Source: Methanoculleus methanifontis
GTDB lineage: Archaea > Halobacteriota > Methanomicrobia > Methanomicrobiales > Methanoculleaceae
Direction: 5' to 3'
Assembly (NCBI RefSeq): GCF_030464365.1
Contig: NZ_VCYI01000013.1
Location: forward strand, 1 to 64,000
DNA: 64,000 bases
This document shows, piece after piece, positions 1 through 64,000 of the stretch (its first letter is position 1; the number at the start of each line of letters is the position of its first letter). A program made the position numbers and the translations under genes. The notes under the pieces were generated by a model. It was given only the letters and a program-made list of their open reading frames with translations, made no database searches and was not told the DNA's origin.

Positions 1-783
1 AACTTGGGAGGAATTAGCGGTTACTGAACAAATTTCCGCATTGCCAATGCCAACGTCAGAACCAACCCGCGTCACGGCACGGTCGTGTTGGTTCCCCATC
101 AACAGGAAAACAATGTTTATTTTACAAGTATTTAGACATATGCTTCCTGTATCAGATCCGAGAACGAGTCTCGGATCGTCATATCCTCGAATGCAAGGAA
201 CTCCGGCCGGATACAGCCGGAGGGAAACCCCTGCGCAGGAAATAATGTTTGTATGTTATCGCATATAAACATTGGGTTCCCGCTTGAATCCTCCAAGCGA
301 AAATCCCCGAGGAACTTTCGCCGAATCACGGATTTCAGGCGAAATATACTTCGCCCGCGTGAGATACAACGTTGATCCCGAGGACATATAAACATTCCCT
401 CTGACCCTGGGGACCAGCACCCGGATATCCGGGCCGGATAATAGAACATAGAGAGCTCTCTTTTTTTAACTTCACGCGCCAGATGCCCCGGAATGCCAAC
501 CGGCCGCCGCAGCCGCGGATTCTGCACATGATATGGCACACACCAGAAATCACCTCTACAAACCCGATCTAGAGGCCGCGCTACCGCCAGGGCGCGCGCG
601 GCCTGCGCCGCCAGGACAGGGCGCTGCTCCCCCGGGCCACAAGCACACACCCCTCGAAGGGTTCCCGGTCGGCCCCTATTATCATGCAAAACCCAAAAGA
701 ATCGACTGATAACAAGTGTTTTCCCACGACCGCACAAACAGAGAGCTACAACAGGAAGTCATCCAAAACACCCGAGTTCATCC
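1..783. other. Hairpin-rich region without a supported gene
   Basis: I find no convincing gene here; the longest open frame is on the minus strand (132-737) and has no family features. The region is rich in small inverted repeats: a perfect 9-bp stem at 155-163/169-177, a 7-bp stem at 201-207/216-222, stems at 281-286/294-299 and 316-322/338-344, and a 14-nt palindrome at 420-433. The first ~27 bases could be the 3' end of a truncated gene, but the fragment is too short to identify. A structured RNA or repeat remnant is possible. Confidence 0.4.
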
Positions 784-3700
784 ATGCCACGCTTCAATCT
801 CAGCCCGTCGCTCATCGGCCGGTTCTTCTACCACGACTGCGAACGCTACCTCCGCTACCACGCGACCCCAGAGCAGGAACGCGCCGGAGCAGGCATCCCG
901 GCTGCCGCAATCGATACGAGCCCGGTGACGCGCGCCCTCCTGGATGCCGGCATCCAGTGGGAGGAAGAGGTGATCCGGACGAAACTCGCGGGCAGGGTAC
1001 GGCTCCCGGACGGTGCGGGGCCCATCTCCGAGCGGTCGTTCTCCATCGAGGAGAGTTTCGACCTTCTCCCCCAGCTCTCCCCGGGCGAGGCGATCTACCA
1101 GACGACCATTCCGGTCTCAGTTCACTTCTTGCAGAGTTACGGCCTCGACCCCGAGGTGCACCGGTTCTCCCCCTGCCGCCCCGATCTCATCAGGGCCGAT
1201 GAAGAAGGACGCCTGCAGATCATCGACATCAAGGCAAGCGAAGACCTCAGCATCAGCCACCGGGTTCAGGCGACACTATACGTCCTGATCCTCGATCACG
1301 CCCTTGATCTGCTTGAGATCGACCGCCAGGTCGACCGGAACCGCGCAGGGATCTGGCTCTACGGGGAAGACGAACCGGAACCCTTCGGCCTCTCCCTCAA
1401 CACTCGGGTGATCGAGGACTTCTTCCGCCACCGCCTCCCGGGCATCCTCACCACCCCTCCGGAGGACGTGCCCTGGCACCTCACGTCACGATGCGAGTCC
1501 TGCGAGTTTTACGCCCACTGCCGCGCCGAGGCAGAAGCCACCTCCTCGGTATCGCAGATCCCGGGGCTCTCGCCAACCGGGCGGCGCTACCTGCGGGAAG
1601 CACCATGGGTCGGCGGGATCTCGATCAACACGCTCTCCGACCTCATCGGGTTCCTCCGTGACCCGGAGAACGAGGGCTACCTCGACAACTGCGGGTCGCT
1701 CGCCGGCCAGGGCGACCGCCTGCGGGCGACCGTCCGGGCGCTCACTACGGGGGAAGTCGTTTCGCTCGACGCGACCTCGCTCGCGCTCCCCGTCTACGAG
1801 GATATCGCCGTCACCCTGACACTCCAGAAAGACCCGGTTTCCAGCCGGACATACGCGCTCGGGTTCCGGCGGAGCAGGGGCAAAGCCGTCTACGGGACGT
1901 CCTCGCACGAAGAAATCTTCGTCGCGGCGGACCCCGGCGACTGCACCCGGGTGCGCCGGGAGTTTATCCGGGCGCTCGCCGCGGAACTCGCGGCTGTCCA
2001 TGATTACAACCGGGGCCGCGATTGGGCCGAACAGGAGTCAGTGCAGACCTACGTCTACGACACCTACGAGAAGGAACTCTTCACCCGGCTGCTCGAAGAG
2101 GCGCTCGACGATCCCGTAACGGCCGAGGACGCTCTCCGGCTGCGGTTCTACTACCAGGATCCCGGCATCGCTCTCGGGTCAAGCCATCCAAGCGTGTCCG
2201 TCCCCTTCCCGATCGTTGTCCTGACAGGAGAGATCCGGCGGCTGCTCGCGCTCCCCGTCCCGTTCACGCTCCGCCTGCCCGAGGTTCTCGCGGCAATCCC
2301 CTCCTCCCGGTTCGCGTACCGGCTCGACTCGAGTTCCCTTTTCTGGAGCGAGCACGGCAACGCCATGAAGAGCGACGCCATCATCATGGCGTGGCACGGG
2401 AACCGGCCGGAGGCTGCAGACTGGATCAGGCAGGAAGTCTCGCGCCGCCTGCTTGCCACAGGGAGCGTCCTCGACGGGCTCCGCGAACGGACGAAGGAGT
2501 GGCTTGTGCGGTGGGCGGAGAAGTTCCGGTTCCCGGGCTCGTGGGACACCGCGACGCCCGAGATCTCGCGCCTCCTCTTCATCGCGGAGTACGAATCAAC
2601 CATGGGCACGCGCCGGGTGCAGGAACTGCGGAGCGGGCCGCGGCAGGCAAGGGTCCGGGACGCCGTCAGCATCCCCCTCGAGAAGAGCGAGGGGAACTTC
2701 TGGAAAATGCTCAGCCCCCTGGATCTTACGCTCTTTGAGCAGTCGCGGGCGTTCAGTTACCTCCTCGTGCCGGACGGCGAGGCGGGCGAGGAGGCGGAGC
2801 GGGCGTTCGACGATCTCCGCTACCGGAGCAGCCCGAACCCCGGGAACAGCGGGGTCTGCTTTGCGAGGGTCCGCGACACCATCGTCGACCGGACGGCCGG
2901 GGAGGTCAGGGGTCTCGTGCTGGAGGTGGCCTACCCCCGCGATCACGCGCCTTTTGCCGAGGGCGATCTCGCGGTGCTGCACCCCCGGTTCACGGATTTC
3001 ACCGTCCCGCGCTACGTCGACCGCCTCCTTGCTCTCGACGAACAGCCGGAGAACGACTTCATTCGCCTCCTCCGCGACCCGCGCACGTTCGCCGCGCCGG
3101 CCCCTGAGCCCGGAGAGGTCGCCACCGACGCCGAACGGCTCGCCCGCGATGCCGGGTTCACGAGAAGCCAGAACCGGGCGTTCTCCCACGTGACGGAGAA
3201 CCGCCTGACCCTGGTCTGGGGGCCGCCCGGAACCGGGAAGACGCACTTCCTCGCGACGGCGATCCTCTCGCTCGTCAAAGCCCGGCGGGCACACGGGGAG
3301 CGGATCCGGGTGGGGGTCGCGGCGTTCACCCACGCGGCCGTCGAGAACCTGCTCGTCAAGGTACAGGCCTCGGTTGACGAGTTCGGCCTTTCTGCGGGCC
3401 TTCCGATCTACAAACTGAGGGATATCCAGACGCCCGGCGGGGAACGGAGCCTCGAAGTGCTGCCTCATGACCGGGCCGAGACCGTCGTCGGCTACCCGGC
3501 CCTCCTCCTCGGCGGGACGGTCCACGGGTTCGCGAAACTTGAGAAGTCCCTTCCATCCCTCGATCTCCTGATCGTCGACGAAGCGTCGCAAATGCGGGCG
3601 GCTGAACTCGCTATGGTGCTCCCGATGCTGGGAGAGGGCGGACGGCTCGTTCTCGCGGGGGACGACCTCCAGCTCCCGCCGGTCGTCCAGGGAGCGTATC

Positions 3701-4563
3701 CGGCGCCGGATGACGGCCTCCCCGGACTCGAGGACTCCGTCTTCGCCTACCTCCGGCACCGCGACGACTCCACCCGCCCCGTCTACACCTGCCAGCTCCA
3801 GGAGAACTGGCGGATGAACCATACCCTCTCGCGGTTCCCGGCGGAGACGCTCTACGGCACCGGGTACGCCCCCGCAACCGACACGATCAGGGAACAGCAG
3901 ATCGTCCTTCCCCCCGGTTTGCCGGGGGGGGAGTGGATGGAGTGGATCCTCGATCCGGCATACCCGCTCGTGCTCTGCGTCCTCGAGGGGATCCGGACGA
4001 CAGTGGAGAACCGGGTCGAGGCGACGCTGGTCGCGCGACTGGCCGGAACGCTCCGGGAGAGGCTCCGCGACCCCCGCTCAGGGAGCCCTTATCCGGCGAC
4101 GGAGGACGGCGATTACCGGTTCTGGCGGCACGGGCTCTTCATCGTCAGCCCGCACCATGCCCAGATAGGCGCCATCAAAAGCAGTCTCGCCGGGGTGCGG
4201 GCCTGGAAGTACCCGCCGTTCGTGGACACCGTCGACAAGATGCAGGGGCAGGAGGCGGAGAGCGCGATCATCAGTTACGGCGTGAGCGATGTCGAGACCG
4301 CCCTTCGCGAGGCCGAGTTCATCTACAGCAGAAACCGCCTGAACGTATCGCTGACCCGGAGCCGGGCGAAGTGCGTGGTCTTCTTGCCCCGGCCGCTCCT
4401 CGAACCGCCGCTTGAATTGGTGCAGAACGAGAAGGCGGCGGAGGGGCTCCAGCACATGCTCGACCTCCAGGAGTTCTGCCGGGCGCACGGGGAGGAGCGG
4501 GCGTTCGACCTCGACGGTGAGACAGGCGTCCGGCTCACGGTGATGCGGGCGCGGGTGGAGTGA
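784..4563 (+). CDS. RecB/Cas4-like nuclease fused to DNA2/UPF1-type helicase (TM0106 family)
   Basis: A 1259-residue nuclease-helicase fusion, presumably acting in DNA repair or end processing. The N-terminal half resembles RecB/Cas4-type PD-(D/E)XK nucleases: the DIKAS motif puts D148 and K150 in the active site, and Cys19 with C237, C240 and C246 (CESCEFYAHC) form the spacing expected of a 4Fe-4S cluster. The C-terminal half is a superfamily 1 helicase with Walker A GPPGTGKTHF near residue 813, Walker B VDEASQ near 930, a Q-rich motif DKMQGQEAE near 1147 and motif VI SLTRSRAKC near 1187. The length suits the TM0106-like family. ATG 784 is used because the LSPSxIxxF motif starts five residues later. 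No CRISPR or cas gene is nearby, so I do not call it Cas4. The biochemical role is inferred from the domains. Confidence 0.85.
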   Translation: MPRFNLSPSLIGRFFYHDCERYLRYHATPEQERAGAGIPAAAIDTSPVTRALLDAGIQWEEEVIRTKLAGRVRLPDGAGPISERSFSIEESFDLLPQLSPGEAIYQTTIPVSVHFLQSYGLDPEVHRFSPCRPDLIRADEEGRLQIIDIKASEDLSISHRVQATLYVLILDHALDLLEIDRQVDRNRAGIWLYGEDEPEPFGLSLNTRVIEDFFRHRLPGILTTPPEDVPWHLTSRCESCEFYAHCRAEAEATSSVSQIPGLSPTGRRYLREAPWVGGISINTLSDLIGFLRDPENEGYLDNCGSLAGQGDRLRATVRALTTGEVVSLDATSLALPVYEDIAVTLTLQKDPVSSRTYALGFRRSRGKAVYGTSSHEEIFVAADPGDCTRVRREFIRALAAELAAVHDYNRGRDWAEQESVQTYVYDTYEKELFTRLLEEALDDPVTAEDALRLRFYYQDPGIALGSSHPSVSVPFPIVVLTGEIRRLLALPVPFTLRLPEVLAAIPSSRFAYRLDSSSLFWSEHGNAMKSDAIIMAWHGNRPEAADWIRQEVSRRLLATGSVLDGLRERTKEWLVRWAEKFRFPGSWDTATPEISRLLFIAEYESTMGTRRVQELRSGPRQARVRDAVSIPLEKSEGNFWKMLSPLDLTLFEQSRAFSYLLVPDGEAGEEAERAFDDLRYRSSPNPGNSGVCFARVRDTIVDRTAGEVRGLVLEVAYPRDHAPFAEGDLAVLHPRFTDFTVPRYVDRLLALDEQPENDFIRLLRDPRTFAAPAPEPGEVATDAERLARDAGFTRSQNRAFSHVTENRLTLVWGPPGTGKTHFLATAILSLVKARRAHGERIRVGVAAFTHAAVENLLVKVQASVDEFGLSAGLPIYKLRDIQTPGGERSLEVLPHDRAETVVGYPALLLGGTVHGFAKLEKSLPSLDLLIVDEASQMRAAELAMVLPMLGEGGRLVLAGDDLQLPPVVQGAYPAPDDGLPGLEDSVFAYLRHRDDSTRPVYTCQLQENWRMNHTLSRFPAETLYGTGYAPATDTIREQQIVLPPGLPGGEWMEWILDPAYPLVLCVLEGIRTTVENRVEATLVARLAGTLRERLRDPRSGSPYPATEDGDYRFWRHGLFIVSPHHAQIGAIKSSLAGVRAWKYPPFVDTVDKMQGQEAESAIISYGVSDVETALREAEFIYSRNRLNVSLTRSRAKCVVFLPRPLLEPPLELVQNEKAAEGLQHMLDLQEFCRAHGEERAFDLDGETGVRLTVMRARVE

Positions 4564-4921
4564 AGGGTTCGTCGGATCGCGTTGTGAGAACAAGAGCGTT
4601 CTAACGGCTTCCTGCCCGAAAGGATAACTCTTCGCATCGGTAGGCGTTTAAATCCTGAGCTTGATCAATGAAATTGGTGTTGAGTCTGTAGAAAATCCAT
4701 ACACGGCTTTCCACCTGATATCGCCATTGGGGGAGGGGCTGACGGGGAGGGGGGAGCATCCCCCCTCCCCTGTCCCCACCCCCTCACGGCGATATCCCCA
4801 CGGTCCAGCGTACCGGGACAACTGGGGAATGTCAGGATAACCAGAAAAGATTGCAACCAGGCTGTCATCTTACAGACCATAGGCCCAACCTATTTTCCCC
4901 CTACCAGACAGATAACATACC
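4564..4921. other. Intergenic region with long hairpin repeat
   Basis: No gene seen. It contains the G-rich/C-rich inverted repeat annotated separately at 4717-4796, and an AT-richer stretch before the mutY-like gene that may hold its promoter (TATA-like bases around 4891-4900 are weak). Confidence 0.4.
4717..4796. repeat. 80-nt near-perfect hairpin with G/C-run arms
   Basis: Outer arms GATATCGCC (4717-4725) and GGCGATATC (4788-4796) are perfect complements. An inner stem of 11 bp pairs 4744-4754 with 4760-4770 around a 5-nt loop, and the middle G5AG4 run at 4729-4738 pairs with a C-run near 4773-4782 with one mismatch. One strand is almost all G in the middle, so a G-quadruplex is possible. 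The left arm through GGGGCTGACGGGGAG recurs inverted at 40643-40674, so this is a dispersed element rather than a gene-specific terminator. Confidence 0.7.
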
Positions 4922-5806
4922 GTGATCGGCAGCCTCGACCCCGACCAGAACGAGCGCGAACACCGGCTCCTCGACGCTATCCGGGCGCAGGGGGCGACGC
5001 CGGAGACCATAAGCCTCTTCCGGGACCTCATCCTCTCCTACTTTCGGGGCCACGGCCGTGACCTCCCCTGGCGGCACACCACCGATCCCTACCAGATCCT
5101 GGTCTCCGAGATCATGCTCCAGCAGACGCAGGTCGAGCGGGTCGCCGTGAAATACCGTGAGTTCCTCGACCGGTTCCCGGACTTCGAGAGCCTTGCCCGT
5201 GCCCCCAGGAGCGAGGTGCTCCTCGCCTGGCAGGGAATGGGCTACAACCGCCGGGCAATCGCGCTCCAGGAGACCGCACGGCGCGTCGTGGAGGAATTCG
5301 GCGGCGACCTCCCCGCCGACGCCGAGACGCTCGCGACCTTCCCCGGCATCGGGAACGCGACCGCGTCGGCCATCTGCGCGTACGCGTTCAACATGCCGGT
5401 CGTTTATGTCGAGACGAACATCCGACGGATCTTCATCCACTTCTTCTTCCAGGGCCAGGAGGGCGTCCGGGACGACGAGATCCTCCCGCTCGTGGAGAGG
5501 ACGCTGTACCGCGAGAACCCGCGGGAGTGGTATAGCGCGATGATGGATTACGGTACGGTCTTAAAGAAACGAACAGCGAACCCGAACCGGAGGAGCGCGT
5601 CCTACTCCCGGCAGAGCCGGTTCGAGGGATCCGACCGCCAGATCAGGGGACGGATCCTCGCACTCGTCCTTGAGGAGGGGACGGTCACGGAGAAGGAGGT
5701 GATCCTCCGGCTCTGCGAAGAGCCCGGACGGGTGAAGCGGATCCTCGGCGACCTCGCACAGGAGGGGTTCGTCGCCGAGAGCGAAGGCACGTATACCTGC
5801 AGGTAA
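4922..5806 (+). CDS. MutY-like A/G-specific DNA glycosylase without Fe-S cluster
   Basis: HhH-GPD family base-excision glycosylase of 294 residues, expected to remove adenine mispaired with oxidised guanine or a related mismatched base. Visible features are the SEIMLQQTQV segment with the catalytic-type Glu (E63), the helix-hairpin-helix LATFPGIGNATAS (about 136-149), and VYVETNIRRIF, where the usual catalytic Asp position holds E164. The four C-terminal cysteines that bind the 4Fe-4S cluster in MutY and EndoIII are absent, and no Nudix-like MutY C-domain follows. The last ~70 residues look like a winged helix instead. The start is GTG. It is followed after 34 nt by uvsE in the same direction, forming a small repair cluster with the upstream helicase. 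Exact substrate specificity is uncertain. Confidence 0.82.
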   Translation: MIGSLDPDQNEREHRLLDAIRAQGATPETISLFRDLILSYFRGHGRDLPWRHTTDPYQILVSEIMLQQTQVERVAVKYREFLDRFPDFESLARAPRSEVLLAWQGMGYNRRAIALQETARRVVEEFGGDLPADAETLATFPGIGNATASAICAYAFNMPVVYVETNIRRIFIHFFFQGQEGVRDDEILPLVERTLYRENPREWYSAMMDYGTVLKKRTANPNRRSASYSRQSRFEGSDRQIRGRILALVLEEGTVTEKEVILRLCEEPGRVKRILGDLAQEGFVAESEGTYTCR

Positions 5807-5840
5807 GGTTGATGCCTGTACGGGATCACCCGTGAGAGCC

Positions 5841-6746
5841 ATGAAGATCGGCTACCCGTGCATCAACCGGAGCATCGGCTGCTCCTCGGGCCGCACGTTT
5901 CGGCTCTCCTCCTACTCCGACGAACGACTGGAGGAGACCGTCCGGGAAAACCTCCGCTGTCTTGATGAGATCCTCCGTTTCAATCTCAAAGAGTGCATCC
6001 TCTTCTTCCGGATCGGCTCCGGCCTCGTGCCGTTTGCATCGCACCCGGTCTGCACCGCCCCGTGGGAGGAGACCTTCGCGAAGACGTTGCAGGAGATCGG
6101 CCGGTTCGTTCGCGAGCATGAGATGCGGATCTCCATGCACCCCGACCAGTTCGTCGTTATCAACGCAAAAGACCCCGGTATCATCGAGCGAAGCGTCGCG
6201 GAACTCCGCTACCACGCCGCCCTTCTCGATGCCATACACCTCGATGAGACCGCGAAGATCCAGATCCACGTCGGCGGGGTCTACGGCGACCCGGAATCCG
6301 CCATGAAACGATTCTGCACGGAATATTCCCGGCTCGACGAGAGCATCCTCCGCCGGCTGGTCGTCGAGAACGATGACTCGCGTTACACTCTGGCCGACTG
6401 CCTCCGCATCCACGAAGAGATCGGCATCCCGGTGCTCTTCGACGTCTTCCACCACACCGTCAACCCCTCCGGCGCCGGGGTGGCCGAAGCGGTCGAACTG
6501 GCCGGCGCGACCTGGCAGCCTCGCGACGGCACCCCGATGATCGACTACAGCACCCCGATGCCCGGCGGGCGGAAGGGGCGGCACGCGGAGAGCCTTGATA
6601 ATGCCGATTTCGAGCGGTTCCTCACCGAGACCGCACCGTCCGATATGGACATCATGCTTGAGATCAAGGATAAGGAGAAGAGCGCTCTTGCCGCCGTCGG
6701 GATCGCCCGTCGGGACGGGCGATTCCTCCTGCCGCGAGAGCGGTAG
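5841..6746 (+). CDS. uvsE: UV DNA damage endonuclease UvsE/UVDE
   Basis: TIM-barrel, metal-dependent endonuclease of 301 residues that nicks 5' of UV photoproducts and other helix distortions. The family start MKIGYPCINRSIGC is clear, so ATG 5841 is preferred over GTG 5832. Metal-ligand segments include FRIGSGLVP, SMHPDQFV, the IHVGG segment, VVENDDS and the FDVFHH segment, and MLEIKDKE near the end supplies the last acidic ligand. Length matches bacterial and archaeal UvsE. It sits directly behind the MutY-like gene, suggesting co-transcription of two lesion-specific repair enzymes. Confidence 0.93.
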   Translation: MKIGYPCINRSIGCSSGRTFRLSSYSDERLEETVRENLRCLDEILRFNLKECILFFRIGSGLVPFASHPVCTAPWEETFAKTLQEIGRFVREHEMRISMHPDQFVVINAKDPGIIERSVAELRYHAALLDAIHLDETAKIQIHVGGVYGDPESAMKRFCTEYSRLDESILRRLVVENDDSRYTLADCLRIHEEIGIPVLFDVFHHTVNPSGAGVAEAVELAGATWQPRDGTPMIDYSTPMPGGRKGRHAESLDNADFERFLTETAPSDMDIMLEIKDKEKSALAAVGIARRDGRFLLPRER

Positions 6747-6751
6747 CCCGG

Positions 6752-7177
6752 TCAGGGCGTAACGATCTCCAGCGTCGGCGGGACGAGCGCCGCGCTGATG
6801 GCGTGGCAGATCCCGTTGGTGCAGAACGCATCGGACTCGACTATGGGAACACTGTTGACGGTTATCCCCCGATCGGACGACCGTATGACGAGATCCGTCC
6901 CAAGGCTCGACCTGACGGCGGAGATGCTCCGGAGATCCTCTGAGGTCAACTGCCCCGGCACGACGTGATAACTCGCGATGAGAAGGAGTTTGTCCGCATC
7001 CTGCCGGATCTCGTCCATCCTGTCCCTGGGAACCCTTGAAAACGCCTCGTCCGTCGGGACGAAGACCGTGTACGGCCCCCTCTCGCGGAGCATCGGTTCC
7101 ATGCCGGCAATCCGGATCAGATCGAGAAACACGCTGAGGTTCTCGGAGTCCTCCAGGGTATCGATGATATTCTTCAT
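6752..7177 (-). CDS. Fasciclin (FAS1) domain protein, copy 1
   Basis: A single FAS1 domain of 141 residues. Conserved elements are GPYTVFVPTDEAF and the final ICHAISAALVPP, equivalent to the H2 motif of FAS1 domains. FAS1 domains usually mediate adhesion outside the cell, but no signal peptide or membrane anchor is visible: the protein starts directly with MKNIIDTLEDS. It is the last of four tandem paralogues, convergent with uvsE (5 nt between stops). A TATA-like box lies 36-45 nt upstream of the ATG. Its function here is unknown. Confidence 0.88.
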   Translation of the reverse strand: MKNIIDTLEDSENLSVFLDLIRIAGMEPMLRERGPYTVFVPTDEAFSRVPRDRMDEIRQDADKLLLIASYHVVPGQLTSEDLRSISAVRSSLGTDLVIRSSDRGITVNSVPIVESDAFCTNGICHAISAALVPPTLEIVTP

Positions 7178-7212
7178 GCTGCTCTCTCCACGCGCACCAC
7201 TACACGCACCAG

Positions 7213-7222
7213 ATTATTTATA
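7213..7222 (-). promoter_or_regulatory. TATA box for fasciclin copy 1
   Basis: The bases ATTATTTATA on the plus strand read TATAAATAAT on the minus strand and lie 36 nt upstream of the ATG at 7177. The distance suits an archaeal promoter giving a very short or absent leader. Confidence 0.6.
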
Positions 7223-7229
7223 CGTTTGG

Positions 7230-7661
7230 CTATCCGTGTACGGCGACAGTTCTCTCAACGAGAGGCAGGAGCAATGCGGAGACCGCGTGGCAGATCCCGT
7301 TGGTGCACCACGCATCGGACTCCACGACCGCCACGTCGTTGACAAGCACCCCTTCCGCCGCAACCTCCACGGTCAGGTCTTCTCCCTGAAGCGACCGGAG
7401 CGTCCGTATGCCGAGCAGATCGATCATGGAGTGTACTCCGGGGACGATGTGGTAGTCAAGGGTATCACCGAGCCGGTCGGCGTTCCGGCGGATCGCTTCG
7501 AGTTCTGACCGGGGAACCTTATGGAACGCATCGTCGTCCGGTACAAAGAGGGTGTACGGCCCTTCGGTGCTCAACCGCTCCTCCATTCCGGCCGCCCGTA
7601 CGAGGTCAAGAAAGACGTCAAACGATCCCGAATCACGCAAAGTCGCGAGGATACTCTTCAT
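7230..7661 (-). CDS. Fasciclin (FAS1) domain protein, copy 2
   Basis: A 143-residue single FAS1 domain, close paralogue of copy 1: both share the MK-I--TL-DS start, an SVFLDL/DVFLDL helix, GPYTLFVPDDDAF, and WCTNGICHAVSALLLP near the C-terminus. No signal peptide. It is separated from copy 1 by 52 nt that contain that gene's own TATA box, so the genes may be transcribed individually. Identity as FAS1 is secure; whether it is cytoplasmic or leaves the cell by an unconventional route cannot be read from sequence. Confidence 0.88.
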   Translation of the reverse strand: MKSILATLRDSGSFDVFLDLVRAAGMEERLSTEGPYTLFVPDDDAFHKVPRSELEAIRRNADRLGDTLDYHIVPGVHSMIDLLGIRTLRSLQGEDLTVEVAAEGVLVNDVAVVESDAWCTNGICHAVSALLLPLVERTVAVHG

Positions 7662-7698
7662 GCGAACCAGCTCCCGCCGGGAGATGGAGGGGCGTGAG

Positions 7699-7710
7699 TA
7701 TATAATATTA
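7699..7710 (-). promoter_or_regulatory. TATA box for fasciclin copy 2
   Basis: TATATAATATTA lies 38-49 nt upstream of the ATG at 7661 in an otherwise GC-rich spacer, at the right distance for an archaeal TATA element on the minus strand. Confidence 0.55.
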
Positions 7711-7758
7711 CGGGTAATCCCGCCGGTTCTCGCCGCCGGATGTCACCCGGGCCAGAAC

Positions 7759-8187
7759 CTACTTCTTCACTCGCGCCTCGACCGCCCGCGGCAGGAGCAC
7801 CCTGTCGATGACGTGGTAGATGCCGTTCGTACACTCAACGTCGGGCTGGATAACGGCGGCATCGTTCAGCCGTATCGCGGAAGGGGGCCCTGCGATATCC
7901 AGGTGATCCCCCTGTAGCGTCCTGATCGCCTCCATCTGCGCGAGTTCGTGCGCGGTGAGTTTGCCCTGGATCACGTGGTACATGATCATGCCTGTGAGCC
8001 GCTCCCGGTCAGTCGTGACGGCGTCCAGCACCTCCCGGGAAAACCCAGAGTACGCCTCGTTCGTTGGGAACAATGCCGTATACTCCCCCCTTCCCCGGAG
8101 CGTCTCCGCCATCCCTCCGGCCTGCAGCATCGCAACGGAGGTGCTCAACCGTTCATCTTCCAGGGCCGTCTCAAAAATACTCTTCAT
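7759..8187 (-). CDS. Fasciclin (FAS1) domain protein, copy 3
   Basis: A 142-residue FAS1 domain. ATG 8187 (MKSIFETALEDER) is chosen over the upstream 8205 start because it aligns with the start of the other copies and has a TATA box about 30 nt upstream. Family segments are EYTALFPTNEAYSG and CTNGIYHVIDRVLLP. It is more diverged than copies 1 and 2, with a lysine-rich C-terminus (ARVKK). No secretion signal. Confidence 0.86.
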   Translation of the reverse strand: MKSIFETALEDERLSTSVAMLQAGGMAETLRGRGEYTALFPTNEAYSGFSREVLDAVTTDRERLTGMIMYHVIQGKLTAHELAQMEAIRTLQGDHLDIAGPPSAIRLNDAAVIQPDVECTNGIYHVIDRVLLPRAVEARVKK

Positions 8188-8213
8188 GGGTAACCACCGG
8201 ATCATTTTGCTAG

Positions 8214-8224
8214 ATATATAAAAT
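8214..8224 (-). promoter_or_regulatory. TATA box for fasciclin copy 3
   Basis: ATATATAAAAT lies about 27-37 nt upstream of the ATG at 8187 and stands out from GC-rich surroundings. Confidence 0.55.
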
Positions 8225-8375
8225 TACGGACATGATGCCCGGGGCCCAGGGAGAGGGTATCAGGTCAGATGAGCATCGTATCCTGTCACCGTCTCCTGCG
8301 GGGCGCGGAGCGCTCGCCATCTCTCTCAGGCGGGGAATCAAAAAAGGGTTTCCGGCCGGACGGGGCGCCACGGGC

Positions 8376-8822
8376 TCAATCGCTCACTGCCATGTAGGCT
8401 TCATAAGCCTCCGAGAGCGTCGTGAAGGGAACGCTGTCGAGGGCATGGATGATGCCGTTCTCCGCCTCGATGTCCCCCTCGACCACGAGGGCCTCGTCTA
8501 CCTGCGTGCCCCGGTCGGTATTCCTGACCATGATGGTGTTCCCTTCGACGGTCTGCACGACATTCTTTGAGAGGAGCGATTCAAGCGTACATTTATGACT
8601 GCCGATCGTGAAGAAGTCGATCAGGTGCGAGAGCATCTGCTTGTCGTTTAAGATCATCGACCGGTTCGGTTCGGGGATCGCGTCCCATGCCGAGTCGACC
8701 GGAGCAAAGAACGTCATCGGCCCCTCGCCCTGCAGCATCTCATCCTCGCCGAGGGTCTGGATGATCTCGACGAGCCGGCCGAACCTACCATCGTTCTGCA
8801 GCGTATCAACGATTTTCGCCAT
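8376..8822 (-). CDS. Fasciclin (FAS1) domain protein, copy 4 (most diverged)
   Basis: A 148-residue FAS1 domain with GPMTFFAPVDSAWDAIP and EAENGIIHALDSVPF. The cysteine-containing CTNGI(C/Y)H motif of the other copies is replaced by AENGIIH. The start MAKIVDTLQNDGRF aligns with the others and shows no signal peptide. It is first in the array and lies 150-190 nt from copy 3 with its own TATA box, consistent with duplication followed by divergence. Confidence 0.85.
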   Translation of the reverse strand: MAKIVDTLQNDGRFGRLVEIIQTLGEDEMLQGEGPMTFFAPVDSAWDAIPEPNRSMILNDKQMLSHLIDFFTIGSHKCTLESLLSKNVVQTVEGNTIMVRNTDRGTQVDEALVVEGDIEAENGIIHALDSVPFTTLSEAYEAYMAVSD

Positions 8823-8861
8823 TACCAGGTACCTCCCTGTGGGGCGGTTCGTGGTATGTCC

Positions 8862-8870
8862 TGATATATA
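8862..8870 (-). promoter_or_regulatory. TATA box for fasciclin copy 4
   Basis: TGATATATA lies about 40-48 nt upstream of the ATG at 8822; an AGGTACCT-like sequence just before the ATG may serve as a weak ribosome site. Confidence 0.5.
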
Positions 8871-8967
8871 GCAATTATTATAATGGGCACGTCATGGAAA
8901 TGCAGCGAAGGGACACGCGCCTCCCGGGAAGTACAGGCAACCCCGTCCCGGCAACCAAGAAATACTC

Positions 8968-9543
8968 TCACTCGCGGGTCAGGTCGGCGATATACCGCTC
9001 AAAGAGTTCGAGCGCCTCCCACTCCCGGGAGCCGCCGCACTTCCGGGCAAGGCCGCTGTGGTGCTTGATAAGCCGCCCAAGCCACGGGTCGCGGTTCCTG
9101 ACGTATCGGGTGGCATGGACGGTAGCCTCCACGATGCTCGCAAACCCCCGGTTCACCGGGTGGAGACGGAGACCGAGCACCTCCTCTTTCAAGGGAGTGA
9201 GCCGCACAACGATCGTCTCGCCACCCGACCGCTCCACGTCGGCGGCAAACGCGGCCCAGGCCTCCACGTCGCGGAGGCGGCAGACGACCATTCCGTTGAT
9301 CTCTTCGGAGACGAAGGCGTCCTCGGGGAGGTCGTCGAACGCGGTCCGGACGTAGATCACGGGGTCGAAGACGAAGTTCGCGACCACCCAGCGGTCCCGG
9401 GCGATGTTCCTCGCCGTATGGCTCCCCCGGAAGAGAACCATGTGCAGGGAGCCGTTCCGGTTGATGATACCCATGGGGGCGGCGTTGTGGTCGGTGGTCG
9501 CGATGACCTCGTTGATCCCCTCGGTCAGCAGTCCCACTGCCAT
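8968..9543 (-). CDS. DUF447 family flavin-split-barrel-like protein
   Basis: 191 residues, start at ATG 9543 (MAVGLLTEGINEVIATTDH), which overlaps the end of the CitG-like gene by 19 nt. The segments NAAPMGII and VANFVFDPVIYVRTAFDDL are typical of the archaeal DUF447 family, whose fold is the FMN-binding split barrel. The family is found in methanogens and in bacteria that make tetrahydromethanopterin, suggesting a role linked to C1 carrier metabolism (recollection, not tested). Last gene of the overlapping minus-strand operon starting at 11951. No reaction can be assigned from sequence. Confidence 0.75.
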   Translation of the reverse strand: MAVGLLTEGINEVIATTDHNAAPMGIINRNGSLHMVLFRGSHTARNIARDRWVVANFVFDPVIYVRTAFDDLPEDAFVSEEINGMVVCRLRDVEAWAAFAADVERSGGETIVVRLTPLKEEVLGLRLHPVNRGFASIVEATVHATRYVRNRDPWLGRLIKHHSGLARKCGGSREWEALELFERYIADLTRE

Positions 9544-10331
9544 CCCTCCCCGAGCGCCACGTATATCCCGGCGATGGTGATGTCGGCAATCGAGCCCGGG
9601 TTGATCCCGGCAGAGACACATTCGGCATCGAAGGCGGCAAGGTCGCGCCTTCCGTCGAGCACCTCCGCCGCAGAATGCATTGTCCTCTCCGCCACGGGCT
9701 CCCCGTGCTTCTTCGCGATAAAGGTGTCCGGCTCCGTCGCAAGGAGATCGAGGAACGCCGCGGCGACCGACCCCCTGCCGCACCCGTGCGCATGAAGCAG
9801 GTCGGCGCACCGGCGGGTCAGGGCAAATCCGTTCGTCCACTCCGCTGCGACCATGTCCCTGGGCGCCGAGTAGGCCATAACGTCGGCAAGCGTCATGCCG
9901 CGCTCCCGGATGGCGGCGACCGAGGCCGGGTTGTTCACGTCAAGGTCGTCGTTCTCGGCCATCCGGACGCTCGTGAGGCCGAACGCCGCGTAAAAATCGA
10001 CTGCGTCCTCGACGTCGGTTGCGGCGACGACCCGCCGTGCCCCGTCGATATCTCCCCCGAGGACGAGGGGGATGAGGAGGATGAACGCCCCGAAGTGGGT
10101 ATTCCCCCCGGAGTGGCCGTTCGTCGCGAGAACCGCCTCCCGGATGAGGCTCCCGACCTGGCCGCCGATCTTCTCGGCCGCATCAAAGACCGGGCGGGCG
10201 AGGATTGTCGAAGCGAGGAAGTGCTCGAGACGGGTATCCGAATAGTCGTGGCACCGATCCACGTTCCCGGGTTTCGGGTAGGCGCAGACCTCGAGCATCA
10301 TCGCCATCTGCGCACGTTCAGCTCGATTCAT
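9525..10331 (-). CDS. Triphosphoribosyl-dephospho-CoA synthase (CitG/MdcB)-like protein
   Basis: 268 residues with CitG-family signatures: the KPGNVDRCHDY segment, NGHSGGNTHFGAFILLIPL (glycine-rich nucleotide loop) and DSLIATK-like DTFIAKKHG. CitG proper makes the prosthetic group of citrate lyase; no citrate or malonate lyase is nearby and methanogens generally lack it, so this archaeal paralogue probably acts in a different pathway. It overlaps the marker 9 gene by 14 nt upstream and DUF447 downstream, so it is part of their operon. ATG 10331 is used because it precedes the conserved N-terminal helix; ATG 10349 is an alternative. Confidence 0.75.
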   Translation of the reverse strand: MNRAERAQMAMMLEVCAYPKPGNVDRCHDYSDTRLEHFLASTILARPVFDAAEKIGGQVGSLIREAVLATNGHSGGNTHFGAFILLIPLVLGGDIDGARRVVAATDVEDAVDFYAAFGLTSVRMAENDDLDVNNPASVAAIRERGMTLADVMAYSAPRDMVAAEWTNGFALTRRCADLLHAHGCGRGSVAAAFLDLLATEPDTFIAKKHGEPVAERTMHSAAEVLDGRRDLAAFDAECVSAGINPGSIADITIAGIYVALGEGWQWDC

Positions 10332-11457
10332 CGGCAGATTCTTCTTCATCGAATATTCTGTGCATGATCTTCTCGGAGAGGTGATGCTTGCACCGCATGT
10401 ACTCGCGCGCAGAGAGGCCCTTCTTCTCAAGCGTCATGTTGCGGAACATGCAGGGAGAACTGATCTTGCAGCACCAGGCGAGGCTCCCGAAACAGGTGCT
10501 CTTCCCGTCTTCGAGCGGGGTACCCTTCACCGCCTCCTGCTTGAGGTTCAGGTAATCGTCGCGGGAGAGCCCGACCTTATCGAGGGCAGGGAGGAGCGGG
10601 CAGGCCTTCACCGGCATGCAGCAGAAGGCAAGCGCCCTGATATCTCCGCCGCGGCAGAGCTGTTTCGGGGCGTTGTACCAGCCGCCCTCCTCGGCCGACC
10701 GCGTGATGGCGGCATCGAGGCCGGCGAGCGTCCAGGTATCGGACTGCCGGGCGAGCGAAACGAGATCCGCCCCGTGGGAGAAGGCGTCCATCGCCTTGTC
10801 GAAGGTGGTGATGGAGTTGTTCGCGATCAGCGTCAGGGGAGAGGCATTACGGATCTGGCGGACCTTGTTGTGCCCGAAGTCCATCAAGTCGACGTGGAGG
10901 ATATCCGCGCCCGCCTTCCAGACGGTGCGGGCGAGGTCAGCGTCGTTCGCCGCGACACCGGCCCGGATCTTCACCGAGACGGTCACGTCCTCGGCCTTCA
11001 GCGCCAGGATGATCTCGACGAGTTTCGCCGGGTGCTGGAGGAGATACTCGCCGCAGCCTGCCTCAAGCATCGCCGGCTGCCTGCAGTGGGCATCGATCTC
11101 GTAGATCACCACGTCCTCGAACGCCTGGGCGACCCCGGCGTAGGAGGCAGGCGTGCTCCCGCGGAGGTTGATACCCGTGACAACGTCACTCTGTTTCAGG
11201 GCGTCGATCTCCCGGCCCAGCGCTTCGAGGGGATCGTCGTACAAAAATTCTTTACGGCCTTCCTCGGCCATCCGCCGGCTCGCTTCAAGAGTGGGAGCGT
11301 CGATGGAGTAGCCCCCGATGAAAGCCGCCCCGACGTGATCGGCCCGCTCAATAACATATGCCGCATCCACGATCCCGGCCATGGATGCTATTGCCACCGG
11401 TGTTTTTACGATTCGATCGTTTATGAGGAGCTCAAAACGATCATATGCTTCCATCAT
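10318..11457 (-). CDS. Methanogenesis marker 9 protein (Dus-like TIM barrel with Cys-rich C-domain)
   Basis: 379 residues. The N-terminal ~260 residues resemble the tRNA-dihydrouridine synthase/dihydroorotate dehydrogenase TIM barrel (GADILHVDLMDFG, LIANNSITTFDKAMDAFSHGADLVSLAR). The last ~115 residues carry the cysteine-rich marker 9 domain, with groups CRGGDIRALAFCCMPVKAC and CFGSLAWCCKISSPC plus a final RCKHH, likely a metal or Fe-S site. The family is nearly restricted to methanogens; its function is not established. The start at 11457 (or the adjacent ATG at 11454) overlaps the stop of the nuclease gene as ATGATG, so the two are translationally coupled. Confidence 0.85.
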   Translation of the reverse strand: MMEAYDRFELLINDRIVKTPVAIASMAGIVDAAYVIERADHVGAAFIGGYSIDAPTLEASRRMAEEGRKEFLYDDPLEALGREIDALKQSDVVTGINLRGSTPASYAGVAQAFEDVVIYEIDAHCRQPAMLEAGCGEYLLQHPAKLVEIILALKAEDVTVSVKIRAGVAANDADLARTVWKAGADILHVDLMDFGHNKVRQIRNASPLTLIANNSITTFDKAMDAFSHGADLVSLARQSDTWTLAGLDAAITRSAEEGGWYNAPKQLCRGGDIRALAFCCMPVKACPLLPALDKVGLSRDDYLNLKQEAVKGTPLEDGKSTCFGSLAWCCKISSPCMFRNMTLEKKGLSAREYMRCKHHLSEKIMHRIFDEEESADESS

Positions 11458-11951
11458 ACTTCTACATCAGTTGGCGGTGAGAGAGGATATTGGTTTGTGT
11501 CAAGTCCCGGCAGGTCGTACTCTTCACCGGAGCGGTCGAGGGCACAGCAGAGCCGGAAATCGTCTATCGAGATGCCGGGGACGTTGCCGTAGTAGCCGAG
11601 AACTGTATCCCAGGGCATGAGGTATGCCTCCTTTGCTCTCCCCGCACCGAACCGGAACTCGACGGCGAGGAACCCACGGCGACCCGTCCTCTTGATGAAG
11701 TCGGCGATCGCATCGACCTGGTGGACGTTGTTCTTGTCGAAATGGAAGTGCTGGGAGAAGTAGAGTTTCTTGCCCGATATCGACTTGCACTCGATGGCCA
11801 GGTAGTAGCGTGGGTCGAGAGAGTCCACGAGGACATCGACATACTGGGTATTGAATTTGCTCTGCTTGAGCCGGTAGGCGAACCCGTGGATCTGCCGGTG
11901 CGTGAAGAATCGGTTGATGCAGTAGGTGATCTCCCGTTCGAAGTTTGCCAT
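11454..11951 (-). CDS. Hjc-like PD-(D/E)XK nuclease
   Basis: 165 residues from ATG 11951. The core YVDVLVDS followed by YLAIECKS is the D...ExK motif of PD-(D/E)XK nucleases, and the following KNNVHQVDAIADFIKRTGRRGFLAVEFRFG resembles the archaeal Holliday junction resolvase Hjc. It is longer than typical Hjc (about 120-140 residues), with an extra C-terminal ~40 residues. Upstream 11984 in frame was rejected because MANFEREI aligns with family N-termini. It heads the operon with the marker 9, CitG-like and DUF447 genes, an odd partner for them. Substrate not shown by sequence. Confidence 0.6.
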   Translation of the reverse strand: MANFEREITYCINRFFTHRQIHGFAYRLKQSKFNTQYVDVLVDSLDPRYYLAIECKSISGKKLYFSQHFHFDKNNVHQVDAIADFIKRTGRRGFLAVEFRFGAGRAKEAYLMPWDTVLGYYGNVPGISIDDFRLCCALDRSGEEYDLPGLDTNQYPLSPPTDVEV

Positions 11952-12026
11952 CACATAGATCTTGAACCGGGCCCTTAAAAACAATCGGTAATTATTTTAA
12001 TAGGGTATCGTATTACCTTGTATTAT
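11952..12026. promoter_or_regulatory. Divergent promoter region between nuclease/mmp9 operon and cfb operon
   Basis: This 75-nt spacer holds two AT-rich elements. TAATTATTTTAATA (about 11990-12003) lies ~24-37 nt upstream of cfbA and suggests a leaderless cfb transcript, since there is no ribosome site before ATG 12027. CCCTTAAAAACA (about 11973-11984) reads TTTTTAAG on the minus strand, ~20-30 nt upstream of ATG 11951. Closeness of the two elements allows coordinated control. Confidence 0.5.
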
Positions 12027-12434
12027 ATGACTGGCAAAGGCATGTTACTGGTTGGGCACGGGAGCAAGCTTCCCTACAACAAGGAACTCACCGAGACCAC
12101 CGCGAAATTCATCGCTGAAAAGACGGATGAATACATCGTCAAATCCGGATTCATGAGCCTCAACACCCCGACGGTGGAGGAGCAACTCGAGGCGTTCCGG
12201 AGCGAGGACATCGATATGCTGGTCGTTGTGCCGCTGTTCCTTGCGAAGGGTGTTCATATCAACAAAGACATACCGGAGATTCTTGGCCTTCCTGAAGGGC
12301 AACGGCGCGGCACGTTCCAGCTGAACGGGAAGTCTGTACCGCTCGTCTACGCCAACCCCATCGGTAGCGACCCGCTCCTCGCCGAACTGATGCTGAAGAA
12401 CGCGTCCGACGCGATTGCCGAACTGAAACCCTGA
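12027..12434 (+). CDS. cfbA: Sirohydrochlorin nickelochelatase CfbA
   Basis: Small CbiX-type class II chelatase of 135 residues that inserts Ni2+ into sirohydrochlorin, the first committed step of coenzyme F430 synthesis. The N-terminal LLVGHGSKLPYNKE carries one metal-site His, and PLFLAKGVHINKDIP carries the other. ATG 12027 is preferred over an upstream TTG. First gene of cfbA-cfbE-cfbD-cfbB, 5 nt before cfbE. The same fold can act with cobalt, but its company in an F430 operon favours nickel. Confidence 0.92.
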   Translation: MTGKGMLLVGHGSKLPYNKELTETTAKFIAEKTDEYIVKSGFMSLNTPTVEEQLEAFRSEDIDMLVVVPLFLAKGVHINKDIPEILGLPEGQRRGTFQLNGKSVPLVYANPIGSDPLLAELMLKNASDAIAELKP

Positions 12435-12439
12435 ACGAC

Positions 12440-13597
12440 ATGCGAATCCTGGTGCTGGATACCATCCACGGCGGGGCGGAACTCGCCGGGGCACTCCGTG
12501 GTGCCGGCCACCAGGTGGACGAGGTGGACGTCTACCGCGGACAGGCCGGTATCCCCATCGAAGAGGCACTCGGCCGGACCTACGACCTCGTCACCGCCCC
12601 GGTTCACCTCGATCCCGATCACCCGCTTCTGCGGCGCCACGGCCCTGCAGTCTCGCACCACGAGATGGTGAAACGGATTTTCGACGATGGCCGGCTCCCG
12701 CATCCTTTCATCGAGATCACCGGGACACGCGGGAAGACCACGACCGCCCACGCCCTCGCCTCGCTGCTGCCGGGTCCCGGCATCCTGCACACCTCGACCG
12801 GAACCTACCGCTACCCGGAGCGGGAGGTGCTCTGGAAGAAGAGCATCACACCCGCTTCCCTGATTGCGGCGGCACGTGAGGCGGAACGGATCGGCGGCTG
12901 GCTGGTCGCCGAGGAGTCTCTCGGGGTCACCGCCGCCGGGGACGTGGTGGTGCTGACCTCGCCGGAGGACTACCCGGTCGCGGCTGGGAAGAAGCGCGCG
13001 ATCGCGGAGAAGTGCCGGCTGCTCGCCCGGGCGCGGACGGTCGTGCTCCCGCCGGGGATCGACCTCCCCGGAGCGGTCGCGGCCGACAGTATGGTATCCT
13101 TCGAGGGGCAGACCTGCCGCTACTCCGGGAACGGAATCAGCGGATCGTTTGAGAACCCGCTCTGCACTCTACCAGGCTACTGGACGCCGCTCGCGCTCGC
13201 GGCCGCGACCGCCTGCGTGCTCGGGGTCGACCCTTCCCCTCTCAGACGGTTCGCCGCCCTGCCCGGACGGATGGCGGCCCGCCGGGAGGGGGAGATCCTG
13301 ATCATCGACAACGCGAACAGCGGGACGAACATGATGACCACCGTTGAGGCCGCCCGCTACGCGAGGGAACTCTCCGGCGACGCACCCCTGACCCTCGTCA
13401 TCGGCGAGGAGGCACAGGCGATCTGCGAGGGGTTCTCCAGGAACGATATCCTGCGGACGGTTTCGACCATCGCTCCTGCGGAGACGATCTACGTCGGGGA
13501 GGGGCATCCGGCGGCGACGCTCGAGGAGGGGCTCAAGGCCGCTAAAAAGATCACCCCGGCGGGCGCAATCGTCCTCGCGGTAAAGACGTGGAGATAA
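12440..13597 (+). CDS. cfbE: Coenzyme F430 synthetase CfbE (Mur ligase-like)
   Basis: 385 residues. Mur-ligase-like ATP-dependent enzyme that closes the carbocyclic ring of 15,17(3)-seco-F430-17(3)-acid, the last step of F430 synthesis. ATP-binding loop ITGTRGKTTTAHALA lies near residues 93-107, the NANSGTNMMTT segment near residue 290 and GEEAQAICEGFS near 325. A weak N-terminal Rossmann-like segment starts MRILVLDTIHGG. Two nt separate its stop from cfbD, implying co-translation. Confidence 0.92.
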   Translation: MRILVLDTIHGGAELAGALRGAGHQVDEVDVYRGQAGIPIEEALGRTYDLVTAPVHLDPDHPLLRRHGPAVSHHEMVKRIFDDGRLPHPFIEITGTRGKTTTAHALASLLPGPGILHTSTGTYRYPEREVLWKKSITPASLIAAAREAERIGGWLVAEESLGVTAAGDVVVLTSPEDYPVAAGKKRAIAEKCRLLARARTVVLPPGIDLPGAVAADSMVSFEGQTCRYSGNGISGSFENPLCTLPGYWTPLALAAATACVLGVDPSPLRRFAALPGRMAARREGEILIIDNANSGTNMMTTVEAARYARELSGDAPLTLVIGEEAQAICEGFSRNDILRTVSTIAPAETIYVGEGHPAATLEEGLKAAKKITPAGAIVLAVKTWR

Positions 13598-13599
13598 GT

Positions 13600-14664
13600 A
13601 TGGACTACATTCAACCAAGACCGAGTTCTATCGTCGCGGCGCTGTATACCGCCCGCGACCTGGGGGTGGACGTGGCAATCCTCCACGGCCCGTCGGGCTG
13701 CTCGTTCAAGCACGCCCGTCTCCTCGAAGAGGACGGCATGCGGGTCCTGACGACATCGCTTGCCGACAACGAGTTTATCTTCGGCGGGCACGAGCCGCTG
13801 ATGCGGGTTCTCCGTCACGCGGAGGAGACATTTCGCCCCCATCGGATGGCGGTCGTCGGAACGTGCGTTGCGATGATCATCGGCGAAGACCTCCAGTCTG
13901 CGATCCACGACGCCGGGGTAGCGACCCCGGCGATCGCCGTGGACATCCATGCCGGGTTCCGGGAGAACATCGACGGAGTGCTCGCGACGCTTGAGCCCGC
14001 GGCCGATGCCGGGTGGATCAGCGCCGACGAACTTGAACGCCAGCGCTACCTCCTCGGGAAGGCAAACGAGGTGGAGCGGCTGCGGGGAGCGGCTTCGCGG
14101 ACCTACATCGAGCCCTCCCGCGGCGACCTCAAGCACGTCGCGGCAGAGCGGCTCGTCGAACTCGCCGGCTCCGGTGCTACGGGGGTCGCGGTCATGAACG
14201 CGAAGAAAGAGACCGCCTACATGTTCGCCGACGAGCTCATCGCGCTTCACGACGCATGTCCGGACGCCGCCGTTACCTACGTCGCGAACCTCGAGGACCG
14301 CGGCCTCCCGAAGGTCAGGGAGGACGCTGCCCGTATCCTCGCCGGTATGTGGGAGCGCGGGGTCGACCTCGAACTCCTCGGGGCGCTCGACGAGTACGGG
14401 GCGAACGGCCCCGCGGTCGGGGAGCGGATCCGGGAGCTCAACCCCGACTTCGCCCTGATGGTCGGGGTTCCGCACGCCGTCCCGCCGGAGTACACAGACG
14501 GTATCGAGGTCTTCTCGGTCACGAACGGCCCCCGGCAGGTGGAGCCGCTCCGGGAGATGGGGCACCGGCACGTCATGGTCGAGATCGACCTGCATCCGAA
14601 GACCCTCGGCGTCCGGGATATCGTCGCAAGCGAGTTCGGGGCGGTTCTCCGGAGCATGCGATGA
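13600..14664 (+). CDS. cfbD: Ni-sirohydrochlorin a,c-diamide reductive cyclase subunit CfbD (NifD-like)
   Basis: 354 residues, homologous to nitrogenase NifD. With the NifH-like CfbC it performs the six-electron reduction and lactam formation that give seco-F430. Conserved pieces are HGPSGCSFKHARLLEE, the VVGTCVAMIIGED cysteine segment and FALMVGVPHAVPPE. ATG 13600 has a GGAGATAAGT ribosome site just upstream and is better than the in-frame GTG at 13588 that overlaps cfbE. Its partner cfbC is not present in this operon or elsewhere in the window. Confidence 0.92.
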   Translation: MDYIQPRPSSIVAALYTARDLGVDVAILHGPSGCSFKHARLLEEDGMRVLTTSLADNEFIFGGHEPLMRVLRHAEETFRPHRMAVVGTCVAMIIGEDLQSAIHDAGVATPAIAVDIHAGFRENIDGVLATLEPAADAGWISADELERQRYLLGKANEVERLRGAASRTYIEPSRGDLKHVAAERLVELAGSGATGVAVMNAKKETAYMFADELIALHDACPDAAVTYVANLEDRGLPKVREDAARILAGMWERGVDLELLGALDEYGANGPAVGERIRELNPDFALMVGVPHAVPPEYTDGIEVFSVTNGPRQVEPLREMGHRHVMVEIDLHPKTLGVRDIVASEFGAVLRSMR

Positions 14665-16028
14665 AGTCCTTCCTTGTTGCCGGCGACCGTTCCGGGAGCG
14701 GGAAGACGAGCATCACCCTGGCGCTCTCGGCCCTCCTCTCTGCCGACCGGGCCGTCCAGACCTTCAAGGTGGGGATGGACTACATCGACCCTTCCTACCT
14801 TGCCGGGGTGACCGGGCGGCCCTGCCGGAACCTGGACGGTTACGTGATGAGCCCGGACGAGGTCCGGGCGGTCTTTGCCCACGGGTGCCGGGGAGCGGAC
14901 GTGGCGGTCGTCGAGGGAGTGCGTGGGCTCTTTGAGGGCGCGGAGGCGCTCACCGACCTCGGGAGCACGGCCGCGATCGCGAAACAACTCGATCTCCCGG
15001 TCATCCTGGTCGTCAACGCCCGGAGCATCACCCGGAGCGCGGCGGCGATCGTGAAGGGCTTTTTGGCCTTCGACCCCGACGTCGATATCCGGGGAGTCAT
15101 CTTGAACAACGTCACCGGAACCCGCCACCGGGAGAAAGCGGTCCGTGCGATCGAGCACTACTGCGGTATCCCCGTCGTCGGTGTAATCCCCCGCACGGCG
15201 GAGATGGAACTCGGCATGCGCCACCTCGGCCTCGTTCCCTACCGGGAGGGGCAGGAGCACGGGGAGTTCCTCGCCCGGATCGAGACGGTGAAGCAGATGA
15301 TCGCCGACCACATCGACCTGGACGCCCTGCTCTCCCTCGCACGAGAATCCGAGCCGCCGGCGGAGGAGAGTTCCGTCTACGAAGCGGCCGAGCCGGACGT
15401 CCGGATCGGCGTCGCGCACGACGAGGCGTTCAACTTCTACTACGCCGATCTCTTCGACGTGCTCTCTTCGTGCGGGGCGGAGGCGATTCCGTTCTCCCCG
15501 ATTCACGATCGGCTGCCGGAGGCCGACGGCTACGTCCTCGGCGGCGGCTACCCGGAGCTCTTCGGCGCGGAACTCGAGGCGAACACCGCGATGCGGGAGG
15601 GGCTCCGGGAGGTCTCCCGGAACGGCACACCGATCTATGCGGAGTGCGGGGGGCTGATCTACCTCACCGACCGGATGGTGCTTGCCCCGGGGTTCGCGGG
15701 GTCGGGAGAGAAGGAGACCTACGAACTCGCCGGGGTCTTTAAGGGCGCAACGAGGATGCCAGCCCGCCGGATGCTCGGCTACGTCGTCGGGACGAGCGCG
15801 GCGGGAAGCCCCGTGGGCGAGGCGGCGTTCCGCGGCCATGAGTTCCACTACAGCAGCGTCGACCTCGCGCCGGAGACGCGCTTCGCCTACCGGCTGAGCC
15901 GGGGAAGCGGGATCCAGGACGGTTTCGACGGCGCGGTCCGGGACCGGACGATCGGGAGTTACATCCACCTCCACCCGGTGGCGAGCAGAGGGATGCTCGC
16001 GCACTTCGTGGACTGCTGCCGGGGCTGA
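14661..16028 (+). CDS. cfbB: Ni-sirohydrochlorin a,c-diamide synthase CfbB
   Basis: 455 residues, homologue of cobyrinate a,c-diamide synthase CbiA. Glutamine- and ATP-dependent amidation of the a and c acetate side chains of Ni-sirohydrochlorin. The N-terminal dethiobiotin-synthetase-like ATPase has the P-loop VAGDRSGSGKTS. The C-terminal class I amidotransferase has the nucleophile in YAECGGLIYL and a late His in SYIHLHPVAS. Start ATG 14661 overlaps the cfbD stop (ATGA). Last gene of the operon; a T-run follows at 16044-16052. Confidence 0.93.
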   Translation: MKSFLVAGDRSGSGKTSITLALSALLSADRAVQTFKVGMDYIDPSYLAGVTGRPCRNLDGYVMSPDEVRAVFAHGCRGADVAVVEGVRGLFEGAEALTDLGSTAAIAKQLDLPVILVVNARSITRSAAAIVKGFLAFDPDVDIRGVILNNVTGTRHREKAVRAIEHYCGIPVVGVIPRTAEMELGMRHLGLVPYREGQEHGEFLARIETVKQMIADHIDLDALLSLARESEPPAEESSVYEAAEPDVRIGVAHDEAFNFYYADLFDVLSSCGAEAIPFSPIHDRLPEADGYVLGGGYPELFGAELEANTAMREGLREVSRNGTPIYAECGGLIYLTDRMVLAPGFAGSGEKETYELAGVFKGATRMPARRMLGYVVGTSAAGSPVGEAAFRGHEFHYSSVDLAPETRFAYRLSRGSGIQDGFDGAVRDRTIGSYIHLHPVASRGMLAHFVDCCRG

Positions 16029-16043
16029 CGGGGGCGCAGGCGA

Positions 16044-16052
16044 TATTTTTTT
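16044..16052 (+). terminator. U-rich terminator after cfb operon
   Basis: A TATTTTTTT run 16-24 nt after the cfbB stop codon, consistent with archaeal oligo-U termination. Confidence 0.45.
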
Positions 16053-16093
16053 GAGACGTCGCGTGGGCGGGCAGTAGAGAATGGGAATAGAGC

Positions 16094-16222
16094 CTCACGC
16101 GAAGAGCGCGAAGCCGCGAAGTGCGACCTCCCCCGCGGGGAGGGAGCATGAGCACCGTCAGGTGCGAAGGGGAGTTGCTCTCAGATAAACCGATCTTCGC
16201 GTTCTTCGCGGCTTCGCGTGAA
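16094..16222. repeat. MITE-like palindromic element, copy 1
   Basis: The left end CTCACGCGAAG followed by further GCGAAG units (16094-16121) and the right end GCTTCGCGTGAA (with CTTCGCG units from 16195) are inverted. The interior is built of small hairpins, including GCACC(TGAC)GGTGC read on the minus strand and a CCTCCC/GGGGAGG stem. The same ends and hairpin modules recur at 19283-19406, 35424-35472, 40343-40862 and 53939-54360. No coding potential. Confidence 0.75.
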
Positions 16223-16375
16223 CTAACGGGTGCGGATAGCGATGCAGTCGCACACGAAGTGCAACGTTCCATAGGAACAGAGTTCACGGGACATCACGCT
16301 TCCGGCCGTCCCGTCCGCCATCGGGCGGCGCACGAAACGCAAAACATACAAGCGAATCGATACCACACTACTGCC

Positions 16376-17245
16376 ATGATAATTTATCTCGACGGCAAAT
16401 ACATCCCCGAAGAGGAGGCGAAGGTCTCGGTCTTCGACCACGGGCTCCTCTACGGCGACGGCGTTTTCGAGGGGATACGGGCCTACAACGGCAGGGTCTT
16501 CCGTCTCGACGAGCACATCGCACGGCTCTACGACTCGGCGAAGGCAATCGACCTTGCCGTCCCGATCACGAGGGAGGAGATGGCCGAAGCGATCAAGGAG
16601 ACCCTGCGGAAGAACAACCTGCGGGACGCCTACATCCGCCCGATCGTGACGAGAGGCATCGGCGACCTCGGCCTCGACCCCCGGAAGTGCGAGAAACCGA
16701 CCGTCATCGTCATCGCCGTCACCTGGGGCGCGATGTACGGCGACCTCTACGAGAAGGGGCTCCGGGCGGTCTGCGTCTCGGTCCGGCGCACCCCGCCGGA
16801 GTCGATGCCGCCGAATGTCAAGAGTTTGAACTACCTGAATAACATCCTCGCGAAGATCGAGGCGAACTACCGCGGCGTCGATGAGGCGATCTTCTTCGAC
16901 ACCAAGGGCTACATCGCCGAGGGGTCGGGAGACAACCTCTTCGTCGTCAAGGACGGCGCCATCATCACCCCGCCGACCTTAAACAACCTGCGCGGCATCA
17001 CCCGGGCGGTCGTGCTCGAACTCGCGGAGTCGATGGGCATCACCCTCCTCGAGCGCAACCTCGGCTACTTCGACCTCTACACAGCCGACGAGGTATTCGT
17101 CACCGGAACCGCAGCGGAGGTCGGCCCGATCCGCGAGATCGACGGCCGCGTCATCGGGAACGGCAAGCCCGGCCCCATCACCCGGCAGCTGATGGCGGCC
17201 TTCAAGACCGTCACCCAGAAGGAAGGAAGCCCGATCGACGGGTAA
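16376..17245 (+). CDS. ilvE: Branched-chain amino acid aminotransferase IlvE
   Basis: Class IV PLP-dependent aminotransferase of 289 residues, last step of valine, leucine and isoleucine synthesis. The Schiff-base lysine is K149 in [13 protein letters not shown], and [13 protein letters not shown] and GTAAEVGPI bind the cofactor phosphate and carboxylates. ATG 16376 starts [15 protein letters not shown] as in the family; the open frame upstream is repeat sequence. D-amino-acid and aminodeoxychorismate lyases share the fold, but the sequence and length fit IlvE best. Confidence 0.92.
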
Positions 17246-17282
17246 GGAGAACCGGGCCGACCTGGATACTCCAGGCATAACT

Positions 17283-17290
17283 TTTTTATC
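17283..17290 (+). promoter_or_regulatory. TATA box for tRNA-Glu
   Basis: TTTTTTATC lies about 42-49 nt upstream of the tRNA 5' end and downstream of the ilvE stop, consistent with an independent promoter and a ~20-nt leader. Confidence 0.45.
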
Positions 17291-17331
17291 CGCACACGCC
17301 GAAGTTGTATGGCACTTCGGTGCAAAGATTC

Positions 17332-17404
17332 GCTGCTATAGTGTAGGGGCCAATCATGTCGGCCTTTCACGCCGACGACTGGGGTTCGAATCCCCATAGC
17401 AGCA
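17332..17404 (+). tRNA. tRNA-Glu (anticodon UUC)
   Basis: Cloverleaf built by hand: acceptor GCTGCTA (17332-17338) pairs with TAGCAGC (17397-17403), discriminator A. The anticodon stem TCGGC/GCCGA encloses loop CTTTCAC with anticodon TTC. The T arm is TGGGG-TTCGAAT-CCCCA. No intron and no encoded CCA. Confidence 0.97.
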
Positions 17405-17450
17405 TCCGTTTTAATTGACATCAGTTCTACAATGCATTCCTTCTTCAGAC

Positions 17451-17714
17451 GCCCGTTATGATAGATGGCTAGAGTCCACCGGCCACCTGCTGATAATCCC
17501 TTTCCGGCACACCGCCGGTTTCTTCGAGTGATGGACTGCGAGCAGGCACCACTGCTGGGGTTTGTGCGGGAGGCGGCGCGGTTTCTCGACAAGCGCTTCC
17601 GTCCCGACGGTTACAGCATCGGCGTGAACGTCGGCGAGGCTGCCGGGCGGGCAGACGCTGGTGCACCTGCACGTGCACGTGATCCCGCAGTATGCCGGGG
17701 ATATGGCGAGTGAC
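17451..17714 (+). pseudogene. Degraded HIT-family hydrolase gene (two frameshifts)
   Basis: Three frames join into a HIT-domain protein. 17451-17528 reads ARYDRWLESTGHLLIIPF and on to AGFFE. About 17528-17650 reads VMDCEQAPLLGFVREAARF then PDGYSIGVNVGEAAG. From about 17650 it reads QTLVHLHVHVIPQYAGDMA, containing the HxHxH catalytic triad of HIT nucleotide hydrolases. The second shift coincides with a duplicated GGGC at 17643-17650. The N-terminal part and the usual C-terminal tail are missing. It lies between tRNA-Glu and a truncated Mrr-like gene, in a patch of decayed genes. Confidence 0.85.
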
Positions 17715-17739
17715 TGTCTATCATCAAAGGAACATCAGG

Positions 17740-18147
17740 CTATTCTAAAAGCAGTTCTTCCGGACAACGTTTTTTGACTTCTTGTTCATACCGTGCGTTC
17801 ACTTGAGATAGAAGATCGGCAACTGATCCGTAACCTTTCCGATATACAATATCTTGTGCAATTTGTGCCAGTTTATGGCCGTTAATCAAGAGAATGGGAT
17901 ACTCGTCCTCAATTATTTCTCGTTGCACGGCTACTGAAAAGTAACTCGTCGCTACATAAACTCCTAGCCACCCTCTCTTCAACCTTGCAACGGTCCTCGC
18001 AACATCTTTGCCCGATGTCGGCGAAGTAATTGTTTCACATTTCGCCTGCCCAAGAACAATTGTTTTCGCAGTTCCAAACCCTCTTCCAATTTGAAGGACC
18101 TTCAGCACCGGGCCGATCGTGCAATCACTCAATTCTGCCCGGTTCAT
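17740..18147 (-). CDS. Truncated Mrr-type restriction endonuclease domain
   Basis: 135 residues. TIVLGQAKCE is the QxK half of the Mrr-like PD-(D/E)XK active site, followed by the family segment SPTSGKDVARTVARLKRG, GVYVATSYFS, QREIIEDEYPILLING. Related enzymes are much larger, and the N-terminal recognition part and the catalytic Asp region appear to be lost, so this is probably a C-terminal remnant rather than a working enzyme. Its start overlaps the grpB-like gene by 23 nt. Base composition is lower in GC than the surroundings, consistent with acquired DNA. Possible start sites inside the frame leave the N-terminus uncertain. Confidence 0.6.
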   Translation of the reverse strand: MNRAELSDCTIGPVLKVLQIGRGFGTAKTIVLGQAKCETITSPTSGKDVARTVARLKRGWLGVYVATSYFSVAVQREIIEDEYPILLINGHKLAQIAQDIVYRKGYGSVADLLSQVNARYEQEVKKRCPEELLLE

Positions 18148-18709
18148 TTCGTGCTTCCTTTACAACGGACTGTATGAATGCCGCCTTTCCCTGTGTATAG
18201 GCCTCGCGGTCGAACTGATACTCTTCTTTGAGACGGCGTTTCAGTTTGCTATATTCCTCCGCAACATCAGGATGGAGAATAAGATAATCCCGGAAATACA
18301 GCTCATCCCAGTCGCCGCCATAGCGGACGTGGATATGGTAGGTCTGTCCCACAAACCCTTCCGGCGTATACCCCTTCATGAGCATCATGTGAGGCGGCGG
18401 ATCGCGTGGCTGGGGGTTGTAGAGGTACCCGATGTCCACCAAATTGCGAATCAACTCCTCATTGTCGCAATCATCGCTCACTTCGAGCAGGATATCGATT
18501 GTCGGCTTTGCGATTATCCCGGGGATGGAGGTGCTGCCGTAATGCGAGATCCGTTTGATGTGGTCCTTGCCGACAGCGTGTTCGATAAGTTCCTTTTCAG
18601 AGGCATATATCGCCGGCCAATCCGGATTATACTCCGACAGGATGATAGGGAAAAGTCGTCCCAGTTCTTCAAGACTCATTTCATTCAGCGGTTTTACCAC
18701 GTTTATCAC
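18125..18709 (-). CDS. GrpB/nucleotidyltransferase-like family protein
   Basis: 194 residues, UPF0157/GrpB family. The motif HYGSTSIPGIIAKPTIDILLEV is the nucleotidyltransferase-like GS...D.D signature, followed by HIHVRYGGDWDELYFRDYL and a C-terminal helix YSKLKRRL typical of the family. The molecular function of the family is not established. It is encoded on the minus strand in the low-GC patch with the truncated Mrr-like gene and may have arrived with it. Confidence 0.82.
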   Translation of the reverse strand: MINVVKPLNEMSLEELGRLFPIILSEYNPDWPAIYASEKELIEHAVGKDHIKRISHYGSTSIPGIIAKPTIDILLEVSDDCDNEELIRNLVDIGYLYNPQPRDPPPHMMLMKGYTPEGFVGQTYHIHVRYGGDWDELYFRDYLILHPDVAEEYSKLKRRLKEEYQFDREAYTQGKAAFIQSVVKEARNEPGRIE

Positions 18710-18723
18710 CCGAGTATTGCAAT

Positions 18724-19014
18724 CTAACGAGGCATACGCGGTAAGGCACCATGGAATCTGTGCTTACGGTAGTTTTTCCCGACAATGTCGGAAAAACGTT
18801 TCGTTAAATCAATCCGGACTGCTTTGCTCGTGGTTGAGAATGAAAGAGAAAACTCAGCGTGTTCTCCAGTGTGCGGCAGGTTCCCCGATGACAGTGAGTC
18901 GGGTATATCCTGGATATCGACCGTTTTACAGGCGATGCGGATAGTGTCAAAACAGTATAAATTCAGCCCGCCTTGCACCACCTGAAGTTCGCACACCTTC
19001 AGTCCCCGGTTCAT
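18724..19014 (-). CDS. Doubtful small hypothetical protein
   Basis: A 96-residue open frame with no recognised family, no clear ribosome site and no membrane segment. The composition is protein-like (GLNLYCFDTIRIACKTVDIQ), and it lies directly upstream of grpB on the same strand. I keep it only as a possibility; it could be a chance frame in the decayed region. Confidence 0.2.
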   Translation of the reverse strand: MNRGLKVCELQVVQGGLNLYCFDTIRIACKTVDIQDIPDSLSSGNLPHTGEHAEFSLSFSTTSKAVRIDLTKRFSDIVGKNYRKHRFHGALPRMPR

Positions 19015-19282
19015 GGACTGAGCCTACGCCGGTCCATTCACCGAAAAAGGAGCGAGGAATCTTCACCCCGCACCGGGATCGATCGTCGCATCGATCGACG
19101 TCCCGGGGGAACCATGGGGAAGACATCCCCCTCTCACTCGATCCTGAAATGACGAGATATGGGCCGAGAATCCCCCTACGCCCCGGCTTTCATCCGCGCA
19201 GGCCCGTAGTCTCCGAACGACTAATGCATTGTGTCATCTTATTTTAGAAACTTTTGTCGCATGTTGGGACGGGCACTCTGGT

Positions 19283-19406
19283 CTCACGCGGGAGTGCGCG
19301 AAGGTCGATATAATCCCCTGAAACGTCCCTTCGCGCTCTTCGCGGCTTCGCGTGAGGGGTAATGGAGAGTAGCGAAGTCTCACGCGAAGCCGCGAAGGTC
19401 GCGAAG
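19283..19406. repeat. MITE-like palindromic ends, copy 2
   Basis: 19283-19302 begins CTCACGCG and 19329-19356 reads CTTCGCG...GCTTCGCGTGAG, giving inverted ends around a ~26-nt centre. A second left end, CTCACGCGAAGCCGCGAAG, follows at 19379-19406. Same GCGAAG-unit ends as the copies at 16 kb and 54 kb but without the hairpin modules. Confidence 0.65.
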
Positions 19407-20104
19407 AGGGATGGGAGATCTTTAAAGTTAAGATAACAACAAGCACTAAGTTCCCTGCCCGTCGTCCTCTCCTTCAGGATACTAACCGGGTGCCAAAGCC
19501 GGTACGGACGGCAGCGACCGCCGGGAGCACGCCCTGTTCTGTCACCGGGGTGTCGTGGCATTCCGAAGGTGCCGCCACGACCTTTGACAACCCACCATCC
19601 GACCTCTATTAACCTGCAATTTTGAAATTTGCCCCAAAAAAAGACGGCATTATAAAAAAAGGCAAATGGAAAAATTTATAATAAAGATAGGCCTAAGTGT
19701 TGTTGGCCTGTTGGTACGGTGTTCGCTGTTAGACTGACTAATGTCCATTAACATTCTCATCGCGATCCTTCAGGCGATCGTTATAAAACTACTAACAATA
19801 TCAGATTACGTCTCATTCCAACACAGGACTGGTGTCCGATTACCAATTTGGTTTTATCCACATCGTCATTTTTTTTCAGGAGCGAAGGGGATGGAGCAGG
19901 ATGCCACCGTCTCCAGGACGGGGGATGGCGTGGAAACTTCCAGTGGAAGTTTCCCGACAGGAAGATGCGAAGCATCTTCCGTGTCCTGGAGGCCGGTCAT
20001 CTACACTCCTCTGTGGTACGGTGCGACAGTTCATACCCCAGTTGCGGAGCCCCAGCGCCAGGACGCCTCACCTCCCGCGATAGAGGGAGAAGCGTCCGCC
20101 GGGG
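19407..20104. other. Gene-poor AT-rich region
   Basis: No supported gene. 19610-19870 is markedly AT-rich with several possible TATA elements (for example around 19672-19684) but no credible downstream frame. A 148-residue frame at 19741-20187 has no family features and runs into the structured element at 19911-19991. The region could hold remnants of mobile DNA. Confidence 0.4.
19911..19991. repeat. Three-way-junction palindrome element
   Basis: CTCCAGGAC (19911-19919) pairs with GTCCTGGAG (19983-19991). Inside are two perfect hairpins: GGAAACTTCC/GGAAGTTTCC (19932-19941/19945-19954, 3-nt loop) and GGAAGATGC/GCATCTTCC (19960-19968/19972-19980, 3-nt loop). The total fold is a closing stem with two arms. 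It could be a small structured RNA or a DNA element related to the hairpin-module repeats elsewhere in the window. Confidence 0.6.
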
Positions 20105-21214
20105 TTATGCCGGAACCGGCGCAGCCTCTATCGCCACCGATTCCGCCACCCGTACGAGTTCATCTTTGCCGAGCATACCGCCCGTGAGGTGGTAGGAGTA
20201 TTCGCCGTCATGCCAGCGGAGCTGATCCCTCCCATCGGCAGAGACATACCCCGCCTCCCGGCCCCCAGAGAGGAGCACCACATCAGGCGTCCCGGGAAGA
20301 ACCGCTTCCTCCCGGTAGGGGTCGTGCAGCCGTTTCACGACCTCCAGGTCATTGCTGCTATCAGTGAACCGGAGCATCGTATAGCCGCCGGGGAGGTGCA
20401 CCCCGTCAGCGAAGGCATACCCTTCCGGGAGATAGGACGGCATCTCCACACCATAGCGCCGGGCTTCCTCGATGCTTGAGAGGAAGAGCGGCGTGATCGC
20501 GGCCGTCGGCATCGGCCGGACCTCGACGCCTACCGGCGGGTCGAAGGCGAAGATGTCGTCCGGGAGCCCGGTGTTCGCCAAAGGATCGGTGTATTCGGCA
20601 GAGAGGATCAGGTTCCCCTCGTTGCCGTACATCTCCACGCCGAGGAGGAGCCAGGTTTCGGCATCGATCCATACCCTGAAGCGGTGAACCGCCTCCCTGT
20701 AGCGGGTGGGCGCCTCGAAGGTCTTCGAGTCACCCGTGACTTCAAGGATATAGGCGGTGCGACCGCCTATGGTCTCGCTGCCCAGGTAGGAGGCGTTCTG
20801 CTCGGAAAGCGCTCCGGCGACCGTCTCCGCATACCCCCGGACTCCCTCCGCCCAGCCGGGGTAGGGAGGTTCGGAGAAGGCGGCCTGTATATACGGCCCC
20901 GCGACCGTCAGCGCCGTCCGGGTCGCCGGGTCGTAGCGCCACTTCCGGGTGCCGTTCGAGACGACGACCGTCCCCGCGAGGTCCGCGGGCTCGAGGAACT
21001 CCAGCCGGTAACTTTCAGGGGCTTTCCGGAGCAGCCTGACGGTGACGTTCTCGGAACCGGCCGTTACCGCCACGGTGGCGGTGAAGTCCGTCGCCTGCTC
21101 CTCTGCCGCGATGAACCGGGCGGCAATCTCGTCCGCCGGCGGCGGATCCGCAGCGGTGTCGAGGCACCCGGCGGCGCAGGCGAGGAGGAGGAGAGCGAGT
21201 GCTAAATGCTTCAT
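20105..21214 (-). CDS. LolA-like lipoprotein with DUF4367-like C-terminal domain
   Basis: 369 residues. A signal peptide ends in the lipobox ACAAGC, so Cys17 is probably lipidated and the protein sits on the outer face of the membrane. Residues about 25-235 resemble the LolA/MlaE-independent lipoprotein-carrier beta fold (FTATVAVTAGSENVTVRLLR, KWRYDPATRTALTV). The last ~110 residues (SYLPEGYAF, LPGGYTMLRFTDSSNDLEV) resemble DUF4367. Such archaeal proteins are usually found with envelope regulators. Its start overlaps the stop of the upstream membrane protein (ATGA), so it ends a four-gene operon. Confidence 0.8.
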   Translation of the reverse strand: MKHLALALLLLACAAGCLDTAADPPPADEIAARFIAAEEQATDFTATVAVTAGSENVTVRLLRKAPESYRLEFLEPADLAGTVVVSNGTRKWRYDPATRTALTVAGPYIQAAFSEPPYPGWAEGVRGYAETVAGALSEQNASYLGSETIGGRTAYILEVTGDSKTFEAPTRYREAVHRFRVWIDAETWLLLGVEMYGNEGNLILSAEYTDPLANTGLPDDIFAFDPPVGVEVRPMPTAAITPLFLSSIEEARRYGVEMPSYLPEGYAFADGVHLPGGYTMLRFTDSSNDLEVVKRLHDPYREEAVLPGTPDVVLLSGGREAGYVSADGRDQLRWHDGEYSYHLTGGMLGKDELVRVAESVAIEAAPVPA

Positions 21215-21753
21215 TTACAGGCCGCCCCCGTCACGATGAAGAGCAGTCCGACGAGCGGCATGAGGAGAAGAGTATACAGGACCATGGCAATCGCCATGAA
21301 ACCCGGCACAGGTGTCCCGGGAACAAGGGCGCAGAACGCGTTAGCGGCCAGGATGAGAGACAGGACGCTGACAAGGGCGGAGACGGCGATCGGCATCATT
21401 ACCCCGTTCCGGCAGTCATCCGGGAAAGAGTAGAAGAACAATGCTGCCGCCGGAGGAAGCAGGAATAGGAATACATGGTTCCCGATATCAGGAACCGTCA
21501 CGACCCACCTGGTGATTCCCGTCCAGAACGCAAGAGCGGTGCAGACGGCCGCGAACGGGATGCCCCAGAACCACCGGGGCGACTCGTGCCGCATCGCCCG
21601 CAGGAACTGAACCGACCCGGCGAGCGAGACGAGCGAGAGCAGGATGATCACACTCCCGGTACCGATGGAGCCATGGGATGCGAGCGTCACCGGCATGACT
21701 GCCCAGAGGAAGAAGAAGACCGCGCTCGCGGCGATGAGCGGGGCGAGTTTCAT
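21211..21753 (-). CDS. Integral membrane protein, unknown function
   Basis: 180 residues with about five or six hydrophobic segments (LIAASAVFFFLWAVMPVTL, IILLSLVSLAGSVQFL, FAAVCTALAFWTGI, HVFLFLLPPAAALFF, PIAVSALVSVLSLILA, FMAIAMVLYTLLLMP). No family recognised. ATG 21753 overlaps the stop of the surface-protein gene and its own stop overlaps the lipoprotein start, so all three are translationally coupled. Three cysteines are present, without a clear motif. Confidence 0.7.
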   Translation of the reverse strand: MKLAPLIAASAVFFFLWAVMPVTLASHGSIGTGSVIILLSLVSLAGSVQFLRAMRHESPRWFWGIPFAAVCTALAFWTGITRWVVTVPDIGNHVFLFLLPPAAALFFYSFPDDCRNGVMMPIAVSALVSVLSLILAANAFCALVPGTPVPGFMAIAMVLYTLLLMPLVGLLFIVTGAACK

Positions 21754-23366
21754 CCCCGCCTCACCCCCCGGCGCAGGAGCGCGATACCGCAGGCGGCCGT
21801 CGCCGCGAGCGCCCCGAACCCCGGAGCGCGGGCGGGCGCCGTCCACCCGTTCTCCCCGAACGACCGGGTCGTCCCGGCAAGGACGTAACCGCCGTCGGCC
21901 GTCGCAGCGAGGGCCGAGATATCGTCGGTCGCATCGCCGCCGAAGGAACGGGCGGCGGTGACGTCACCCCTATGGTCCACGAGCACCAGCCACCCATCGT
22001 GCGGCCCCCCGGCGTAGACCGTGCCGGTGAAGGCATACTCCCCCGGAGACGGTGCGACCGCCGACGTGATCGGGAAGACGCCGGGAATCTCGGGCGTCAC
22101 GGCCCAGGCGACATCCCCGGTCCCGCCGAGTCTGGTGAGACAGGGGCCGGGGAGATCGCTTCCGGGGCAGAACGCCCCGCCGGCGACGAGGTAACCGACG
22201 GCACCTCCGCCGGGCACTTCGAGAAGAACCGCGCCGGTGCCGCCGTCCATCTCATCAAGCGTCTTCGTCCAGAGTACCTCCCCCGTCGGATCGGTCTTGA
22301 ACAGTCGGATGGGCGCGGCGGTTCCGGAACGTGCCGCTTCCCAGGGGTTCCTCACCGCGGCGAGGTAGCCCCCGTCGACCGGGGTCGATATGACGCTGTC
22401 CATAATCCCGGAGTCGTTGCCGCCGATGGTTCGGTTCCACTCCTCGAACCCGTCCCGGTCGACCCTGACCAGCCATGCATCATCGGTCCCGGCATTCCTA
22501 TTCCCGCCAAGGATGAACCCGCCGTCACCGGTCAGATCGACCGTCGTGAAGAGTCCGTCCCCCGGAAACGTCCGGCTCCAGACCTCCCGGCCGTCCGGCG
22601 CGACCTTGAAGAGCCAGGCACTCCGCGTATTCTTCTCCGGCGTCCAGCCGGTGCTCCCGGCGACGACGTAGTTGCCATCACCGGTCGCGACCACGGCACG
22701 CACGGTATCCCAGTCCGGCCCGCCGTAGGTCTTCCTCCAGACCTCGTTGCCGTCGGCGTCCGTCCTGAGCAGCAGGGCGTCCCGGAACCCGGTGTTTCCG
22801 GCGATCAGGTATCCCCCGTCGTCCGCCTGGAGCACTGACGCGACGTCCGCACTATCCCCGCCGGGGTAGGTCCGGTTCCAGGCCTCGTTCCCCTGCCCGT
22901 CCGTCTTGACGAGCCAGATGGAGAGGTCGTACCAGGTTGCCTGCGTGCCCGTGGGCGGGGTGGAAAATGCCTCCGCCATCGCCCGGGAGATATCAGCGAG
23001 GACGGCGTTCTCCTCGTCGGTCAGGACCGGGTTCTCCCCCGCCGCCGGGGCGAACGCGATCCGGGTCACCGCACCCTCGGTCTCGTGCACCACCGGATAC
23101 TTCCGCCAGATCTCACGGAGGGACTCCTTTAATGCCTTCTTCTCTTCGTTGGAGCGGGGAGAGCGGTCGATGTAGCCGAGCAGGTTTTCCTGCTCGTCAT
23201 CGGTTCCGACGAGCATGACGTAGTGGGGCGACGCCTGCTTCACCGCATCGTCGATCTCAAGCCGATCGACGGGCGCCTCCACCGGGCTCTCGGCCGGGCG
23301 GGGGGTTTCGGCAGCCGCCGGGAGGATGAGCAGGCAGAGGATGAGAATAACACGAAGATACTTCAT
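21750..23366 (-). CDS. Secreted beta-propeller surface protein with PGF-CTERM-like anchor
   Basis: 538 residues. It has an N-terminal signal peptide (VILILCLLILPAAAE), a ~110-residue novel segment, then repeats of the type W-x-KT-D--G-E-W-RTYGG---D and GGYLIAGNT(G), about seven blades between residues 150 and 505, consistent with a propeller. The C-terminus APGFGALAATAACGIALLRR has the PGF motif, hydrophobic stretch and arginines of PGF-CTERM signals processed by archaeosortase, so cell-surface anchoring is expected. Function unknown. It overlaps the downstream membrane protein by 4 nt. Confidence 0.8.
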   Translation of the reverse strand: MKYLRVILILCLLILPAAAETPRPAESPVEAPVDRLEIDDAVKQASPHYVMLVGTDDEQENLLGYIDRSPRSNEEKKALKESLREIWRKYPVVHETEGAVTRIAFAPAAGENPVLTDEENAVLADISRAMAEAFSTPPTGTQATWYDLSIWLVKTDGQGNEAWNRTYPGGDSADVASVLQADDGGYLIAGNTGFRDALLLRTDADGNEVWRKTYGGPDWDTVRAVVATGDGNYVVAGSTGWTPEKNTRSAWLFKVAPDGREVWSRTFPGDGLFTTVDLTGDGGFILGGNRNAGTDDAWLVRVDRDGFEEWNRTIGGNDSGIMDSVISTPVDGGYLAAVRNPWEAARSGTAAPIRLFKTDPTGEVLWTKTLDEMDGGTGAVLLEVPGGGAVGYLVAGGAFCPGSDLPGPCLTRLGGTGDVAWAVTPEIPGVFPITSAVAPSPGEYAFTGTVYAGGPHDGWLVLVDHRGDVTAARSFGGDATDDISALAATADGGYVLAGTTRSFGENGWTAPARAPGFGALAATAACGIALLRRGVRRG

Positions 23367-23462
23367 GGGATCAACTCCGGCCTCCCGATTTCGCCAAACA
23401 TCGGTCCGGCACGTCTGCCGGCAGAACGGAAGGCCTATTAATGAGCGATTGGGGAGGGGGGT

Positions 23463-24188
23463 TTATATCCTTTCTGTGCCGTTCGTCTCCGCGTATGCAA
23501 CCCTCTCCGCCAGGGCGATCTCCCGCGGGGCAAAAATGACCAGCGCCCGGGGATCCTCGTCGATGGCGGTCGGCGTCCGGTTTTCGTCCGGCGGGTCAAG
23601 AAGGTAGATCTCAATGGTGTTCCAGACCTCCGTGGTGGCAAAGGAGATGAACTTCAGCGGGCGGAGCGTGCCGTTCTCGACGGCGTAGATGTTTCTGTAG
23701 GTGTCGTCGTAGGTCCGGTTCTGCTCGTGGTAAAAGATCTTCAGACTCGTTCCCCCTTTGCCGTAGGAGATCTCGTCGAACGGGATGTCGTCGGCAGCGG
23801 CGAGGGTTCCGAGCGGGTGGGCATGGGGAGGGCGGTAATCGAGCCGCTGGGACGAGAGGTAGGCGCTCCCGTTCTGAAGGACAAAGGCGGAGTGGACCCA
23901 GGGTTCATCCTCCATATCGGCAAAGAAACCGAACTGGATATAGGTGAACGAGCCGTTCGCATCGAAATCCATGACAAGCAGCGACGACTTCGCCGTCCGG
24001 TTGTCGAACGGGATCTGCTCTTCCATCGCCTCCCAGATCTCGAGGAGCGGGGGGTTGTGCTGTTCCGCCGGAAGGACGGGGACGGTTTCGTACTTGATCG
24101 TCTCGTAGCCGGGCGGGACGTAGAAGGCTCGCCAGAGGACGAAGACCACCACGATAACGATGCCGAGGATAAGCCACCGGTCTCTCAT
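23463..24188 (-). CDS. Membrane-anchored extracytoplasmic protein, unknown function
   Basis: 241 residues starting at ATG 24188 with an N-terminal anchor (WLILGIVIVVVFVLWRAFYV) and a hydrophilic exterior with several N-glycosylation-like sites (NRT, NGS, NGT). No family recognised. First gene of the minus-strand envelope operon, 96 nt before the surface-protein gene. It diverges from the membrane-bound winged-helix regulator at 24428. Confidence 0.65.
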   Translation of the reverse strand: MRDRWLILGIVIVVVFVLWRAFYVPPGYETIKYETVPVLPAEQHNPPLLEIWEAMEEQIPFDNRTAKSSLLVMDFDANGSFTYIQFGFFADMEDEPWVHSAFVLQNGSAYLSSQRLDYRPPHAHPLGTLAAADDIPFDEISYGKGGTSLKIFYHEQNRTYDDTYRNIYAVENGTLRPLKFISFATTEVWNTIEIYLLDPPDENRTPTAIDEDPRALVIFAPREIALAERVAYAETNGTERI

Positions 24189-24309
24189 GCGTTCGTGCTC
24201 CCGGCGATGAGGTAGCCGCCGTCCGCCGTGCCGCTTGAGACGGCGACGATTCGCCGCCGTCCTGTTACAGACGGTTGCTCCTCCACCATAGTGGGAGTTG
24301 GGACGCGAG

Positions 24310-24318
24310 ATTATATAC
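24310..24318. promoter_or_regulatory. Possible TATA element in divergent spacer
   Basis: ATTATATAC within the 239-nt spacer between the envelope operon and the regulator gene. It is about 110-120 nt from either start codon, so a long leader would be needed; assignment to either direction is uncertain. Confidence 0.3.
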
Positions 24319-24427
24319 GATTTCTGTGCCGACCGTCTACTCGCGAGCCCCGGTTTCCCTGAAGCCGGGTAGGAAAGGCTGCCGACAAAGCGCAAAGGTC
24401 AAGAGCCCGCACCCCTATTCCTGTAGC

Positions 24428-25231
24428 ATGCGACGCCGGACGGCTGCCGTACTCCTGATCATCCTTCTCACCGCTCTCCCCGCCTCTGCGGCCGCAACGG
24501 GGTATACGGTCAGCCCTGCCGGGAACTACGTACCCGACGGCCCGCCACAGGATATGACGCCCATCGAGTGGTGGCAGGTCCCGCCCCAGATTCTGATTAC
24601 CAGCCTGCTCATCGGAACCGCCCCCGAACTCCTGGTCGTCGTCAACATCCTGTTTCTCTTAAACGTCTGGCTCTTCTTCGGCTACCGCCGGATTGCAAAA
24701 CGCGCCGCACTCGAACACGAGACCCGGACGGCGATCTACGACCACATTTGCGCCCACCCGGGCATCCGGCTCGGCACCCTCGCCGAGGACCTCGGGATAA
24801 ACCGGGGAACGTTGCGATACCACCTCGGGAAACTGCAGGAGTTCGGGATGATCGCCAGCACCGCCGTCGGAGGACAGACGGGATACTTCGAGAACCGGCA
24901 GAAGTACTCCCCCCTCGAAGAGAAGGTGCTCATCCACCTCAAAAACCCGAACACCCGGGAGATCCTCTTCACGCTGCTGGAGAGCCCGGGGGCGTCGCGG
25001 CCGGAACTTGCCGAACGGCTCGGGATAACCGCATCGTCGGTCTCGTGGCACCTCCGAAGGCTGAAGGGCGACGGCGTCGTGCTCCGGGAGAAGGAGAGAG
25101 GAGACGTCCGGTATACCCTCTCGGGAGAGGCTGCGGCGTTTTTCGGGGAGCGGAAGGGCGCCGGGGCGGCGAAGTCCGGGGATTGCCGGGACACCAGGCA
25201 TGAGGGAGCGGGTGCCGGGAGCGGTGGATGA
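24428..25231 (+). CDS. Membrane-bound double winged-helix transcriptional regulator
   Basis: 267 residues. The order is signal-like segment (AVLLIILLTALPASAAA), ~30-residue exterior stretch, transmembrane helix (LLVVVNILFLLNVWLFF), then two cytoplasmic winged helices at about residues 100-165 (RLGTLAEDLGINRGTLRYHL) and 170-240 (RPELAERLGITASSVSWHL). This resembles the archaeal membrane-tethered MarR/ArsR-like regulators. Its divergence from the lipoprotein/surface-protein operon suggests it controls that operon in response to envelope state (inference). The last ~25 residues are low complexity. Confidence 0.8.
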   Translation: MRRRTAAVLLIILLTALPASAAATGYTVSPAGNYVPDGPPQDMTPIEWWQVPPQILITSLLIGTAPELLVVVNILFLLNVWLFFGYRRIAKRAALEHETRTAIYDHICAHPGIRLGTLAEDLGINRGTLRYHLGKLQEFGMIASTAVGGQTGYFENRQKYSPLEEKVLIHLKNPNTREILFTLLESPGASRPELAERLGITASSVSWHLRRLKGDGVVLREKERGDVRYTLSGEAAAFFGERKGAGAAKSGDCRDTRHEGAGAGSGG

Positions 25232-25294
25232 AGGACGGAGAGAACTGTTTTCTTCCGCGTATGCTGCCGCCTTATTTTTAATCAAAACACATTC

Positions 25295-25852
25295 ATGGCA
25301 GTGACCCCGATGAACCCCCACCGCATCCGCACCGAACGCCTCGACCTGATCCCGGGCACGCTCGAGATCCTCGAGGCCAACCGGGACGACCGTCAAAAAC
25401 TCGCCCGCCTCCTCTCCGCCGCCGTCCCGGGTTCGTGGCCGCCGCCGCTGCTCGACGACGAGACACTCGGGGAGTTCATCCAGATGATCTCCGGGGAAGA
25501 CGACCCGCTCTTCGGCGCCTGGTACTGGGTGCTGGACGACCCCGCAGCTGGAGAGCGGACCCTCATCGGCACCGGGGGGACCGCCACGTCGCCCACGGCG
25601 GAGGACGCGGTGCTCATCGGCTACTCGGTGCTCGACGAGTTCCAGAGCAGGGGCTACGCAACCGAGGCGATCCGGCACCTCATCCCCGCGCTCTTCTCCC
25701 TCCCGGGCATCCGGCAGATCGAGGCGGCGATCTATCCGGATCTTGGCGCACCCATCCGGGTGCTGGAAAAGAACGGATTCACCCGGGCAGGTGAGGGATT
25801 CGAGGAAGGAACAGTCAGGTACGTGCTGAAGAAACCCGACGGTTCGGCCTGA
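25295..25852 (+). CDS. GNAT-family N-acetyltransferase (RimJ/RimL-like)
   Basis: 185 residues. Family segments are RTERLDLIPGTLE, the acetyl-CoA loop near IGYSVLDEFQSRGYATEAI and the C-terminal NGFTRAGEGFEEGTVRYVL. RimJ/RimL-type enzymes acetylate N-terminal or side-chain amines of proteins, but the substrate cannot be told here. ATG 25295 or 25310 may be used. An AT-rich TATTTTTAATCAAAA element lies about 20-35 nt upstream. Confidence 0.82.
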   Translation: MAVTPMNPHRIRTERLDLIPGTLEILEANRDDRQKLARLLSAAVPGSWPPPLLDDETLGEFIQMISGEDDPLFGAWYWVLDDPAAGERTLIGTGGTATSPTAEDAVLIGYSVLDEFQSRGYATEAIRHLIPALFSLPGIRQIEAAIYPDLGAPIRVLEKNGFTRAGEGFEEGTVRYVLKKPDGSA

Positions 25853-25857
25853 GCCGG

Positions 25858-25925
25858 GGTGCCGGGGACGGCACCGGTAATGCGCACCGCACCGGGTTCG
25901 GGCGCACCCTAAAAAACCGCTTTTT
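25858..25925 (+). terminator. Hairpin and T-run after GNAT gene
   Basis: A 7-bp stem GGTGCCG/CGGCACC (25858-25864/25869-25875) sits just after the stop, and AAAAAACCGCTTTTT ends at 25925. Together they look like a transcription end for the acetyltransferase gene. Confidence 0.4.
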
Positions 25926-26202
25926 ACGGCCCTGGAACCCGTAGCGTCACCTGCATGAACCCACCTTTCATGTATCAAGGCTGACCCGGGGGCTGCCGGA
26001 ACGAACCCGGTCCCCCCCACCGCGCCTTACTCCCCTGTGCAGCGCATCGGCCGGCATAATTCCGGTGCACACCACAGAGCCAAACACAGGGAAAAACCCG
26101 TCACTCCGGCAGGGCGGAGCCCCGCACAGGAACCTATATGATGTGCTCGCACCCTGTGAGCCTGCCGATATCGACAAAGGATTGAGGCAGGATGTAGGAA
26201 TC
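25926..26202. other. Spacer before hsp20
   Basis: No gene seen. An in-frame extension of hsp20 back to 26065 was rejected because the extra residues are unlike Hsp20 N-termini. TATATGATG near 26135-26143 is a possible promoter element about 60 nt from the hsp20 start. Confidence 0.35.
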
Positions 26203-26880
26203 ATGGCATGGAGAAGACCGTCGCGCGAGATCTGGGGCGAATTCGACCAGATGATAGGGGATATGCAGAAACAGTTCTCCGAGGTGATGGAGCGGCTCTC
26301 GGGAGCCGCACAGCAGGTGCCCACGCTCGGAGGAACCGGGACGGTGGTCGATGTCCTGGAACATGACACGGACGTCATGGTCGTTGCCGACCTCCCCGGC
26401 GTCGATAGAGAGGGGATATCCGTCCGGCTCCTTGATGCGAGGACGCTCAGGATCACCGCCCGGAGGCAGGAGGCGAAGGAGGAACGGCAGGCCGGATACC
26501 ACATGCGGGAGCGGAGGTTCGGCGCGATCTCCCGGACGGTCTCCCTCCCCACCGACGTCCGCGACGAAGGAGCGACCGCCACGTTCAAGAACGGCGTCCT
26601 CGAGGTACGGCTGAAGAAGGTGGCCGAGACCCGTGGAAAAGAGATCTCGGTGAGCGAAGAGGCCGCCGAGCAGCACAGAGAGCAGGTGGAGGAAGGATAC
26701 CGCGAGGCACGGGAGAGGATGGAGCCGTCCGGGTACCCGCGCTCCCAGGACGTGATGAGAGCGGCGGAGGAGATCGAGCTCGAGGAGCGGGGGAGTCCCG
26801 AGGAGCAGGAGACGGCCGCGAGGCTCCGCGAGCAGAAGGAGAAACTCTACGAGGAGGGGAAGAGGAAACTTTCGGGGTAA
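26203..26880 (+). CDS. Hsp20/alpha-crystallin small heat-shock protein with charged C-terminal extension
   Basis: 225 residues. The alpha-crystallin domain spans about residues 45-145 (VVADLPGVDREGISVRL, GYHMRERRFGAISRTVSLP, GVLEVRLKK), an ATP-independent holdase. After the domain, where small Hsps usually end with a short I-x-I tail, there is ~75 residues of Glu/Arg/Lys-rich, probably helical sequence (EEAAEQHREQVEEGYREAR...). This makes it longer than the usual 140-160 residues. ATG 26203 has GAGGCAGGATG upstream and starts MAWRRPSREIWGE. Convergent with the next gene, 5 nt between stops. Confidence 0.88.
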   Translation: MAWRRPSREIWGEFDQMIGDMQKQFSEVMERLSGAAQQVPTLGGTGTVVDVLEHDTDVMVVADLPGVDREGISVRLLDARTLRITARRQEAKEERQAGYHMRERRFGAISRTVSLPTDVRDEGATATFKNGVLEVRLKKVAETRGKEISVSEEAAEQHREQVEEGYREARERMEPSGYPRSQDVMRAAEEIELEERGSPEEQETAARLREQKEKLYEEGKRKLSG

Positions 26881-26885
26881 CCCCG

Positions 26886-27611
26886 TCATCCCACAAGATT
26901 CCGGAGGGTCTCGAACCCCGACTCGATCGAGGCCAGGTACCGCCGGTTGCGTCCGCCCGGGTAGGGCAGGCAGAGAAGCCGGCTCTCCTCGAAGATCGCC
27001 TCCCGGGAGAGCCCGGTGATCGACCCGGCACCAGAGAGAACGCTCGCGTAGGGTTCGATGTGCCGAAGCCCGGTGAGCGCCGTATTCCCGAGGGCGACGA
27101 CGTATTCCGGGGCGAGGGCGCCAATATCGGGTGCAAGGGTCTTTTTGGCGCTCATCCAGACAAGATCGGCCGGGATGGCCGGTTTGCGGTTCTTCCGAAA
27201 GACGCACCGAACCGTATCAACGAGATAGAGACCCTTCTCGGCGAAGAGGTCGAGGTTCTCCCGGCGCGACACGCCGTCGAGCCCGAGCAGACAAAAGAGG
27301 TTCTCCGCGAGCCCGCGGGAGAGGGGCGCGGCGCCGGGACGGCACGGCGCGTCGTAGCGGTCGTTCCAGAAGTAGGGGTAGCCGGGACTCCGGCAGTCGG
27401 CCGGTTCCACGACCTCGCGCCGCCCGGCGACCCAGGGCGGGGACTCGGCGACGAAGAGCACCTTCACGCGGTCGGGCCTCCAGGAAGCGGCATCGCAGGC
27501 ATCGTGTGGCAGGAGCCCGGGCAGGAGAATGCCGTCGAGGTCGGGGCGTTCAAGCGCGTAGCGGTGGTAGGCCTCCCGCATCGCCGGTAAAGAGTCCCGC
27601 GGATCCATCAC
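26886..27611 (-). CDS. Uracil-DNA glycosylase superfamily-like protein
   Basis: 241 residues. VKVLFVAESPPW, YLVDTVRCVFRKN, YVVALGNTALTGL and LLCLPYPGGRNRRYL have the order and spacing of the UDG superfamily motifs (GExPG, DxxxC, GxxA and HPS-like). The classic catalytic and uracil-stacking residues are not clearly conserved, so glycosylase activity is uncertain. Adjacent ATGs at 27611 and 27608. No operon partner. Confidence 0.5.
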   Translation of the reverse strand: MMDPRDSLPAMREAYHRYALERPDLDGILLPGLLPHDACDAASWRPDRVKVLFVAESPPWVAGRREVVEPADCRSPGYPYFWNDRYDAPCRPGAAPLSRGLAENLFCLLGLDGVSRRENLDLFAEKGLYLVDTVRCVFRKNRKPAIPADLVWMSAKKTLAPDIGALAPEYVVALGNTALTGLRHIEPYASVLSGAGSITGLSREAIFEESRLLCLPYPGGRNRRYLASIESGFETLRNLVG

Positions 27612-27669
27612 TGCAGGTTCGTCGCCATACCGGATATCTTCATGGGCGGATCCCGGGTGTGAGATGCGA

Positions 27670-27678
27670 CATATAAAG
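27670..27678 (+). promoter_or_regulatory. TATA box for DEAD-box helicase
   Basis: CATATAAAG lies about 27-35 nt upstream of ATG 27705, the expected place for an archaeal promoter. Confidence 0.6.
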
Positions 27679-27704
27679 AGGTCTCAGAACCAAGAAGTGG
27701 GAGA

Positions 27705-29288
27705 ATGGAGAAAAATATTACCTTCCAGGAACTTAATATCTCGCCAAAGACACTCCGCGCAATAGAAGATATGGGCTTTGAAGAGCCCACGCCCATCCAG
27801 GTCAGCACCATACCGGCGCTACTCGACGGACGCGACGTGACCGGCCAGGCACAGACTGGAACGGGGAAGACGGCGGCGTTCGGCGTTCCGGCGATCGAGC
27901 GCGTCGATCCCGGCAGCCGGGAGGCACAGGTTCTCGTCCTCTCCCCCACCCGGGAACTCGCCATCCAGACCGCCGAAGAGTTTTCCCGCCTCGCGAAACA
28001 CCACCGGGGCATCAGCATCCTCCCGATCTACGGCGGCCAGCCGATCGACCGGCAGTTCCGGGCGCTGGAACGCGGGGTCCAGATCGTCGTCGGGACGCCC
28101 GGCCGGGTGCTCGACCACCTCGACCGCGGAACGCTCTCGTTTGGCGCGGTAAAGGTCGTCGTCCTCGACGAGGCCGACCAGATGCTTGACATGGGATTCC
28201 GGGAAGACATCGAGAAGATCCTCGACGACACCCCGTGTGACCGCCAGACGATCCTCTTCTCGGCCACCCTGCCAAAACCCATCCTCGATATCTCGAGGAA
28301 GTTCCAGAAGAACCCCGAGTTCATCTCGGTCGCACGCCGGGAAGTGACCGTCCCGCAGATCGAGCAGCTCTACCTCGAGGTGCGCAACCGCGACAAACTC
28401 GAGGTTCTCACCCGGCTGCTCGACATGTACGACCCCGACCTGACCCTGGTCTTCTCGAACACCAAGAGGGGTGTCGACGACCTGACCACGCACCTCCAGG
28501 CCCGCGGCTACTTCGCCGAGGGGCTCCACGGGGACATGAAGCAGACCCTGCGTGACCGGGTGATGGCGAAGTTCCGGGCGGGATCGATCGATATCCTGGT
28601 CGCGACAGACGTCGCCGCCCGGGGGATCGATGTCGAAGACGTCGACCTGGTCATCAACTACGACGTCCCGCAGGATATCGATTACTACATCCACCGCATC
28701 GGCAGAACGGCGCGGGCCGGACGCGCCGGGCGGGCCGTCACGTTCGTGGGCCAGAAAGAATACTTCAAACTGCGGACGATCCAGAACTACACGAAGATCA
28801 AGATCGCCCGGATCCCGCTCCCGACGCAGGGGGACGTTGAGGAAAGCCGGACGCGCAAACTCGTCGACCGGGTGCAGCAGATCATCGAGGAAGGCGATCT
28901 TGACAAGTACGCGAATCTCGTCGAGCAGATCATCACCGAGGACTACACCTCGCTCGAGGTCGCTGCCGCCCTCCTGAAACTGGAACTCGGCGGGGTCGAC
29001 CAGGGCCAGCCGCATGAGCTCAGGCCGGCCCAGGGGCTGGCTCTGCTCAGGATCCCGGTCGGAAGGGAACACCAGATCAGGCCGAAGGATATTGTCGGAG
29101 CGCTTGCAGGCGAGACCGGGATTCCCGGCAGCGCCATCGGCGCGATCAACATCTACGACACCTACTCCACCGTCGACGTGCCCCTCGATGCCACTGAACA
29201 GGTCATCGAAGGGATGAAAGGAAAGACCATCGCACGGGTCAAGCTGCCCCGGCCGATCGAGATCGTCGAGACGGGCGGCAGGCGGTAA
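27705..29288 (+). CDS. DEAD-box RNA helicase with DbpA-like RNA-binding domain
   Basis: 527 residues. It has all helicase motifs: Q motif EEPTPIQ, AQTGTGKT, PTRELAIQ, TPGR, VLDEADQMLDMGF, SAT, ATDVAARGIDVEDV, HRIGRTARAGRAG. The C-terminal ~80 residues (LALLRIPVGREHQIRPKDIVGAL ending VKLPRPIEIVE) form a DbpA-type RNA-binding domain, which in bacterial relatives guides the helicase to structured RNA. Probable roles are ribosome assembly or cold adaptation. An extra helical linker (about 375-430) joins the two. A T-run at 29319-29324 probably ends the transcript. Confidence 0.93.
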   Translation: MEKNITFQELNISPKTLRAIEDMGFEEPTPIQVSTIPALLDGRDVTGQAQTGTGKTAAFGVPAIERVDPGSREAQVLVLSPTRELAIQTAEEFSRLAKHHRGISILPIYGGQPIDRQFRALERGVQIVVGTPGRVLDHLDRGTLSFGAVKVVVLDEADQMLDMGFREDIEKILDDTPCDRQTILFSATLPKPILDISRKFQKNPEFISVARREVTVPQIEQLYLEVRNRDKLEVLTRLLDMYDPDLTLVFSNTKRGVDDLTTHLQARGYFAEGLHGDMKQTLRDRVMAKFRAGSIDILVATDVAARGIDVEDVDLVINYDVPQDIDYYIHRIGRTARAGRAGRAVTFVGQKEYFKLRTIQNYTKIKIARIPLPTQGDVEESRTRKLVDRVQQIIEEGDLDKYANLVEQIITEDYTSLEVAAALLKLELGGVDQGQPHELRPAQGLALLRIPVGREHQIRPKDIVGALAGETGIPGSAIGAINIYDTYSTVDVPLDATEQVIEGMKGKTIARVKLPRPIEIVETGGRR

Positions 29289-29900
29289 GGGCTGGCGGAT
29301 CCGGCCCCTGAAAAATCCTTTTTTGCGGGCGGTGCAGCACACCGACGTGCTCGAACCGCACTGGAAAGGCTGCAGGGCAGAACGGTCATCGACCCGGAAC
29401 GGTTTTCCCGGAACGGGAGCACCATCCGGTATGAACCAGCGCGATCACCGCATGGCAACCCGGAGGTGCGGGGGGATTCTCCGGGGTAGCGGCACCGGTC
29501 TCATCCAGGGAAACATATATATACGCTGGCGCATATTCTACACCGTCTGGGGGGTGGTGGCGTCAATAGGTTATGGTACAATCTTATCTTCCGGAGTCTC
29601 ATCGCCATCGAAAAAATCGAGAATTATCTGCCCTAAGACCCGCATATTCGGAATAGTATATTTGCAAGATGGTGTCCTGCAAACTCCTGCCCGGGTTTGA
29701 CCAGCCATCTCTGCCACCTGCCCTGCATCAGGGGGCGCGACGGGGCAATCCAGCCCGTCGCGCCCTCCTCAAAAAAAACCGGATCCCCGGAGAAACTCCG
29801 CACGAATCTGCCGGATGGCGGCGACCATGAAACCGCTTTCACGGCCCCGCCCGCCTGTAGGTGTATCAGGGCTGTACACTTTTTTTGCGTTCTTCTGCCT
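29289..29900. other. Intergenic region with hairpin and T/A tracts
   Basis: No supported gene in 610 nt. There is a TATA-like stretch at 29513-29524 (ACATATATATAC) with no following reading frame of quality. A 12-bp perfect stem at 29733-29744/29754-29765 is followed by A8 at 29771-29778. Read on the minus strand the A-tract is T8 downstream of treT and could terminate it. A non-coding RNA starting near 29545 is possible but unproven. Confidence 0.4.
29733..29778 (-). terminator. Hairpin with T8 tract downstream of treT
   Basis: GGGCGCGACGGG (29733-29744) pairs with CCCGTCGCGCCC (29754-29765). The adjacent A8 reads T8 on the minus strand, about 125 nt past the treT stop. Confidence 0.4.
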
Positions 29901-31160
29901 TCAGGTATTCAGAACGCCGAGCTCCGTGTTCAGCATGTCCAGGTAGTCCGAGAGGAGGCGGGTGATCAGGAAGTTCTGCCGGACGTGCTCCTTGCCGGCC
30001 CGGCCGAGCCGCTCCCCGATCTCCGGGTTCTCGAGAACCTGTCGGATCCTCCAGGCGAACCCGTCGATGTCGGTCGGATCGAGGAGGAAACCGGTCTCGC
30101 CGTCCTCGATCTGGAGCGATATTCCCCCGACCCGGGACGCGATGACCGGCCTGCCCTTCCAGAGCCCTTCGGTGACGGTCAGCCCAAATCCTTCGCGGAG
30201 CGACTTCTGGAGGATGACGCACGAGACCCGCTGCAGGGCGTTGACCAGCAGGTGATCTTCGGCGGTGATCAGAATGACGTCGCCGGCCTCGATGAACTCC
30301 CGTGCCTTCTCCTCGACGCGACGGTAGATCGCCCAGCCTTCGGGGTCGTCGGGGGCCATGCTCCCGCAGAGCACCAGTCTGCAGTCGACGTGCTCGCGCA
30401 CCTGAAGAAAGACGTCGACGACCCCTTCGGGGTCCTTCCACTTGTCGAACCGCGAAATCTGGGTGATCAGCGGCTTGTCAATCGGCACGCCGTACTTCTC
30501 AAGAAGGCCTGCGATCTCCGCGTCGGTGAGATCGCGGTTCTTCTCCGAGAGGGGATCGATCGCCGGACGGCAGATCCACTGCTCCATCGACATCCCGCGG
30601 CGCCGGTACTCCTCGTGCGAGATGACCATCCGGTCATAGTCCAGGACAAAGTCCTTGAGGAACTCCCAGAGGTCTGTATCAGGGTTCGAGAGATCGACGT
30701 GGCACCGCCAGACCCAGGGCTGGGCCTTTTCGTAGAACCGGATCAGGGGAAGAGGCTGCGGGTCGTGGATGACCACCAGGTCGTGGTCGATCTTCATCTG
30801 CCCGGAGAAGCATTCGTTCGTCCGGAGATAGAGCCCCATCTCATCGTCCGAGAACGATATCGCCTGCCCCTGCAGCGCGTTGTGGAAGTTCTTGGTGATG
30901 GTGAAGAAATCACCCTCGCCATTCAGGATATTCCACTGCGTCCTGACCCCGACATCGTTCATGAGCGGAACGAGCGAGAGGATCATCTCCGCTACGCCGC
31001 CGCTCTGGTAGGTTGAGTTCACGTGAAGGACCCGCTTCCCCTGGAGGGCCTCCGCCTTGCGGTAGATCCCGGAGATGACAGCGTCGCCAACGATGGGCCG
31101 GTGGTCCTCGAGCGTCCGGCCGTTGTCGCAGATGCAGGTTATTCCGTCCATATAGGCCAT
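29901..31160 (-). CDS. treT: GT4 glycosyltransferase, trehalose glycosyltransferring synthase TreT-like
   Basis: 419 residues. TreT makes trehalose from ADP- or UDP-glucose and glucose. Family features are VLHVNSTYQSGGVAEMILSLVPL near the start, VVIHDPQPLPLI and WRCHVDLSNP in the acceptor domain, QISRFDKWKDPEGVVDVF at the inter-domain start of the donor domain, and the retaining E-x7-E motif EGFGLTVTE. ATG 31160 has GAGGGGG upstream; a TTG at 31178 is less likely. Trehalose would serve as a compatible solute. It stands alone and divergent from the FkbM gene, with an AT-rich promoter region upstream. Confidence 0.85.
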   Translation of the reverse strand: MAYMDGITCICDNGRTLEDHRPIVGDAVISGIYRKAEALQGKRVLHVNSTYQSGGVAEMILSLVPLMNDVGVRTQWNILNGEGDFFTITKNFHNALQGQAISFSDDEMGLYLRTNECFSGQMKIDHDLVVIHDPQPLPLIRFYEKAQPWVWRCHVDLSNPDTDLWEFLKDFVLDYDRMVISHEEYRRRGMSMEQWICRPAIDPLSEKNRDLTDAEIAGLLEKYGVPIDKPLITQISRFDKWKDPEGVVDVFLQVREHVDCRLVLCGSMAPDDPEGWAIYRRVEEKAREFIEAGDVILITAEDHLLVNALQRVSCVILQKSLREGFGLTVTEGLWKGRPVIASRVGGISLQIEDGETGFLLDPTDIDGFAWRIRQVLENPEIGERLGRAGKEHVRQNFLITRLLSDYLDMLNTELGVLNT

Positions 31161-31178
31161 CGCAAATTTCCCCCTCAA

Positions 31179-31477
31179 AGACAGTCTAGAGACTTACTGC
31201 ACAGAGCATCTATGCCCACGAATTAATAAATATATGCATATAGAAATAATCCATTTAATGCCGGATTTTAATCACAGCACATATTCTATCGACATAATAT
31301 GGATTTGCACGATGTATAACAGTGACGGCCAGGACAAAAAAGGTTAATATGGTGACAAAATTCGGAGCCCCGGAACGATGCCGATCCGAAGAGCGCGGGA
31401 GGTCGGATGGATCGGCGCGCCACCAAAAAGAAGGAGAAATGCCCATATAGGGCGGATTCACAACATAATACGGTGCC
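31179..31477. promoter_or_regulatory. AT-rich divergent promoter region
   Basis: About 300 nt, much richer in AT than the neighbours. AATTAATAAATATATGCATATAG near 31222-31244 is a candidate minus-strand promoter for treT, and TTAATATGG near 31345 or ACATAATAC near 31463 for the plus-strand FkbM gene. No gene seen. Confidence 0.45.
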
Positions 31478-32098
31478 ATGTATCGAAAGAACGCCGGGAA
31501 CACGCCCCTCTTCACCACCTCCGACGGTGTAATCTTCAGGAGGATGCCGGCGGGGGCCGACGCCGTCTACGTCGTCGGCGAGTACCGCTTCGATGACATC
31601 CGGCCCGACGACGTCGTCCTGGATCTCGGGGCCAACGTAGGTGCCTTCTGCATTCGGGCCGCCCGCAGTTCAAGGCACGTACTGGCCGTCGAACCCATCC
31701 TCACCGAGGCGCTCCGGGAGAACGTCGAGAGAAACGGTGGAGGTGTCGACGTGGTGGACGGAGCGCTCGGCACGGGGGAGAGCGTCCGGATCGCCTGGGG
31801 CGAGAAGACGCTCACCGTGACGACCCGCACCCTCGGTGAACTCGCCGCCATGGCCGGGGGATGCGACTTCCTGAAGTGCGACTGCGAGGGGGCGGAGTGG
31901 TTCATCAGGCCACAACACCTTGATGGGGTGCGCCGGATCGAGATGGAACTCCATATACCCCCGATCGGGGGTCCGGTGAACAGGGCGCTTCTCGACTACA
32001 TCGGGGAGCACTACAATTTTGAGATAGAGCGAACACCCGGTTACGATGTGAAGGGTGTGATAGGGGTTCTGCACGCCATCCGGAAGAACGGCAGGTGA
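31478..32098 (+). CDS. FkbM-family SAM-dependent methyltransferase
   Basis: 206 residues. SAM-binding motif VVLDLGANVGAFCIRAAR (about 49-66), the acidic post-II residue in LAVEPILTEAL, and FLKCDCEGAEWF, the FkbM signature. FkbM enzymes O-methylate sugars or small molecules; the substrate here is unknown. A single gene, 380 nt from treT and in the opposite direction; a link to glycan modification is only a guess. Confidence 0.82.
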   Translation: MYRKNAGNTPLFTTSDGVIFRRMPAGADAVYVVGEYRFDDIRPDDVVLDLGANVGAFCIRAARSSRHVLAVEPILTEALRENVERNGGGVDVVDGALGTGESVRIAWGEKTLTVTTRTLGELAAMAGGCDFLKCDCEGAEWFIRPQHLDGVRRIEMELHIPPIGGPVNRALLDYIGEHYNFEIERTPGYDVKGVIGVLHAIRKNGR

Positions 32099-32200
32099 AC
32101 TTCCGGCAGCCTTCATGGGACGGGGAGGTTCTGGAAATCCCGGTCGGGATAAAAAAGCCGATGAATTCCCCGAGATCCGGCTAACCGCGACCCACCGGTA

Positions 32201-32211
32201 TGCATAAATAG
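32201..32211 (+). promoter_or_regulatory. TATA box for FKBP gene
   Basis: TGCATAAATAG lies 35-45 nt upstream of ATG 32246. Confidence 0.55.
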
Positions 32212-32245
32212 AGCTCGGCAACAACGCTCCCGGTGGTGATGTAGT

Positions 32246-32701
32246 ATGGCGCAGGCAAAAGAAGGCGACACCGTAAAGGTGCATTACACCGGAAAACTGG
32301 AAGACGGAACGGTTTTCGACACATCAGCAGAACGAACGCCTCTCGAGTTCACCATCGGCAGCGGCCAGATCATCCCGGGGTTCGAGCGCGCCGTGGTCGG
32401 CATGGAGCCGGGAGAGACGAAGACAATGACGGTCCAGCCGGAAGAGGCATACGGCCCCCATCGCGAGGAGATGACCATTACGGTTGAGCGGGAGCAGTTC
32501 CCCGGGGACATCAACCCTGAACCGGGTCAGCAACTCCAGGTGCAGCAGCCGGACGGCAGAGCGGCCATCGTCGTCGTCAGCGACGTCTCAGAGTCGACCG
32601 TGACACTGGACGCGAACCACCCGCTGGCCGGACAGCCCCTGACCTTCGATATCGAACTCGTGGATATCGTCGGCGTCAGACAGGAGCAGGCAGCCGGATA
32701 A
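32246..32701 (+). CDS. FKBP-type peptidyl-prolyl isomerase (short archaeal/SlyD-like)
   Basis: 151 residues. Proline cis-trans isomerase and chaperone, cytoplasmic (no signal peptide). The FKBP core is visible as GDTVKVHYTGKLEDGTVFDTS, PLEFTIGSGQIIPGFERAVVGM, and the inserted flap domain VEREQFPGDINPEPGQQLQV to DANHPLAGQPLTFDIEL. The C-terminus lacks the His-rich metal tail of SlyD. Convergent with PolX, 3 nt between stops. Confidence 0.93.
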   Translation: MAQAKEGDTVKVHYTGKLEDGTVFDTSAERTPLEFTIGSGQIIPGFERAVVGMEPGETKTMTVQPEEAYGPHREEMTITVEREQFPGDINPEPGQQLQVQQPDGRAAIVVVSDVSESTVTLDANHPLAGQPLTFDIELVDIVGVRQEQAAG

Positions 32702-32704
32702 TCC

Positions 32705-34438
32705 TTACAATCGTAAAACCCCTTTTAACTCCGAAAGCGGGCGAGTGTTGACGATATCGCCGGCCGTCAGCCATCCCCGGCGGGCGGTCGCAACACCCAT
32801 CTCCATGTACCGGAGATTCTCACGGCGATGCGCGTCTGAGGCGATCGAGAACCGGACGCCCGCCCTGCGGGCCGCACGGGCATTGACGTCAGCAAGGTCG
32901 AGCCTCCCGGGGAACGCGTTGATCTCCATAACAACACCGAGCGCTGCCGCGGCATCGAAGACCGCGGCGAGGTCGATCCGGTAGGGTTCGCGGGAGAGGA
33001 GTATCCGTCCCGTCGGGTGGCCGATGATGTCGACGTGATCGTTGTGCATCGCCGTGAGCACCCGTTCGGTCATCTCTTTCTCGGACTGCTTGAACCCGGA
33101 GTGGACGCTCGCCACCACAACGTTGAGGTCGGCGAGGACGCTGTCCGGGAGATCGATCGAGCCGTCCATGCCGATGTTGCACTCGGTGCCGGTAAGAAGG
33201 GTGAACTTGCCGTCGCTCTCCCGGTTGATCCGCTCGATCTCCCGCATCTGGTCGGCAAGATGTGCGGGGGAGAGGCCGCGGGCGATACGGAGTCCCTCCG
33301 CATGGTCGCAGATGGCGATGTACTCGTAGCCGAGCGCCCGGGCAGTTTTTGCCATCTCCTCGATGGGATGAGCGCCCTCGCTCCAGGTGGTGTGGACATG
33401 GAGGTCGCCCTTGATCGCGTCGTAGCCGACGAGGTCGGGCAGGGTTCCGGCCCGGGCGGCCTCGATCTCACCCCGGCCCTCCCGGAGTTCCGGCTCGATC
33501 CAGGCGAGACCGAGAGCCCGGTAGATCCCGGCCTCGTCCTCCCCCGCGACCGCCCGGCCGGTTGTAAGATCGACAAGCCCGTACTCGTTCAACCGCCAGT
33601 TCCTCGCGATCGCGAGTTTGCGCATGACGATGTTGTGCTCTTTTGAACCCGTGAAGTACTGGAGAGCGGCCCCGAAATGCCCTTCCTCCACCACCCGCAG
33701 ATCGACCTGGATGCCGGTCGAGAGCACCACCGAGGTCTTGGTCGTTCCCCGGACGAGGACACGCTCGACCCCGGGGAGGGTGGCGAAGACCTCCATCACC
33801 TCCTCGGGACGCGTCGAGGTCGCGAGGATGTCGACGTCCCCGATCGTCTCTTTTCTCCGGCGGATCGACCCGGCGAGGCTCACCTGGCGGACAGTCGGGA
33901 TCGAGGCAAGCCGCCGTTCGATATCCCGGGCGACGGGGAGGATCTTCCCGAGGAGGCGACGCTCCTTTGCCGTCCGGCTCAATTGGATGCTCGCGAGGAT
34001 GTTCGCTTCGGTTTTCTCCCCAAACCCCGGCAGATCGCGGATCCGGCCGGCTAACGCCGCCGCCTCCAGGTCGTCGACGGTCCGGACGCCGAGTTCCCGA
34101 GAGAGGGCGATCGCTTTCTTCGGCCCGATCCCCTCGAGCCGGGTAAAGTACTGCACACCTTCCGGGAGTTCCTCGCGGAGAGAGGAGAGGTATCCAAGAC
34201 TGCCGGTCTCGATGACCTCGCGGATCTTTTCGGCGATGTTCCTGCCCACCCCGGGGATCTCGTCGAGACCACCTCTCCGTGCGACGTCGGCGACATTCTC
34301 CGGCAGGGTCTCGATCGCCAGCGCCGCCCGCCGGTATGCCTGCGGTTTGAACCGGACACCCTTGAGTTCCAGGAGATCGCCGACCTCATAGAGGATTGCC
34401 GCGACCTCGACATTCGTCACCCTTGAGTGATTTTCCAT
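32705..34438 (-). CDS. polX: Family X DNA polymerase with PHP domain (PolX), copy 1
   Basis: 577 residues from ATG 34438. Two HhH motifs (EIPGVGRNIAEKI about 60-72, LEGIGPKKAIAL about 101-112) bind DNA. The pol-beta-like palm has GS at 190-191 and the metal ligands in DVDIL (D201, D203) plus VDLRVV downstream, so the polymerase site is intact. The C-terminal PHP domain (HVHTTWSEG, CDHAEG, SVHSGF, GHPTGR, EINAFPGRLDL, SDAH) gives 3'-5' exonuclease or AP-endonuclease activity in bacterial PolX. Likely gap-filling in base-excision repair. A second, degenerate paralogue is at 51693. Confidence 0.9.
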   Translation of the reverse strand: MENHSRVTNVEVAAILYEVGDLLELKGVRFKPQAYRRAALAIETLPENVADVARRGGLDEIPGVGRNIAEKIREVIETGSLGYLSSLREELPEGVQYFTRLEGIGPKKAIALSRELGVRTVDDLEAAALAGRIRDLPGFGEKTEANILASIQLSRTAKERRLLGKILPVARDIERRLASIPTVRQVSLAGSIRRRKETIGDVDILATSTRPEEVMEVFATLPGVERVLVRGTTKTSVVLSTGIQVDLRVVEEGHFGAALQYFTGSKEHNIVMRKLAIARNWRLNEYGLVDLTTGRAVAGEDEAGIYRALGLAWIEPELREGRGEIEAARAGTLPDLVGYDAIKGDLHVHTTWSEGAHPIEEMAKTARALGYEYIAICDHAEGLRIARGLSPAHLADQMREIERINRESDGKFTLLTGTECNIGMDGSIDLPDSVLADLNVVVASVHSGFKQSEKEMTERVLTAMHNDHVDIIGHPTGRILLSREPYRIDLAAVFDAAAALGVVMEINAFPGRLDLADVNARAARRAGVRFSIASDAHRRENLRYMEMGVATARRGWLTAGDIVNTRPLSELKGVLRL

Positions 34439-34592
34439 GATACTGCACCACCGGGAACCGGAAGACAGAGGAAATACGACCTGCGATTCCAGATTCATTC
34501 ATCGCCGGCGCCTACTTGATGGTTGTGGTCTTCCGGCGGCGGCCGGTAACTCCATATGATCGGAACGTCTCTCAATCTTCGGGAAGGATCGC

Positions 34593-35027
34593 ATGAACGA
34601 ACGCAAGAAGGAGTCGGTCGCCGAAGTCCTGGCCTCAAGAGTTATCGGGATCGTCGTCTTCCTGATCGTGCTCGGCATCTTAAACGTCCTCGCGGACGCC
34701 TACGTCCAGATACCCATCTTCCTTCAGGTCGTCGAGTTCCTCAACGCCAACCTCGGGCTGCTCATCCTGATATCGGTCATCTTCCTCGTCGGCGACCTCT
34801 TCGGGGCCCTTCCACTCCCCCTGAACCTGCCCGGCCCGATCTTCGGCGCATTCGGCGCCGTGCTCCTGGTCATCTTCATCGCCAGGTTCTTTCTGCTCTT
34901 CGCCGAGATCACCGGCGTCGGATTCTTCTTCATCTTCGAGAAGGCGCTTTCACTCTCGGTCTACCTGCTCGTCTTCATCATCGCGCTCATCGCGGGGTAC
35001 ATCGGGCTCTTCACGGGCCGGGCATGA
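34593..35027 (+). CDS. Small multi-pass membrane protein, unknown
   Basis: 144 residues with four hydrophobic segments (IGIVVFLIVLGILNVLAD, LGLLILISVIFLVGDLFGAL, IFGAFGAVLLVIFIARFFLLF, LSVYLLVFIIALIAGYIGLF) and a charged start MNERKKESVAEVL. A GGAAGGAT ribosome site lies upstream. No family recognised. Its neighbours are convergent or divergent single genes and give no hint. Confidence 0.75.
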   Translation: MNERKKESVAEVLASRVIGIVVFLIVLGILNVLADAYVQIPIFLQVVEFLNANLGLLILISVIFLVGDLFGALPLPLNLPGPIFGAFGAVLLVIFIARFFLLFAEITGVGFFFIFEKALSLSVYLLVFIIALIAGYIGLFTGRA

Positions 35028-35034
35028 CCCGAGA

Positions 35035-35301
35035 CTACTCGAACCCCTCCGCCTCCTCAAAGGTGCTCACCGCGTAGTCACGCAGCCTCCCGGTTTCCGG
35101 GTCGATATGAACCAACACAAAGAGTTCGTGTTCGCCGTTCTCCCAGAGCGCAAGGGCGGGCCGGTCCTCCTTCGCCCGAAACCCGAGCGCCCCAAGGGCT
35201 TCCCGGATCTCGTCGTAGGTGAGGTTTTCGGCAAGCGTCTCCCTGACCCGGGCCTTCATGGCCTCCTGCGCATCCCGGTCGATGGGTACCTGTTCCGGCA
35301 T
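35035..35301 (-). CDS. Small hypothetical protein, paralogue A
   Basis: 88 residues from ATG 35301 (MPEQVPIDRDAQ). It aligns over most of its length with the next minus-strand gene: YDEIREALGALGF / YADVREALRSRNF, ALALWENGEHELFVLVHIDP / VAVWVQPDLGIFVLLQMNL, RDYAVSTFEEAEG / GYRVAAYDNLEDH. No known family or motif; acidic, soluble, probably cytoplasmic. The pair looks like an old tandem duplication separated by ~150 nt. Confidence 0.6.
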   Translation of the reverse strand: MPEQVPIDRDAQEAMKARVRETLAENLTYDEIREALGALGFRAKEDRPALALWENGEHELFVLVHIDPETGRLRDYAVSTFEEAEGFE

Positions 35302-35423
35302 ACGCCAACCATACCCCATACGCCCGGATAAATCTGACCCGGCAGGGGCGATCGAAAAGTGAACCTGCCGCGGGTCTCGAAGGGAGAGAGCCGTTACCAG
35401 GCGTTGAGCCCGGCAGACTCTCC

Positions 35424-35472
35424 TCGCACCTAACGGTGCTCAAGTTCCTGTCATTCTGGCAGTCGCACTTCG
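35424..35472. repeat. Hairpin-module repeat overlapping a gene 3' end
   Basis: TCGCACC(TAAC)GGTGCTC, then CTGTCATTCTGGCAG and TCGCACTTCG: the same module order as the repeats at 40598 and 54115. The right part encodes the last residues and stop of the minus-strand gene ending at 35451. Confidence 0.6.
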
Positions 35473-35723
35473 TGGTCTTCCAGGTTATCGTAGGCAGCCA
35501 CCCGGTAGCCCGCGTACCCGCCCCCGAGATTCATCTGCAGGAGGACGAAGATCCCGAGATCGGGCTGCACCCATACCGCGACGTCGGCATCGTCCTGCTC
35601 CGGGATGAAGTTGCGCGAACGGAGCGCCTCCCTGACATCGGCGTAATTGGGTGTCGACTGGATGATCTCCTCGACCTCCACCATCACGGCCCGCCGCTGC
35701 AGGGTCTCGATATCTCCAAGCAT
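35451..35723 (-). CDS. Small hypothetical protein, paralogue B
   Basis: 90 residues from ATG 35723 (MLGDIETLQRRAVMVEVEEI). Paralogue of the 88-residue protein at 35035-35301 (see that entry for aligned segments). Its last residues (HEVRLPE) and stop lie within the palindromic repeat module at 35424-35472, and the C-terminus differs from the paralogue there, suggesting that repeat insertion rewrote the end. An in-frame extension to 35834 is not family-like. Confidence 0.55.
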   Translation of the reverse strand: MLGDIETLQRRAVMVEVEEIIQSTPNYADVREALRSRNFIPEQDDADVAVWVQPDLGIFVLLQMNLGGGYAGYRVAAYDNLEDHEVRLPE

Positions 35724-35850
35724 GCCGCCCCCGATGGCCCCCCTCGTATAAAATATGATCCGGGCCACGGCCGCACACCGGACAGCGTCGATAGGAGCGT
35801 GCCGGCACGGTTCATCGGCCGTTGAGGTGCACAACCTTCATCAGAGACCT

Positions 35851-35858
35851 CGTTAAAA
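35851..35858 (+). promoter_or_regulatory. TATA-like element for FHA/kinase/channel operon
   Basis: TTAAAACA lies about 32-39 nt upstream of ATG 35890. Confidence 0.4.
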
Positions 35859-35889
35859 CATACAGCAACGGAGCCCCGCACGAGAGCCT

Positions 35890-36690
35890 ATGACTGACGA
35901 TGACTCAAGGACACTCATCCTCGATGCAGACAACGACGACCTGCAGGAACTCTCCGAATACCTGGACGTGCTGAGCAGCAGCACGCGTTTGAAGATCCTG
36001 AAAGCCATCGAACGAAGGCCGAAAGACGTCCGGCAGATATCGTACGAGATCGAGACGAGCTACGAGAATACAAAGAAGCACCTCGATAAATTGATGAGCA
36101 TCGGGGTTGTCCGCAAAGAGGCCGGTCTCTCGCGTCCAACCGCCAAGGGGATCCATCCGGTCTGGAAATACTCGGTCGTGCCCGGCGGACTCGAAGCGAT
36201 CACGAGAAGCCTCGGGCTCTTCTCGAACCTGAGACTGACCCTCACGGACGCCGTGCTCGCAAAGAAACTTGCCGGTGTCCGGGGGACGCTCTCGGGAGAG
36301 TTCGCGGGGCAACCACCGGCCGTCATCCTCCTCGGCGGGGCGGAGGACGGTAAAGTCTTCCCGCTCGGGCACGACAGCATTGACATAGGGCGGGCGGACC
36401 CGGACGCGCCCGGCCGATCCGGGCAGGGGATCACCCTCGGCGAAGACTACGCGGCGGTCACCCGCGTATCGAGACCGCACGCCAGGCTCACCCGCCGCCG
36501 GGCGGACGGCACCTGGCTCATCGAGGACTGCGGCAGCACGGGCGGCACCTTCGTGAACGGCACGCTGCTTGAGCCGGGCACGCGGCGGGAACTTCACGAC
36601 GGGGACCTCATCGAACTCGCGAAAGGCGCGCCGGGGGCAACCTTCGTCTTCGTCGTTCCCGGGGGGGTGCCGGTGCCGGATGCCGCCTGA
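35890..36690 (+). CDS. Winged-helix DNA-binding protein fused to FHA domain
   Basis: 266 residues. Residues about 18-95 form an ArsR-like winged helix (LDVLSSSTRLKILKAIERRP, VRQISYEIETSYENTKKHLDKLMSIGVV). Residues about 140-260 form an FHA domain, a phosphothreonine-binding module (DIGRADPDAP, TRVSRPHARLTRR, EDCGSTGGTFVNGTLL, HDGDLIELA). A DNA-binding protein able to read phosphothreonine, encoded immediately upstream of a Ser/Thr kinase (11-nt overlap), suggests phospho-controlled transcription. The target genes are unknown; its own operon is the simplest guess. Confidence 0.88.
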   Translation: MTDDDSRTLILDADNDDLQELSEYLDVLSSSTRLKILKAIERRPKDVRQISYEIETSYENTKKHLDKLMSIGVVRKEAGLSRPTAKGIHPVWKYSVVPGGLEAITRSLGLFSNLRLTLTDAVLAKKLAGVRGTLSGEFAGQPPAVILLGGAEDGKVFPLGHDSIDIGRADPDAPGRSGQGITLGEDYAAVTRVSRPHARLTRRRADGTWLIEDCGSTGGTFVNGTLLEPGTRRELHDGDLIELAKGAPGATFVFVVPGGVPVPDAA

Positions 36691-37954
36691 CCGGGTCGGG
36701 CGGGCTGCCGTCCTGCTCCTCGTCGCCGCGCTCCTTCTCGCAGCCATCGCCCCTATCGTATCAGGCGCCGGAGGGCCGCCCGAGCACGCAAACGCCTCCC
36801 CACAGGGGATCGAATCCGCCGGAAAGAACCCGGACGAGGATAAGGATGGCGGCCCAGGTCAGAACAAGGGCAAGGCTACGCCGGAAGAGACCGCCACGCC
36901 CGAAAATACCCCGACGGTGGCGACGCCGGGTGCAACGGCAACCCCGACCGCCGGGGCTGTGCCCGAAGAGAACAACGCGACCGACACCGACCCGTCCCCC
37001 TGGGCCATCCTGGTTCTCGCCCTCCTCGCAGGGGCCGTCGTTTTCGGCGCCCGGTACCTGACGGGACCGCCCAGAAAGGAGGCGGAGCCCGCCGCGACCA
37101 TCCTTGCCGATGCATACCAGACAGTGCTCTCCCGGCCGGCAGGGTTCCCACCCGAACTTGCGGAGCGCTACGACCGGATTGTCTTCGTCGGGAGAGGAGG
37201 GCTCGGCCAGGTCTTCTCGGCGGTCAGGCGCGATGACCGTCGAACCGTAGCGGTGAAGATCCCGGCCGCCTACGACGAGGCGACGGGGAAGACCTTCATG
37301 AAAGAGATGCGGTTCTGGGAAGATCTGGCTCACCCAAACATCGTGGCGGTGCACTCGGTCAACATCCTCCCGGTACCGTTCGTCGAGATGGAGTTTCTGC
37401 CCCGGACGCTGGAAGACCTTGAAAAACCCCTCCCGGTGGAGACCGGCGCCCGCATTGCTGCAGGCATCGCCGCCGGGATCGCTTACGCCCACGAAAAGGG
37501 CGTGATTCACCGGGACATCAAGCCGAGGAACATCCTTCTGGACGACGACCTGACACCGAAGATCACCGACTGGGGGATGAGCACGACGGTGGCGGCGAGC
37601 CGCGATACCACCATCGCCGGGTTCACCCTCGCCTACGCGGCCCCGGAACAGATCGCTCCGGAACGGTTCGGCAGGGCCGACGGACGGACGGACATCTACC
37701 AGCTCGGCGCCGTCTTCTACGAACTGGTGACGGGGAAACCCCCAAATGCCTGTGAAAGCCTCGCCGGGCTGGCCGAAGCAGTCCTCCACGAGCAGCCCGC
37801 CCCTCCCTCAGAGATCGACCCAAACCTTGCAGGACTCGACCCGATCATCCTCCGGTGCCTTGCCAAGGACCCCGCCGACCGCTACCAATCCGCCGCCGAA
37901 CTCCTTGAAGCGATCGAGGCATTGACAGGCGATGCAGGAGCGGGGAGGCCGTGA
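36680..37954 (+). CDS. Transmembrane eukaryotic-like Ser/Thr protein kinase
   Basis: 424 residues. The order is N-terminal signal or first anchor (AAVLLLVAALLLAAIAPIVSG), a ~70-residue Pro/Thr/Glu-rich exterior linker with NAT/NNAT sites, a transmembrane helix (WAILVLALLAGAVVFGARYL, about 109-128), then a cytoplasmic kinase. The kinase has the glycine loop GRGGLGQVF (171-179), VAVK lysine K193, HRDIKPRN with D279 and K281, the metal motif DWG in place of DFG (D297) and APE in AYAAPEQIAPE. Catalytic residues are intact, so it should be active. Compared with bacterial PknB the sensor precedes the kinase, giving reversed topology. Its start overlaps the FHA regulator and its stop overlaps the channel start (GTGA). 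Confidence 0.92.
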   Translation: MPPDRVGRAAVLLLVAALLLAAIAPIVSGAGGPPEHANASPQGIESAGKNPDEDKDGGPGQNKGKATPEETATPENTPTVATPGATATPTAGAVPEENNATDTDPSPWAILVLALLAGAVVFGARYLTGPPRKEAEPAATILADAYQTVLSRPAGFPPELAERYDRIVFVGRGGLGQVFSAVRRDDRRTVAVKIPAAYDEATGKTFMKEMRFWEDLAHPNIVAVHSVNILPVPFVEMEFLPRTLEDLEKPLPVETGARIAAGIAAGIAYAHEKGVIHRDIKPRNILLDDDLTPKITDWGMSTTVAASRDTTIAGFTLAYAAPEQIAPERFGRADGRTDIYQLGAVFYELVTGKPPNACESLAGLAEAVLHEQPAPPSEIDPNLAGLDPIILRCLAKDPADRYQSAAELLEAIEALTGDAGAGRP

Positions 37955-38631
37955 AGAGCCTCCTTTCCCGGTACCTCGCCCGCGCCAGGGCGATGCAGTT
38001 CCACTACCTGCTCGCGTCGCTCGTCCTCCTGCTCGCCGTCTACCCTTACGTGAGCGCAGGGCCGAGCGGGCCAGCCGCCCTGAAAGTGCTCACGTCCTTC
38101 ATCCTGATCACCGGCGTCTACGCCGTGAGCAACCGGCGACGCCAGGTCGTGATCGCCGCCCTCCTCGCGGTGCCCGCCTTCGGCCTCGGCTGGCTCCACG
38201 TCATCACGGCGGATCCTGCTACCGGCGCCGTCGAAAGCGTCTTCACGCTCCTCTTCTACGCCTTCACCGCGCTTGTCGGCCTCTCAAGGGTGCTCGGAAC
38301 ACGCCGGATTACCACCGACACCATCTACGGCGCGGTCTCCGTCTACCTCCTCATGGGCCTCACCTGGGCGACGGCCTACGATCTCGTTGAGGGCATCAGC
38401 CCCGGATCGTTCTCGGCCGGGTCGGGAGAGGGTGCTCTCACCTTTCCTGCGTTCGTCTACTTCAGTTTCGTCACCCTTGCGACGCTCGGCTACGGCGACA
38501 TCACGCCGATCACCGACCAGGCCCGGTCGCTCGCCGTGCTTGAGATGGTAAGCGGGACGCTCTACATTGCCGTCCTGATCGCCCGCCTGGTGGCGGCGGC
38601 CGGATGGCGAACCGATGCCGGTGACGGGTGA
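37951..38631 (+). CDS. Potassium channel-like membrane protein
   Basis: 226 residues, GTG start overlapping the kinase stop. About four N-terminal hydrophobic segments precede a pore region with the selectivity filter TLATLGYGDITP (filter near residue 178-183) and a final helix (MVSGTLYIAVLIARLVAAA). This is the 2TM/ion_trans_2 pore placed after a voltage-sensor-like or novel four-helix bundle without the arginine ladder of S4. No cytoplasmic RCK/KTN regulatory domain. Being the third overlapping gene, it is a plausible target or effector of the kinase. Confidence 0.85.
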   Translation: MKSLLSRYLARARAMQFHYLLASLVLLLAVYPYVSAGPSGPAALKVLTSFILITGVYAVSNRRRQVVIAALLAVPAFGLGWLHVITADPATGAVESVFTLLFYAFTALVGLSRVLGTRRITTDTIYGAVSVYLLMGLTWATAYDLVEGISPGSFSAGSGEGALTFPAFVYFSFVTLATLGYGDITPITDQARSLAVLEMVSGTLYIAVLIARLVAAAGWRTDAGDG

Positions 38632-38713
38632 ACCGTACATCAATTCCAGAGAGAAATGACGGGTTTCCCGATCCGTCCAATTTAAACTACGAAAAATCTC
38701 GTAACTAAAGCAA

Positions 38714-38724
38714 GATATTTATTT
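38714..38724 (+). promoter_or_regulatory. TATA box for SIMPL protein
   Basis: ATATTTATTTT lies 29-39 nt upstream of ATG 38753. Confidence 0.55.
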
Positions 38725-38752
38725 TGACCGATTCAAGAGATGATTGATACCA

Positions 38753-39490
38753 ATGCGAGGAAAAGCAGCACTTCTGGGGATCGCCCTGATGGTCCTCTGC
38801 GCCGCGGTGATCGGCAACGTCACCGCACAGTTGCCGGAGGAATCCAGGGATAAACTGATCCACGTCTCCGGGACGGGCAAAGTCACCACCACGCCCGACC
38901 AGGCCGTCGTCGTCTTCGCGGTCGAGACCGAGAACACCGACGTCAAGGCAGCACAGCAGCAAAACGCAGAACGGATGGATGCCGTGGTCAACGCCCTGAA
39001 GGGGGCCGGTATTCCGGAGAAGGACATCAGGACCGCCGGCTACAACATCATCCCGGTGACCGAGAACGACAACCGGGGCCTGACAACGTCGAAGGTCAAG
39101 TACTACCGGGTCATCAACAGCCTCGAAGTCACGCTGAACGATGTGAACCGCGCCGGCGAGATCGTCGACCTCGCGGTGGAGAACGGTGCAAACAAGGTCA
39201 ACCGGTTCTCGTTCACCTTAAGCGACGCAAGGCAGCAGGAGTTCCGGTCGCAGGCGCTGACCGCCGCGGTTGCGCAGGCACGGGGCGACGCTGATGCCGT
39301 CGCCGCGGCCATCGGCAAGACCATCGTCGACGTCAAAGAGGTCAACGTCGGGAACAACTACATCCCCCTGGTTTACGATACCCGCTACGACAGCATGGAG
39401 AAGGCGGCGAGCGGAGCGGCCTCGACACCGCTCGAAGTCGGCGAGATCGACGTGACCGCCACCGTCTCCATCTCCTACATCATCTCCTGA
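38753..39490 (+). CDS. Secreted SIMPL (DUF541) domain protein
   Basis: 245 residues from ATG 38753. A signal peptide (ALLGIALMVLCAAVIGNVTAQ) then the SIMPL/DUF541 fold: VSGTGKVTTTPDQAVVVFAVETE, AGIPEKDIRTAGYNIIPV, QALTAAVAQARGDADAVAAAIG, and TATVSISYII at the end. Family members occur in the periplasm or on the surface of bacteria and archaea and have been tied to envelope or oxidative stress in some species. Single gene with its own promoter. Confidence 0.88.
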   Translation: MRGKAALLGIALMVLCAAVIGNVTAQLPEESRDKLIHVSGTGKVTTTPDQAVVVFAVETENTDVKAAQQQNAERMDAVVNALKGAGIPEKDIRTAGYNIIPVTENDNRGLTTSKVKYYRVINSLEVTLNDVNRAGEIVDLAVENGANKVNRFSFTLSDARQQEFRSQALTAAVAQARGDADAVAAAIGKTIVDVKEVNVGNNYIPLVYDTRYDSMEKAASGAASTPLEVGEIDVTATVSISYIIS

Positions 39491-39612
39491 CCGCACCTCA
39501 ACCACCTCTTTTCGTCTGTAGGCCCGGGCTCCGATCTCCGGGCCATTCCCCCATCTCACGGCCTGCCCCATCGGGAAGCATAATCGTTTGCGAGGAGAGA
39601 CCGGGTCTATCG

Positions 39613-40275
39613 ATGTTCACGATAACCGAAGTCTACAACAACATCCCCTGCCGGGAGGGGCTCACGGCGGACTGGGGGTTCTCCTGCCAGATAGCGGAGG
39701 CGGCGCTGCTCTTTGACACCGGAGCGAAAAGAGACGTGCTCGTATCCAATATGAAGGCGCTCGGCATCAACCCCGGAAAACTCCGTTACCTGGTGCTCTC
39801 CCACGACCACTGGGACCATATCGGCGGCATCGAAGCGGTTCTTGCCGAAAACCCGTCGGTAGAGGTCTATGTTCACGACGCCTTCTCGGAGAAGACGCTT
39901 TCGCTGATCCGGGAGCACACCGAACCGCGGATTGTCCGGGAGTGGACGGAGATCGCGGACGGTATCGCCGTGACCGGCCCGCTCGGGACCGATATCCGGG
40001 AGCAGTCACTCGCGGTCGCCGTGTCGGGCGGCTACCTGGTCGTCACCGGGTGCGCACATCCCCACATCGCCCGGATCGTCGCGAGGGTCTCGGAGGTCGG
40101 GCCAGTCCTGGGCGTCATCGGCGGGTTCCATAGTGTCTCCGGCGAGGACATCGAAGCACTCGCGGGGGTGGCGTACCTCTCGGCGTCGCACTGCACCGAT
40201 AAGATAGCGGAACTCAAAGAGTGCTACCCGGGCTCGTTCCAGCCGGGGGGTGTGGGGAAGGTGCACCGGTTCTGA
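39613..40275 (+). CDS. Metallo-beta-lactamase-fold hydrolase
   Basis: 220 residues. The zinc motif LSHDHWDHIGG (HxHxDH) is present, then VTGCAHPHIARIV and the last His in SASHCTDKIAEL. It resembles the archaeal group related to 7,8-dihydropterin-6-methyl-4-(beta-D-ribofuranosyl)aminobenzene 5'-phosphate-type hydrolases (MJ0301-like), where a methanopterin connection has been suggested. Substrate not determined. A GGAGAG ribosome site lies upstream; a repeat-rich region follows the stop. Confidence 0.82.
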   Translation: MFTITEVYNNIPCREGLTADWGFSCQIAEAALLFDTGAKRDVLVSNMKALGINPGKLRYLVLSHDHWDHIGGIEAVLAENPSVEVYVHDAFSEKTLSLIREHTEPRIVREWTEIADGIAVTGPLGTDIREQSLAVAVSGGYLVVTGCAHPHIARIVARVSEVGPVLGVIGGFHSVSGEDIEALAGVAYLSASHCTDKIAELKECYPGSFQPGGVGKVHRF

Positions 40276-40342
40276 AAAAAGGGCGCGTTGGAACCCCACT
40301 GCTTGTTCCAGATGGCCGCACTCCGGGGTACGGCTTTCCACC

Positions 40343-40862
40343 GGGTTCGCACCTTCGCACCTCCGGTGCTTAAACTCCGTTCCCGAAACCCTTCCGGGTT
40401 TCTCCAGCTCCGATTCTGACGAACCGTCGCATCCTGAAGGAACGTCGTTCTTCGGTGCTCTAGCTCAGGTTCTCCGAACCATCGCTTATCGCCATGACTG
40501 CCCCCGCCCGCAGGAAGGGGGAGGAGCGCGAAACGCGGGCGGGGTGGGGCCTGAGATATGCGGTTCTTCGCGCGAGACAGGGGAGGGGGAGACCCCCTCG
40601 CACCTATTGGTGCTCATGCTCCGTTCCTATCGGAACATCGCACTCCCCGTCAGCCCCTCCCCTGGGGCGATATCCCCTCGGAATCCGCGTCTGGGACGCA
40701 ATTTAAAGTCACGCGTGCGCACCGCAGGCGAGAATCGCAACGGTTCGTGAGTGCGACTGGCGTCCCGGCAGGAGTTTGTGCACCGAAGAACGACGTTCCG
40801 ACAGGAACGACGCTCTGCAGGAACGGAGTTCGAGCACTGGAGGTGCGAAGGTGCGAGAACCG
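40343..40862. repeat. Repeat-rich region: inverted arms of hairpin modules with nested palindromes
   Basis: The 626-nt gap 40276-40901 has no gene. 40343-40480 (TTCGCACCTTCGCACCTCCG...) and 40738-40862 are imperfect inverted copies of each other (both contain GCACCTTCGCACCTCC and AACTCCGTTCC read from opposite strands). Between them lie CCCCGCCCGC/GCGGGCGGGG (40502-40511/40535-40544) and a module GCACC(TATT)GGTGC + GTTCC(TATC)GGAAC at 40600-40640. An inverted copy of the GATATCGCC hairpin repeat of 4717 lies at 40643-40674. No transposase. Confidence 0.7.
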
Positions 40863-40901
40863 GAGCGCGGCCGGGAGAGGCCTCCAACAAGGTTAAAAAA
40901 G

Positions 40902-41753
40902 TTATTCGTTCTTTTCTCCGGATCCGCCCTTCACCTCAAGCCCGTCCGCAAACCAGACGGTGCGCTGCGGGAAGGGCACCTCGATGCCGTTCTCTTCGAG
41001 CGCAACCTTGATCTTCCAGAGGAGATCCGTCCGGACCTCCCACCAGTTCCGGGCCGGCGCCCAGATGTAGGCGGTCAGGTTCACGCTGTAGTCTCCCAGG
41101 TTATCGACGAAGACCGACGGCGCCGGGTTCTTGAGCGCGAAGGGGTGGGTCTCGATGACCTCCTTTGCGATCCGGATCGCCTCGTTCGCGTCGTCCTGAT
41201 GCCGGATACGGATCTCGTATGTGAACCTCCGGGCCGCGTTGTGGACGTAGTTCGCGATGTTCGAGGTGAAGACCTTCTCGTTCGGGATCCGGATGTAGAT
41301 CCCGTCGTAGGTCTTGATGACGGTCGAGAGGACACGGATATCCTCGACACTGCCGGCGACATCGGCGACATTGATGTAGTCGCCGATCCTGATCGGGTGC
41401 TCGAACATCAGGAAGAGACCGGAGATCAGGTTGGAAACGACACTCTGGCTCGCGAAACCGATGACGATACCGGCGACACCCCCGGCCACCAGAAGGCCGG
41501 AGAGGTCGAATTCGAGCTGCGGGAGAGCGACGACGAACGCCCAGATGATGATGCCGTAGTAGACCAGTTTCGCGAGCAGTTCGCGCTCGTTCACGGGCAG
41601 CCGCTCGGCGAGAACCCTCCGGACGTTTATCGACGCAATTCTTGCGATTAGGACGCCGACCGTGATGATGGCGACGAAATACAGGAGGCGCTCGACGGTG
41701 ATATCGCCGACGCCGATCGGGATCTCCAGAACCTCCGTCACGTTGAACGTCAT
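40902..41753 (-). CDS. MscS-family mechanosensitive ion channel
   Basis: 283 residues from ATG 41753. Three N-terminal helices; the pore-lining region is AGGVAGIVIGFASQSVVSNLISGLFLMFEHPIRIGDYI, followed by the beta domain typical of MscS (NVADVAGSVEDIRVLSTVIKTYDGIYIRIPNEKVF). Releases solutes on hypo-osmotic shock. The C-terminus ends soon after the beta domain. Start overlaps the stop of the DUF432-like gene (ATGA), so the two are co-translated. Confidence 0.92.
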   Translation of the reverse strand: MTFNVTEVLEIPIGVGDITVERLLYFVAIITVGVLIARIASINVRRVLAERLPVNERELLAKLVYYGIIIWAFVVALPQLEFDLSGLLVAGGVAGIVIGFASQSVVSNLISGLFLMFEHPIRIGDYINVADVAGSVEDIRVLSTVIKTYDGIYIRIPNEKVFTSNIANYVHNAARRFTYEIRIRHQDDANEAIRIAKEVIETHPFALKNPAPSVFVDNLGDYSVNLTAYIWAPARNWWEVRTDLLWKIKVALEENGIEVPFPQRTVWFADGLEVKGGSGEKNE

Positions 41754-42457
41754 GAAAAGCCCCACTCCATCAGGTATCCGCGGTCGATAGCCGGGATCTT
41801 GCGAGTTGCATACAGCTCGACGGACTTCACCATCCCGGGCCGGAGCGGCGCGTCGACGAAGTCCGTCTCCGCCATAGTCTTGGTGAGAATTTTCATCGTG
41901 GCGGTGGCCGCCACGAAGTCGCCGTAGTAGATCTTCATGTCGGTACTCTCAAAGACGACCCGGGAAACCTCCACCCACTCGCGACATATATTCTGGATGG
42001 AGAGTTCCATCACCCCCTCGTGGAAGGGCTCGACCGGAGGGATCTCCGGACAGACCGCGCTCTCGTAATACCGGGCGATGATCCCGTTCGTCGGCGAGCC
42101 GTAGAGCGTGTACTTCTGGGTGCTGGGAGCAAAGACGTCCAGCACCTCGATGTCTCGCGCAGACTCCACGAAGACGCCGATCTCGACGGGGAACTTCAGG
42201 TAGACCGTCCGGGTGGCGCCGGGCTCGATCATCATCGGGGAGAACTCGATCTGCAAGAAATCCGTGATATCTTTTGGGAGGTTGACCGGTTCAACCGGAT
42301 TGATGATCACCTCACCGGTATTCGAGACCAGGATCCGCTCGAACGTCTGCCTCTCACACCTGCGCCGATAGGTCAGAAGACCGTCGACGCTCTCGGCTTC
42401 AACCAGGATATCGCCGCATTCACGGCGAAAATTGCCCCTGTAACGCCCGAACATCAT
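41750..42457 (-). CDS. DUF432-like protein
   Basis: 235 residues, no signal peptide or membrane helix. Segments such as RILVSNTGEVIINPVEPVNLPKDI, LQIEFSPMMIEPGATRTVYLKFPVEIGVFV and TLYGSPTNGIIARYYESAVCP look like the archaeal DUF432 family, beta-rich proteins of unknown function. The overlap with mscS suggests a role with that channel, perhaps as an accessory or sensor (inference). The start is ATG 42457 or 42454. Confidence 0.65.
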   Translation of the reverse strand: MMFGRYRGNFRRECGDILVEAESVDGLLTYRRRCERQTFERILVSNTGEVIINPVEPVNLPKDITDFLQIEFSPMMIEPGATRTVYLKFPVEIGVFVESARDIEVLDVFAPSTQKYTLYGSPTNGIIARYYESAVCPEIPPVEPFHEGVMELSIQNICREWVEVSRVVFESTDMKIYYGDFVAATATMKILTKTMAETDFVDAPLRPGMVKSVELYATRKIPAIDRGYLMEWGFS

Positions 42458-42612
42458 CTATGATCTGCAAATACTCAAATATTAACCTACGCGATAGACG
42501 CGATCCGCCGGGGTCGCGTCCCGGCACCTGATCCCGGCAGACAGATCAATACAGGCATTTATGCGACTACTCAAGCAAAATAGAGTATTTGTGGGAAGCC
42601 CGCCCTATCCAA

Positions 42613-42738
42613 ATGGAGACAAACTCGGAAGATATAAATACTGAAACTTTCCAGCAGCAGGTGTCACAGACGATAGATGAACACTCTTTTAACCGGCTGC
42701 TCCAGACACTTTTCCTGCGCGTTTGCTCCAAACAATAA
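42613..42738 (+). CDS. Possible 41-residue small protein
   Basis: ATG 42613 opens a frame of 41 residues (METNSEDINTETFQQQVSQT... ending RVCSKQ) with an amphipathic, soluble composition. No Shine-Dalgarno, no known family. A TATA-like GATATAAATAC lies within it (about 42630-42640), which may instead be the promoter of the downstream kinase, arguing against coding. Kept as a low-confidence candidate. Confidence 0.2.
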   Translation: METNSEDINTETFQQQVSQTIDEHSFNRLLQTLFLRVCSKQ

Positions 42739-42839
42739 TAACCAGAGGGCGCCATATCGGCCGGCACGGAGGACTCACCCGGAGAACCGGGTAAGAAGAC
42801 CTTCTCGCGGCATTGCGGGACGAGAACTGTTCCCGGGTG

Positions 42840-44312
42840 ATGCGTTTGAAGACAGAACAGAAAAGAGTCAGAGAATCAATGAATCGCAGCCAAATACCCG
42901 TGAGTATCTTCGACCATCTCCAGCAGCCGGCGCTTGTCCTCGACTGCGAAGGGCGGGTGATCGTCTGGAACGACAGCATGGAGCGGTACACCGGCGTTCC
43001 GGCAGAAGAGATCGTTGGAAAAGGGGATTACGCTCATGGAAAAGCGTTATTCGGCGAGGTGTGCCCTACACTGGCAAACTGCATCCTGACTCACGGCGAA
43101 GCCGGGAGCGGCCACTACTGCCTGCTGCATCACGAAGGCGAAGAGTTGCTTGCCGAGTCGCAGATCCCCGCACGACCCGGGAGAGTGGTCGTCTGTATGG
43201 CCGCTCCCCTCTACGACACCGGCGGGCGGCAGATCGGTGCGGTCGAGACCATCCGCGAGGGGCCACAGGATAAGGCGGTCGACGAGTCCCGCGGCGCACC
43301 GGAAGAACAGGTGCGGATCCTGGCAAGCACTCTGCCCGACATGATCTTCACGCTCAACAGGGACGGCATCTTCACCCAGTTCTTCTGGACCGGCGGCTGG
43401 AACCAGGGCGTGAACCCCGAAGACGTCGTGGGCAGGACACCTCACGCCCTGTTCCCACCGGAGGAGGCCGATTACCTGGCCGGGGCAGCGCACTGGGCTA
43501 TCGAGACAGGGGAGGCCGTATCGGAGACCCGATCGTTTCCGTGGCGCGGGGAAGTGCGGTCGTTCCAGGTCGCCATCCACCCCCTGCACAACGCTTCCGG
43601 GGAGACCGTGGCCGCGACCGGGGTAAGCCGGGAGATCACCCGGGAGATCGCCGGCGAACAGGCCAGCCGGCTCTCCAGCCTCTACCTCGACCTGCTCGGC
43701 ACCGATATCTACAACACCAACATGGTTGCGGCAACGGTCATCGAGATGCTCCGCGACCGGCTCTCCGGCGAGGAGGCAGAACTCGCCCAGAGGGTCAAGA
43801 TCTCGATCGAGCAGGGGATCAACGTCATCAAGAACGTCGAACTCATGACCGCGCTCGACAAACACAGCATCCGCCTGGAACCGGTCGACCTCTCCGCCGC
43901 CATCCACGATCAGATGCAGCGGTACGCGGGCATCGATATCAGGTATGAAGGCGGAACCTGCATGGTCTGGGCAAATCCGCTTATCGAGCACATCATATCC
44001 AACCTGATCAGCAACAGCATCAAGTTCGGCGGCATGAAGGTCCGGATCGAGGTATCCGTCATGGAGACCGCAGACACCGTGGTGCTCTCCATCGCCGATA
44101 CCGGTATCGGCATACCGGATCACCTAAAGCCGAACATCTTTGATCGCTTCAGTCGGGAGGGGAGCAAAAACCCCTCCGGAGGCAGGGGTCTCGGGCTTCA
44201 CATCGTCAAGACCCTGGCGAACCGCTACGGCGGACGCGTCTGGGCAGCCGACCGGGTTCCCGGGAAACCGGAGGAAGGAGCGGCAATAAAACTCATCCTG
44301 CAGAAGTGCTAG
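42840..44312 (+). CDS. PAS-domain sensor histidine kinase-like protein lacking the phospho-acceptor His
   Basis: About 490 residues (ATG 42840; ATG 42879 is an alternative). Soluble. Two PAS domains (about 18-135 and 165-280; VSIFDHLQQPALVLDCEGRV, DMIFTLNRDGIFTQFFW), then a dimerisation helix pair and an HATPase_c domain with N-box ISNLISNSIKF, G1 DTGIGIP, F-box FDRFSREG and G2 GRGLGLHIVK. In related methanogen kinases the dimerisation helix reads LMGHDINN; here the equivalent segment is LLGTDIYN with Thr288 where His is expected. No response regulator is adjacent. It may be a non-canonical or regulatory kinase. Confidence 0.8.
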   Translation: MRLKTEQKRVRESMNRSQIPVSIFDHLQQPALVLDCEGRVIVWNDSMERYTGVPAEEIVGKGDYAHGKALFGEVCPTLANCILTHGEAGSGHYCLLHHEGEELLAESQIPARPGRVVVCMAAPLYDTGGRQIGAVETIREGPQDKAVDESRGAPEEQVRILASTLPDMIFTLNRDGIFTQFFWTGGWNQGVNPEDVVGRTPHALFPPEEADYLAGAAHWAIETGEAVSETRSFPWRGEVRSFQVAIHPLHNASGETVAATGVSREITREIAGEQASRLSSLYLDLLGTDIYNTNMVAATVIEMLRDRLSGEEAELAQRVKISIEQGINVIKNVELMTALDKHSIRLEPVDLSAAIHDQMQRYAGIDIRYEGGTCMVWANPLIEHIISNLISNSIKFGGMKVRIEVSVMETADTVVLSIADTGIGIPDHLKPNIFDRFSREGSKNPSGGRGLGLHIVKTLANRYGGRVWAADRVPGKPEEGAAIKLILQKC

Positions 44313-44403
44313 GCTCCCCCTCCCCGACACCCGCGAGGTACTCAGGTATATATCCCGCGAGCGACTATATCATACCGCATCATTCCCATTGGGGACTGCT
44401 TCA

Positions 44404-44844
44404 ATGATACGAACCATATGCTTTAAAGAACGAAGATATATCGAAGAGTTGCGAATACTGACCCGGGCGACCGCACTGGACTGCATCATCGACGAGCGTT
44501 TCGACCGCATAGTATACCTCATAAGAGAAGGAGACATGGGTCTCGCCATCGGTCGAAAGGGAAGCAATATCCGGAAGATGCAGAGAGTTCTCGGAAAACG
44601 CATCGAGATGGTCGAATATTCCCCCCAGATCGAGCAGTTCACGAAGAACGTCTTCAAGCCTGCCAGCGTCGTCGGCGTCGCGAAAGGAGATGACAGGAAA
44701 CTCTCGGTGTATATCAGCCAAAACGACCTCGGCATCGCCATAGGAAAAGGCGGGTGCACCATCGAGAAGGCACGGCTCCTGCTTGCCCGGTACTTCGATA
44801 CCGAACTCGGTGAAGTGCTCGCAGGAGGTGACGCCCATGAATGA
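44404..44844 (+). CDS. nusA: Archaeal NusA-like KH-domain protein
   Basis: 146 residues with two KH domains, each with a GxxG loop (LAIGRKGSNIRKM; LAIGKGGCTIEKA). Archaeal NusA consists only of this KH pair and binds RNA in transcription elongation or termination. The usual archaeal nusA lies in the RNA polymerase/ribosomal protein operon; here it sits with hisE, so this may be a relocated or second copy. ATG 44404 preferred over TTG 44389. Its stop overlaps hisE by 8 nt. TATA-like ACTATATC about 32-39 nt upstream. Confidence 0.8.
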   Translation: MIRTICFKERRYIEELRILTRATALDCIIDERFDRIVYLIREGDMGLAIGRKGSNIRKMQRVLGKRIEMVEYSPQIEQFTKNVFKPASVVGVAKGDDRKLSVYISQNDLGIAIGKGGCTIEKARLLLARYFDTELGEVLAGGDAHE

Positions 44845-45130
44845 TTGGAACATCCTCGAAGAGGTCTGGCAGGTTATCCAGGACCGCGCGGAGCATCCGT
44901 CTGCTGAAAGCTACGTCAGTTCCGTCCTGACCCACCGGAAAGGAATCGACAAATCCCTCGAAAAGGTCGGCGAAGAAGCGGTCGAGTTCATCCTTGCCGC
45001 AAAAAACCAGGTTCCAGAGAGAACGGTCTCTGAAGCGGCCGATCTCCTCTTCCACCTGCTGGTGGCGCTCCGGGCGTCGGGCACCGACGTCAGTGACGTG
45101 CTCGACGAACTCGCAGCGCGCCGGAAGTAA
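44837..45130 (+). CDS. hisE: Phosphoribosyl-ATP pyrophosphatase HisE
   Basis: 97 residues, all-alpha MazG-like fold. It hydrolyses phosphoribosyl-ATP to phosphoribosyl-AMP, the second step of histidine synthesis. RKGIDKSLEKVGEEAVEFILAAKN and EAADLLFHLLVAL carry the metal-binding glutamates and aspartate. ATG 44837 overlaps the nusA end. No other his gene is in the window. Adjacent stop codons with the convergent DUF151 gene leave no spacer. Confidence 0.92.
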   Translation: MNDWNILEEVWQVIQDRAEHPSAESYVSSVLTHRKGIDKSLEKVGEEAVEFILAAKNQVPERTVSEAADLLFHLLVALRASGTDVSDVLDELAARRK

Positions 45131-45577
45131 TCAGAGATACTCCTTCAGGTCGACCATCCTCGGGAGATCGTCCTTCTTTACCGCCGCCGTCTCCACGACC
45201 GTATCCTCGATCATGATCGGCGCCCGGTAGCGCAGAGCAATGGCTATCCCGTCGCTCGGCCGGCAGTCCATGATCTCGGTTCGCGATCCCTGCCGGAGAA
45301 GGAGTTTGGCGTAGAAGACCCCCTCTTCCAGGGAATCGATGTGCAGGGCATCGAGACCGATCTCAAAGTTCCGAAACACCTCGACGATGAGATCGTGGGT
45401 GATGGGGCGGGGGAGCATCTCGCTGTTGAGCGCGTTGCTGATCGAGATCGCTTCCCAGAGTCCGACGTAAATGGGTATCGTGCTGTCGCCCCCGGCATCC
45501 AGGACAACCGTCGGCGCTGCTCCCATCTCGCTCACCGACATGAACACACCCTGCACCCTGCAACTTTGAGTCGTCAT
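45131..45577 (-). CDS. Bifunctional nuclease family (DUF151) protein
   Basis: 148 residues from ATG 45577, which has a GGTGAT site just upstream. BFN/DUF151 signature: PIYVGLWEAISISNAL, RPITHDLIVEVFRNF, FYAKLLLRQG and DCRPSDGIAIALRYRAPI. A DNase/RNase activity is described for relatives; the physiological role in archaea is unclear. Soluble, conserved across archaea and bacteria. No operon partner. Confidence 0.88.
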   Translation of the reverse strand: MTTQSCRVQGVFMSVSEMGAAPTVVLDAGGDSTIPIYVGLWEAISISNALNSEMLPRPITHDLIVEVFRNFEIGLDALHIDSLEEGVFYAKLLLRQGSRTEIMDCRPSDGIAIALRYRAPIMIEDTVVETAAVKKDDLPRMVDLKEYL

Positions 45578-45623
45578 GTGATCACCTGACATCAGTCTTC
45601 TGATGTTTAAACCTTGGGGTCAA

Positions 45624-46664
45624 TTATCGCTGTTTTTTGGCACGGGCAAGAAACTCGCGCCGGACAATGACAAGGCTCGAAAGGAGACCGAGAAGGATGT
45701 TCAGGTAGTAGAGGATCAGCCGCCAGAGGAGGACGAAGACACCCACAATCGCTGACGGGACGAAGAGGCTGTAGAGCGATGTGGCGCTGATTTCCGCAAC
45801 GCCCGAACCCCCGGGCGTGAGCGGGATCATCATGATGATGGCGATGACGAGCTGGACGACGAACGACTCGATGAGATACGGGGGCTGCCCGAGACCCACA
45901 AGAAGCAGCGACGCGATGACGAACTCCGAAAACCAGAAGAGCATGGTGAAGAACATCCCCCATACGAGACCGCTCTTGCCGTGGTTCACAAACTTGACGA
46001 GCCCCTGGTTGAAGTTGTCCACCTCGCGGTCGATCGTCTCCAGCAGGTTTTCGAGCCGTTTTAGGTGCCAGCGCCGGTCAATCCACCGCGAGATCCCTTT
46101 GAGCGCCCGTTTGAGGTAATCCGGGTTCTTGACGGAGTAGACGAAGATCAGCACGAAGAGGGTGACGAAGATCCAGGCGACGTACATCGTGACGCTCAGC
46201 CCGCTGAACCCCGAGGTGAGACTGCTCCAGTAACTACCGAGGAAGAGCATGGCGAAGGCCCCGAGTGCCCCGAGAACGATACCGTCAAGGATCCGCTCCA
46301 TGATGACGATGGCAGTGGCGTCCCCGACCGGAACGCCCGCCCGGTAGAGTTCATGCACCCTGACCGGTTCTCCGCCCGCCTGGGACGGGGTTACCGCCGC
46401 AACGAGCATATTGGCCAGCACCAGGTTCAGGCAGTGCGTGAGGTGTACCCGGTGCCCGAGCGACGCCGACATCTTCTGGATGCGGAGCGACCAGAACCCG
46501 AGCGAGAGGATGTGAACGAGGACGGCGAGAACCAGGAACAATGGGTTTATCCGGCTGAGGTGCTCGATCGTCGACTCGTCGACGGTGAAGTACAGAACGC
46601 CCGCCATGACAAGAGCGCTGAAACTGAACGAGACGAACAGCCACTTCCACTGAGACTTCTTCAT
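45624..46664 (-). CDS. LPG synthetase-like/UPF0104 integral membrane flippase-domain protein
   Basis: 346 residues from ATG 46664 directly after a GGAGG. About eight transmembrane helices; family motifs ANMLVAAVTPSQAGGEPVRVHEL and MMIPLTPGGSGVAEISATSLY correspond to the conserved loops of the lysylphosphatidylglycerol synthase transmembrane (DUF2156-less) family. Such proteins are thought to move lipids or lipid-linked glycans; the substrate here is not known. Confidence 0.82.
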   Translation of the reverse strand: MKKSQWKWLFVSFSFSALVMAGVLYFTVDESTIEHLSRINPLFLVLAVLVHILSLGFWSLRIQKMSASLGHRVHLTHCLNLVLANMLVAAVTPSQAGGEPVRVHELYRAGVPVGDATAIVIMERILDGIVLGALGAFAMLFLGSYWSSLTSGFSGLSVTMYVAWIFVTLFVLIFVYSVKNPDYLKRALKGISRWIDRRWHLKRLENLLETIDREVDNFNQGLVKFVNHGKSGLVWGMFFTMLFWFSEFVIASLLLVGLGQPPYLIESFVVQLVIAIIMMIPLTPGGSGVAEISATSLYSLFVPSAIVGVFVLLWRLILYYLNILLGLLSSLVIVRREFLARAKKQR

Positions 46665-46888
46665 CCTCCACGCTCCCGGGCACGGGGACGGCACCCGTAA
46701 CGACCGTCCCCCTCACCCCCTCTTGCGCCCTGCAGCCGTTTGCGAACGCTCGGGCAGCACAGGGGGAAATACCCGAATTTTTATTACTAGAAATATCGTG
46801 CGGCTACTATTTAACGATGGTTTATCGAAAAATCGATAGAGCCGGGAATCTGTGGGATAAGAGGCAAAAGGAGCAGGATAACCCGATC

Positions 46889-47458
46889 CTAGACAGTGAA
46901 GAGGTGCCGCTCCCCGGTTATCCGAAACAGCCCCACGCGGATACCGGCATCGAGCCAGGCATAACCGTAGCTGAACCGGGCGAGGGCGGCAGCGCGGTCG
47001 CCGGCATCGAGGTATGCTACACCCTGCGCATACCAGGCGCGTGCCGCCGAGTAAAACTCCCCGGCCCCTGCGTGAAGCGGGCTCGCCTCGTCCGCCGCCG
47101 TCTCGACCGCTCCGAGAGCCGCATCAAGCATCCACCGGTAGCGGTGCGTCTTCTCCTCGAGGTGCGCATCCTGCGATTCCGGTATGGACGCATCCACCGT
47201 CTCCGGGGGATGGGCAATGGAAGGTTCCAGCAGCCCGAGGCGCAAGCCGGCGTCAAGCCAGCCGAGCCCATAGGCAAACGCGGCGAGGGCGTTCACCCGG
47301 TCACCCCCCCGGAGAAACGCGAACCCGTCGCTTTGGTAGGCCACAGCCATCTCGAGCACCTCCCCGGCCGCCCGGCAGAGAAGGGTATCCTCCGGGACGG
47401 CGATCCCAGCCAGGGAAAGGACCTCTCCATAGAGAGCGCCGTAGTCGTCGAGGTTCAT
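46889..47458 (-). CDS. DUF357 protein with two tandem DUF357-like halves
   Basis: 189 residues. The first half (about 27-82: [20 protein letters not shown]... [20 protein letters not shown]) and second half (about 135-182: [19 protein letters not shown]... [19 protein letters not shown]) are clear repeats of the helical DUF357 unit, so the gene arose by internal duplication. Start overlaps the dphB stop as ATGA, indicating coupling to diphthamide synthesis or translation. Function of DUF357 is unknown. Confidence 0.82.
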
Positions 47459-48207
47459 AGGCCGGCGAAGGTCTCCAGGTACTCGCGCTCCATGGGGTGG
47501 AGGTCCGCCGGCACCGCGAGGATATGGAGCGGAGGGCCGAAATCCGTCTCCTTGAGTTTCGCACCGGTTCCAGCGGCAACCACCGGGTGTTCCGACCCCG
47601 CCCGGGCGATCCCCACGTAGAGCGCGGGCGGTTCGATGCCGCGCTTCTGTGCCATCTCCTCGAGAACGGCGATCGCCTCCGGGACGCTCATGTAACGGTC
47701 GTTCTGGATATCCAGGTAGACGAGCGTATGGAGGTTCTGCGCAAGGTTCGCCGCGACCGTCTCGATGGGAGCCGTCGGGAACCAGCCCTTCGCGGGGAAC
47801 GGCACCGAGCAGGACTTCCCGAACCGGTAGTTCTGCAGGCCCGAGAGGCCCGAGACCGCGCTCGATATGGACGAAGCGTGGATGATGGAGGTCTCAACCC
47901 CCGCGGCGGCCGCCCGCATCCGGAGGTCGGCGTGCGTCGTCGAGACCATGGGGTCACCCCCGGTCAGGAACGCTGCCCGGCCGGCGGCGGCGCAATCGAG
48001 GATCTCGCGGGGGTTCTGCTCGACGTCCTCCCGGCCGAGCACCCGGATTTCCTTGCCAAAGAACGCTTCCATCGCGGCGACGTCCGTCCCCATCAGCCGC
48101 GAGGTATACGCCTCTAAAAAGACGGTATCAGCGTTCCGGACACACTCGAGGCCTTTGACCGATATGTCCCCGAGGTCGTAGAGCCCGAGGCCCACAAACG
48201 TCAGCAT
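47455..48207 (-). CDS. dphB: Diphthine synthase DphB
   Basis: 250 residues, SAM-dependent methyltransferase of the tetrapyrrole methylase fold. It methylates the 3-amino-3-carboxypropyl-histidine of archaeal EF-2 in diphthamide synthesis. Typical segments: [60 protein letters not shown] and [18 protein letters not shown] 48207 gives the exact family N-terminus. Confidence 0.95.
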
Positions 48208-48271
48208 CGACACCACACCCCTAGAACTGGGGGCGCAACCCAGCCGGGATGCGGCTGCATGGAATCCGTCA

Positions 48272-49006
48272 TCATTCCTCAATCGTCAGTGTTCCATCGT
48301 CGTAGAAGTAACGGATCCAGGGGGTCGTCCTCCCGTGGATGCCGATGATGCGGAACTCCCGCTCCACCGGGTCGCTCCCATCATCAGTCCTCACCTCGAT
48401 GACCGTATTCATCAACTGCTTGATCGTGGCGACGGTTCGCCTGTCGAACGACTGGCTGTTGAGGGTGTAGATCCCGATCCCTTCCAGTTTCTTCACCCGG
48501 TTGGTGATCACGTGGAGGAACTTGTAGGTCACCTCCAGCTGCGCATACATAAGAAGCGTCGAGACCGAGTGGAGGGAGAGCCGGATCGGCGGAGGCATCG
48601 GGCCCGGAGGCATCGGGCCCGGAGGATCGGCCATCACCCCTTTTTTCCACATATCCTCCACCATCCGGGAGAGCTTGATCCCCATGCTGGTCAGGCCGAG
48701 AGGGCTCGTGACGAACTTTGCCCTTGCCGTGTCCCGCAGGGTGGGTACCGAACTCTTCGTGACCGCGTCGATGATCCCAACCCGATTCCTGGCCGCCCCA
48801 TACCTGCGGAGCGCATCGACAGCGTCGGAGGCGCGCTCGTCGGTCGAGATGGCAACAGTCCATTCCCCGGCACGGGGAGAGGCTACCCGGTACGCCAGGA
48901 GCTCCGCGTAGGAGAGAGGGGGCGCCAGCAGGAGAACGTTTGTGGCGGCCCACAGGCCTTAGTACTCCCTGTCAATCATCGGGATGCCGGTTTCGTAGGT
49001 GTACAT
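48272..49006 (-). pseudogene. RecA/KaiC-like protein with in-frame TAA and degenerate Walker A
   Basis: The frame from ATG 49006 to the stop at 48272 covers 244 codons interrupted only by TAA at 48959-48961 (codon 16). Before it reads MYTYETGIPMIDREY, after it WAATNVLLLAPPLSYAELLA, matching the N-terminus of archaeal RAD55/KaiC-like proteins. No ATG, GTG or TTG follows in frame until 48685. The P-loop is replaced by APPLSYAE, so ATP binding is doubtful. The rest is well kept (VAISTDERASDAV, FVTSPLGLTSMGIKLSRM, GIGIYTLNSQSFDRRTVATI). A 15-bp unit is duplicated at 48591-48620. Between dphB and feoB on the same strand. Confidence 0.7.
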
Positions 49007-49019
49007 ATTGTTATACCAG

Positions 49020-50870
49020 TTATGACAGGAGAAAGTGGATAAGGCTCCCGATCAGGAGCCCGAGGGCGACCGTGTAGACCGTGATCGCGACCGTGATCCG
49101 TGAGCCGACCTCGCGCAGGAGAACCGTGATCGTCGCAAGGCAGGGGACGAAGAGGACGGTCACGACTGCAAAGATGTAGAGCTGGAGCGACGAGAGCACC
49201 GCCCCGAGGTCAGCGGTGCCCGCGAGGATCGCAAGGGTCTCGAACGCCATCTCTTTTCGAAGGATCCCGAAGATGAGCGCCGTCGCCGAGTAGCCGGGGA
49301 GGCCGAGGAGAGCCATGGTGTACGGCTCCACAAGCCCCTGGAAGAACGCCATAACGCCGAAGAACTCGAGCAGCCCGAGGACGACGCTTCCCACGAGGAG
49401 CAGGGGCATCGCGATGAAGAGGAACTCCGAGAGGCGCGACCAGGCCTTCTTCACCACCAGTTTCGGGTTGGGCCAGCGGAGCGGAACCATCTCCATGATC
49501 ATCCCGAACCGCTCGCCGGGTGTCACCTGGGAGAGGACGAGCCCGGTCGCGAGGATCAGGACAAAGACGATGGCGTATACGCTGAACGCCGCCGCGATGC
49601 CGACGAAACTGGCAACGATCCCGGCGATGATGACCGTTCTGGCCGAGCAGGGGACCATCGTGACCAGGAACGAAGCGATGATCCGCTCACGCCGGGAGCG
49701 CAGGAGCCGGATGCTCATGATGGCCGGCACGTTGCACCCGAACGCCAGGGTGAGGGGGATGACCGCCCCGCCGTGCATCCCGACCCGGTGCATCGCGTTG
49801 TCGGCAAGGAACGCCGCCCGGGTCATGTACCCGGAGTCTTCGAGGATGGAGATGATGATGTAGAAGAGGAAGACGTACGGGAACGCTATCCCGAGACCCG
49901 CCTGGAGCGCGAGCAGGATGGATACGCCCAGTTCTTCGGCGAGCGGCGGCAGCCCGAGCGCGACGAACGGTTGCATCGCGTAGACCTCAAAGAACTCCAC
50001 GATCAGTTCTTCAAGGAACGATCCCGTGACGAAGACGAAGAGGAGCATCCCGATGAGGATGCAGAGGAGGATCGGCATCCCGGGGATGAGCCGCGTCAGA
50101 ATGCTGTCCGGGTCGGTCTGGGGGAGTTCTGCCTCCTCCTTGATGGTGAGGTCGGCAATCCGGCGGGCGAAGTTGTGCCGGTTTGCCGCGATGATCTGGG
50201 CGACCGTCATCCGGTGCCGGGACTCGATCTCGTCGGAGATCGTCCGCGCCGCTTCGAGCAGTTCCGGGTTATCGCCGAACCCGAGAAGCGCACGGACGCT
50301 CTCCTTGCGGTCGGCACCGAACATCTTCTCGAGGCTCCGGACGGCCGCCTCGATGTGGTGGTCGTAGGGGATCTCGACCATCGACGGGCTCGAGGCGGCG
50401 AGGGCCGCCGGGACGATCAGGTCGATGTTCTTCCCCAGCGACGCCGCCGTCTGAACCACTTCGACGCCAAGAAGGTCGCGGATCGGCGCGGGATCGATCT
50501 CGAGCCCCTGTTTTGCGGCTTCGTCGGCCATGTTCAGCACGACGACCATCGGGAGGCCATATTCCGCCACCTGGAGGAGAAGGTAGAGATTGCGCTCGAG
50601 ACGGGTGACGTTTGTCACCACGATGACAGCATCGACGTCCTGCTGCTCAAGGAACCGGCGAACCAGACCTTCTTCGTCCGAATTTCCTTCCAGCGAGTAG
50701 ACCCCGGGCAGGTCTACGAGTTCGACAATCTCGCGCTGGAAACAGGTGTTGCCGCGCTGCAGCTCGATGGTGGTTCCGGGGTAGTTGCTCACCTCAACCC
50801 CGAGGCCGGTGAGCTGGTTGAAGATCAGGGATTTACCGACGCTGGGGTTGCCGATCAGCGCGAACCTCAT
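49020..50870 (-). CDS. feoB: Ferrous iron transporter FeoB
   Basis: 616 residues. N-terminal G domain with G1 GNPSVGKS, G2-like NYPGTTIEL, G3 DLPGVYSL, G4 NMAD, then a helical GDI region and about eight to ten membrane helices with the cysteine motifs AFGCNVPAI, TMVPCSARTVI and FVPCLATI, the two Gate-type repeats. It takes up Fe2+ coupled to GTP hydrolysis. ATG 50870 overlaps the stop of the DtxR-FeoA gene (ATGA). No separate feoA gene; the FeoA module is fused to the regulator. Confidence 0.95.
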   Translation of the reverse strand: MRFALIGNPSVGKSLIFNQLTGLGVEVSNYPGTTIELQRGNTCFQREIVELVDLPGVYSLEGNSDEEGLVRRFLEQQDVDAVIVVTNVTRLERNLYLLLQVAEYGLPMVVVLNMADEAAKQGLEIDPAPIRDLLGVEVVQTAASLGKNIDLIVPAALAASSPSMVEIPYDHHIEAAVRSLEKMFGADRKESVRALLGFGDNPELLEAARTISDEIESRHRMTVAQIIAANRHNFARRIADLTIKEEAELPQTDPDSILTRLIPGMPILLCILIGMLLFVFVTGSFLEELIVEFFEVYAMQPFVALGLPPLAEELGVSILLALQAGLGIAFPYVFLFYIIISILEDSGYMTRAAFLADNAMHRVGMHGGAVIPLTLAFGCNVPAIMSIRLLRSRRERIIASFLVTMVPCSARTVIIAGIVASFVGIAAAFSVYAIVFVLILATGLVLSQVTPGERFGMIMEMVPLRWPNPKLVVKKAWSRLSEFLFIAMPLLLVGSVVLGLLEFFGVMAFFQGLVEPYTMALLGLPGYSATALIFGILRKEMAFETLAILAGTADLGAVLSSLQLYIFAVVTVLFVPCLATITVLLREVGSRITVAITVYTVALGLLIGSLIHFLLS

Positions 50871-51499
50871 GGTGGACACGACTCCACGACGATCGATCTC
50901 GCGATCTCGGGGCTGATGGCGATATCGCAGCCTTTCACCCGGACTACGACGGACTCGTTCGGGAGTTTGCGCCGGATCTGCACGATTTCACCGGGGAAGA
51001 TGCCGAGATCAAGCAGCCTCCGGTGCCGCCGCTGACCGCGCGTCATCGCCACCCGGACGGTATCGCCTTCCTTGCAGTCGAGCAGCGTGCAGTCCTGCCC
51101 CCGGCACCGTCCAAACCGTCCCGGCGGAGACTGGGCGCCGTCCATGTAGGAGGAAAGCCGCTCGATGGTATCGTCGGATATCCCGTGCTCGAGGGTGCAG
51201 GCCTCCTTGCTCGCAGCATCCTCATCGACGCCGAGCATCTCCGTCAGGAAACACTGGAGAACGCGGTGCTTCCGCGTCACCTTCGCTGCCACCGAGGAAC
51301 CTTTCCCGGTAAGCCTGACGGCGTCGGCGTCCGCCCGCTCCAGGTATCCTTCCTCGACCAGTGAGGCGACGGTCGTCCCGGCGGTCTCCTTCCCGGTATT
51401 GAGGGCCGCCGCTATCTCGTCAAGCGTCGCCGCCCGGCCGCCGTTTTCCGTGAGCGTGAGGATCGCTTCGAGATAATCCTCAAACGTGGAAGGAAGCAT
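50867..51499 (-). CDS. DtxR/MntR-type iron regulator fused to FeoA domain
   Basis: 210 residues. Winged helix (EDYLEAILTLTENGGRAATLDEIAAAL, about 6-60), dimerisation/metal domain with EACTLEHGIS (E, C, E, H ligands), a cysteine-rich linker CRGQDCTLLDC, and a C-terminal FeoA/SH3-like domain (GDTVRVAMTRGQRRHRRLLDLGIFPGEIVQI). Likely represses feoB when iron is ample, and the FeoA domain may act directly with FeoB. Upstream of the ATG the direct repeat TTGTAG occurs twice within 25 nt (about 51502-51527, minus strand), a possible operator or promoter part. Confidence 0.9.
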   Translation of the reverse strand: MLPSTFEDYLEAILTLTENGGRAATLDEIAAALNTGKETAGTTVASLVEEGYLERADADAVRLTGKGSSVAAKVTRKHRVLQCFLTEMLGVDEDAASKEACTLEHGISDDTIERLSSYMDGAQSPPGRFGRCRGQDCTLLDCKEGDTVRVAMTRGQRRHRRLLDLGIFPGEIVQIRRKLPNESVVVRVKGCDIAISPEIARSIVVESCPP

Positions 51500-51501
51500 G
51501 C

Positions 51502-51540
51502 TACAAATTCTTTTACTTCTACAAGTTTATGGATTTGGGT
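51502..51540 (-). promoter_or_regulatory. AT-rich promoter/operator of DtxR-feoB operon
   Basis: AT-rich stretch in GC-rich DNA immediately upstream of ATG 51499. On the minus strand it reads CCATAAACTTG-TAGAAGTAAAAG-AATTTGTAG, with a TATA-like ATAAAC and two TTGTAG copies. A site for the DtxR protein is inferred from position, not shown. Confidence 0.4.
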
Positions 51541-51692
51541 AGTGCCCCGGGAATCGGGGCACGATACGGGGAGAGGGTGTGCTGTGTCGTGGCAGGGGTT
51601 GAGATCTCTGCCGGAGTCGCGATCGACGGGTATCCTGCAGGTGCGCCCGGAGAGCATCAACGGCTATATGGTTTTGAGGAGGAACAGTGATC

Positions 51693-53324
51693 ATGGGATC
51701 CCCGAAGGGGCAGGTCACGAACAGGGATGTTGCCGAACGGCTCGCGTTCATGGCCCGCCTGCTCGGGATCGCGGGGGATGACCGGTACCGGATCGCCGCC
51801 TACGAACGGGCGGCGCGACAGATCGACCGTCTCTCCTTCCCGGTCGCCGGACTCGATGAGGAAAAACTCACCCATATCCCGGGGATAGGAGACAGGATTG
51901 CCGGGCAGGTCCAGGAGATCGCCGCCACCGGAACGTTCGGGGAACTAAAAGACCTGCAGGCGGCCATACCCGGATCGGTCGTTGAACTGCTCGGCGTTAC
52001 CGGGGTGGGGCCGAAGACGCTCCACATCCTCTATAAGAAGCTCGGGATCCGGACCCTGGACGACCTGGAGCGGGCAGTGAAGGGGCACCGGCTCAGGGCG
52101 CTCTCCGGGTTCGGAGCAAAGACGGAGGAGACAATCCGGAGAGGTATCGAACAGTTCCAGAAGAGGTCGAACCGGATGAGCCGCCCGCAGGCCGACGCGG
52201 TGCTCGCGGGCGTGGCGGAGGCCCTGCCGGACGGCCGGTACACGGTTGCGGGGAGTTACCGGCGGGGCGCGAGCACTGTAGCCAGACTCGCGATCGTCGT
52301 TGCCGGTGACCGGAGCGAAGCCGCAGGCCGCATACCCACCGATGCCGGGGTAGACATCCGGTTCACCGAGCCCGGCCGGTACGGCACGGCGCTCCTCTGC
52401 GCCACCGGCTCGGCCGGGTTCCTGGAGAGGCTCGGGCAGTTAGCGACCGAACAGGGCTACCGGCTCGCGCCCGAAGGGCTCGTGGACTCTGCGAGCGGGC
52501 GGCTGCAGGAGTTCGCAAGCGAGGAGGAGGTCTTTTCGTTCCTCGGGATGGAGACGATTCCGCCGGAACTCCGGGAGAACCGGGGCGAGATCGAACTCGC
52601 TCTCCGGCACGCCCTCCCCGACCTCGTCGATCTCTCCGATGTGCGGGGCGACCTCCACGCCCACACCACATGGAGCGACGGCCGCCAATCGCTCGAAGAC
52701 GTGGCGGAGGCGGGGGACAGAAGGGGCTACGAGTACATCGTGATCACCGACCATTCCTCAAGGGTGCGGCCCGAAGCCCTTGCAAAACAGCAGGCCGAGA
52801 TCGAGCGTATCAACCGGCGGCACGACTGCCGGCTTCTCGCCGGGAGCGAAGTGGACATCAAAAGCGACGGCACGCTCGGATACGAGAACAGGGTTCTCGC
52901 CGGCCTCGACCTGGTGATCGCCTCCGTCCACTCGGGGTTCTCCCAGGACCAGGACGTCCTGACCCGGCGTATCCTCACCGCAATGGAAAACGAGCACGTC
53001 GATATCATCGGCCATCCCACCGGCCGCCTGATCGGCCGCAGACCGGCGTATGCCGTCGACCTCGAACGTGTCATGAAACACGCGACGGCGACGGGGACGG
53101 CCCTCGAGATCAACGCGTCGCCCCACAGGCTCGACCTTGAGGATATTTATATCTGGCATGCCAAGAAGGAAGGAGTGAAACTGGCTGCAGGAACGGATGC
53201 CCATAGAAACGGCGAGTTTACAAATATGCGATACGGTATAACTCTAGCGCGCCGGGGCTGGTGCACCCCGGACGACGTCTTGAACACCCTCTCTCTATCC
53301 GCGCTGCTGGAGTGGACGGCATGA
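51693..53324 (+). CDS. PolX-like HhH/PHP protein with degenerate polymerase site (copy 2)
   Basis: 543 residues with the same order as the PolX at 32705: N-terminal helices, HhH motifs (HIPGIGDRIAGQVQEI, GVTGVGPKTLHIL), palm-like region, PHP domain. In the palm, AGSYRRG (G187-S188) is kept but the following DxD metal ligands are missing (VARLAIVVAG instead of GDVDIL), so polymerase activity is very unlikely. PHP motifs are intact: HAHTTWSDG, TDHSSR, SVHSGF, GHPTGR, EINASPHRLDL, TDAH. GAGGAGG at 51676-51682 supports ATG 51693 (or GTG 51687). Stop overlaps the next gene as ATGA. Confidence 0.85.
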   Translation: MGSPKGQVTNRDVAERLAFMARLLGIAGDDRYRIAAYERAARQIDRLSFPVAGLDEEKLTHIPGIGDRIAGQVQEIAATGTFGELKDLQAAIPGSVVELLGVTGVGPKTLHILYKKLGIRTLDDLERAVKGHRLRALSGFGAKTEETIRRGIEQFQKRSNRMSRPQADAVLAGVAEALPDGRYTVAGSYRRGASTVARLAIVVAGDRSEAAGRIPTDAGVDIRFTEPGRYGTALLCATGSAGFLERLGQLATEQGYRLAPEGLVDSASGRLQEFASEEEVFSFLGMETIPPELRENRGEIELALRHALPDLVDLSDVRGDLHAHTTWSDGRQSLEDVAEAGDRRGYEYIVITDHSSRVRPEALAKQQAEIERINRRHDCRLLAGSEVDIKSDGTLGYENRVLAGLDLVIASVHSGFSQDQDVLTRRILTAMENEHVDIIGHPTGRLIGRRPAYAVDLERVMKHATATGTALEINASPHRLDLEDIYIWHAKKEGVKLAAGTDAHRNGEFTNMRYGITLARRGWCTPDDVLNTLSLSALLEWTA

Positions 53325-53911
53325 TCTACCGGTTCTACGAGAAGATCCTCCTCCGCGATCTCAGGACGCTCCCCGAGCACATCTGCTTCATGATCACCGA
53401 GCAGGATATGCTCGATGCGCCCGGCAACCTCTACCTTGCCGCCGGGTGGTGCCGCGACCTCGGGGTCGGAAGCGTCATGTTCCACATCAGCACCGCCGAC
53501 CCCGCCCGGCTGGAACAGTGCCTCCCGCGGATTCGCGAGGTATCCTCGATCGCGCGCCTGACCCTGCACTACCGCGACGAAACGGAGGTCGGCGGCGAAG
53601 GCATGAATGTGACGGTGGCGATCGGCAAGAGCGGCAGGGAGGAGATCGCCGGCTGCGTGAGAAGGATGGCCGAAGACGGGGTGGACCCGGCATCGGTCGA
53701 CGAAGACCTGCTGGAGTCGTATCTCACCTTCAAGTATGAGCCCGATCTCGTCATCAAGACCGGCGGCGACCACCTGACCGATTTTCTCATCTGGCAGTCG
53801 GTCTACTCCGAACTCTTCTTCCTCGATGTCAACTGGGCGCTGCTCAGGAAAGTGGATTTCCTCCGGGCGCTTCGTGACTTCCAGTCCAGAGCCCGGCGGT
53901 TCGGGAAGTAA
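53321..53911 (+). CDS. NgBR-like non-catalytic cis-prenyltransferase subunit
   Basis: 196 residues, shorter than normal cis-prenyltransferases. The C-terminal half is clearly this family (EPDLVIKTGGDHLTDFLIWQ, SELFFLDVNWALLRKVDFLRALRDF) and ends in RRFGK, the RxG motif needed for activity. The N-terminal half lacks the DGNRR substrate-phosphate motif: the segment aligned to it reads CFMITEQDML. This is the pattern of NgBR/Nus1, which pairs with a catalytic partner. The catalytic partner with the opposite pattern is at 54384-55163. Role: chain elongation of polyprenyl diphosphate for glycan carrier lipid. Start overlaps the PolX-like stop. Confidence 0.75.
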   Translation: MIYRFYEKILLRDLRTLPEHICFMITEQDMLDAPGNLYLAAGWCRDLGVGSVMFHISTADPARLEQCLPRIREVSSIARLTLHYRDETEVGGEGMNVTVAIGKSGREEIAGCVRRMAEDGVDPASVDEDLLESYLTFKYEPDLVIKTGGDHLTDFLIWQSVYSELFFLDVNWALLRKVDFLRALRDFQSRARRFGK

Positions 53912-53938
53912 GCCGACAGTAGAGGCCAGTAACAATGT

Positions 53939-54018
53939 CTCACGCGAAGTGCGACTTCCCCGCAGGAAGTTGCTATACCTACATCCCGGACTTCGCGGCT
54001 TCGCGCTCTTCGCGTGAG
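53939..54018. repeat. MITE-like palindromic element, copy 3a
   Basis: Perfect terminal inverted repeats CTCACGCGAAG (53939-53949) and CTTCGCGTGAG (54008-54018) around a hairpin ACTTCC(CCGC)AGGAAGT. 80 bp, no coding potential. Confidence 0.75.
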
Positions 54019-54044
54019 ACTTTGTCATTATCCTTGTATGTTGC

Positions 54045-54360
54045 CTCACGCGAAGCCGCGAAGGACGCGAAGATCGGTCATCCGAGAGGAGCTCTCCTTC
54101 GCACCTAGCGGTGCTCATGCTCCCTCCCCGCGGAGGAGGTCGCACTTCGAAACCCTTCGGGTTTCTCAAACTCCGTTCCTACGGAACATCGCACTTCGCA
54201 CCTAGCGGTGCTCATGCTCCTGCCCTTCGGCCAGTCGCACTTCGCACCTAGCGGTGCTCATGCTCCTGCCCTTCGGCCAGTCGCACTTCGCACCTAGCGG
54301 TGCTCATGCTCCTGCCCTTCGGCCAGTCGCACTTCGCGGCTTCGTGCACTTCGCGTGAAG
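54045..54360. repeat. MITE-like palindromic element, copy 3b, with expanded hairpin modules
   Basis: Ends CTCACGCGAAGCCGCGAAG (from 54045) and CTTCGCGTGAAG (to 54360) are inverted. Inside is a chain of small hairpins: GCACC(TAGC)GGTGC, CTCC/GGAG, GAAACCC(TTC)GGGTTTC, GTTCC(TAC)GGAAC, separated by TCGCACTTCG and GCTCATGCTCC spacers, followed by the tandem array at 54189-54326. Confidence 0.75.
54189..54326. repeat. Three tandem copies of a 46-bp hairpin unit
   Basis: Identical copies at 54189-54234, 54235-54280 and 54281-54326. Each consists of TCGCACTTCG, the hairpin GCACC(TAGC)GGTGC, the spacer TCATGCTC and the imperfect hairpin CTGCCCTTCGGCCAG. A partial fourth copy (TCGCACTTCG) follows. 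The exact identity suggests recent expansion. Confidence 0.85.
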
Positions 54361-54383
54361 CCACGCCGGCGTTGAGGTAACCC

Positions 54384-55163
54384 TCACGCCCGCCCGGCCA
54401 CGCGCTCTTTCAGGCGCATGCGCTGGTCGTAGACCCGCATCGCCCGCAACAGATCGATCTTCCTGAACGCCGGCCAGAAGGGGGCGCAGAAGTAGACGGC
54501 CGACTCGTGACCGTTCGCGAGCCAGGGGAGGAAGTTCGAGGTCCGGCAATCGTTGCCGGTACGGATGATCAGGTCGACGGGAGGGATGGGCGCTCCCCGG
54601 TTAAGGTGGCCCTCAACGGTCGCGGGGTCGATGACCGCCGGGTCGATGGCGCCCTCCCTGACCTCGCCGAGGATCGCCTGGGCGGCGTGCACGATCTCGT
54701 TCCGGCCGCCGTAGGCGAGCGCGATGTTGATGAAGTAATCACTGTAGTGCCGGGTCGCTTCCTCCGCCGCATCGATGGTCGCGAGGAGGTCGGCGGGGAG
54801 GAGAGACCGATCCCCGATCATCCGCACCCGGATGTGGTTTCTGCGCACCCGCTCGTCTTTCAGGATCGCGGTGAATTTCTCCTGGAAGAGGCGAAAGAGC
54901 GCCGCAAGCTCGGCGCTATCCCTCCGGAAGTTCTCGGTGGAGAAGGTGTAGAGCGTGATGTGCTGCACGCCGAGTTCGCAAGCCCAGTCGAGAACCTGCT
55001 CCGTCGCGTCCGCCCCGAGCCGGTGGCCGACCGCCGTATCGAGCCCCTGCTCCCGGGCATACCGGCGGTTTCCATCCTGGATCACCGCAACGTGCCGGGG
55101 AACGTGTTTCACCTGCCACTTCAGGTAACGCTCGTAGAGAGGCTCAATTCCCGATCGCAGCAT
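54384..55163 (-). CDS. uppS: Undecaprenyl/polyprenyl diphosphate synthase (catalytic cis-prenyltransferase subunit)
   Basis: 259 residues from ATG 55163. Conserved VAVIQDGNRRYAREQG with catalytic Asp30, GHRLGADATEQVLDWACELGV, LYTFSTENFRR, and LIIRTGNDCRTSNFLPWL. Adds cis-isoprene units to make the polyprenyl carrier for protein and surface glycosylation. The C-terminus (MRLKERVAGRA) lacks the RxG motif normally present in homodimeric enzymes; the short subunit at 53321 has it. Start shares one base with the upstream radical SAM stop (TGATG). Confidence 0.9.
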   Translation of the reverse strand: MLRSGIEPLYERYLKWQVKHVPRHVAVIQDGNRRYAREQGLDTAVGHRLGADATEQVLDWACELGVQHITLYTFSTENFRRDSAELAALFRLFQEKFTAILKDERVRRNHIRVRMIGDRSLLPADLLATIDAAEEATRHYSDYFINIALAYGGRNEIVHAAQAILGEVREGAIDPAVIDPATVEGHLNRGAPIPPVDLIIRTGNDCRTSNFLPWLANGHESAVYFCAPFWPAFRKIDLLRAMRVYDQRMRLKERVAGRA

Positions 55164-56173
55164 CAGAGCGGCGTCACCTCGACCACCATGCCGCCGTTCG
55201 GGTAACGCTCGACAACGTACTTCCTGCCCGGCAGCCCGGCACCGTGCTCGGCAAGAACCCACCACGCCATCTCGATCCGTCCCTCACAGACTGCATACTC
55301 ATCGTCATCAAACTCCTCCAGGAAACCGTCGACGGCACTTTCCGGCTCGAACAACCCGTATACGACGGTTCCGTCATCCGTCACCTCCTCGAACGGACGC
55401 GCAGTATTGGCAGCGATCCGCTTTAACCGTTCCCGTAACTGGACAGAGTCCTTGAAGACCGATGAGCAGAAGTGGACTTTCGGGTCGCCGACGAGTTTCT
55501 CCGCCCACTGGCGGGCACCCTTCACGGCGTTGTGCAGCCCGTCATCGAGCTCGAACCCGCGTTCGCGCATGGCAGCGGCGCAGGTCTCGCCCCACTCCAG
55601 CTCGTTGATGTTGAGGAAATCGAGGAGGGGGAGCGCGGCGGCAAGGTCCTCGATCCCCGGGAGCGCCGGCACCTCGATGCCGATGAGGAAGCCCATCTCC
55701 CGGGCGAGAGCGGCTGACCCGGCAAAATCGGTCTCGAGGATCTTCGGCCAGACCTCATGAGGCGGGTGCAGCCGGATCTCGTCGACCAGCCCCTGCAGGC
55801 GCCGGAGCATGGCTTCGTCCGGCGCGAGCCCGGTGTAGAGATGGATCTGGTGATCCGGGCCGAAGTGCTCCTTGAGAGCCCGGCAGTACTCCACCACCCG
55901 GTCGAGTTCAATCAGCGGTTCGCCGCCGGTGACACCGGTCCCGAGAGCGCTCATGCTCTCCGCAACCTCGATTGCTTCAGACGGCGACGAGACCTGCCGT
56001 TCGTTTGCAAACACCACGTCCCGGCCTTTTCGCTCACGTGAGAGCGGGCAGTACCAGCAGGTGCGGTGACACCGGCCGGTCACGAAGAGGACCATCTTCG
56101 CTCCCTGGTGGCAGAGGACGCACCCCGGCGAGAGAAACTGCCCAACGGGAGGTACTCCCGATTCCTGTGCCAT
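55163..56173 (-). CDS. Radical SAM protein, unknown function
   Basis: 336 residues. Radical SAM cluster motif CHRTCWYC (CxxxCxxC) near residue 35, SAM-binding GGEPLIELD (about 83-91), and an additional N-terminal CVLC pair at the start of the protein. The C-terminal ~100 residues (VVYGLFEPESAVDGFL, YAVCEGRIEMAWWVL) resemble no named domain to me. It runs into uppS with one-base overlap, so it may serve isoprenoid or glycan biosynthesis, but the reaction is not known. ATG 56173 is a good start. Confidence 0.8.
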   Translation of the reverse strand: MAQESGVPPVGQFLSPGCVLCHQGAKMVLFVTGRCHRTCWYCPLSRERKGRDVVFANERQVSSPSEAIEVAESMSALGTGVTGGEPLIELDRVVEYCRALKEHFGPDHQIHLYTGLAPDEAMLRRLQGLVDEIRLHPPHEVWPKILETDFAGSAALAREMGFLIGIEVPALPGIEDLAAALPLLDFLNINELEWGETCAAAMRERGFELDDGLHNAVKGARQWAEKLVGDPKVHFCSSVFKDSVQLRERLKRIAANTARPFEEVTDDGTVVYGLFEPESAVDGFLEEFDDDEYAVCEGRIEMAWWVLAEHGAGLPGRKYVVERYPNGGMVVEVTPL

Positions 56174-56355
56174 AGCTGTAGCATTAATGGGGCGGCGGAC
56201 GTGAAAAGGTTTGACGGTACAGAGAGTGAGGCAGGGGAGAGGCAGGCAGGCCGGTAAGTGGCTGTATCGGAGATGGTTTCCGGTTTCCCCATCGATACAC
56301 GCAGGGTGCCGAACAATAGAGACATATAGGCTCCATACAGAGAATTACCTTGACA

Positions 56356-56962
56356 ATGCCACCCCGCGCGCGCGATGACGGCCTCTCCGAGGTCGTCGGT
56401 TTCGTCCTGATTCTCGCTCTGATCATCGTAGCACTCTCGCTCTATCAGGTCTACGGGGTTCCTGCGGCCGGGAGAGAGAACGAGATTGCGCACATGAACC
56501 AGGTGAAGGACCGGTTTGTCGATTACAAGAGTGCCCTCGACTCGCTCTGGGTGAACGAACGCAACGGGGTTCTCCTCCGACCCGGTGGGGCCAGGGGTGA
56601 TACCAGGAATGACAGCGACCCCGACCCCAACGCCTGAGAGTATCGTGACCATCGATCTTCCAGAAGAAATACCAGCGAAAGATGCAGAAATCTTTGCAAC
56701 GATCACATCGAACCAGACAGAGCATGTCCACATGATCCTCTATAACTATGATGTGTTATCGAATAACGAGGGGATAAAAAATGCCAAATTAGAGGGGCTT
56801 GTCATGACACAGACCGATATTGAGAACATCTTCACCTCAGGAGAGTTAAAAATTGGGAATCTCGGAACTCCAGGCGGCACCATTGCAGTGGTGGTTATCG
56901 CTTACGATGAAAATAACACTCCCATTGCATCGATAACAAAGATGGGAACCCTGCAGGGGTAA
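56356..56962 (+). pseudogene. Frameshifted type IV pilin-like gene
   Basis: 56356-56637 starts with an archaeal pilin signal and helix (DGLSEVVGFVLILALIIVALSLYQV) and continues NEIAHMNQVKDRFVDYKSAL, like longer archaeal pilin-related proteins, but the frame is lost around 56580. A second frame continues from there (SSDPVGPGVIPGMTATPTPTPES...) to 56962 with a beta-rich tail (IFATITSNQTEHVHMILYNYD). Either a frameshift in one gene or a fusion of remnants of two pilin genes. It may still make the truncated first part. Directly upstream of the next pilin-like gene. Confidence 0.5.
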
Positions 56963-56967
56963 TTGAA

Positions 56968-58602
56968 ATGTCCGGCGACACCGCCGTCTCTGACCTCATC
57001 GGTGTCATGGCACTCATCGCCGTCTTCGTGACGGCGGCGGCGATCCTCGGGGTGACGCTCCTCTCCAGCCCGCCCGGCGACGCAGCGCCCGCGATGCTCG
57101 CCCGCAATGTGACAGTGGACGGGAACCTCTCCATCGCCCACGACGGCGGCGACCCGCTCGTGCGGGGGCATTTCGCGATCCTCATCGACGGCGTCGACCG
57201 GACGGATGACTTCAGCCTCGCCGATGCTCCAGGAGACGAACACGACACCTGGACGTCGTGGGAGACCGGGCAGGTCCTCGTCCTCAACGACGATATGCCC
57301 GAGAACGCCCACATCCAGATCGTCGCCGAGGGCGTGGGCCGCACCGGCAGCGACTGGCTCCTCCACGATATAGGAGAGGGTATGCCGGCGCCGACGACAC
57401 CCACGGCGACACAGACAGTAACGCCCACGCCAACACTGACCCCAACGCCTACACCGACACAGACGGCAACACCCACACCAATCCCCCCTGTCGCAAACTT
57501 CACCGCCAACGTCACCATCGGTACCGCTCCTCTCGCGGTCCAGTTCACTGACGAGAGTACCGGCAACGTGACCGCCTGGCTCTGGGACTTCGGCGACGGC
57601 AGCACGTCAACCGTGCAGAACCCGCCCCACACCTACGTGACCGCCGGCAACTACTCCGTGACGTTGACCGCAAGCAACGCCTACGGGACGAGCACCCTTA
57701 CGAAACCGGACTACATCCGGGTTACGAAGTCCTTCATCAACTTCATCATCGACGAGAACGTCGTCATCTACGGCAACGCACTCCAGTTCAAAGGAAAAAC
57801 GGTCAACGGCACCGGCGCAACCATCGTCATCACCGGAGGGCTGGACACAGACGACTTCAACGAAGGTGCCTCTATCGCCGTATCGGACATCTACATCGAC
57901 GGTGATACCACCCTCGACGAAGGGAGCGCCGGCCTCGGGTCGCCAGAAGTTCCCGGAACCATCTATGTCAGCGGCGATCTTGCGCTCGAAGACGGAAAAA
58001 GACACATCTACGGCAATGTATATGTCGCCGGTGATTTCCGCCTGAAGGACGCGAGGATCCACGGTGATGTCTACGTCGATGGAAACCTCACGCTGGACTG
58101 GACCCCCTGGATAGCGCCGGATGCACACATCTACTACACCGGGAAGATCACGACCCCCTCCAATTACGACAACAGCGATGCAACCAGCATCCTTGCAAAA
58201 TGCATCCACCGGGCAACGGTGCCGGGATTCACCATGCCGGACCAGGAGATGCCCCCCACGAAACCCGCTGACTGGTATGCGGCAAGAGAGTATGTCTCAG
58301 GCGGAGAACTGACGAGCGGTATGAAGATATTTACTGACAGTTACTCCTCCACCGTCTGGAGGCCCACAGCAACCAATGTCGTCATCATCGCACGCACCGG
58401 CGATATAACCATAACAGGAATGGGAGGAAGCTCGGTAACCGGCGTCTTCTTCGCCCCCAACGGGAAGGTGACGTTTAGCGGTAACTCCTTCGAAGGAGTC
58501 GTGATCACCCGCGACGGATTCTGCGTCGAGAGCGGCGGGACGACAGTTGTCTTCAGGAACCTTGAGGAGTATATCGCCGATCCTGCGGATTACCCCTTCT
58601 GA
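56968..58602 (+). CDS. Pilin-like secreted protein with PKD domain and polymer-forming-type beta domain
   Basis: 544 residues. Class III signal with pilin-type helix (VSDLIGVMALIAVFVTAAAILGVTLL), a ~110-residue archaeal pilin beta region, a Thr/Pro-rich linker of about 40 residues, a PKD domain (about 180-255, VANFTANVTIGTAPLAVQF, LWDFGDGSTS), then ~280 residues with repeated short beta strands (IYVSGDLALEDGKRHIYGNV YVAGDFRL...) like polymer-forming/bactofilin-type or DUF7305-like parallel beta domains, with N-linked sites. Probably surface or pilus-associated; the combination is unusual. Confidence 0.75.
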   Translation: MSGDTAVSDLIGVMALIAVFVTAAAILGVTLLSSPPGDAAPAMLARNVTVDGNLSIAHDGGDPLVRGHFAILIDGVDRTDDFSLADAPGDEHDTWTSWETGQVLVLNDDMPENAHIQIVAEGVGRTGSDWLLHDIGEGMPAPTTPTATQTVTPTPTLTPTPTPTQTATPTPIPPVANFTANVTIGTAPLAVQFTDESTGNVTAWLWDFGDGSTSTVQNPPHTYVTAGNYSVTLTASNAYGTSTLTKPDYIRVTKSFINFIIDENVVIYGNALQFKGKTVNGTGATIVITGGLDTDDFNEGASIAVSDIYIDGDTTLDEGSAGLGSPEVPGTIYVSGDLALEDGKRHIYGNVYVAGDFRLKDARIHGDVYVDGNLTLDWTPWIAPDAHIYYTGKITTPSNYDNSDATSILAKCIHRATVPGFTMPDQEMPPTKPADWYAAREYVSGGELTSGMKIFTDSYSSTVWRPTATNVVIIARTGDITITGMGGSSVTGVFFAPNGKVTFSGNSFEGVVITRDGFCVESGGTTVVFRNLEEYIADPADYPF

Positions 58603-58790
58603 GGGATGGCGACAGGCCCAATCCCCCCACCCGGGTATCCGTCCGGGAACCGCGTGATCGTACGCAGTCGCGTCGTGGGAGAGATTGTCAGGGCGAGCAC
58701 CGGTTCAGATTCTTTAGCGGCAACGACCCCAAAAGGGGCGGACATGGACAGAAGAGAAAGATGGGAGCAAGACACTCCGCGGCCGCCTAC

Positions 58791-59951
58791 CTACACCACG
58801 TTTTGCGGCTCCCTCACCCTTCCTTCGTCCACCAGTTCCGTGTAGTCGTCAAACCAGTAGGCGTCCGGGTTGCTCTTATAGACCATGAACCGGCCGAGAT
58901 CCGCCGGGTCGGCCGCCTGGTTGTACTTGAAGTAGGTGTGGTTGTCCGTCTTTCCGAGAACCTCAATCTTCCCCGTCGCGTGGGATATCACGAACCGGGC
59001 CCGCTTCGCAAGACCCGAACAGATCGTCCGGGCCTGCTCGAATATCCGGTACGACTCCTCCACCGGCACCGCGAACGTCCGGTTGCCGATTGACGGACGG
59101 CACTGGAAGACGTAGTAGGGATTCGCGCCGATGAACGAGAGTTTGTCGAAAAGCGCGGCAAGCACCTCCGGGTCGTCGTTGATGCCGCGGATGAGCGGCG
59201 TCTGGTTCATCACGACCGCTCCGGCATCCTGCAGGAGCGCCACCGCCCGGCATGCGGCATCGGTCAGTTCCCTCGGGTGGTTAAACTGCGCCATGATGTA
59301 GATACGCTTGTCGTCCATGCTGTAGTCCCGGATCATGTCGAGCAGCGCCGGATCGTTGATGATCCGGAAAGGATTGTACGCGGGCATCTTCGTGCCGATC
59401 CGGATGATCCCGACATGATCAATCTCGCGAACCTGCCGGACGATATCAAGCAGCCGACCGGTCTCGAGGATCAGGGGATCGCCCCCGGTGAGCAGGACGT
59501 TCGTGATCTCCGGATGGTCGCGGATGTAAGCAAGCCCTGCGGAGATGTCCTTATTCACCTCACGCGCCTCCTCGATAAAGAGGCGCTTACGGAAACAGTA
59601 GCGGCAGAGACCGCCACAGAGGTCGCTGACCAGCAGGAGAGCAGTCTCCCGGTACTTGTGCTGCAACCCCGGAACCCGGGTATACCGGTGCTCCGACGAC
59701 GGGTCGAGATGCCCCCAGGGCTCGAGTTCCTCGACGCTCGGCACGATCAGCCGGCGGATAGGGTCAGCCGGGTCGTCCCAGTCGATCAGCGAGAGGTAGT
59801 AGTCATTCGCACGGAACGCGAAGAGGTCGGTCACCTCTGCGAGACGGACACGCTCGGCCGGACTGATACCGGAGACTGAATCGAGCGATGAGACATAAAT
59901 CGGGTTTTTGGTGCTCCCAATTGTGTTCCTGATATTGTATGTCGTGTTCAT
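58791..59951 (-). CDS. KamA-family radical SAM protein (lysine 2,3-aminomutase-like)
   Basis: 386 residues from ATG 59951, which has GGAGGT 9 nt upstream. Cluster motif CGGLCRYCFRKR (CxxxCxxC), followed by NVLLTGGDPLILE for SAM binding and YIMAQFNHPRE, AGAVVMNQTPLIRG, VFQCRPSIGNRTF as in lysine/glutamate 2,3-aminomutases with PLP. In methanogens AblA makes beta-lysine for the osmolyte N-acetyl-beta-lysine, together with AblB acetyltransferase. No ablB is adjacent, so another KamA-type role is possible. Confidence 0.82.
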   Translation of the reverse strand: MNTTYNIRNTIGSTKNPIYVSSLDSVSGISPAERVRLAEVTDLFAFRANDYYLSLIDWDDPADPIRRLIVPSVEELEPWGHLDPSSEHRYTRVPGLQHKYRETALLLVSDLCGGLCRYCFRKRLFIEEAREVNKDISAGLAYIRDHPEITNVLLTGGDPLILETGRLLDIVRQVREIDHVGIIRIGTKMPAYNPFRIINDPALLDMIRDYSMDDKRIYIMAQFNHPRELTDAACRAVALLQDAGAVVMNQTPLIRGINDDPEVLAALFDKLSFIGANPYYVFQCRPSIGNRTFAVPVEESYRIFEQARTICSGLAKRARFVISHATGKIEVLGKTDNHTYFKYNQAADPADLGRFMVYKSNPDAYWFDDYTELVDEGRVREPQNVV

Positions 59952-60231
59952 GGAGTACCTCCCAGCCGACACTCTCAGTGCAGGATACGATCCGCTATCA
60001 GTCGGGGACAGGTGCATGGAAGCAGAGATCGAGAGTCAGGTCTGATCTACGCAAAGGATTCATGAGAGCTTCATGTTCTCATGCAGGAAACCGTCGCTCC
60101 GACATGCGTTATCAAGTGTCGGATTACGTGTTGTACCTCAAAAGGGTTTTTAGAATATTTATATTTTCGGTTGGGGAACCAATGCTGCAAAAGCAGCGTT
60201 TGCCCCCCTATTTAATGTAATGGATATCGTA
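59952..60231. other. Intergenic region with hairpin
   Basis: No gene. TTTTTAGAATATTTATATTTTCGG (about 60148-60172) is an AT-rich element, and GCTGC(AAAA)GCAGC at 60184-60197 is a 5-bp hairpin downstream of the minus-strand ArvC-like gene, possibly its terminator. Confidence 0.35.
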
Positions 60232-60609
60232 TCACTTCTTTTTCTTGGCCATGGAGAGGATATCCACAACGTATTTTCCTTCCTTCTCCAGTCCGACGAC
60301 GACCTCGTCCGACCGGGCCAGCTTCTCGATATTTAATTCGTACGAACCCGGACCAAGGATGCGGATACTCTCGATGCGCTCGAAGACCTCGATCTCATCT
60401 TTTTTTGTTCGTTCCTGCTTGACTTCAAGCACTTCCTCGCCCGTCTCCCGGACGATCTCATCGATGGTCTTCTCCTTCAGCACGTCGTCGTGCCGTTCGG
60501 CCTCACGGATGTAGAGAAACTTCTTGCCGCCGCAACTCGGGCACCCTTTCAGTATCTTTGTCGAACCGTCTTCGAACTCTCTACCGCATTGCGTACACTT
60601 GTGAGGCAT
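60232..60609 (-). CDS. Zinc-ribbon protein, OapC/ArvC-like
   Basis: 125 residues. N-terminal zinc ribbon CTQCGREF...GCPSCGGKKF, then an acidic/lysine-rich middle and a C-terminal beta segment (YELNIEKLARSDEVVVGL) ending KKKK. Matches the archaeal zinc-ribbon partner of the Era-like GTPase and DUF2073 protein (OapABC/ArvABC of haloarchaea). Last gene of that three-gene operon, 21 nt after DUF2073. Confidence 0.8.
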   Translation of the reverse strand: MPHKCTQCGREFEDGSTKILKGCPSCGGKKFLYIREAERHDDVLKEKTIDEIVRETGEEVLEVKQERTKKDEIEVFERIESIRILGPGSYELNIEKLARSDEVVVGLEKEGKYVVDILSMAKKKK

Positions 60610-60630
60610 AAATCACCATTTGATATCCGT

Positions 60631-61008
60631 TCATCTCGAAGAAGAAACCCATGCACTGATGAGATCCTTCTCCTTCTTGAGCGTCCTGAGCTGGTTGGCG
60701 GGCCCGATCACAGTCAACCGGGTCTCGGAACGTTTCCCGCCGAGGAGTTTCGCCAGAAACCCATTCTGGGCATCCTTGATCGGATAGGTCTCCATCTCGA
60801 TCCCGGAGAACCCGTCCGGCGCGATCTCCCGCATCGTGATCTCAATGAGTTTGCTCTGCTCGTCCGGTGCGAGCCCCTTCTCCAGGATAACAATGTTTCC
60901 TTCCATAACGTCATCGAGGATCAGGCGGATCTTCTCCATTGCGGTGAGCCGGTCCAGGCGTTCCGCAGAAATCAGGTCTATCTGTACACCCTGTATCATC
61001 TCCATCAC
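60631..61008 (-). CDS. DUF2073 protein, OapB/ArvB-like
   Basis: 125 residues, DUF2073 family: VQIDLISAERLDRLTAMEKIRLILDDVMEGNIVILEKGL and GIEMETYPIK, LTVIGPANQLRTLKKEKDLISAWV. Start ATG 61008 overlaps the GTPase stop (ATGA). In haloarchaea the homologue forms a unit with the GTPase that has been tied to vesicle formation and to Orc1/Cdc6-associated proteins (recollection). Confidence 0.85.
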   Translation of the reverse strand: MMEMIQGVQIDLISAERLDRLTAMEKIRLILDDVMEGNIVILEKGLAPDEQSKLIEITMREIAPDGFSGIEMETYPIKDAQNGFLAKLLGGKRSETRLTVIGPANQLRTLKKEKDLISAWVSSSR

Positions 61009-61646
61009 CCGAAATATGACGTCATCTGCTCGTACAACTCTTCCACGTTGTTTCCTTCAAGGCCGGATATGGCAATCACGGGATGCTGGGGAAACGCACT
61101 CTTGATCCGCGCGGGAGACGCATCGGGAAGATCGTTTTTGTTTGCAACGATCAGGACCGGGAGTTTCCGGCTCTCGATGATCCCGACAAGCATGATGTTC
61201 ACCTGCTGAAACGGGTCCAGCGTGGAGTCGAGCATGTAGACGACGCCGTCGATATCCTCGCGGAGCCAGTGCATCGCCTCGGCAACACCCTCCGTCGCCT
61301 CCCGGGCCCGCTTGACCGCTTCCTCCTTATCGATACCGTACTCGACAAACTCATTGTAATCAATCTTGGTCGTCACGCCCGGCGTATCGACGATGTCGAT
61401 GGTGATCGAATTGCCGTTCTGGCCCGTGATGGTGATATCCTCTTTGCGTCGGACGCGGCGGGTTTCGTGAGGCACTTCGCTGACCGGGCCGACCGCATCA
61501 CCGACCCAATCCCGCACAATCCGGTTCGCAAGCGTCGTCTTGCCGGCATTAGGAGGGCCGTAGATCCCGATGCGGCAGGTTCGCTTCTTAAAGAGCGCCT
61601 TCAATAACCCTGAGATCTTTCTTTTCGTACGAACTAAGAACGTCAT
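61005..61646 (-). CDS. Era-like small GTPase, OapA/ArvA-like
   Basis: 213 residues. G1 GIYGPPNAGKTTL (about 27-39), G3 DTPGVTTK, G4 NKND, G5-like AISG. No KH domain, so not a true Era. A positively charged, possibly membrane-proximal N-terminus (RTKRKISGLLKALFKKRTC) is notable. In haloarchaea the homologue (ArvA/OapA) drives extracellular vesicle production; the same role in a methanogen is an inference. First gene of the operon and divergent from CBS-domain genes. Confidence 0.88.
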   Translation of the reverse strand: MTFLVRTKRKISGLLKALFKKRTCRIGIYGPPNAGKTTLANRIVRDWVGDAVGPVSEVPHETRRVRRKEDITITGQNGNSITIDIVDTPGVTTKIDYNEFVEYGIDKEEAVKRAREATEGVAEAMHWLREDIDGVVYMLDSTLDPFQQVNIMLVGIIESRKLPVLIVANKNDLPDASPARIKSAFPQHPVIAISGLEGNNVEELYEQMTSYFG

Positions 61647-61856
61647 TAAGCTCCCTCAGATAGACAGATTTGCCTATACGTAAGTGAGTTGTGGCACTCA
61701 CAAATAAATATAATTATATGTTCTGTCCGGCGCATTCTTCTCATTTTGCAGACAAACAACATTCCCGGGGTGAGAGAATTCTTTTATACTGTTGAAACCT
61801 AGATAGACTTGCACCTGGAGAATTGGCCTTAATTGCGGCCAGATTAGGAGAATCCC
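61647..61856. promoter_or_regulatory. Divergent promoter region, arv-like operon and CBS operon
   Basis: The sequence AAATAAATATAATTATATG (61702-61720) is a strong AT-rich element, with reading in both directions about 55-75 nt from ATG 61646 on the minus strand. A TTTTATAC-like element near 61782-61790 lies about 70 nt before ATG 61857. AGGAG at 61846-61850 is the ribosome site of the CBS gene. Confidence 0.45.
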
Positions 61857-62420
61857 ATGATGAATAATAGCGACACCATCCGCTTCGAGACACGCATACC
61901 AGTCAGGGAGGTCATGCAAAGCCATCCGACAACCATCGATGTTGGTGAAACTGTCGCCCGAGCGGCGCAGATCATGTGCCGCGACGAGGTCGGGAGTTGT
62001 ATTGTGCTGCAGAACAACCTGCCCACCGGGATCGTCACGGAGGAGGATATCAACTGCAAAGTCGTGGCTAAAGATTTGAAACCGGGTGATATTCATGTCA
62101 GCGACATCATGAGCACGCCCCTGATCACGATCGGTGCCGACAAGCTGGTCGGGGACGCTGCGGCAATGATGGTGAAAAACCGTGTTCGCAGGCTCCCCGT
62201 CGTCGAAGACCAGATGGTCATCGGGATCGTGACGGTCAGGGACATCCTCACCGTCGCGGCTGAAGTGAACGAACTCCTGGCGGATCTCATCGAGATCAAC
62301 CGCGAAGAGGAGTACGCCATGGGGGTATGCGACCGGTGCGGGAATATCTCCGACGACTTATCAAGAGTCGACAACCTTATGCTCTGCCCCGCCTGTCGGG
62401 AGGAGGAGCAGTTGTTATGA
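61857..62420 (+). CDS. CBS-pair protein with C-terminal zinc ribbon
   Basis: 187 residues. Two CBS motifs (VREVMQSHPTTIDVGETVARAAQIM, about 16-40; VSDIMSTPLITIGADKLVGDAAAMM, about 80-104) form one adenosine-ligand-binding Bateman pair. The C-terminus has a four-cysteine zinc ribbon (CDRCGNISDD...LCPACREEE). Such CBS/Zn-ribbon proteins are common in archaea; ligand unknown. AGGAG ribosome site. Overlaps the next gene (ATGA). Confidence 0.88.
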   Translation: MMNNSDTIRFETRIPVREVMQSHPTTIDVGETVARAAQIMCRDEVGSCIVLQNNLPTGIVTEEDINCKVVAKDLKPGDIHVSDIMSTPLITIGADKLVGDAAAMMVKNRVRRLPVVEDQMVIGIVTVRDILTVAAEVNELLADLIEINREEEYAMGVCDRCGNISDDLSRVDNLMLCPACREEEQLL

Positions 62421-63172
62421 AGGTGGCCTCAGACCTGATGGTGAAGATCCCCACCCTGCAGTACGACGATTACGTCACAAAAGCACGGAGCGTTCTTCGG
62501 GACGACGTCTTTCGCGAACTCTATATCGTGGACGAGAGGAACCGCCTGAGAGGATATCTCGACATCTCCGATGTTCTGCGAGTCATGGACACGAAATCGA
62601 ACGTCACGATCAACGGGTTCGTCCGGGAAGCAGCCCGGATCTCACGGGATACCCCTCTTGCGGAGGTAGGCGTCGCTATATTAAATGCCCGTGCTAACAG
62701 CGCTGCGGTAGTCAACGGAGACGATGTATACGAGGGAGGGGTGCTCTTCTCCGAACTCTTCCCCGTCCTGATCTCCCGTCGCACGATCCCCGGCAGGATC
62801 GAGGATGTCATGTCGCGAGAGCCCGTCACCTGCACGCCGGAAGAACCCATACACCGCATCTACAGCCTGATCGTCGCAAGCGGGTTTACCGCGTTTCCAG
62901 TGGTGCAGAAGAGAGAGACTATCGGCATAGTCTCCCGCCGGGATCTCCTGCGCGCCGGGAGTGTCCGCACATCGGTGAAGAACCAGGCGGACACCACCGT
63001 CGAGCGGGTGATGACGACACCCGTCATCTCGGTGACGCCGGACGACACGATAGCAACGGCGAGCCGATTGATGGTCGAACACGACATCAGCATGCTCCCG
63101 GTCATCGACGAGAGAAAGCATCTCGTCGGCGTTATCGACCGTCATGACGTCCTTAGCGGCCGTTTAGCCTGA
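62417..63172 (+). CDS. Four-CBS-domain protein
   Basis: 251 residues starting ATG 62417, in a 4-nt overlap with the previous stop. CBS units appear at about 5-60 (SDLMVKIPTLQYDDYVTKARSVL), 65-120 (VREAARISRDTPLAEVG), 130-185 (IEDVMSREPVTCTPEEPIHR) and 195-250 (VERVMTTPVISVTPDDTIATASRLM). No extra catalytic domain. Probably an energy- or SAM-sensing protein, as CBS pairs bind AMP, ATP or SAM. Confidence 0.87.
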   Translation: MKVASDLMVKIPTLQYDDYVTKARSVLRDDVFRELYIVDERNRLRGYLDISDVLRVMDTKSNVTINGFVREAARISRDTPLAEVGVAILNARANSAAVVNGDDVYEGGVLFSELFPVLISRRTIPGRIEDVMSREPVTCTPEEPIHRIYSLIVASGFTAFPVVQKRETIGIVSRRDLLRAGSVRTSVKNQADTTVERVMTTPVISVTPDDTIATASRLMVEHDISMLPVIDERKHLVGVIDRHDVLSGRLA

Positions 63173-63211
63173 GGACGGTTCCGGATACCACAATTCCAGA
63201 GGAGTGATAGG

Positions 63212-64000
63212 ATGCAACCCAACTCGAATAACTCGGATAAGAAACCAGCCGACAGACTCCTGAAGATGCCCGGCAGACGCGAACGCGGGCCGGTCGACTT
63301 CAAGACAAAGATCGCCGGGCACGAAGGCGAGATCATGGCGATCGCCACGAGAGACGTTATTGTGGCGCAACAGACGACCACAATCATCCAGGCAGTCGAG
63401 ATCATGACCAGGGAAGGGTTCCGCAGGCTGCCGGTCGTCGATCCCGGAACGCACCATCTCCGGGGGATCGTGACGGTCGGCGATATCATCAACTTCATGG
63501 GAGGCGGCGACAAGTTCAATCTCGTTCAGGTGAAGCATGGCGGGAACTTCCTCGCGGGCGTCAACGAGGGGGTCCGCGAGATCATGACGCCGCACCTGGT
63601 CACCATGCCGGTGACGGGAGCCATCGCCGACGCGGTCGATATCATCGTCAACAAGAATATCGGCGGAATCCCCATCACCGACGCGGAAGGGGGACTGAAG
63701 GGCATCGTGACCGAGCGCGACGTGATGAAGGTGCTCACCACCGAGCACTCGGGCCGCAAGGCGGAGGATATCATGAAATCTTCGGTACGCGTCACCGGCC
63801 CCGACACGCCGATCCGTAACGTCTGCCGGGAGATGGTGAAGTGCCGATTCAGGCGCCTCCCGGTCGTTGCCGACGACGTCCTCTGCGGGATCGTCACTGC
63901 CACCGATATCATGAGTTATCTCGGGAAAGGTAAAGCATTCGAGCAGCTGACGACCGGGGACTCCGCCGAGGTCATGGGAGCGCCGGTGCGCTCGCTCCTC
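63212..64000 (+). CDS. CBS-domain protein, partial at window end
   Basis: Open from ATG 63212 to the window edge (263 codons) with no stop seen. CBS motifs at about 40-95 (ATRDVIVAQQTTTIIQAVEIM, RRLPVVDPGTHHLRGIVTVGDII), 125-180 (VREIMTPHLVTMPVTGAIADAVDII) and 187-240 (AEDIMKSSVRVTGPDTPIRN), with AEVMGAPVRSLL starting the fourth at the edge. GAGGAGTG at 63200-63207 is the ribosome site. Third gene of the CBS run, 39 nt after the second. Confidence 0.85.
   Translation, partial: MQPNSNNSDKKPADRLLKMPGRRERGPVDFKTKIAGHEGEIMAIATRDVIVAQQTTTIIQAVEIMTREGFRRLPVVDPGTHHLRGIVTVGDIINFMGGGDKFNLVQVKHGGNFLAGVNEGVREIMTPHLVTMPVTGAIADAVDIIVNKNIGGIPITDAEGGLKGIVTERDVMKVLTTEHSGRKAEDIMKSSVRVTGPDTPIRNVCREMVKCRFRRLPVVADDVLCGIVTATDIMSYLGKGKAFEQLTTGDSAEVMGAPVRSLL

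Follow-up and report, generated by a model that had tools for sequence, protein, structure and literature searches.

The window analysed here is a 64,000-nucleotide stretch of the archaeon Methanoculleus methanifontis (contig NZ_VCYI01000013.1, positions 1 to 64,000 of the forward strand), in which two genes of the cis-prenyltransferase superfamily converge on a gap filled by repeats. The locus comprises the following genes and features, in window coordinates:

51687–53324, plus strand: PolX-type DNA polymerase/PHP gene that immediately precedes the short gene; a neighbour only
53321–53911, plus strand: short, NgBR-like non-catalytic cis-prenyltransferase subunit (196 aa), assigned from its PF01255 match and motifs
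53897–53905, plus strand: C-terminal RxG codons (R193-F194-G195) read from the sequence, followed by K196 and the stop
53912–54383, no strand: dispersed repeat, built of 46-nt units and inverted repeats, that separates the two converging genes and has 71 matches genome-wide
54384–55163, minus strand: long, DHDDS-like catalytic cis-prenyltransferase subunit without RxG (259 aa), assigned from its PF01255 match and motifs
55062–55076, minus strand: catalytic DGNRR codons (D30–R34) read from the sequence, the motif being invariant in the homologue alignment (A4)
55163–56173, minus strand: gene for a radical SAM protein, immediately preceding the long gene and overlapping it by 1 base (TGATG); a neighbour only

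Both proteins score above the curated cut-off of the superfamily profile PF01255 (27 bits), and no other PF01255 gene occurs in the window's genome, which is 99.9% complete. The short gene starts with an ATG at 53321, in a 4-bp overlap with the stop of the PolX gene, and encodes a protein ending in SRARRFGK-stop; its profile match is confined to model positions 104–219 (85.5 bits, E 5e-24), and DGNRR is absent from its 196 residues. The long protein matches model positions 1–216 of 219 (221.2 bits, E 2e-65), and because the match ends at 216, the positions that hold RxG are missing. Its R201, R207 and S209 correspond to E. coli R194, R200 and S202. The short protein thus presents the features of an NgBR-type non-catalytic subunit, namely no DGNRR and a C-terminal RxG followed by one residue, and the long protein those of a DHDDS-type catalytic subunit, namely DGNRR and the IPP-binding R, R and S with no C-terminal RxG. 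Neither combines DGNRR and RxG in one chain as a homodimeric UppS does. The original prediction had described the two proteins as complementary halves of a heteromeric cis-prenyltransferase, one lacking DGNRR and ending in RRFGK, the other carrying DGNRR at D30 and lacking RxG; its coordinates are exact and the sequences bear out both descriptions.

We examined this partition in an alignment that combined E. coli UppS with distinct homologues of the two proteins, 175 short and 161 long (archaeal). The chain ends exactly in RxGx-stop in 172 of the 175 short proteins, and in the remaining three the R of RxG is replaced by K (two) or T (one). The prediction had named in advance, as one result that would overturn it, a C-terminal RxG that a better alignment of the long protein would bring out, and none appeared: 0 of the 161 archaeal long homologues have RxG in register with E. 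coli R242-F243-G244. In some long proteins, tails such as RIRAGE, RRRSG and ARRG were considered as candidates and rejected as lying out of register (by one residue in tails such as RIRAGE or RRRSG) or in the variable tail. The residues equivalent to E. coli D26, N28 and R30 are kept in all 155 long proteins that cover the region and replaced in the short ones; R194, R200 and S202 are kept in every long protein aligned, and in the short proteins a K usually stands in place of R194, and the loop with R200 is shorter by one residue. A comparable division of E213 (E. coli numbering) between the subunits was rejected, the glutamate being kept in 175/175 short and 159/162 long rows, the latter including E. 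coli.

The human enzyme offers a structural precedent for a terminus of this kind. The C-terminus of human NgBR (NUS1) reads R290-L-G292-K293; the glycine and neighbouring backbone bind the substrate phosphate, the one residue that follows RxG reaches R37 and R85 of DHDDS through its carboxylate, and a terminus one residue longer or shorter lowers activity (PMC7573591). The window pair shares with NgBR/DHDDS the split into a catalytic and a non-catalytic chain and, on the latter, an RxG followed by exactly one residue. It differs from the human pair in that the short protein has no N-terminal membrane segment, its first helix spanning residues 2–13 and its first strand residues 20–26, and in that the long protein lacks the C-terminal tetramerisation domain of DHDDS and has a two-residue insertion after E220, one that E. 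coli UppS lacks. The window protein begins directly with the fold, and the archaeal short proteins are of a soluble type. The homodimeric UppS of E. coli (IspU), for its part, shares its fold and all catalytic residues with the long protein and its RxG with the short one, but holds DGNRR and RxG on a single chain.

AlphaFold2 models of each single chain, built from phylum-wide alignments, reached a mean pLDDT of 92.7 for the long and 86.6 for the short protein. In Foldseek searches, the best PDB matches of the long model were human DHDDS chains (6z1n_A and 7pb1_A, E 6e-22), and the short model matched cis-prenyltransferases generally, DHDDS and NgBR chains included (7pb1_B, TM-score 0.72 by target length). 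At the level of sequence profiles, human NUS1 aligns to residues 12–196 of the short protein (E 5e-10), and most bacterial enzymes align to it only from about residue 85 onward. By whole-chain sequence comparison and by Foldseek E-value, bacterial homodimeric enzymes nevertheless give better scores with the short protein than NUS1 does, and the short protein is therefore best described as NgBR-like in pattern, not as an established NgBR orthologue. Low model confidence is concentrated at residues 150–170 of the short and 211–220 of the long protein, which, to judge from the models, may be surfaces that depend on the partner.

Closer relatives of known function are found in Methanosarcina mazei. 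According to PMC8131916, two of its paralogues, MM_0618 and MM_1083, act together as a heteromeric enzyme with C45-50 products, a finding credited there to Emi et al. 2019, and the third, MM_0014, makes C- and O-prenylated products. One genome in our sample (G402) encodes a protein that, its vector-derived start aside, differs from MM_0014 (PDB 7caq) by a single residue, and it is thus M. mazei or a very close relative. Its other cis-prenyltransferases number only two (L208 and L209), one a short protein ending in RRYGK and the other a long protein with DGNRR. The window proteins are 34% (short, E 9e-37) and 49% (long, E 6e-89) identical to these. In a tree of 66 proteins, a single branch sets all short sequences apart (SH-aLRT 99), another does so for all long sequences (SH-aLRT 90), and the MM_0014-type proteins form a third group (SH-aLRT 100); each window subunit groups with its M. 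mazei partner. The two pairs accordingly share the same two clades and the same division, a short protein without DGNRR and a long DGNRR protein without RxG. They differ in that the M. mazei genes lie far apart and are accompanied by MM_0014, whereas the window genes are convergent neighbours and the sole cis-prenyltransferases of their genome. MM_0014-type proteins belong to the same superfamily and likewise lack RxG, but are homodimers of a separate clade with a C-terminal TLGG; neither window protein has that terminus or falls in that clade, and the type is absent from the window's genome.

As side observations, third cis-prenyltransferases of the MM_0014 type with the TLGG end also occur outside Methanosarcinaceae (L248 in G008 and L247 in G199). 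In the set of genomes around G218 and G384 (loci L232, L246, L243 and L249), one genome encodes two long, one short and one MM_0014-type protein; in its relative G384 the short gene is intact and a long copy on contig 103 is broken by several stops.

Across Halobacteriota, PF01255 matches were recovered in 244 of 247 genomes, mostly two in each. The three genomes without a PF01255 protein (G204, G213 and G222) all belong to family f12 and are 86–91% complete. Within Methanomicrobiales, nearly every one of 199 genomes searched, from 38 genera and six families, has exactly two matches. The two subunits occur together in almost all of the Halobacteriota genomes sampled, so the pair is ordinary there, and the few genomes with one subunit only are mostly fragmented or incomplete assemblies. 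Two genomes of family f15 (G207 and G216) were considered as cases without the short protein and then discarded, a diverged copy ending in RRFG being found in both. A natural single-subunit case, which would serve as a test of whether the long protein regains RxG, was not found among the sampled genomes.

Homology, motif partition, co-occurrence, purifying selection, conserved gene order and predicted folds support the interpretation that the short and long proteins together make up a single heteromeric cis-prenyltransferase of the NgBR/DHDDS type, to which the short one contributes RxG in trans, a reading to which we assign a probability of roughly nine in ten. The pattern originally proposed agrees with the sequence families, the motif partition, the phylogeny and the comparison with M. 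mazei, and with the predicted folds as far as single-chain models speak to it; the long model matched DHDDS best, NUS1 aligned to residues 12–196 of the short protein, and the M. mazei subunits proved 34% and 49% identical to the short and long proteins. In the mechanism we propose, the long subunit would supply the catalytic pocket, in which the aspartate and arginines of DGNRR would serve the allylic substrate and R201, R207 and S209 would bind IPP. The short subunit would have kept the cis-prenyltransferase fold and the dimer surface while losing the catalytic motif, and its RRFGK tail would cross the dimer interface and complete the long subunit's active site, in the way that NgBR serves DHDDS. 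Such an enzyme would probably make the polyprenyl diphosphate from which the glycosyl-carrier lipid of archaea derives, a product of C45-50 in M. mazei. For the window pair itself, we infer the physical heterodimer, its activity and its product.

Three other explanations were weighed against this one. The long protein might be a self-sufficient homodimer, with the short protein acting as a regulator or in a separate function; the catalytic and IPP-binding residues are indeed all intact in the long protein, and human DHDDS alone is weakly active (PMC7573591). Yet the RxG missing in register from every long homologue is kept at the end of nearly every short one, the f15 genomes too have their diverged short copy, and co-occurrence of the two subunits is nearly universal, so that we regard this alternative as very improbable. 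Weak activity of the long subunit alone is possible, as for DHDDS, because all catalytic residues are kept. Alternatively, the pair could be heteromeric but form some other product, a short-chain or side-reaction prenyl compound instead of the glycosyl carrier: chain length cannot be read from these sequences, and a paralogue with C- and O-prenylated products exists in M. mazei (PMC8131916). This, too, appears very improbable, given that the pair provides the sole cis-prenyltransferases of the window's genome and that, according to the same paper, the M. mazei homologues make C45-50 compounds. Finally, that the short gene is a functionless, degenerating duplicate, as the loss of its N-terminal catalytic motif and of much of the allylic-substrate region might suggest, is already refuted by its purifying selection (dN/dS 0.08–0.18 against sister species), by invariant residues along the entire length of the protein in 23 diverse sequences, and by its presence throughout the phylum. 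The long gene is likewise under purifying selection (dN/dS 0.12–0.23 against sister species).

On the heteromeric reading, the two-part design itself is already known from M. mazei and human, and the window pair is its normal form in this phylum. The earlier reference to a heteromeric archaeal enzyme in M. mazei is correct in that it was published there, but such pairs are not confined to that species. The two-subunit arrangement with RxG in trans, as in human dolichol synthesis and in M. mazei, would be the rule in a whole archaeal phylum and not an exception, which bears on a possible archaeal origin of the eukaryotic heteromeric enzyme; structural work would also gain soluble pairs, free of membrane segments, from many species.

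The less expected point is that the tail-to-tail order of the two genes is conserved across much of the phylum. Among pairs lying on one contig within 3.5 kb, 158 of 159 are tail-to-tail, 129 of them in Methanomicrobiales and 29 in ten further families, counts that do not represent independent events. The order spans haloarchaea-like families to Methanomicrobiales and is lost in the Methanosarcinaceae-like family f8. Stop-to-stop distances of 132 convergent pairs show that the genes overlap or stand no more than 50 bp apart in 64; in 23 the 3' ends overlap, by up to 54 bp, which places the RxG codons of the short subunit opposite codons of its partner's tail. Overlaps of 13, 27 or 31 bp are common (L063, L081, L082 and other loci). 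The window gap of 472 bp consists of the dispersed repeat, and only 3 bp separate the genes in some sister species (L034, L043, L045 and L040); the repeat is not conserved and gap lengths vary among sister species. The short gap in these species indicates that the repeat is a recent insertion into an old gene neighbourhood. The original prediction had stressed that the two neighbours lie in different operons, separated by repeat elements. This is true here but is no oddity, the arrangement being conserved and the repeat a local insertion.

In each of the nine wider loci surveyed outside Methanomicrobiales (L272–L280; e.g., L273:6889–8145), the short gene has a gene for a DUF92 integral membrane protein head-to-head with it; in 21 of 21 Methanomicrobiales genomes the DUF92 gene lies elsewhere, usually in single copy. 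The plant phytyl-phosphate kinase VTE6 belongs to DUF92, and for this reason DUF92 may reasonably be guessed to act in the metabolism of polyprenol or dolichol phosphate. By this analogy, DUF92 would be a candidate for a lipid kinase in the carrier-lipid pathway, and one to consider in archaeal carrier-lipid metabolism; a search of the literature on DUF92 in archaea returned nothing useful. More speculatively, the tail-to-tail order may itself be selected, with convergent transcription coupling or balancing the subunits, and may form with the head-to-head DUF92 gene an ancestral Halobacteriota carrier-lipid cluster in which DUF92, perhaps a kinase, acts on that lipid as well. We hold this extension to be possible but doubtful.

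No functional link to the cis-prenyltransferase genes was seen for the PolX and radical SAM neighbours. The radical SAM protein of the window (55163–56173) reached no NCBIfam cut-off, and a gene of similar size, a candidate member of the same family, overlaps the start of the long gene in several other genera (L282, L283 and L285). Beyond it, positions 56350–58602 of the window encode archaeal pilin-like proteins, one of which contains a PKD domain as well as TPT repeats of low complexity.
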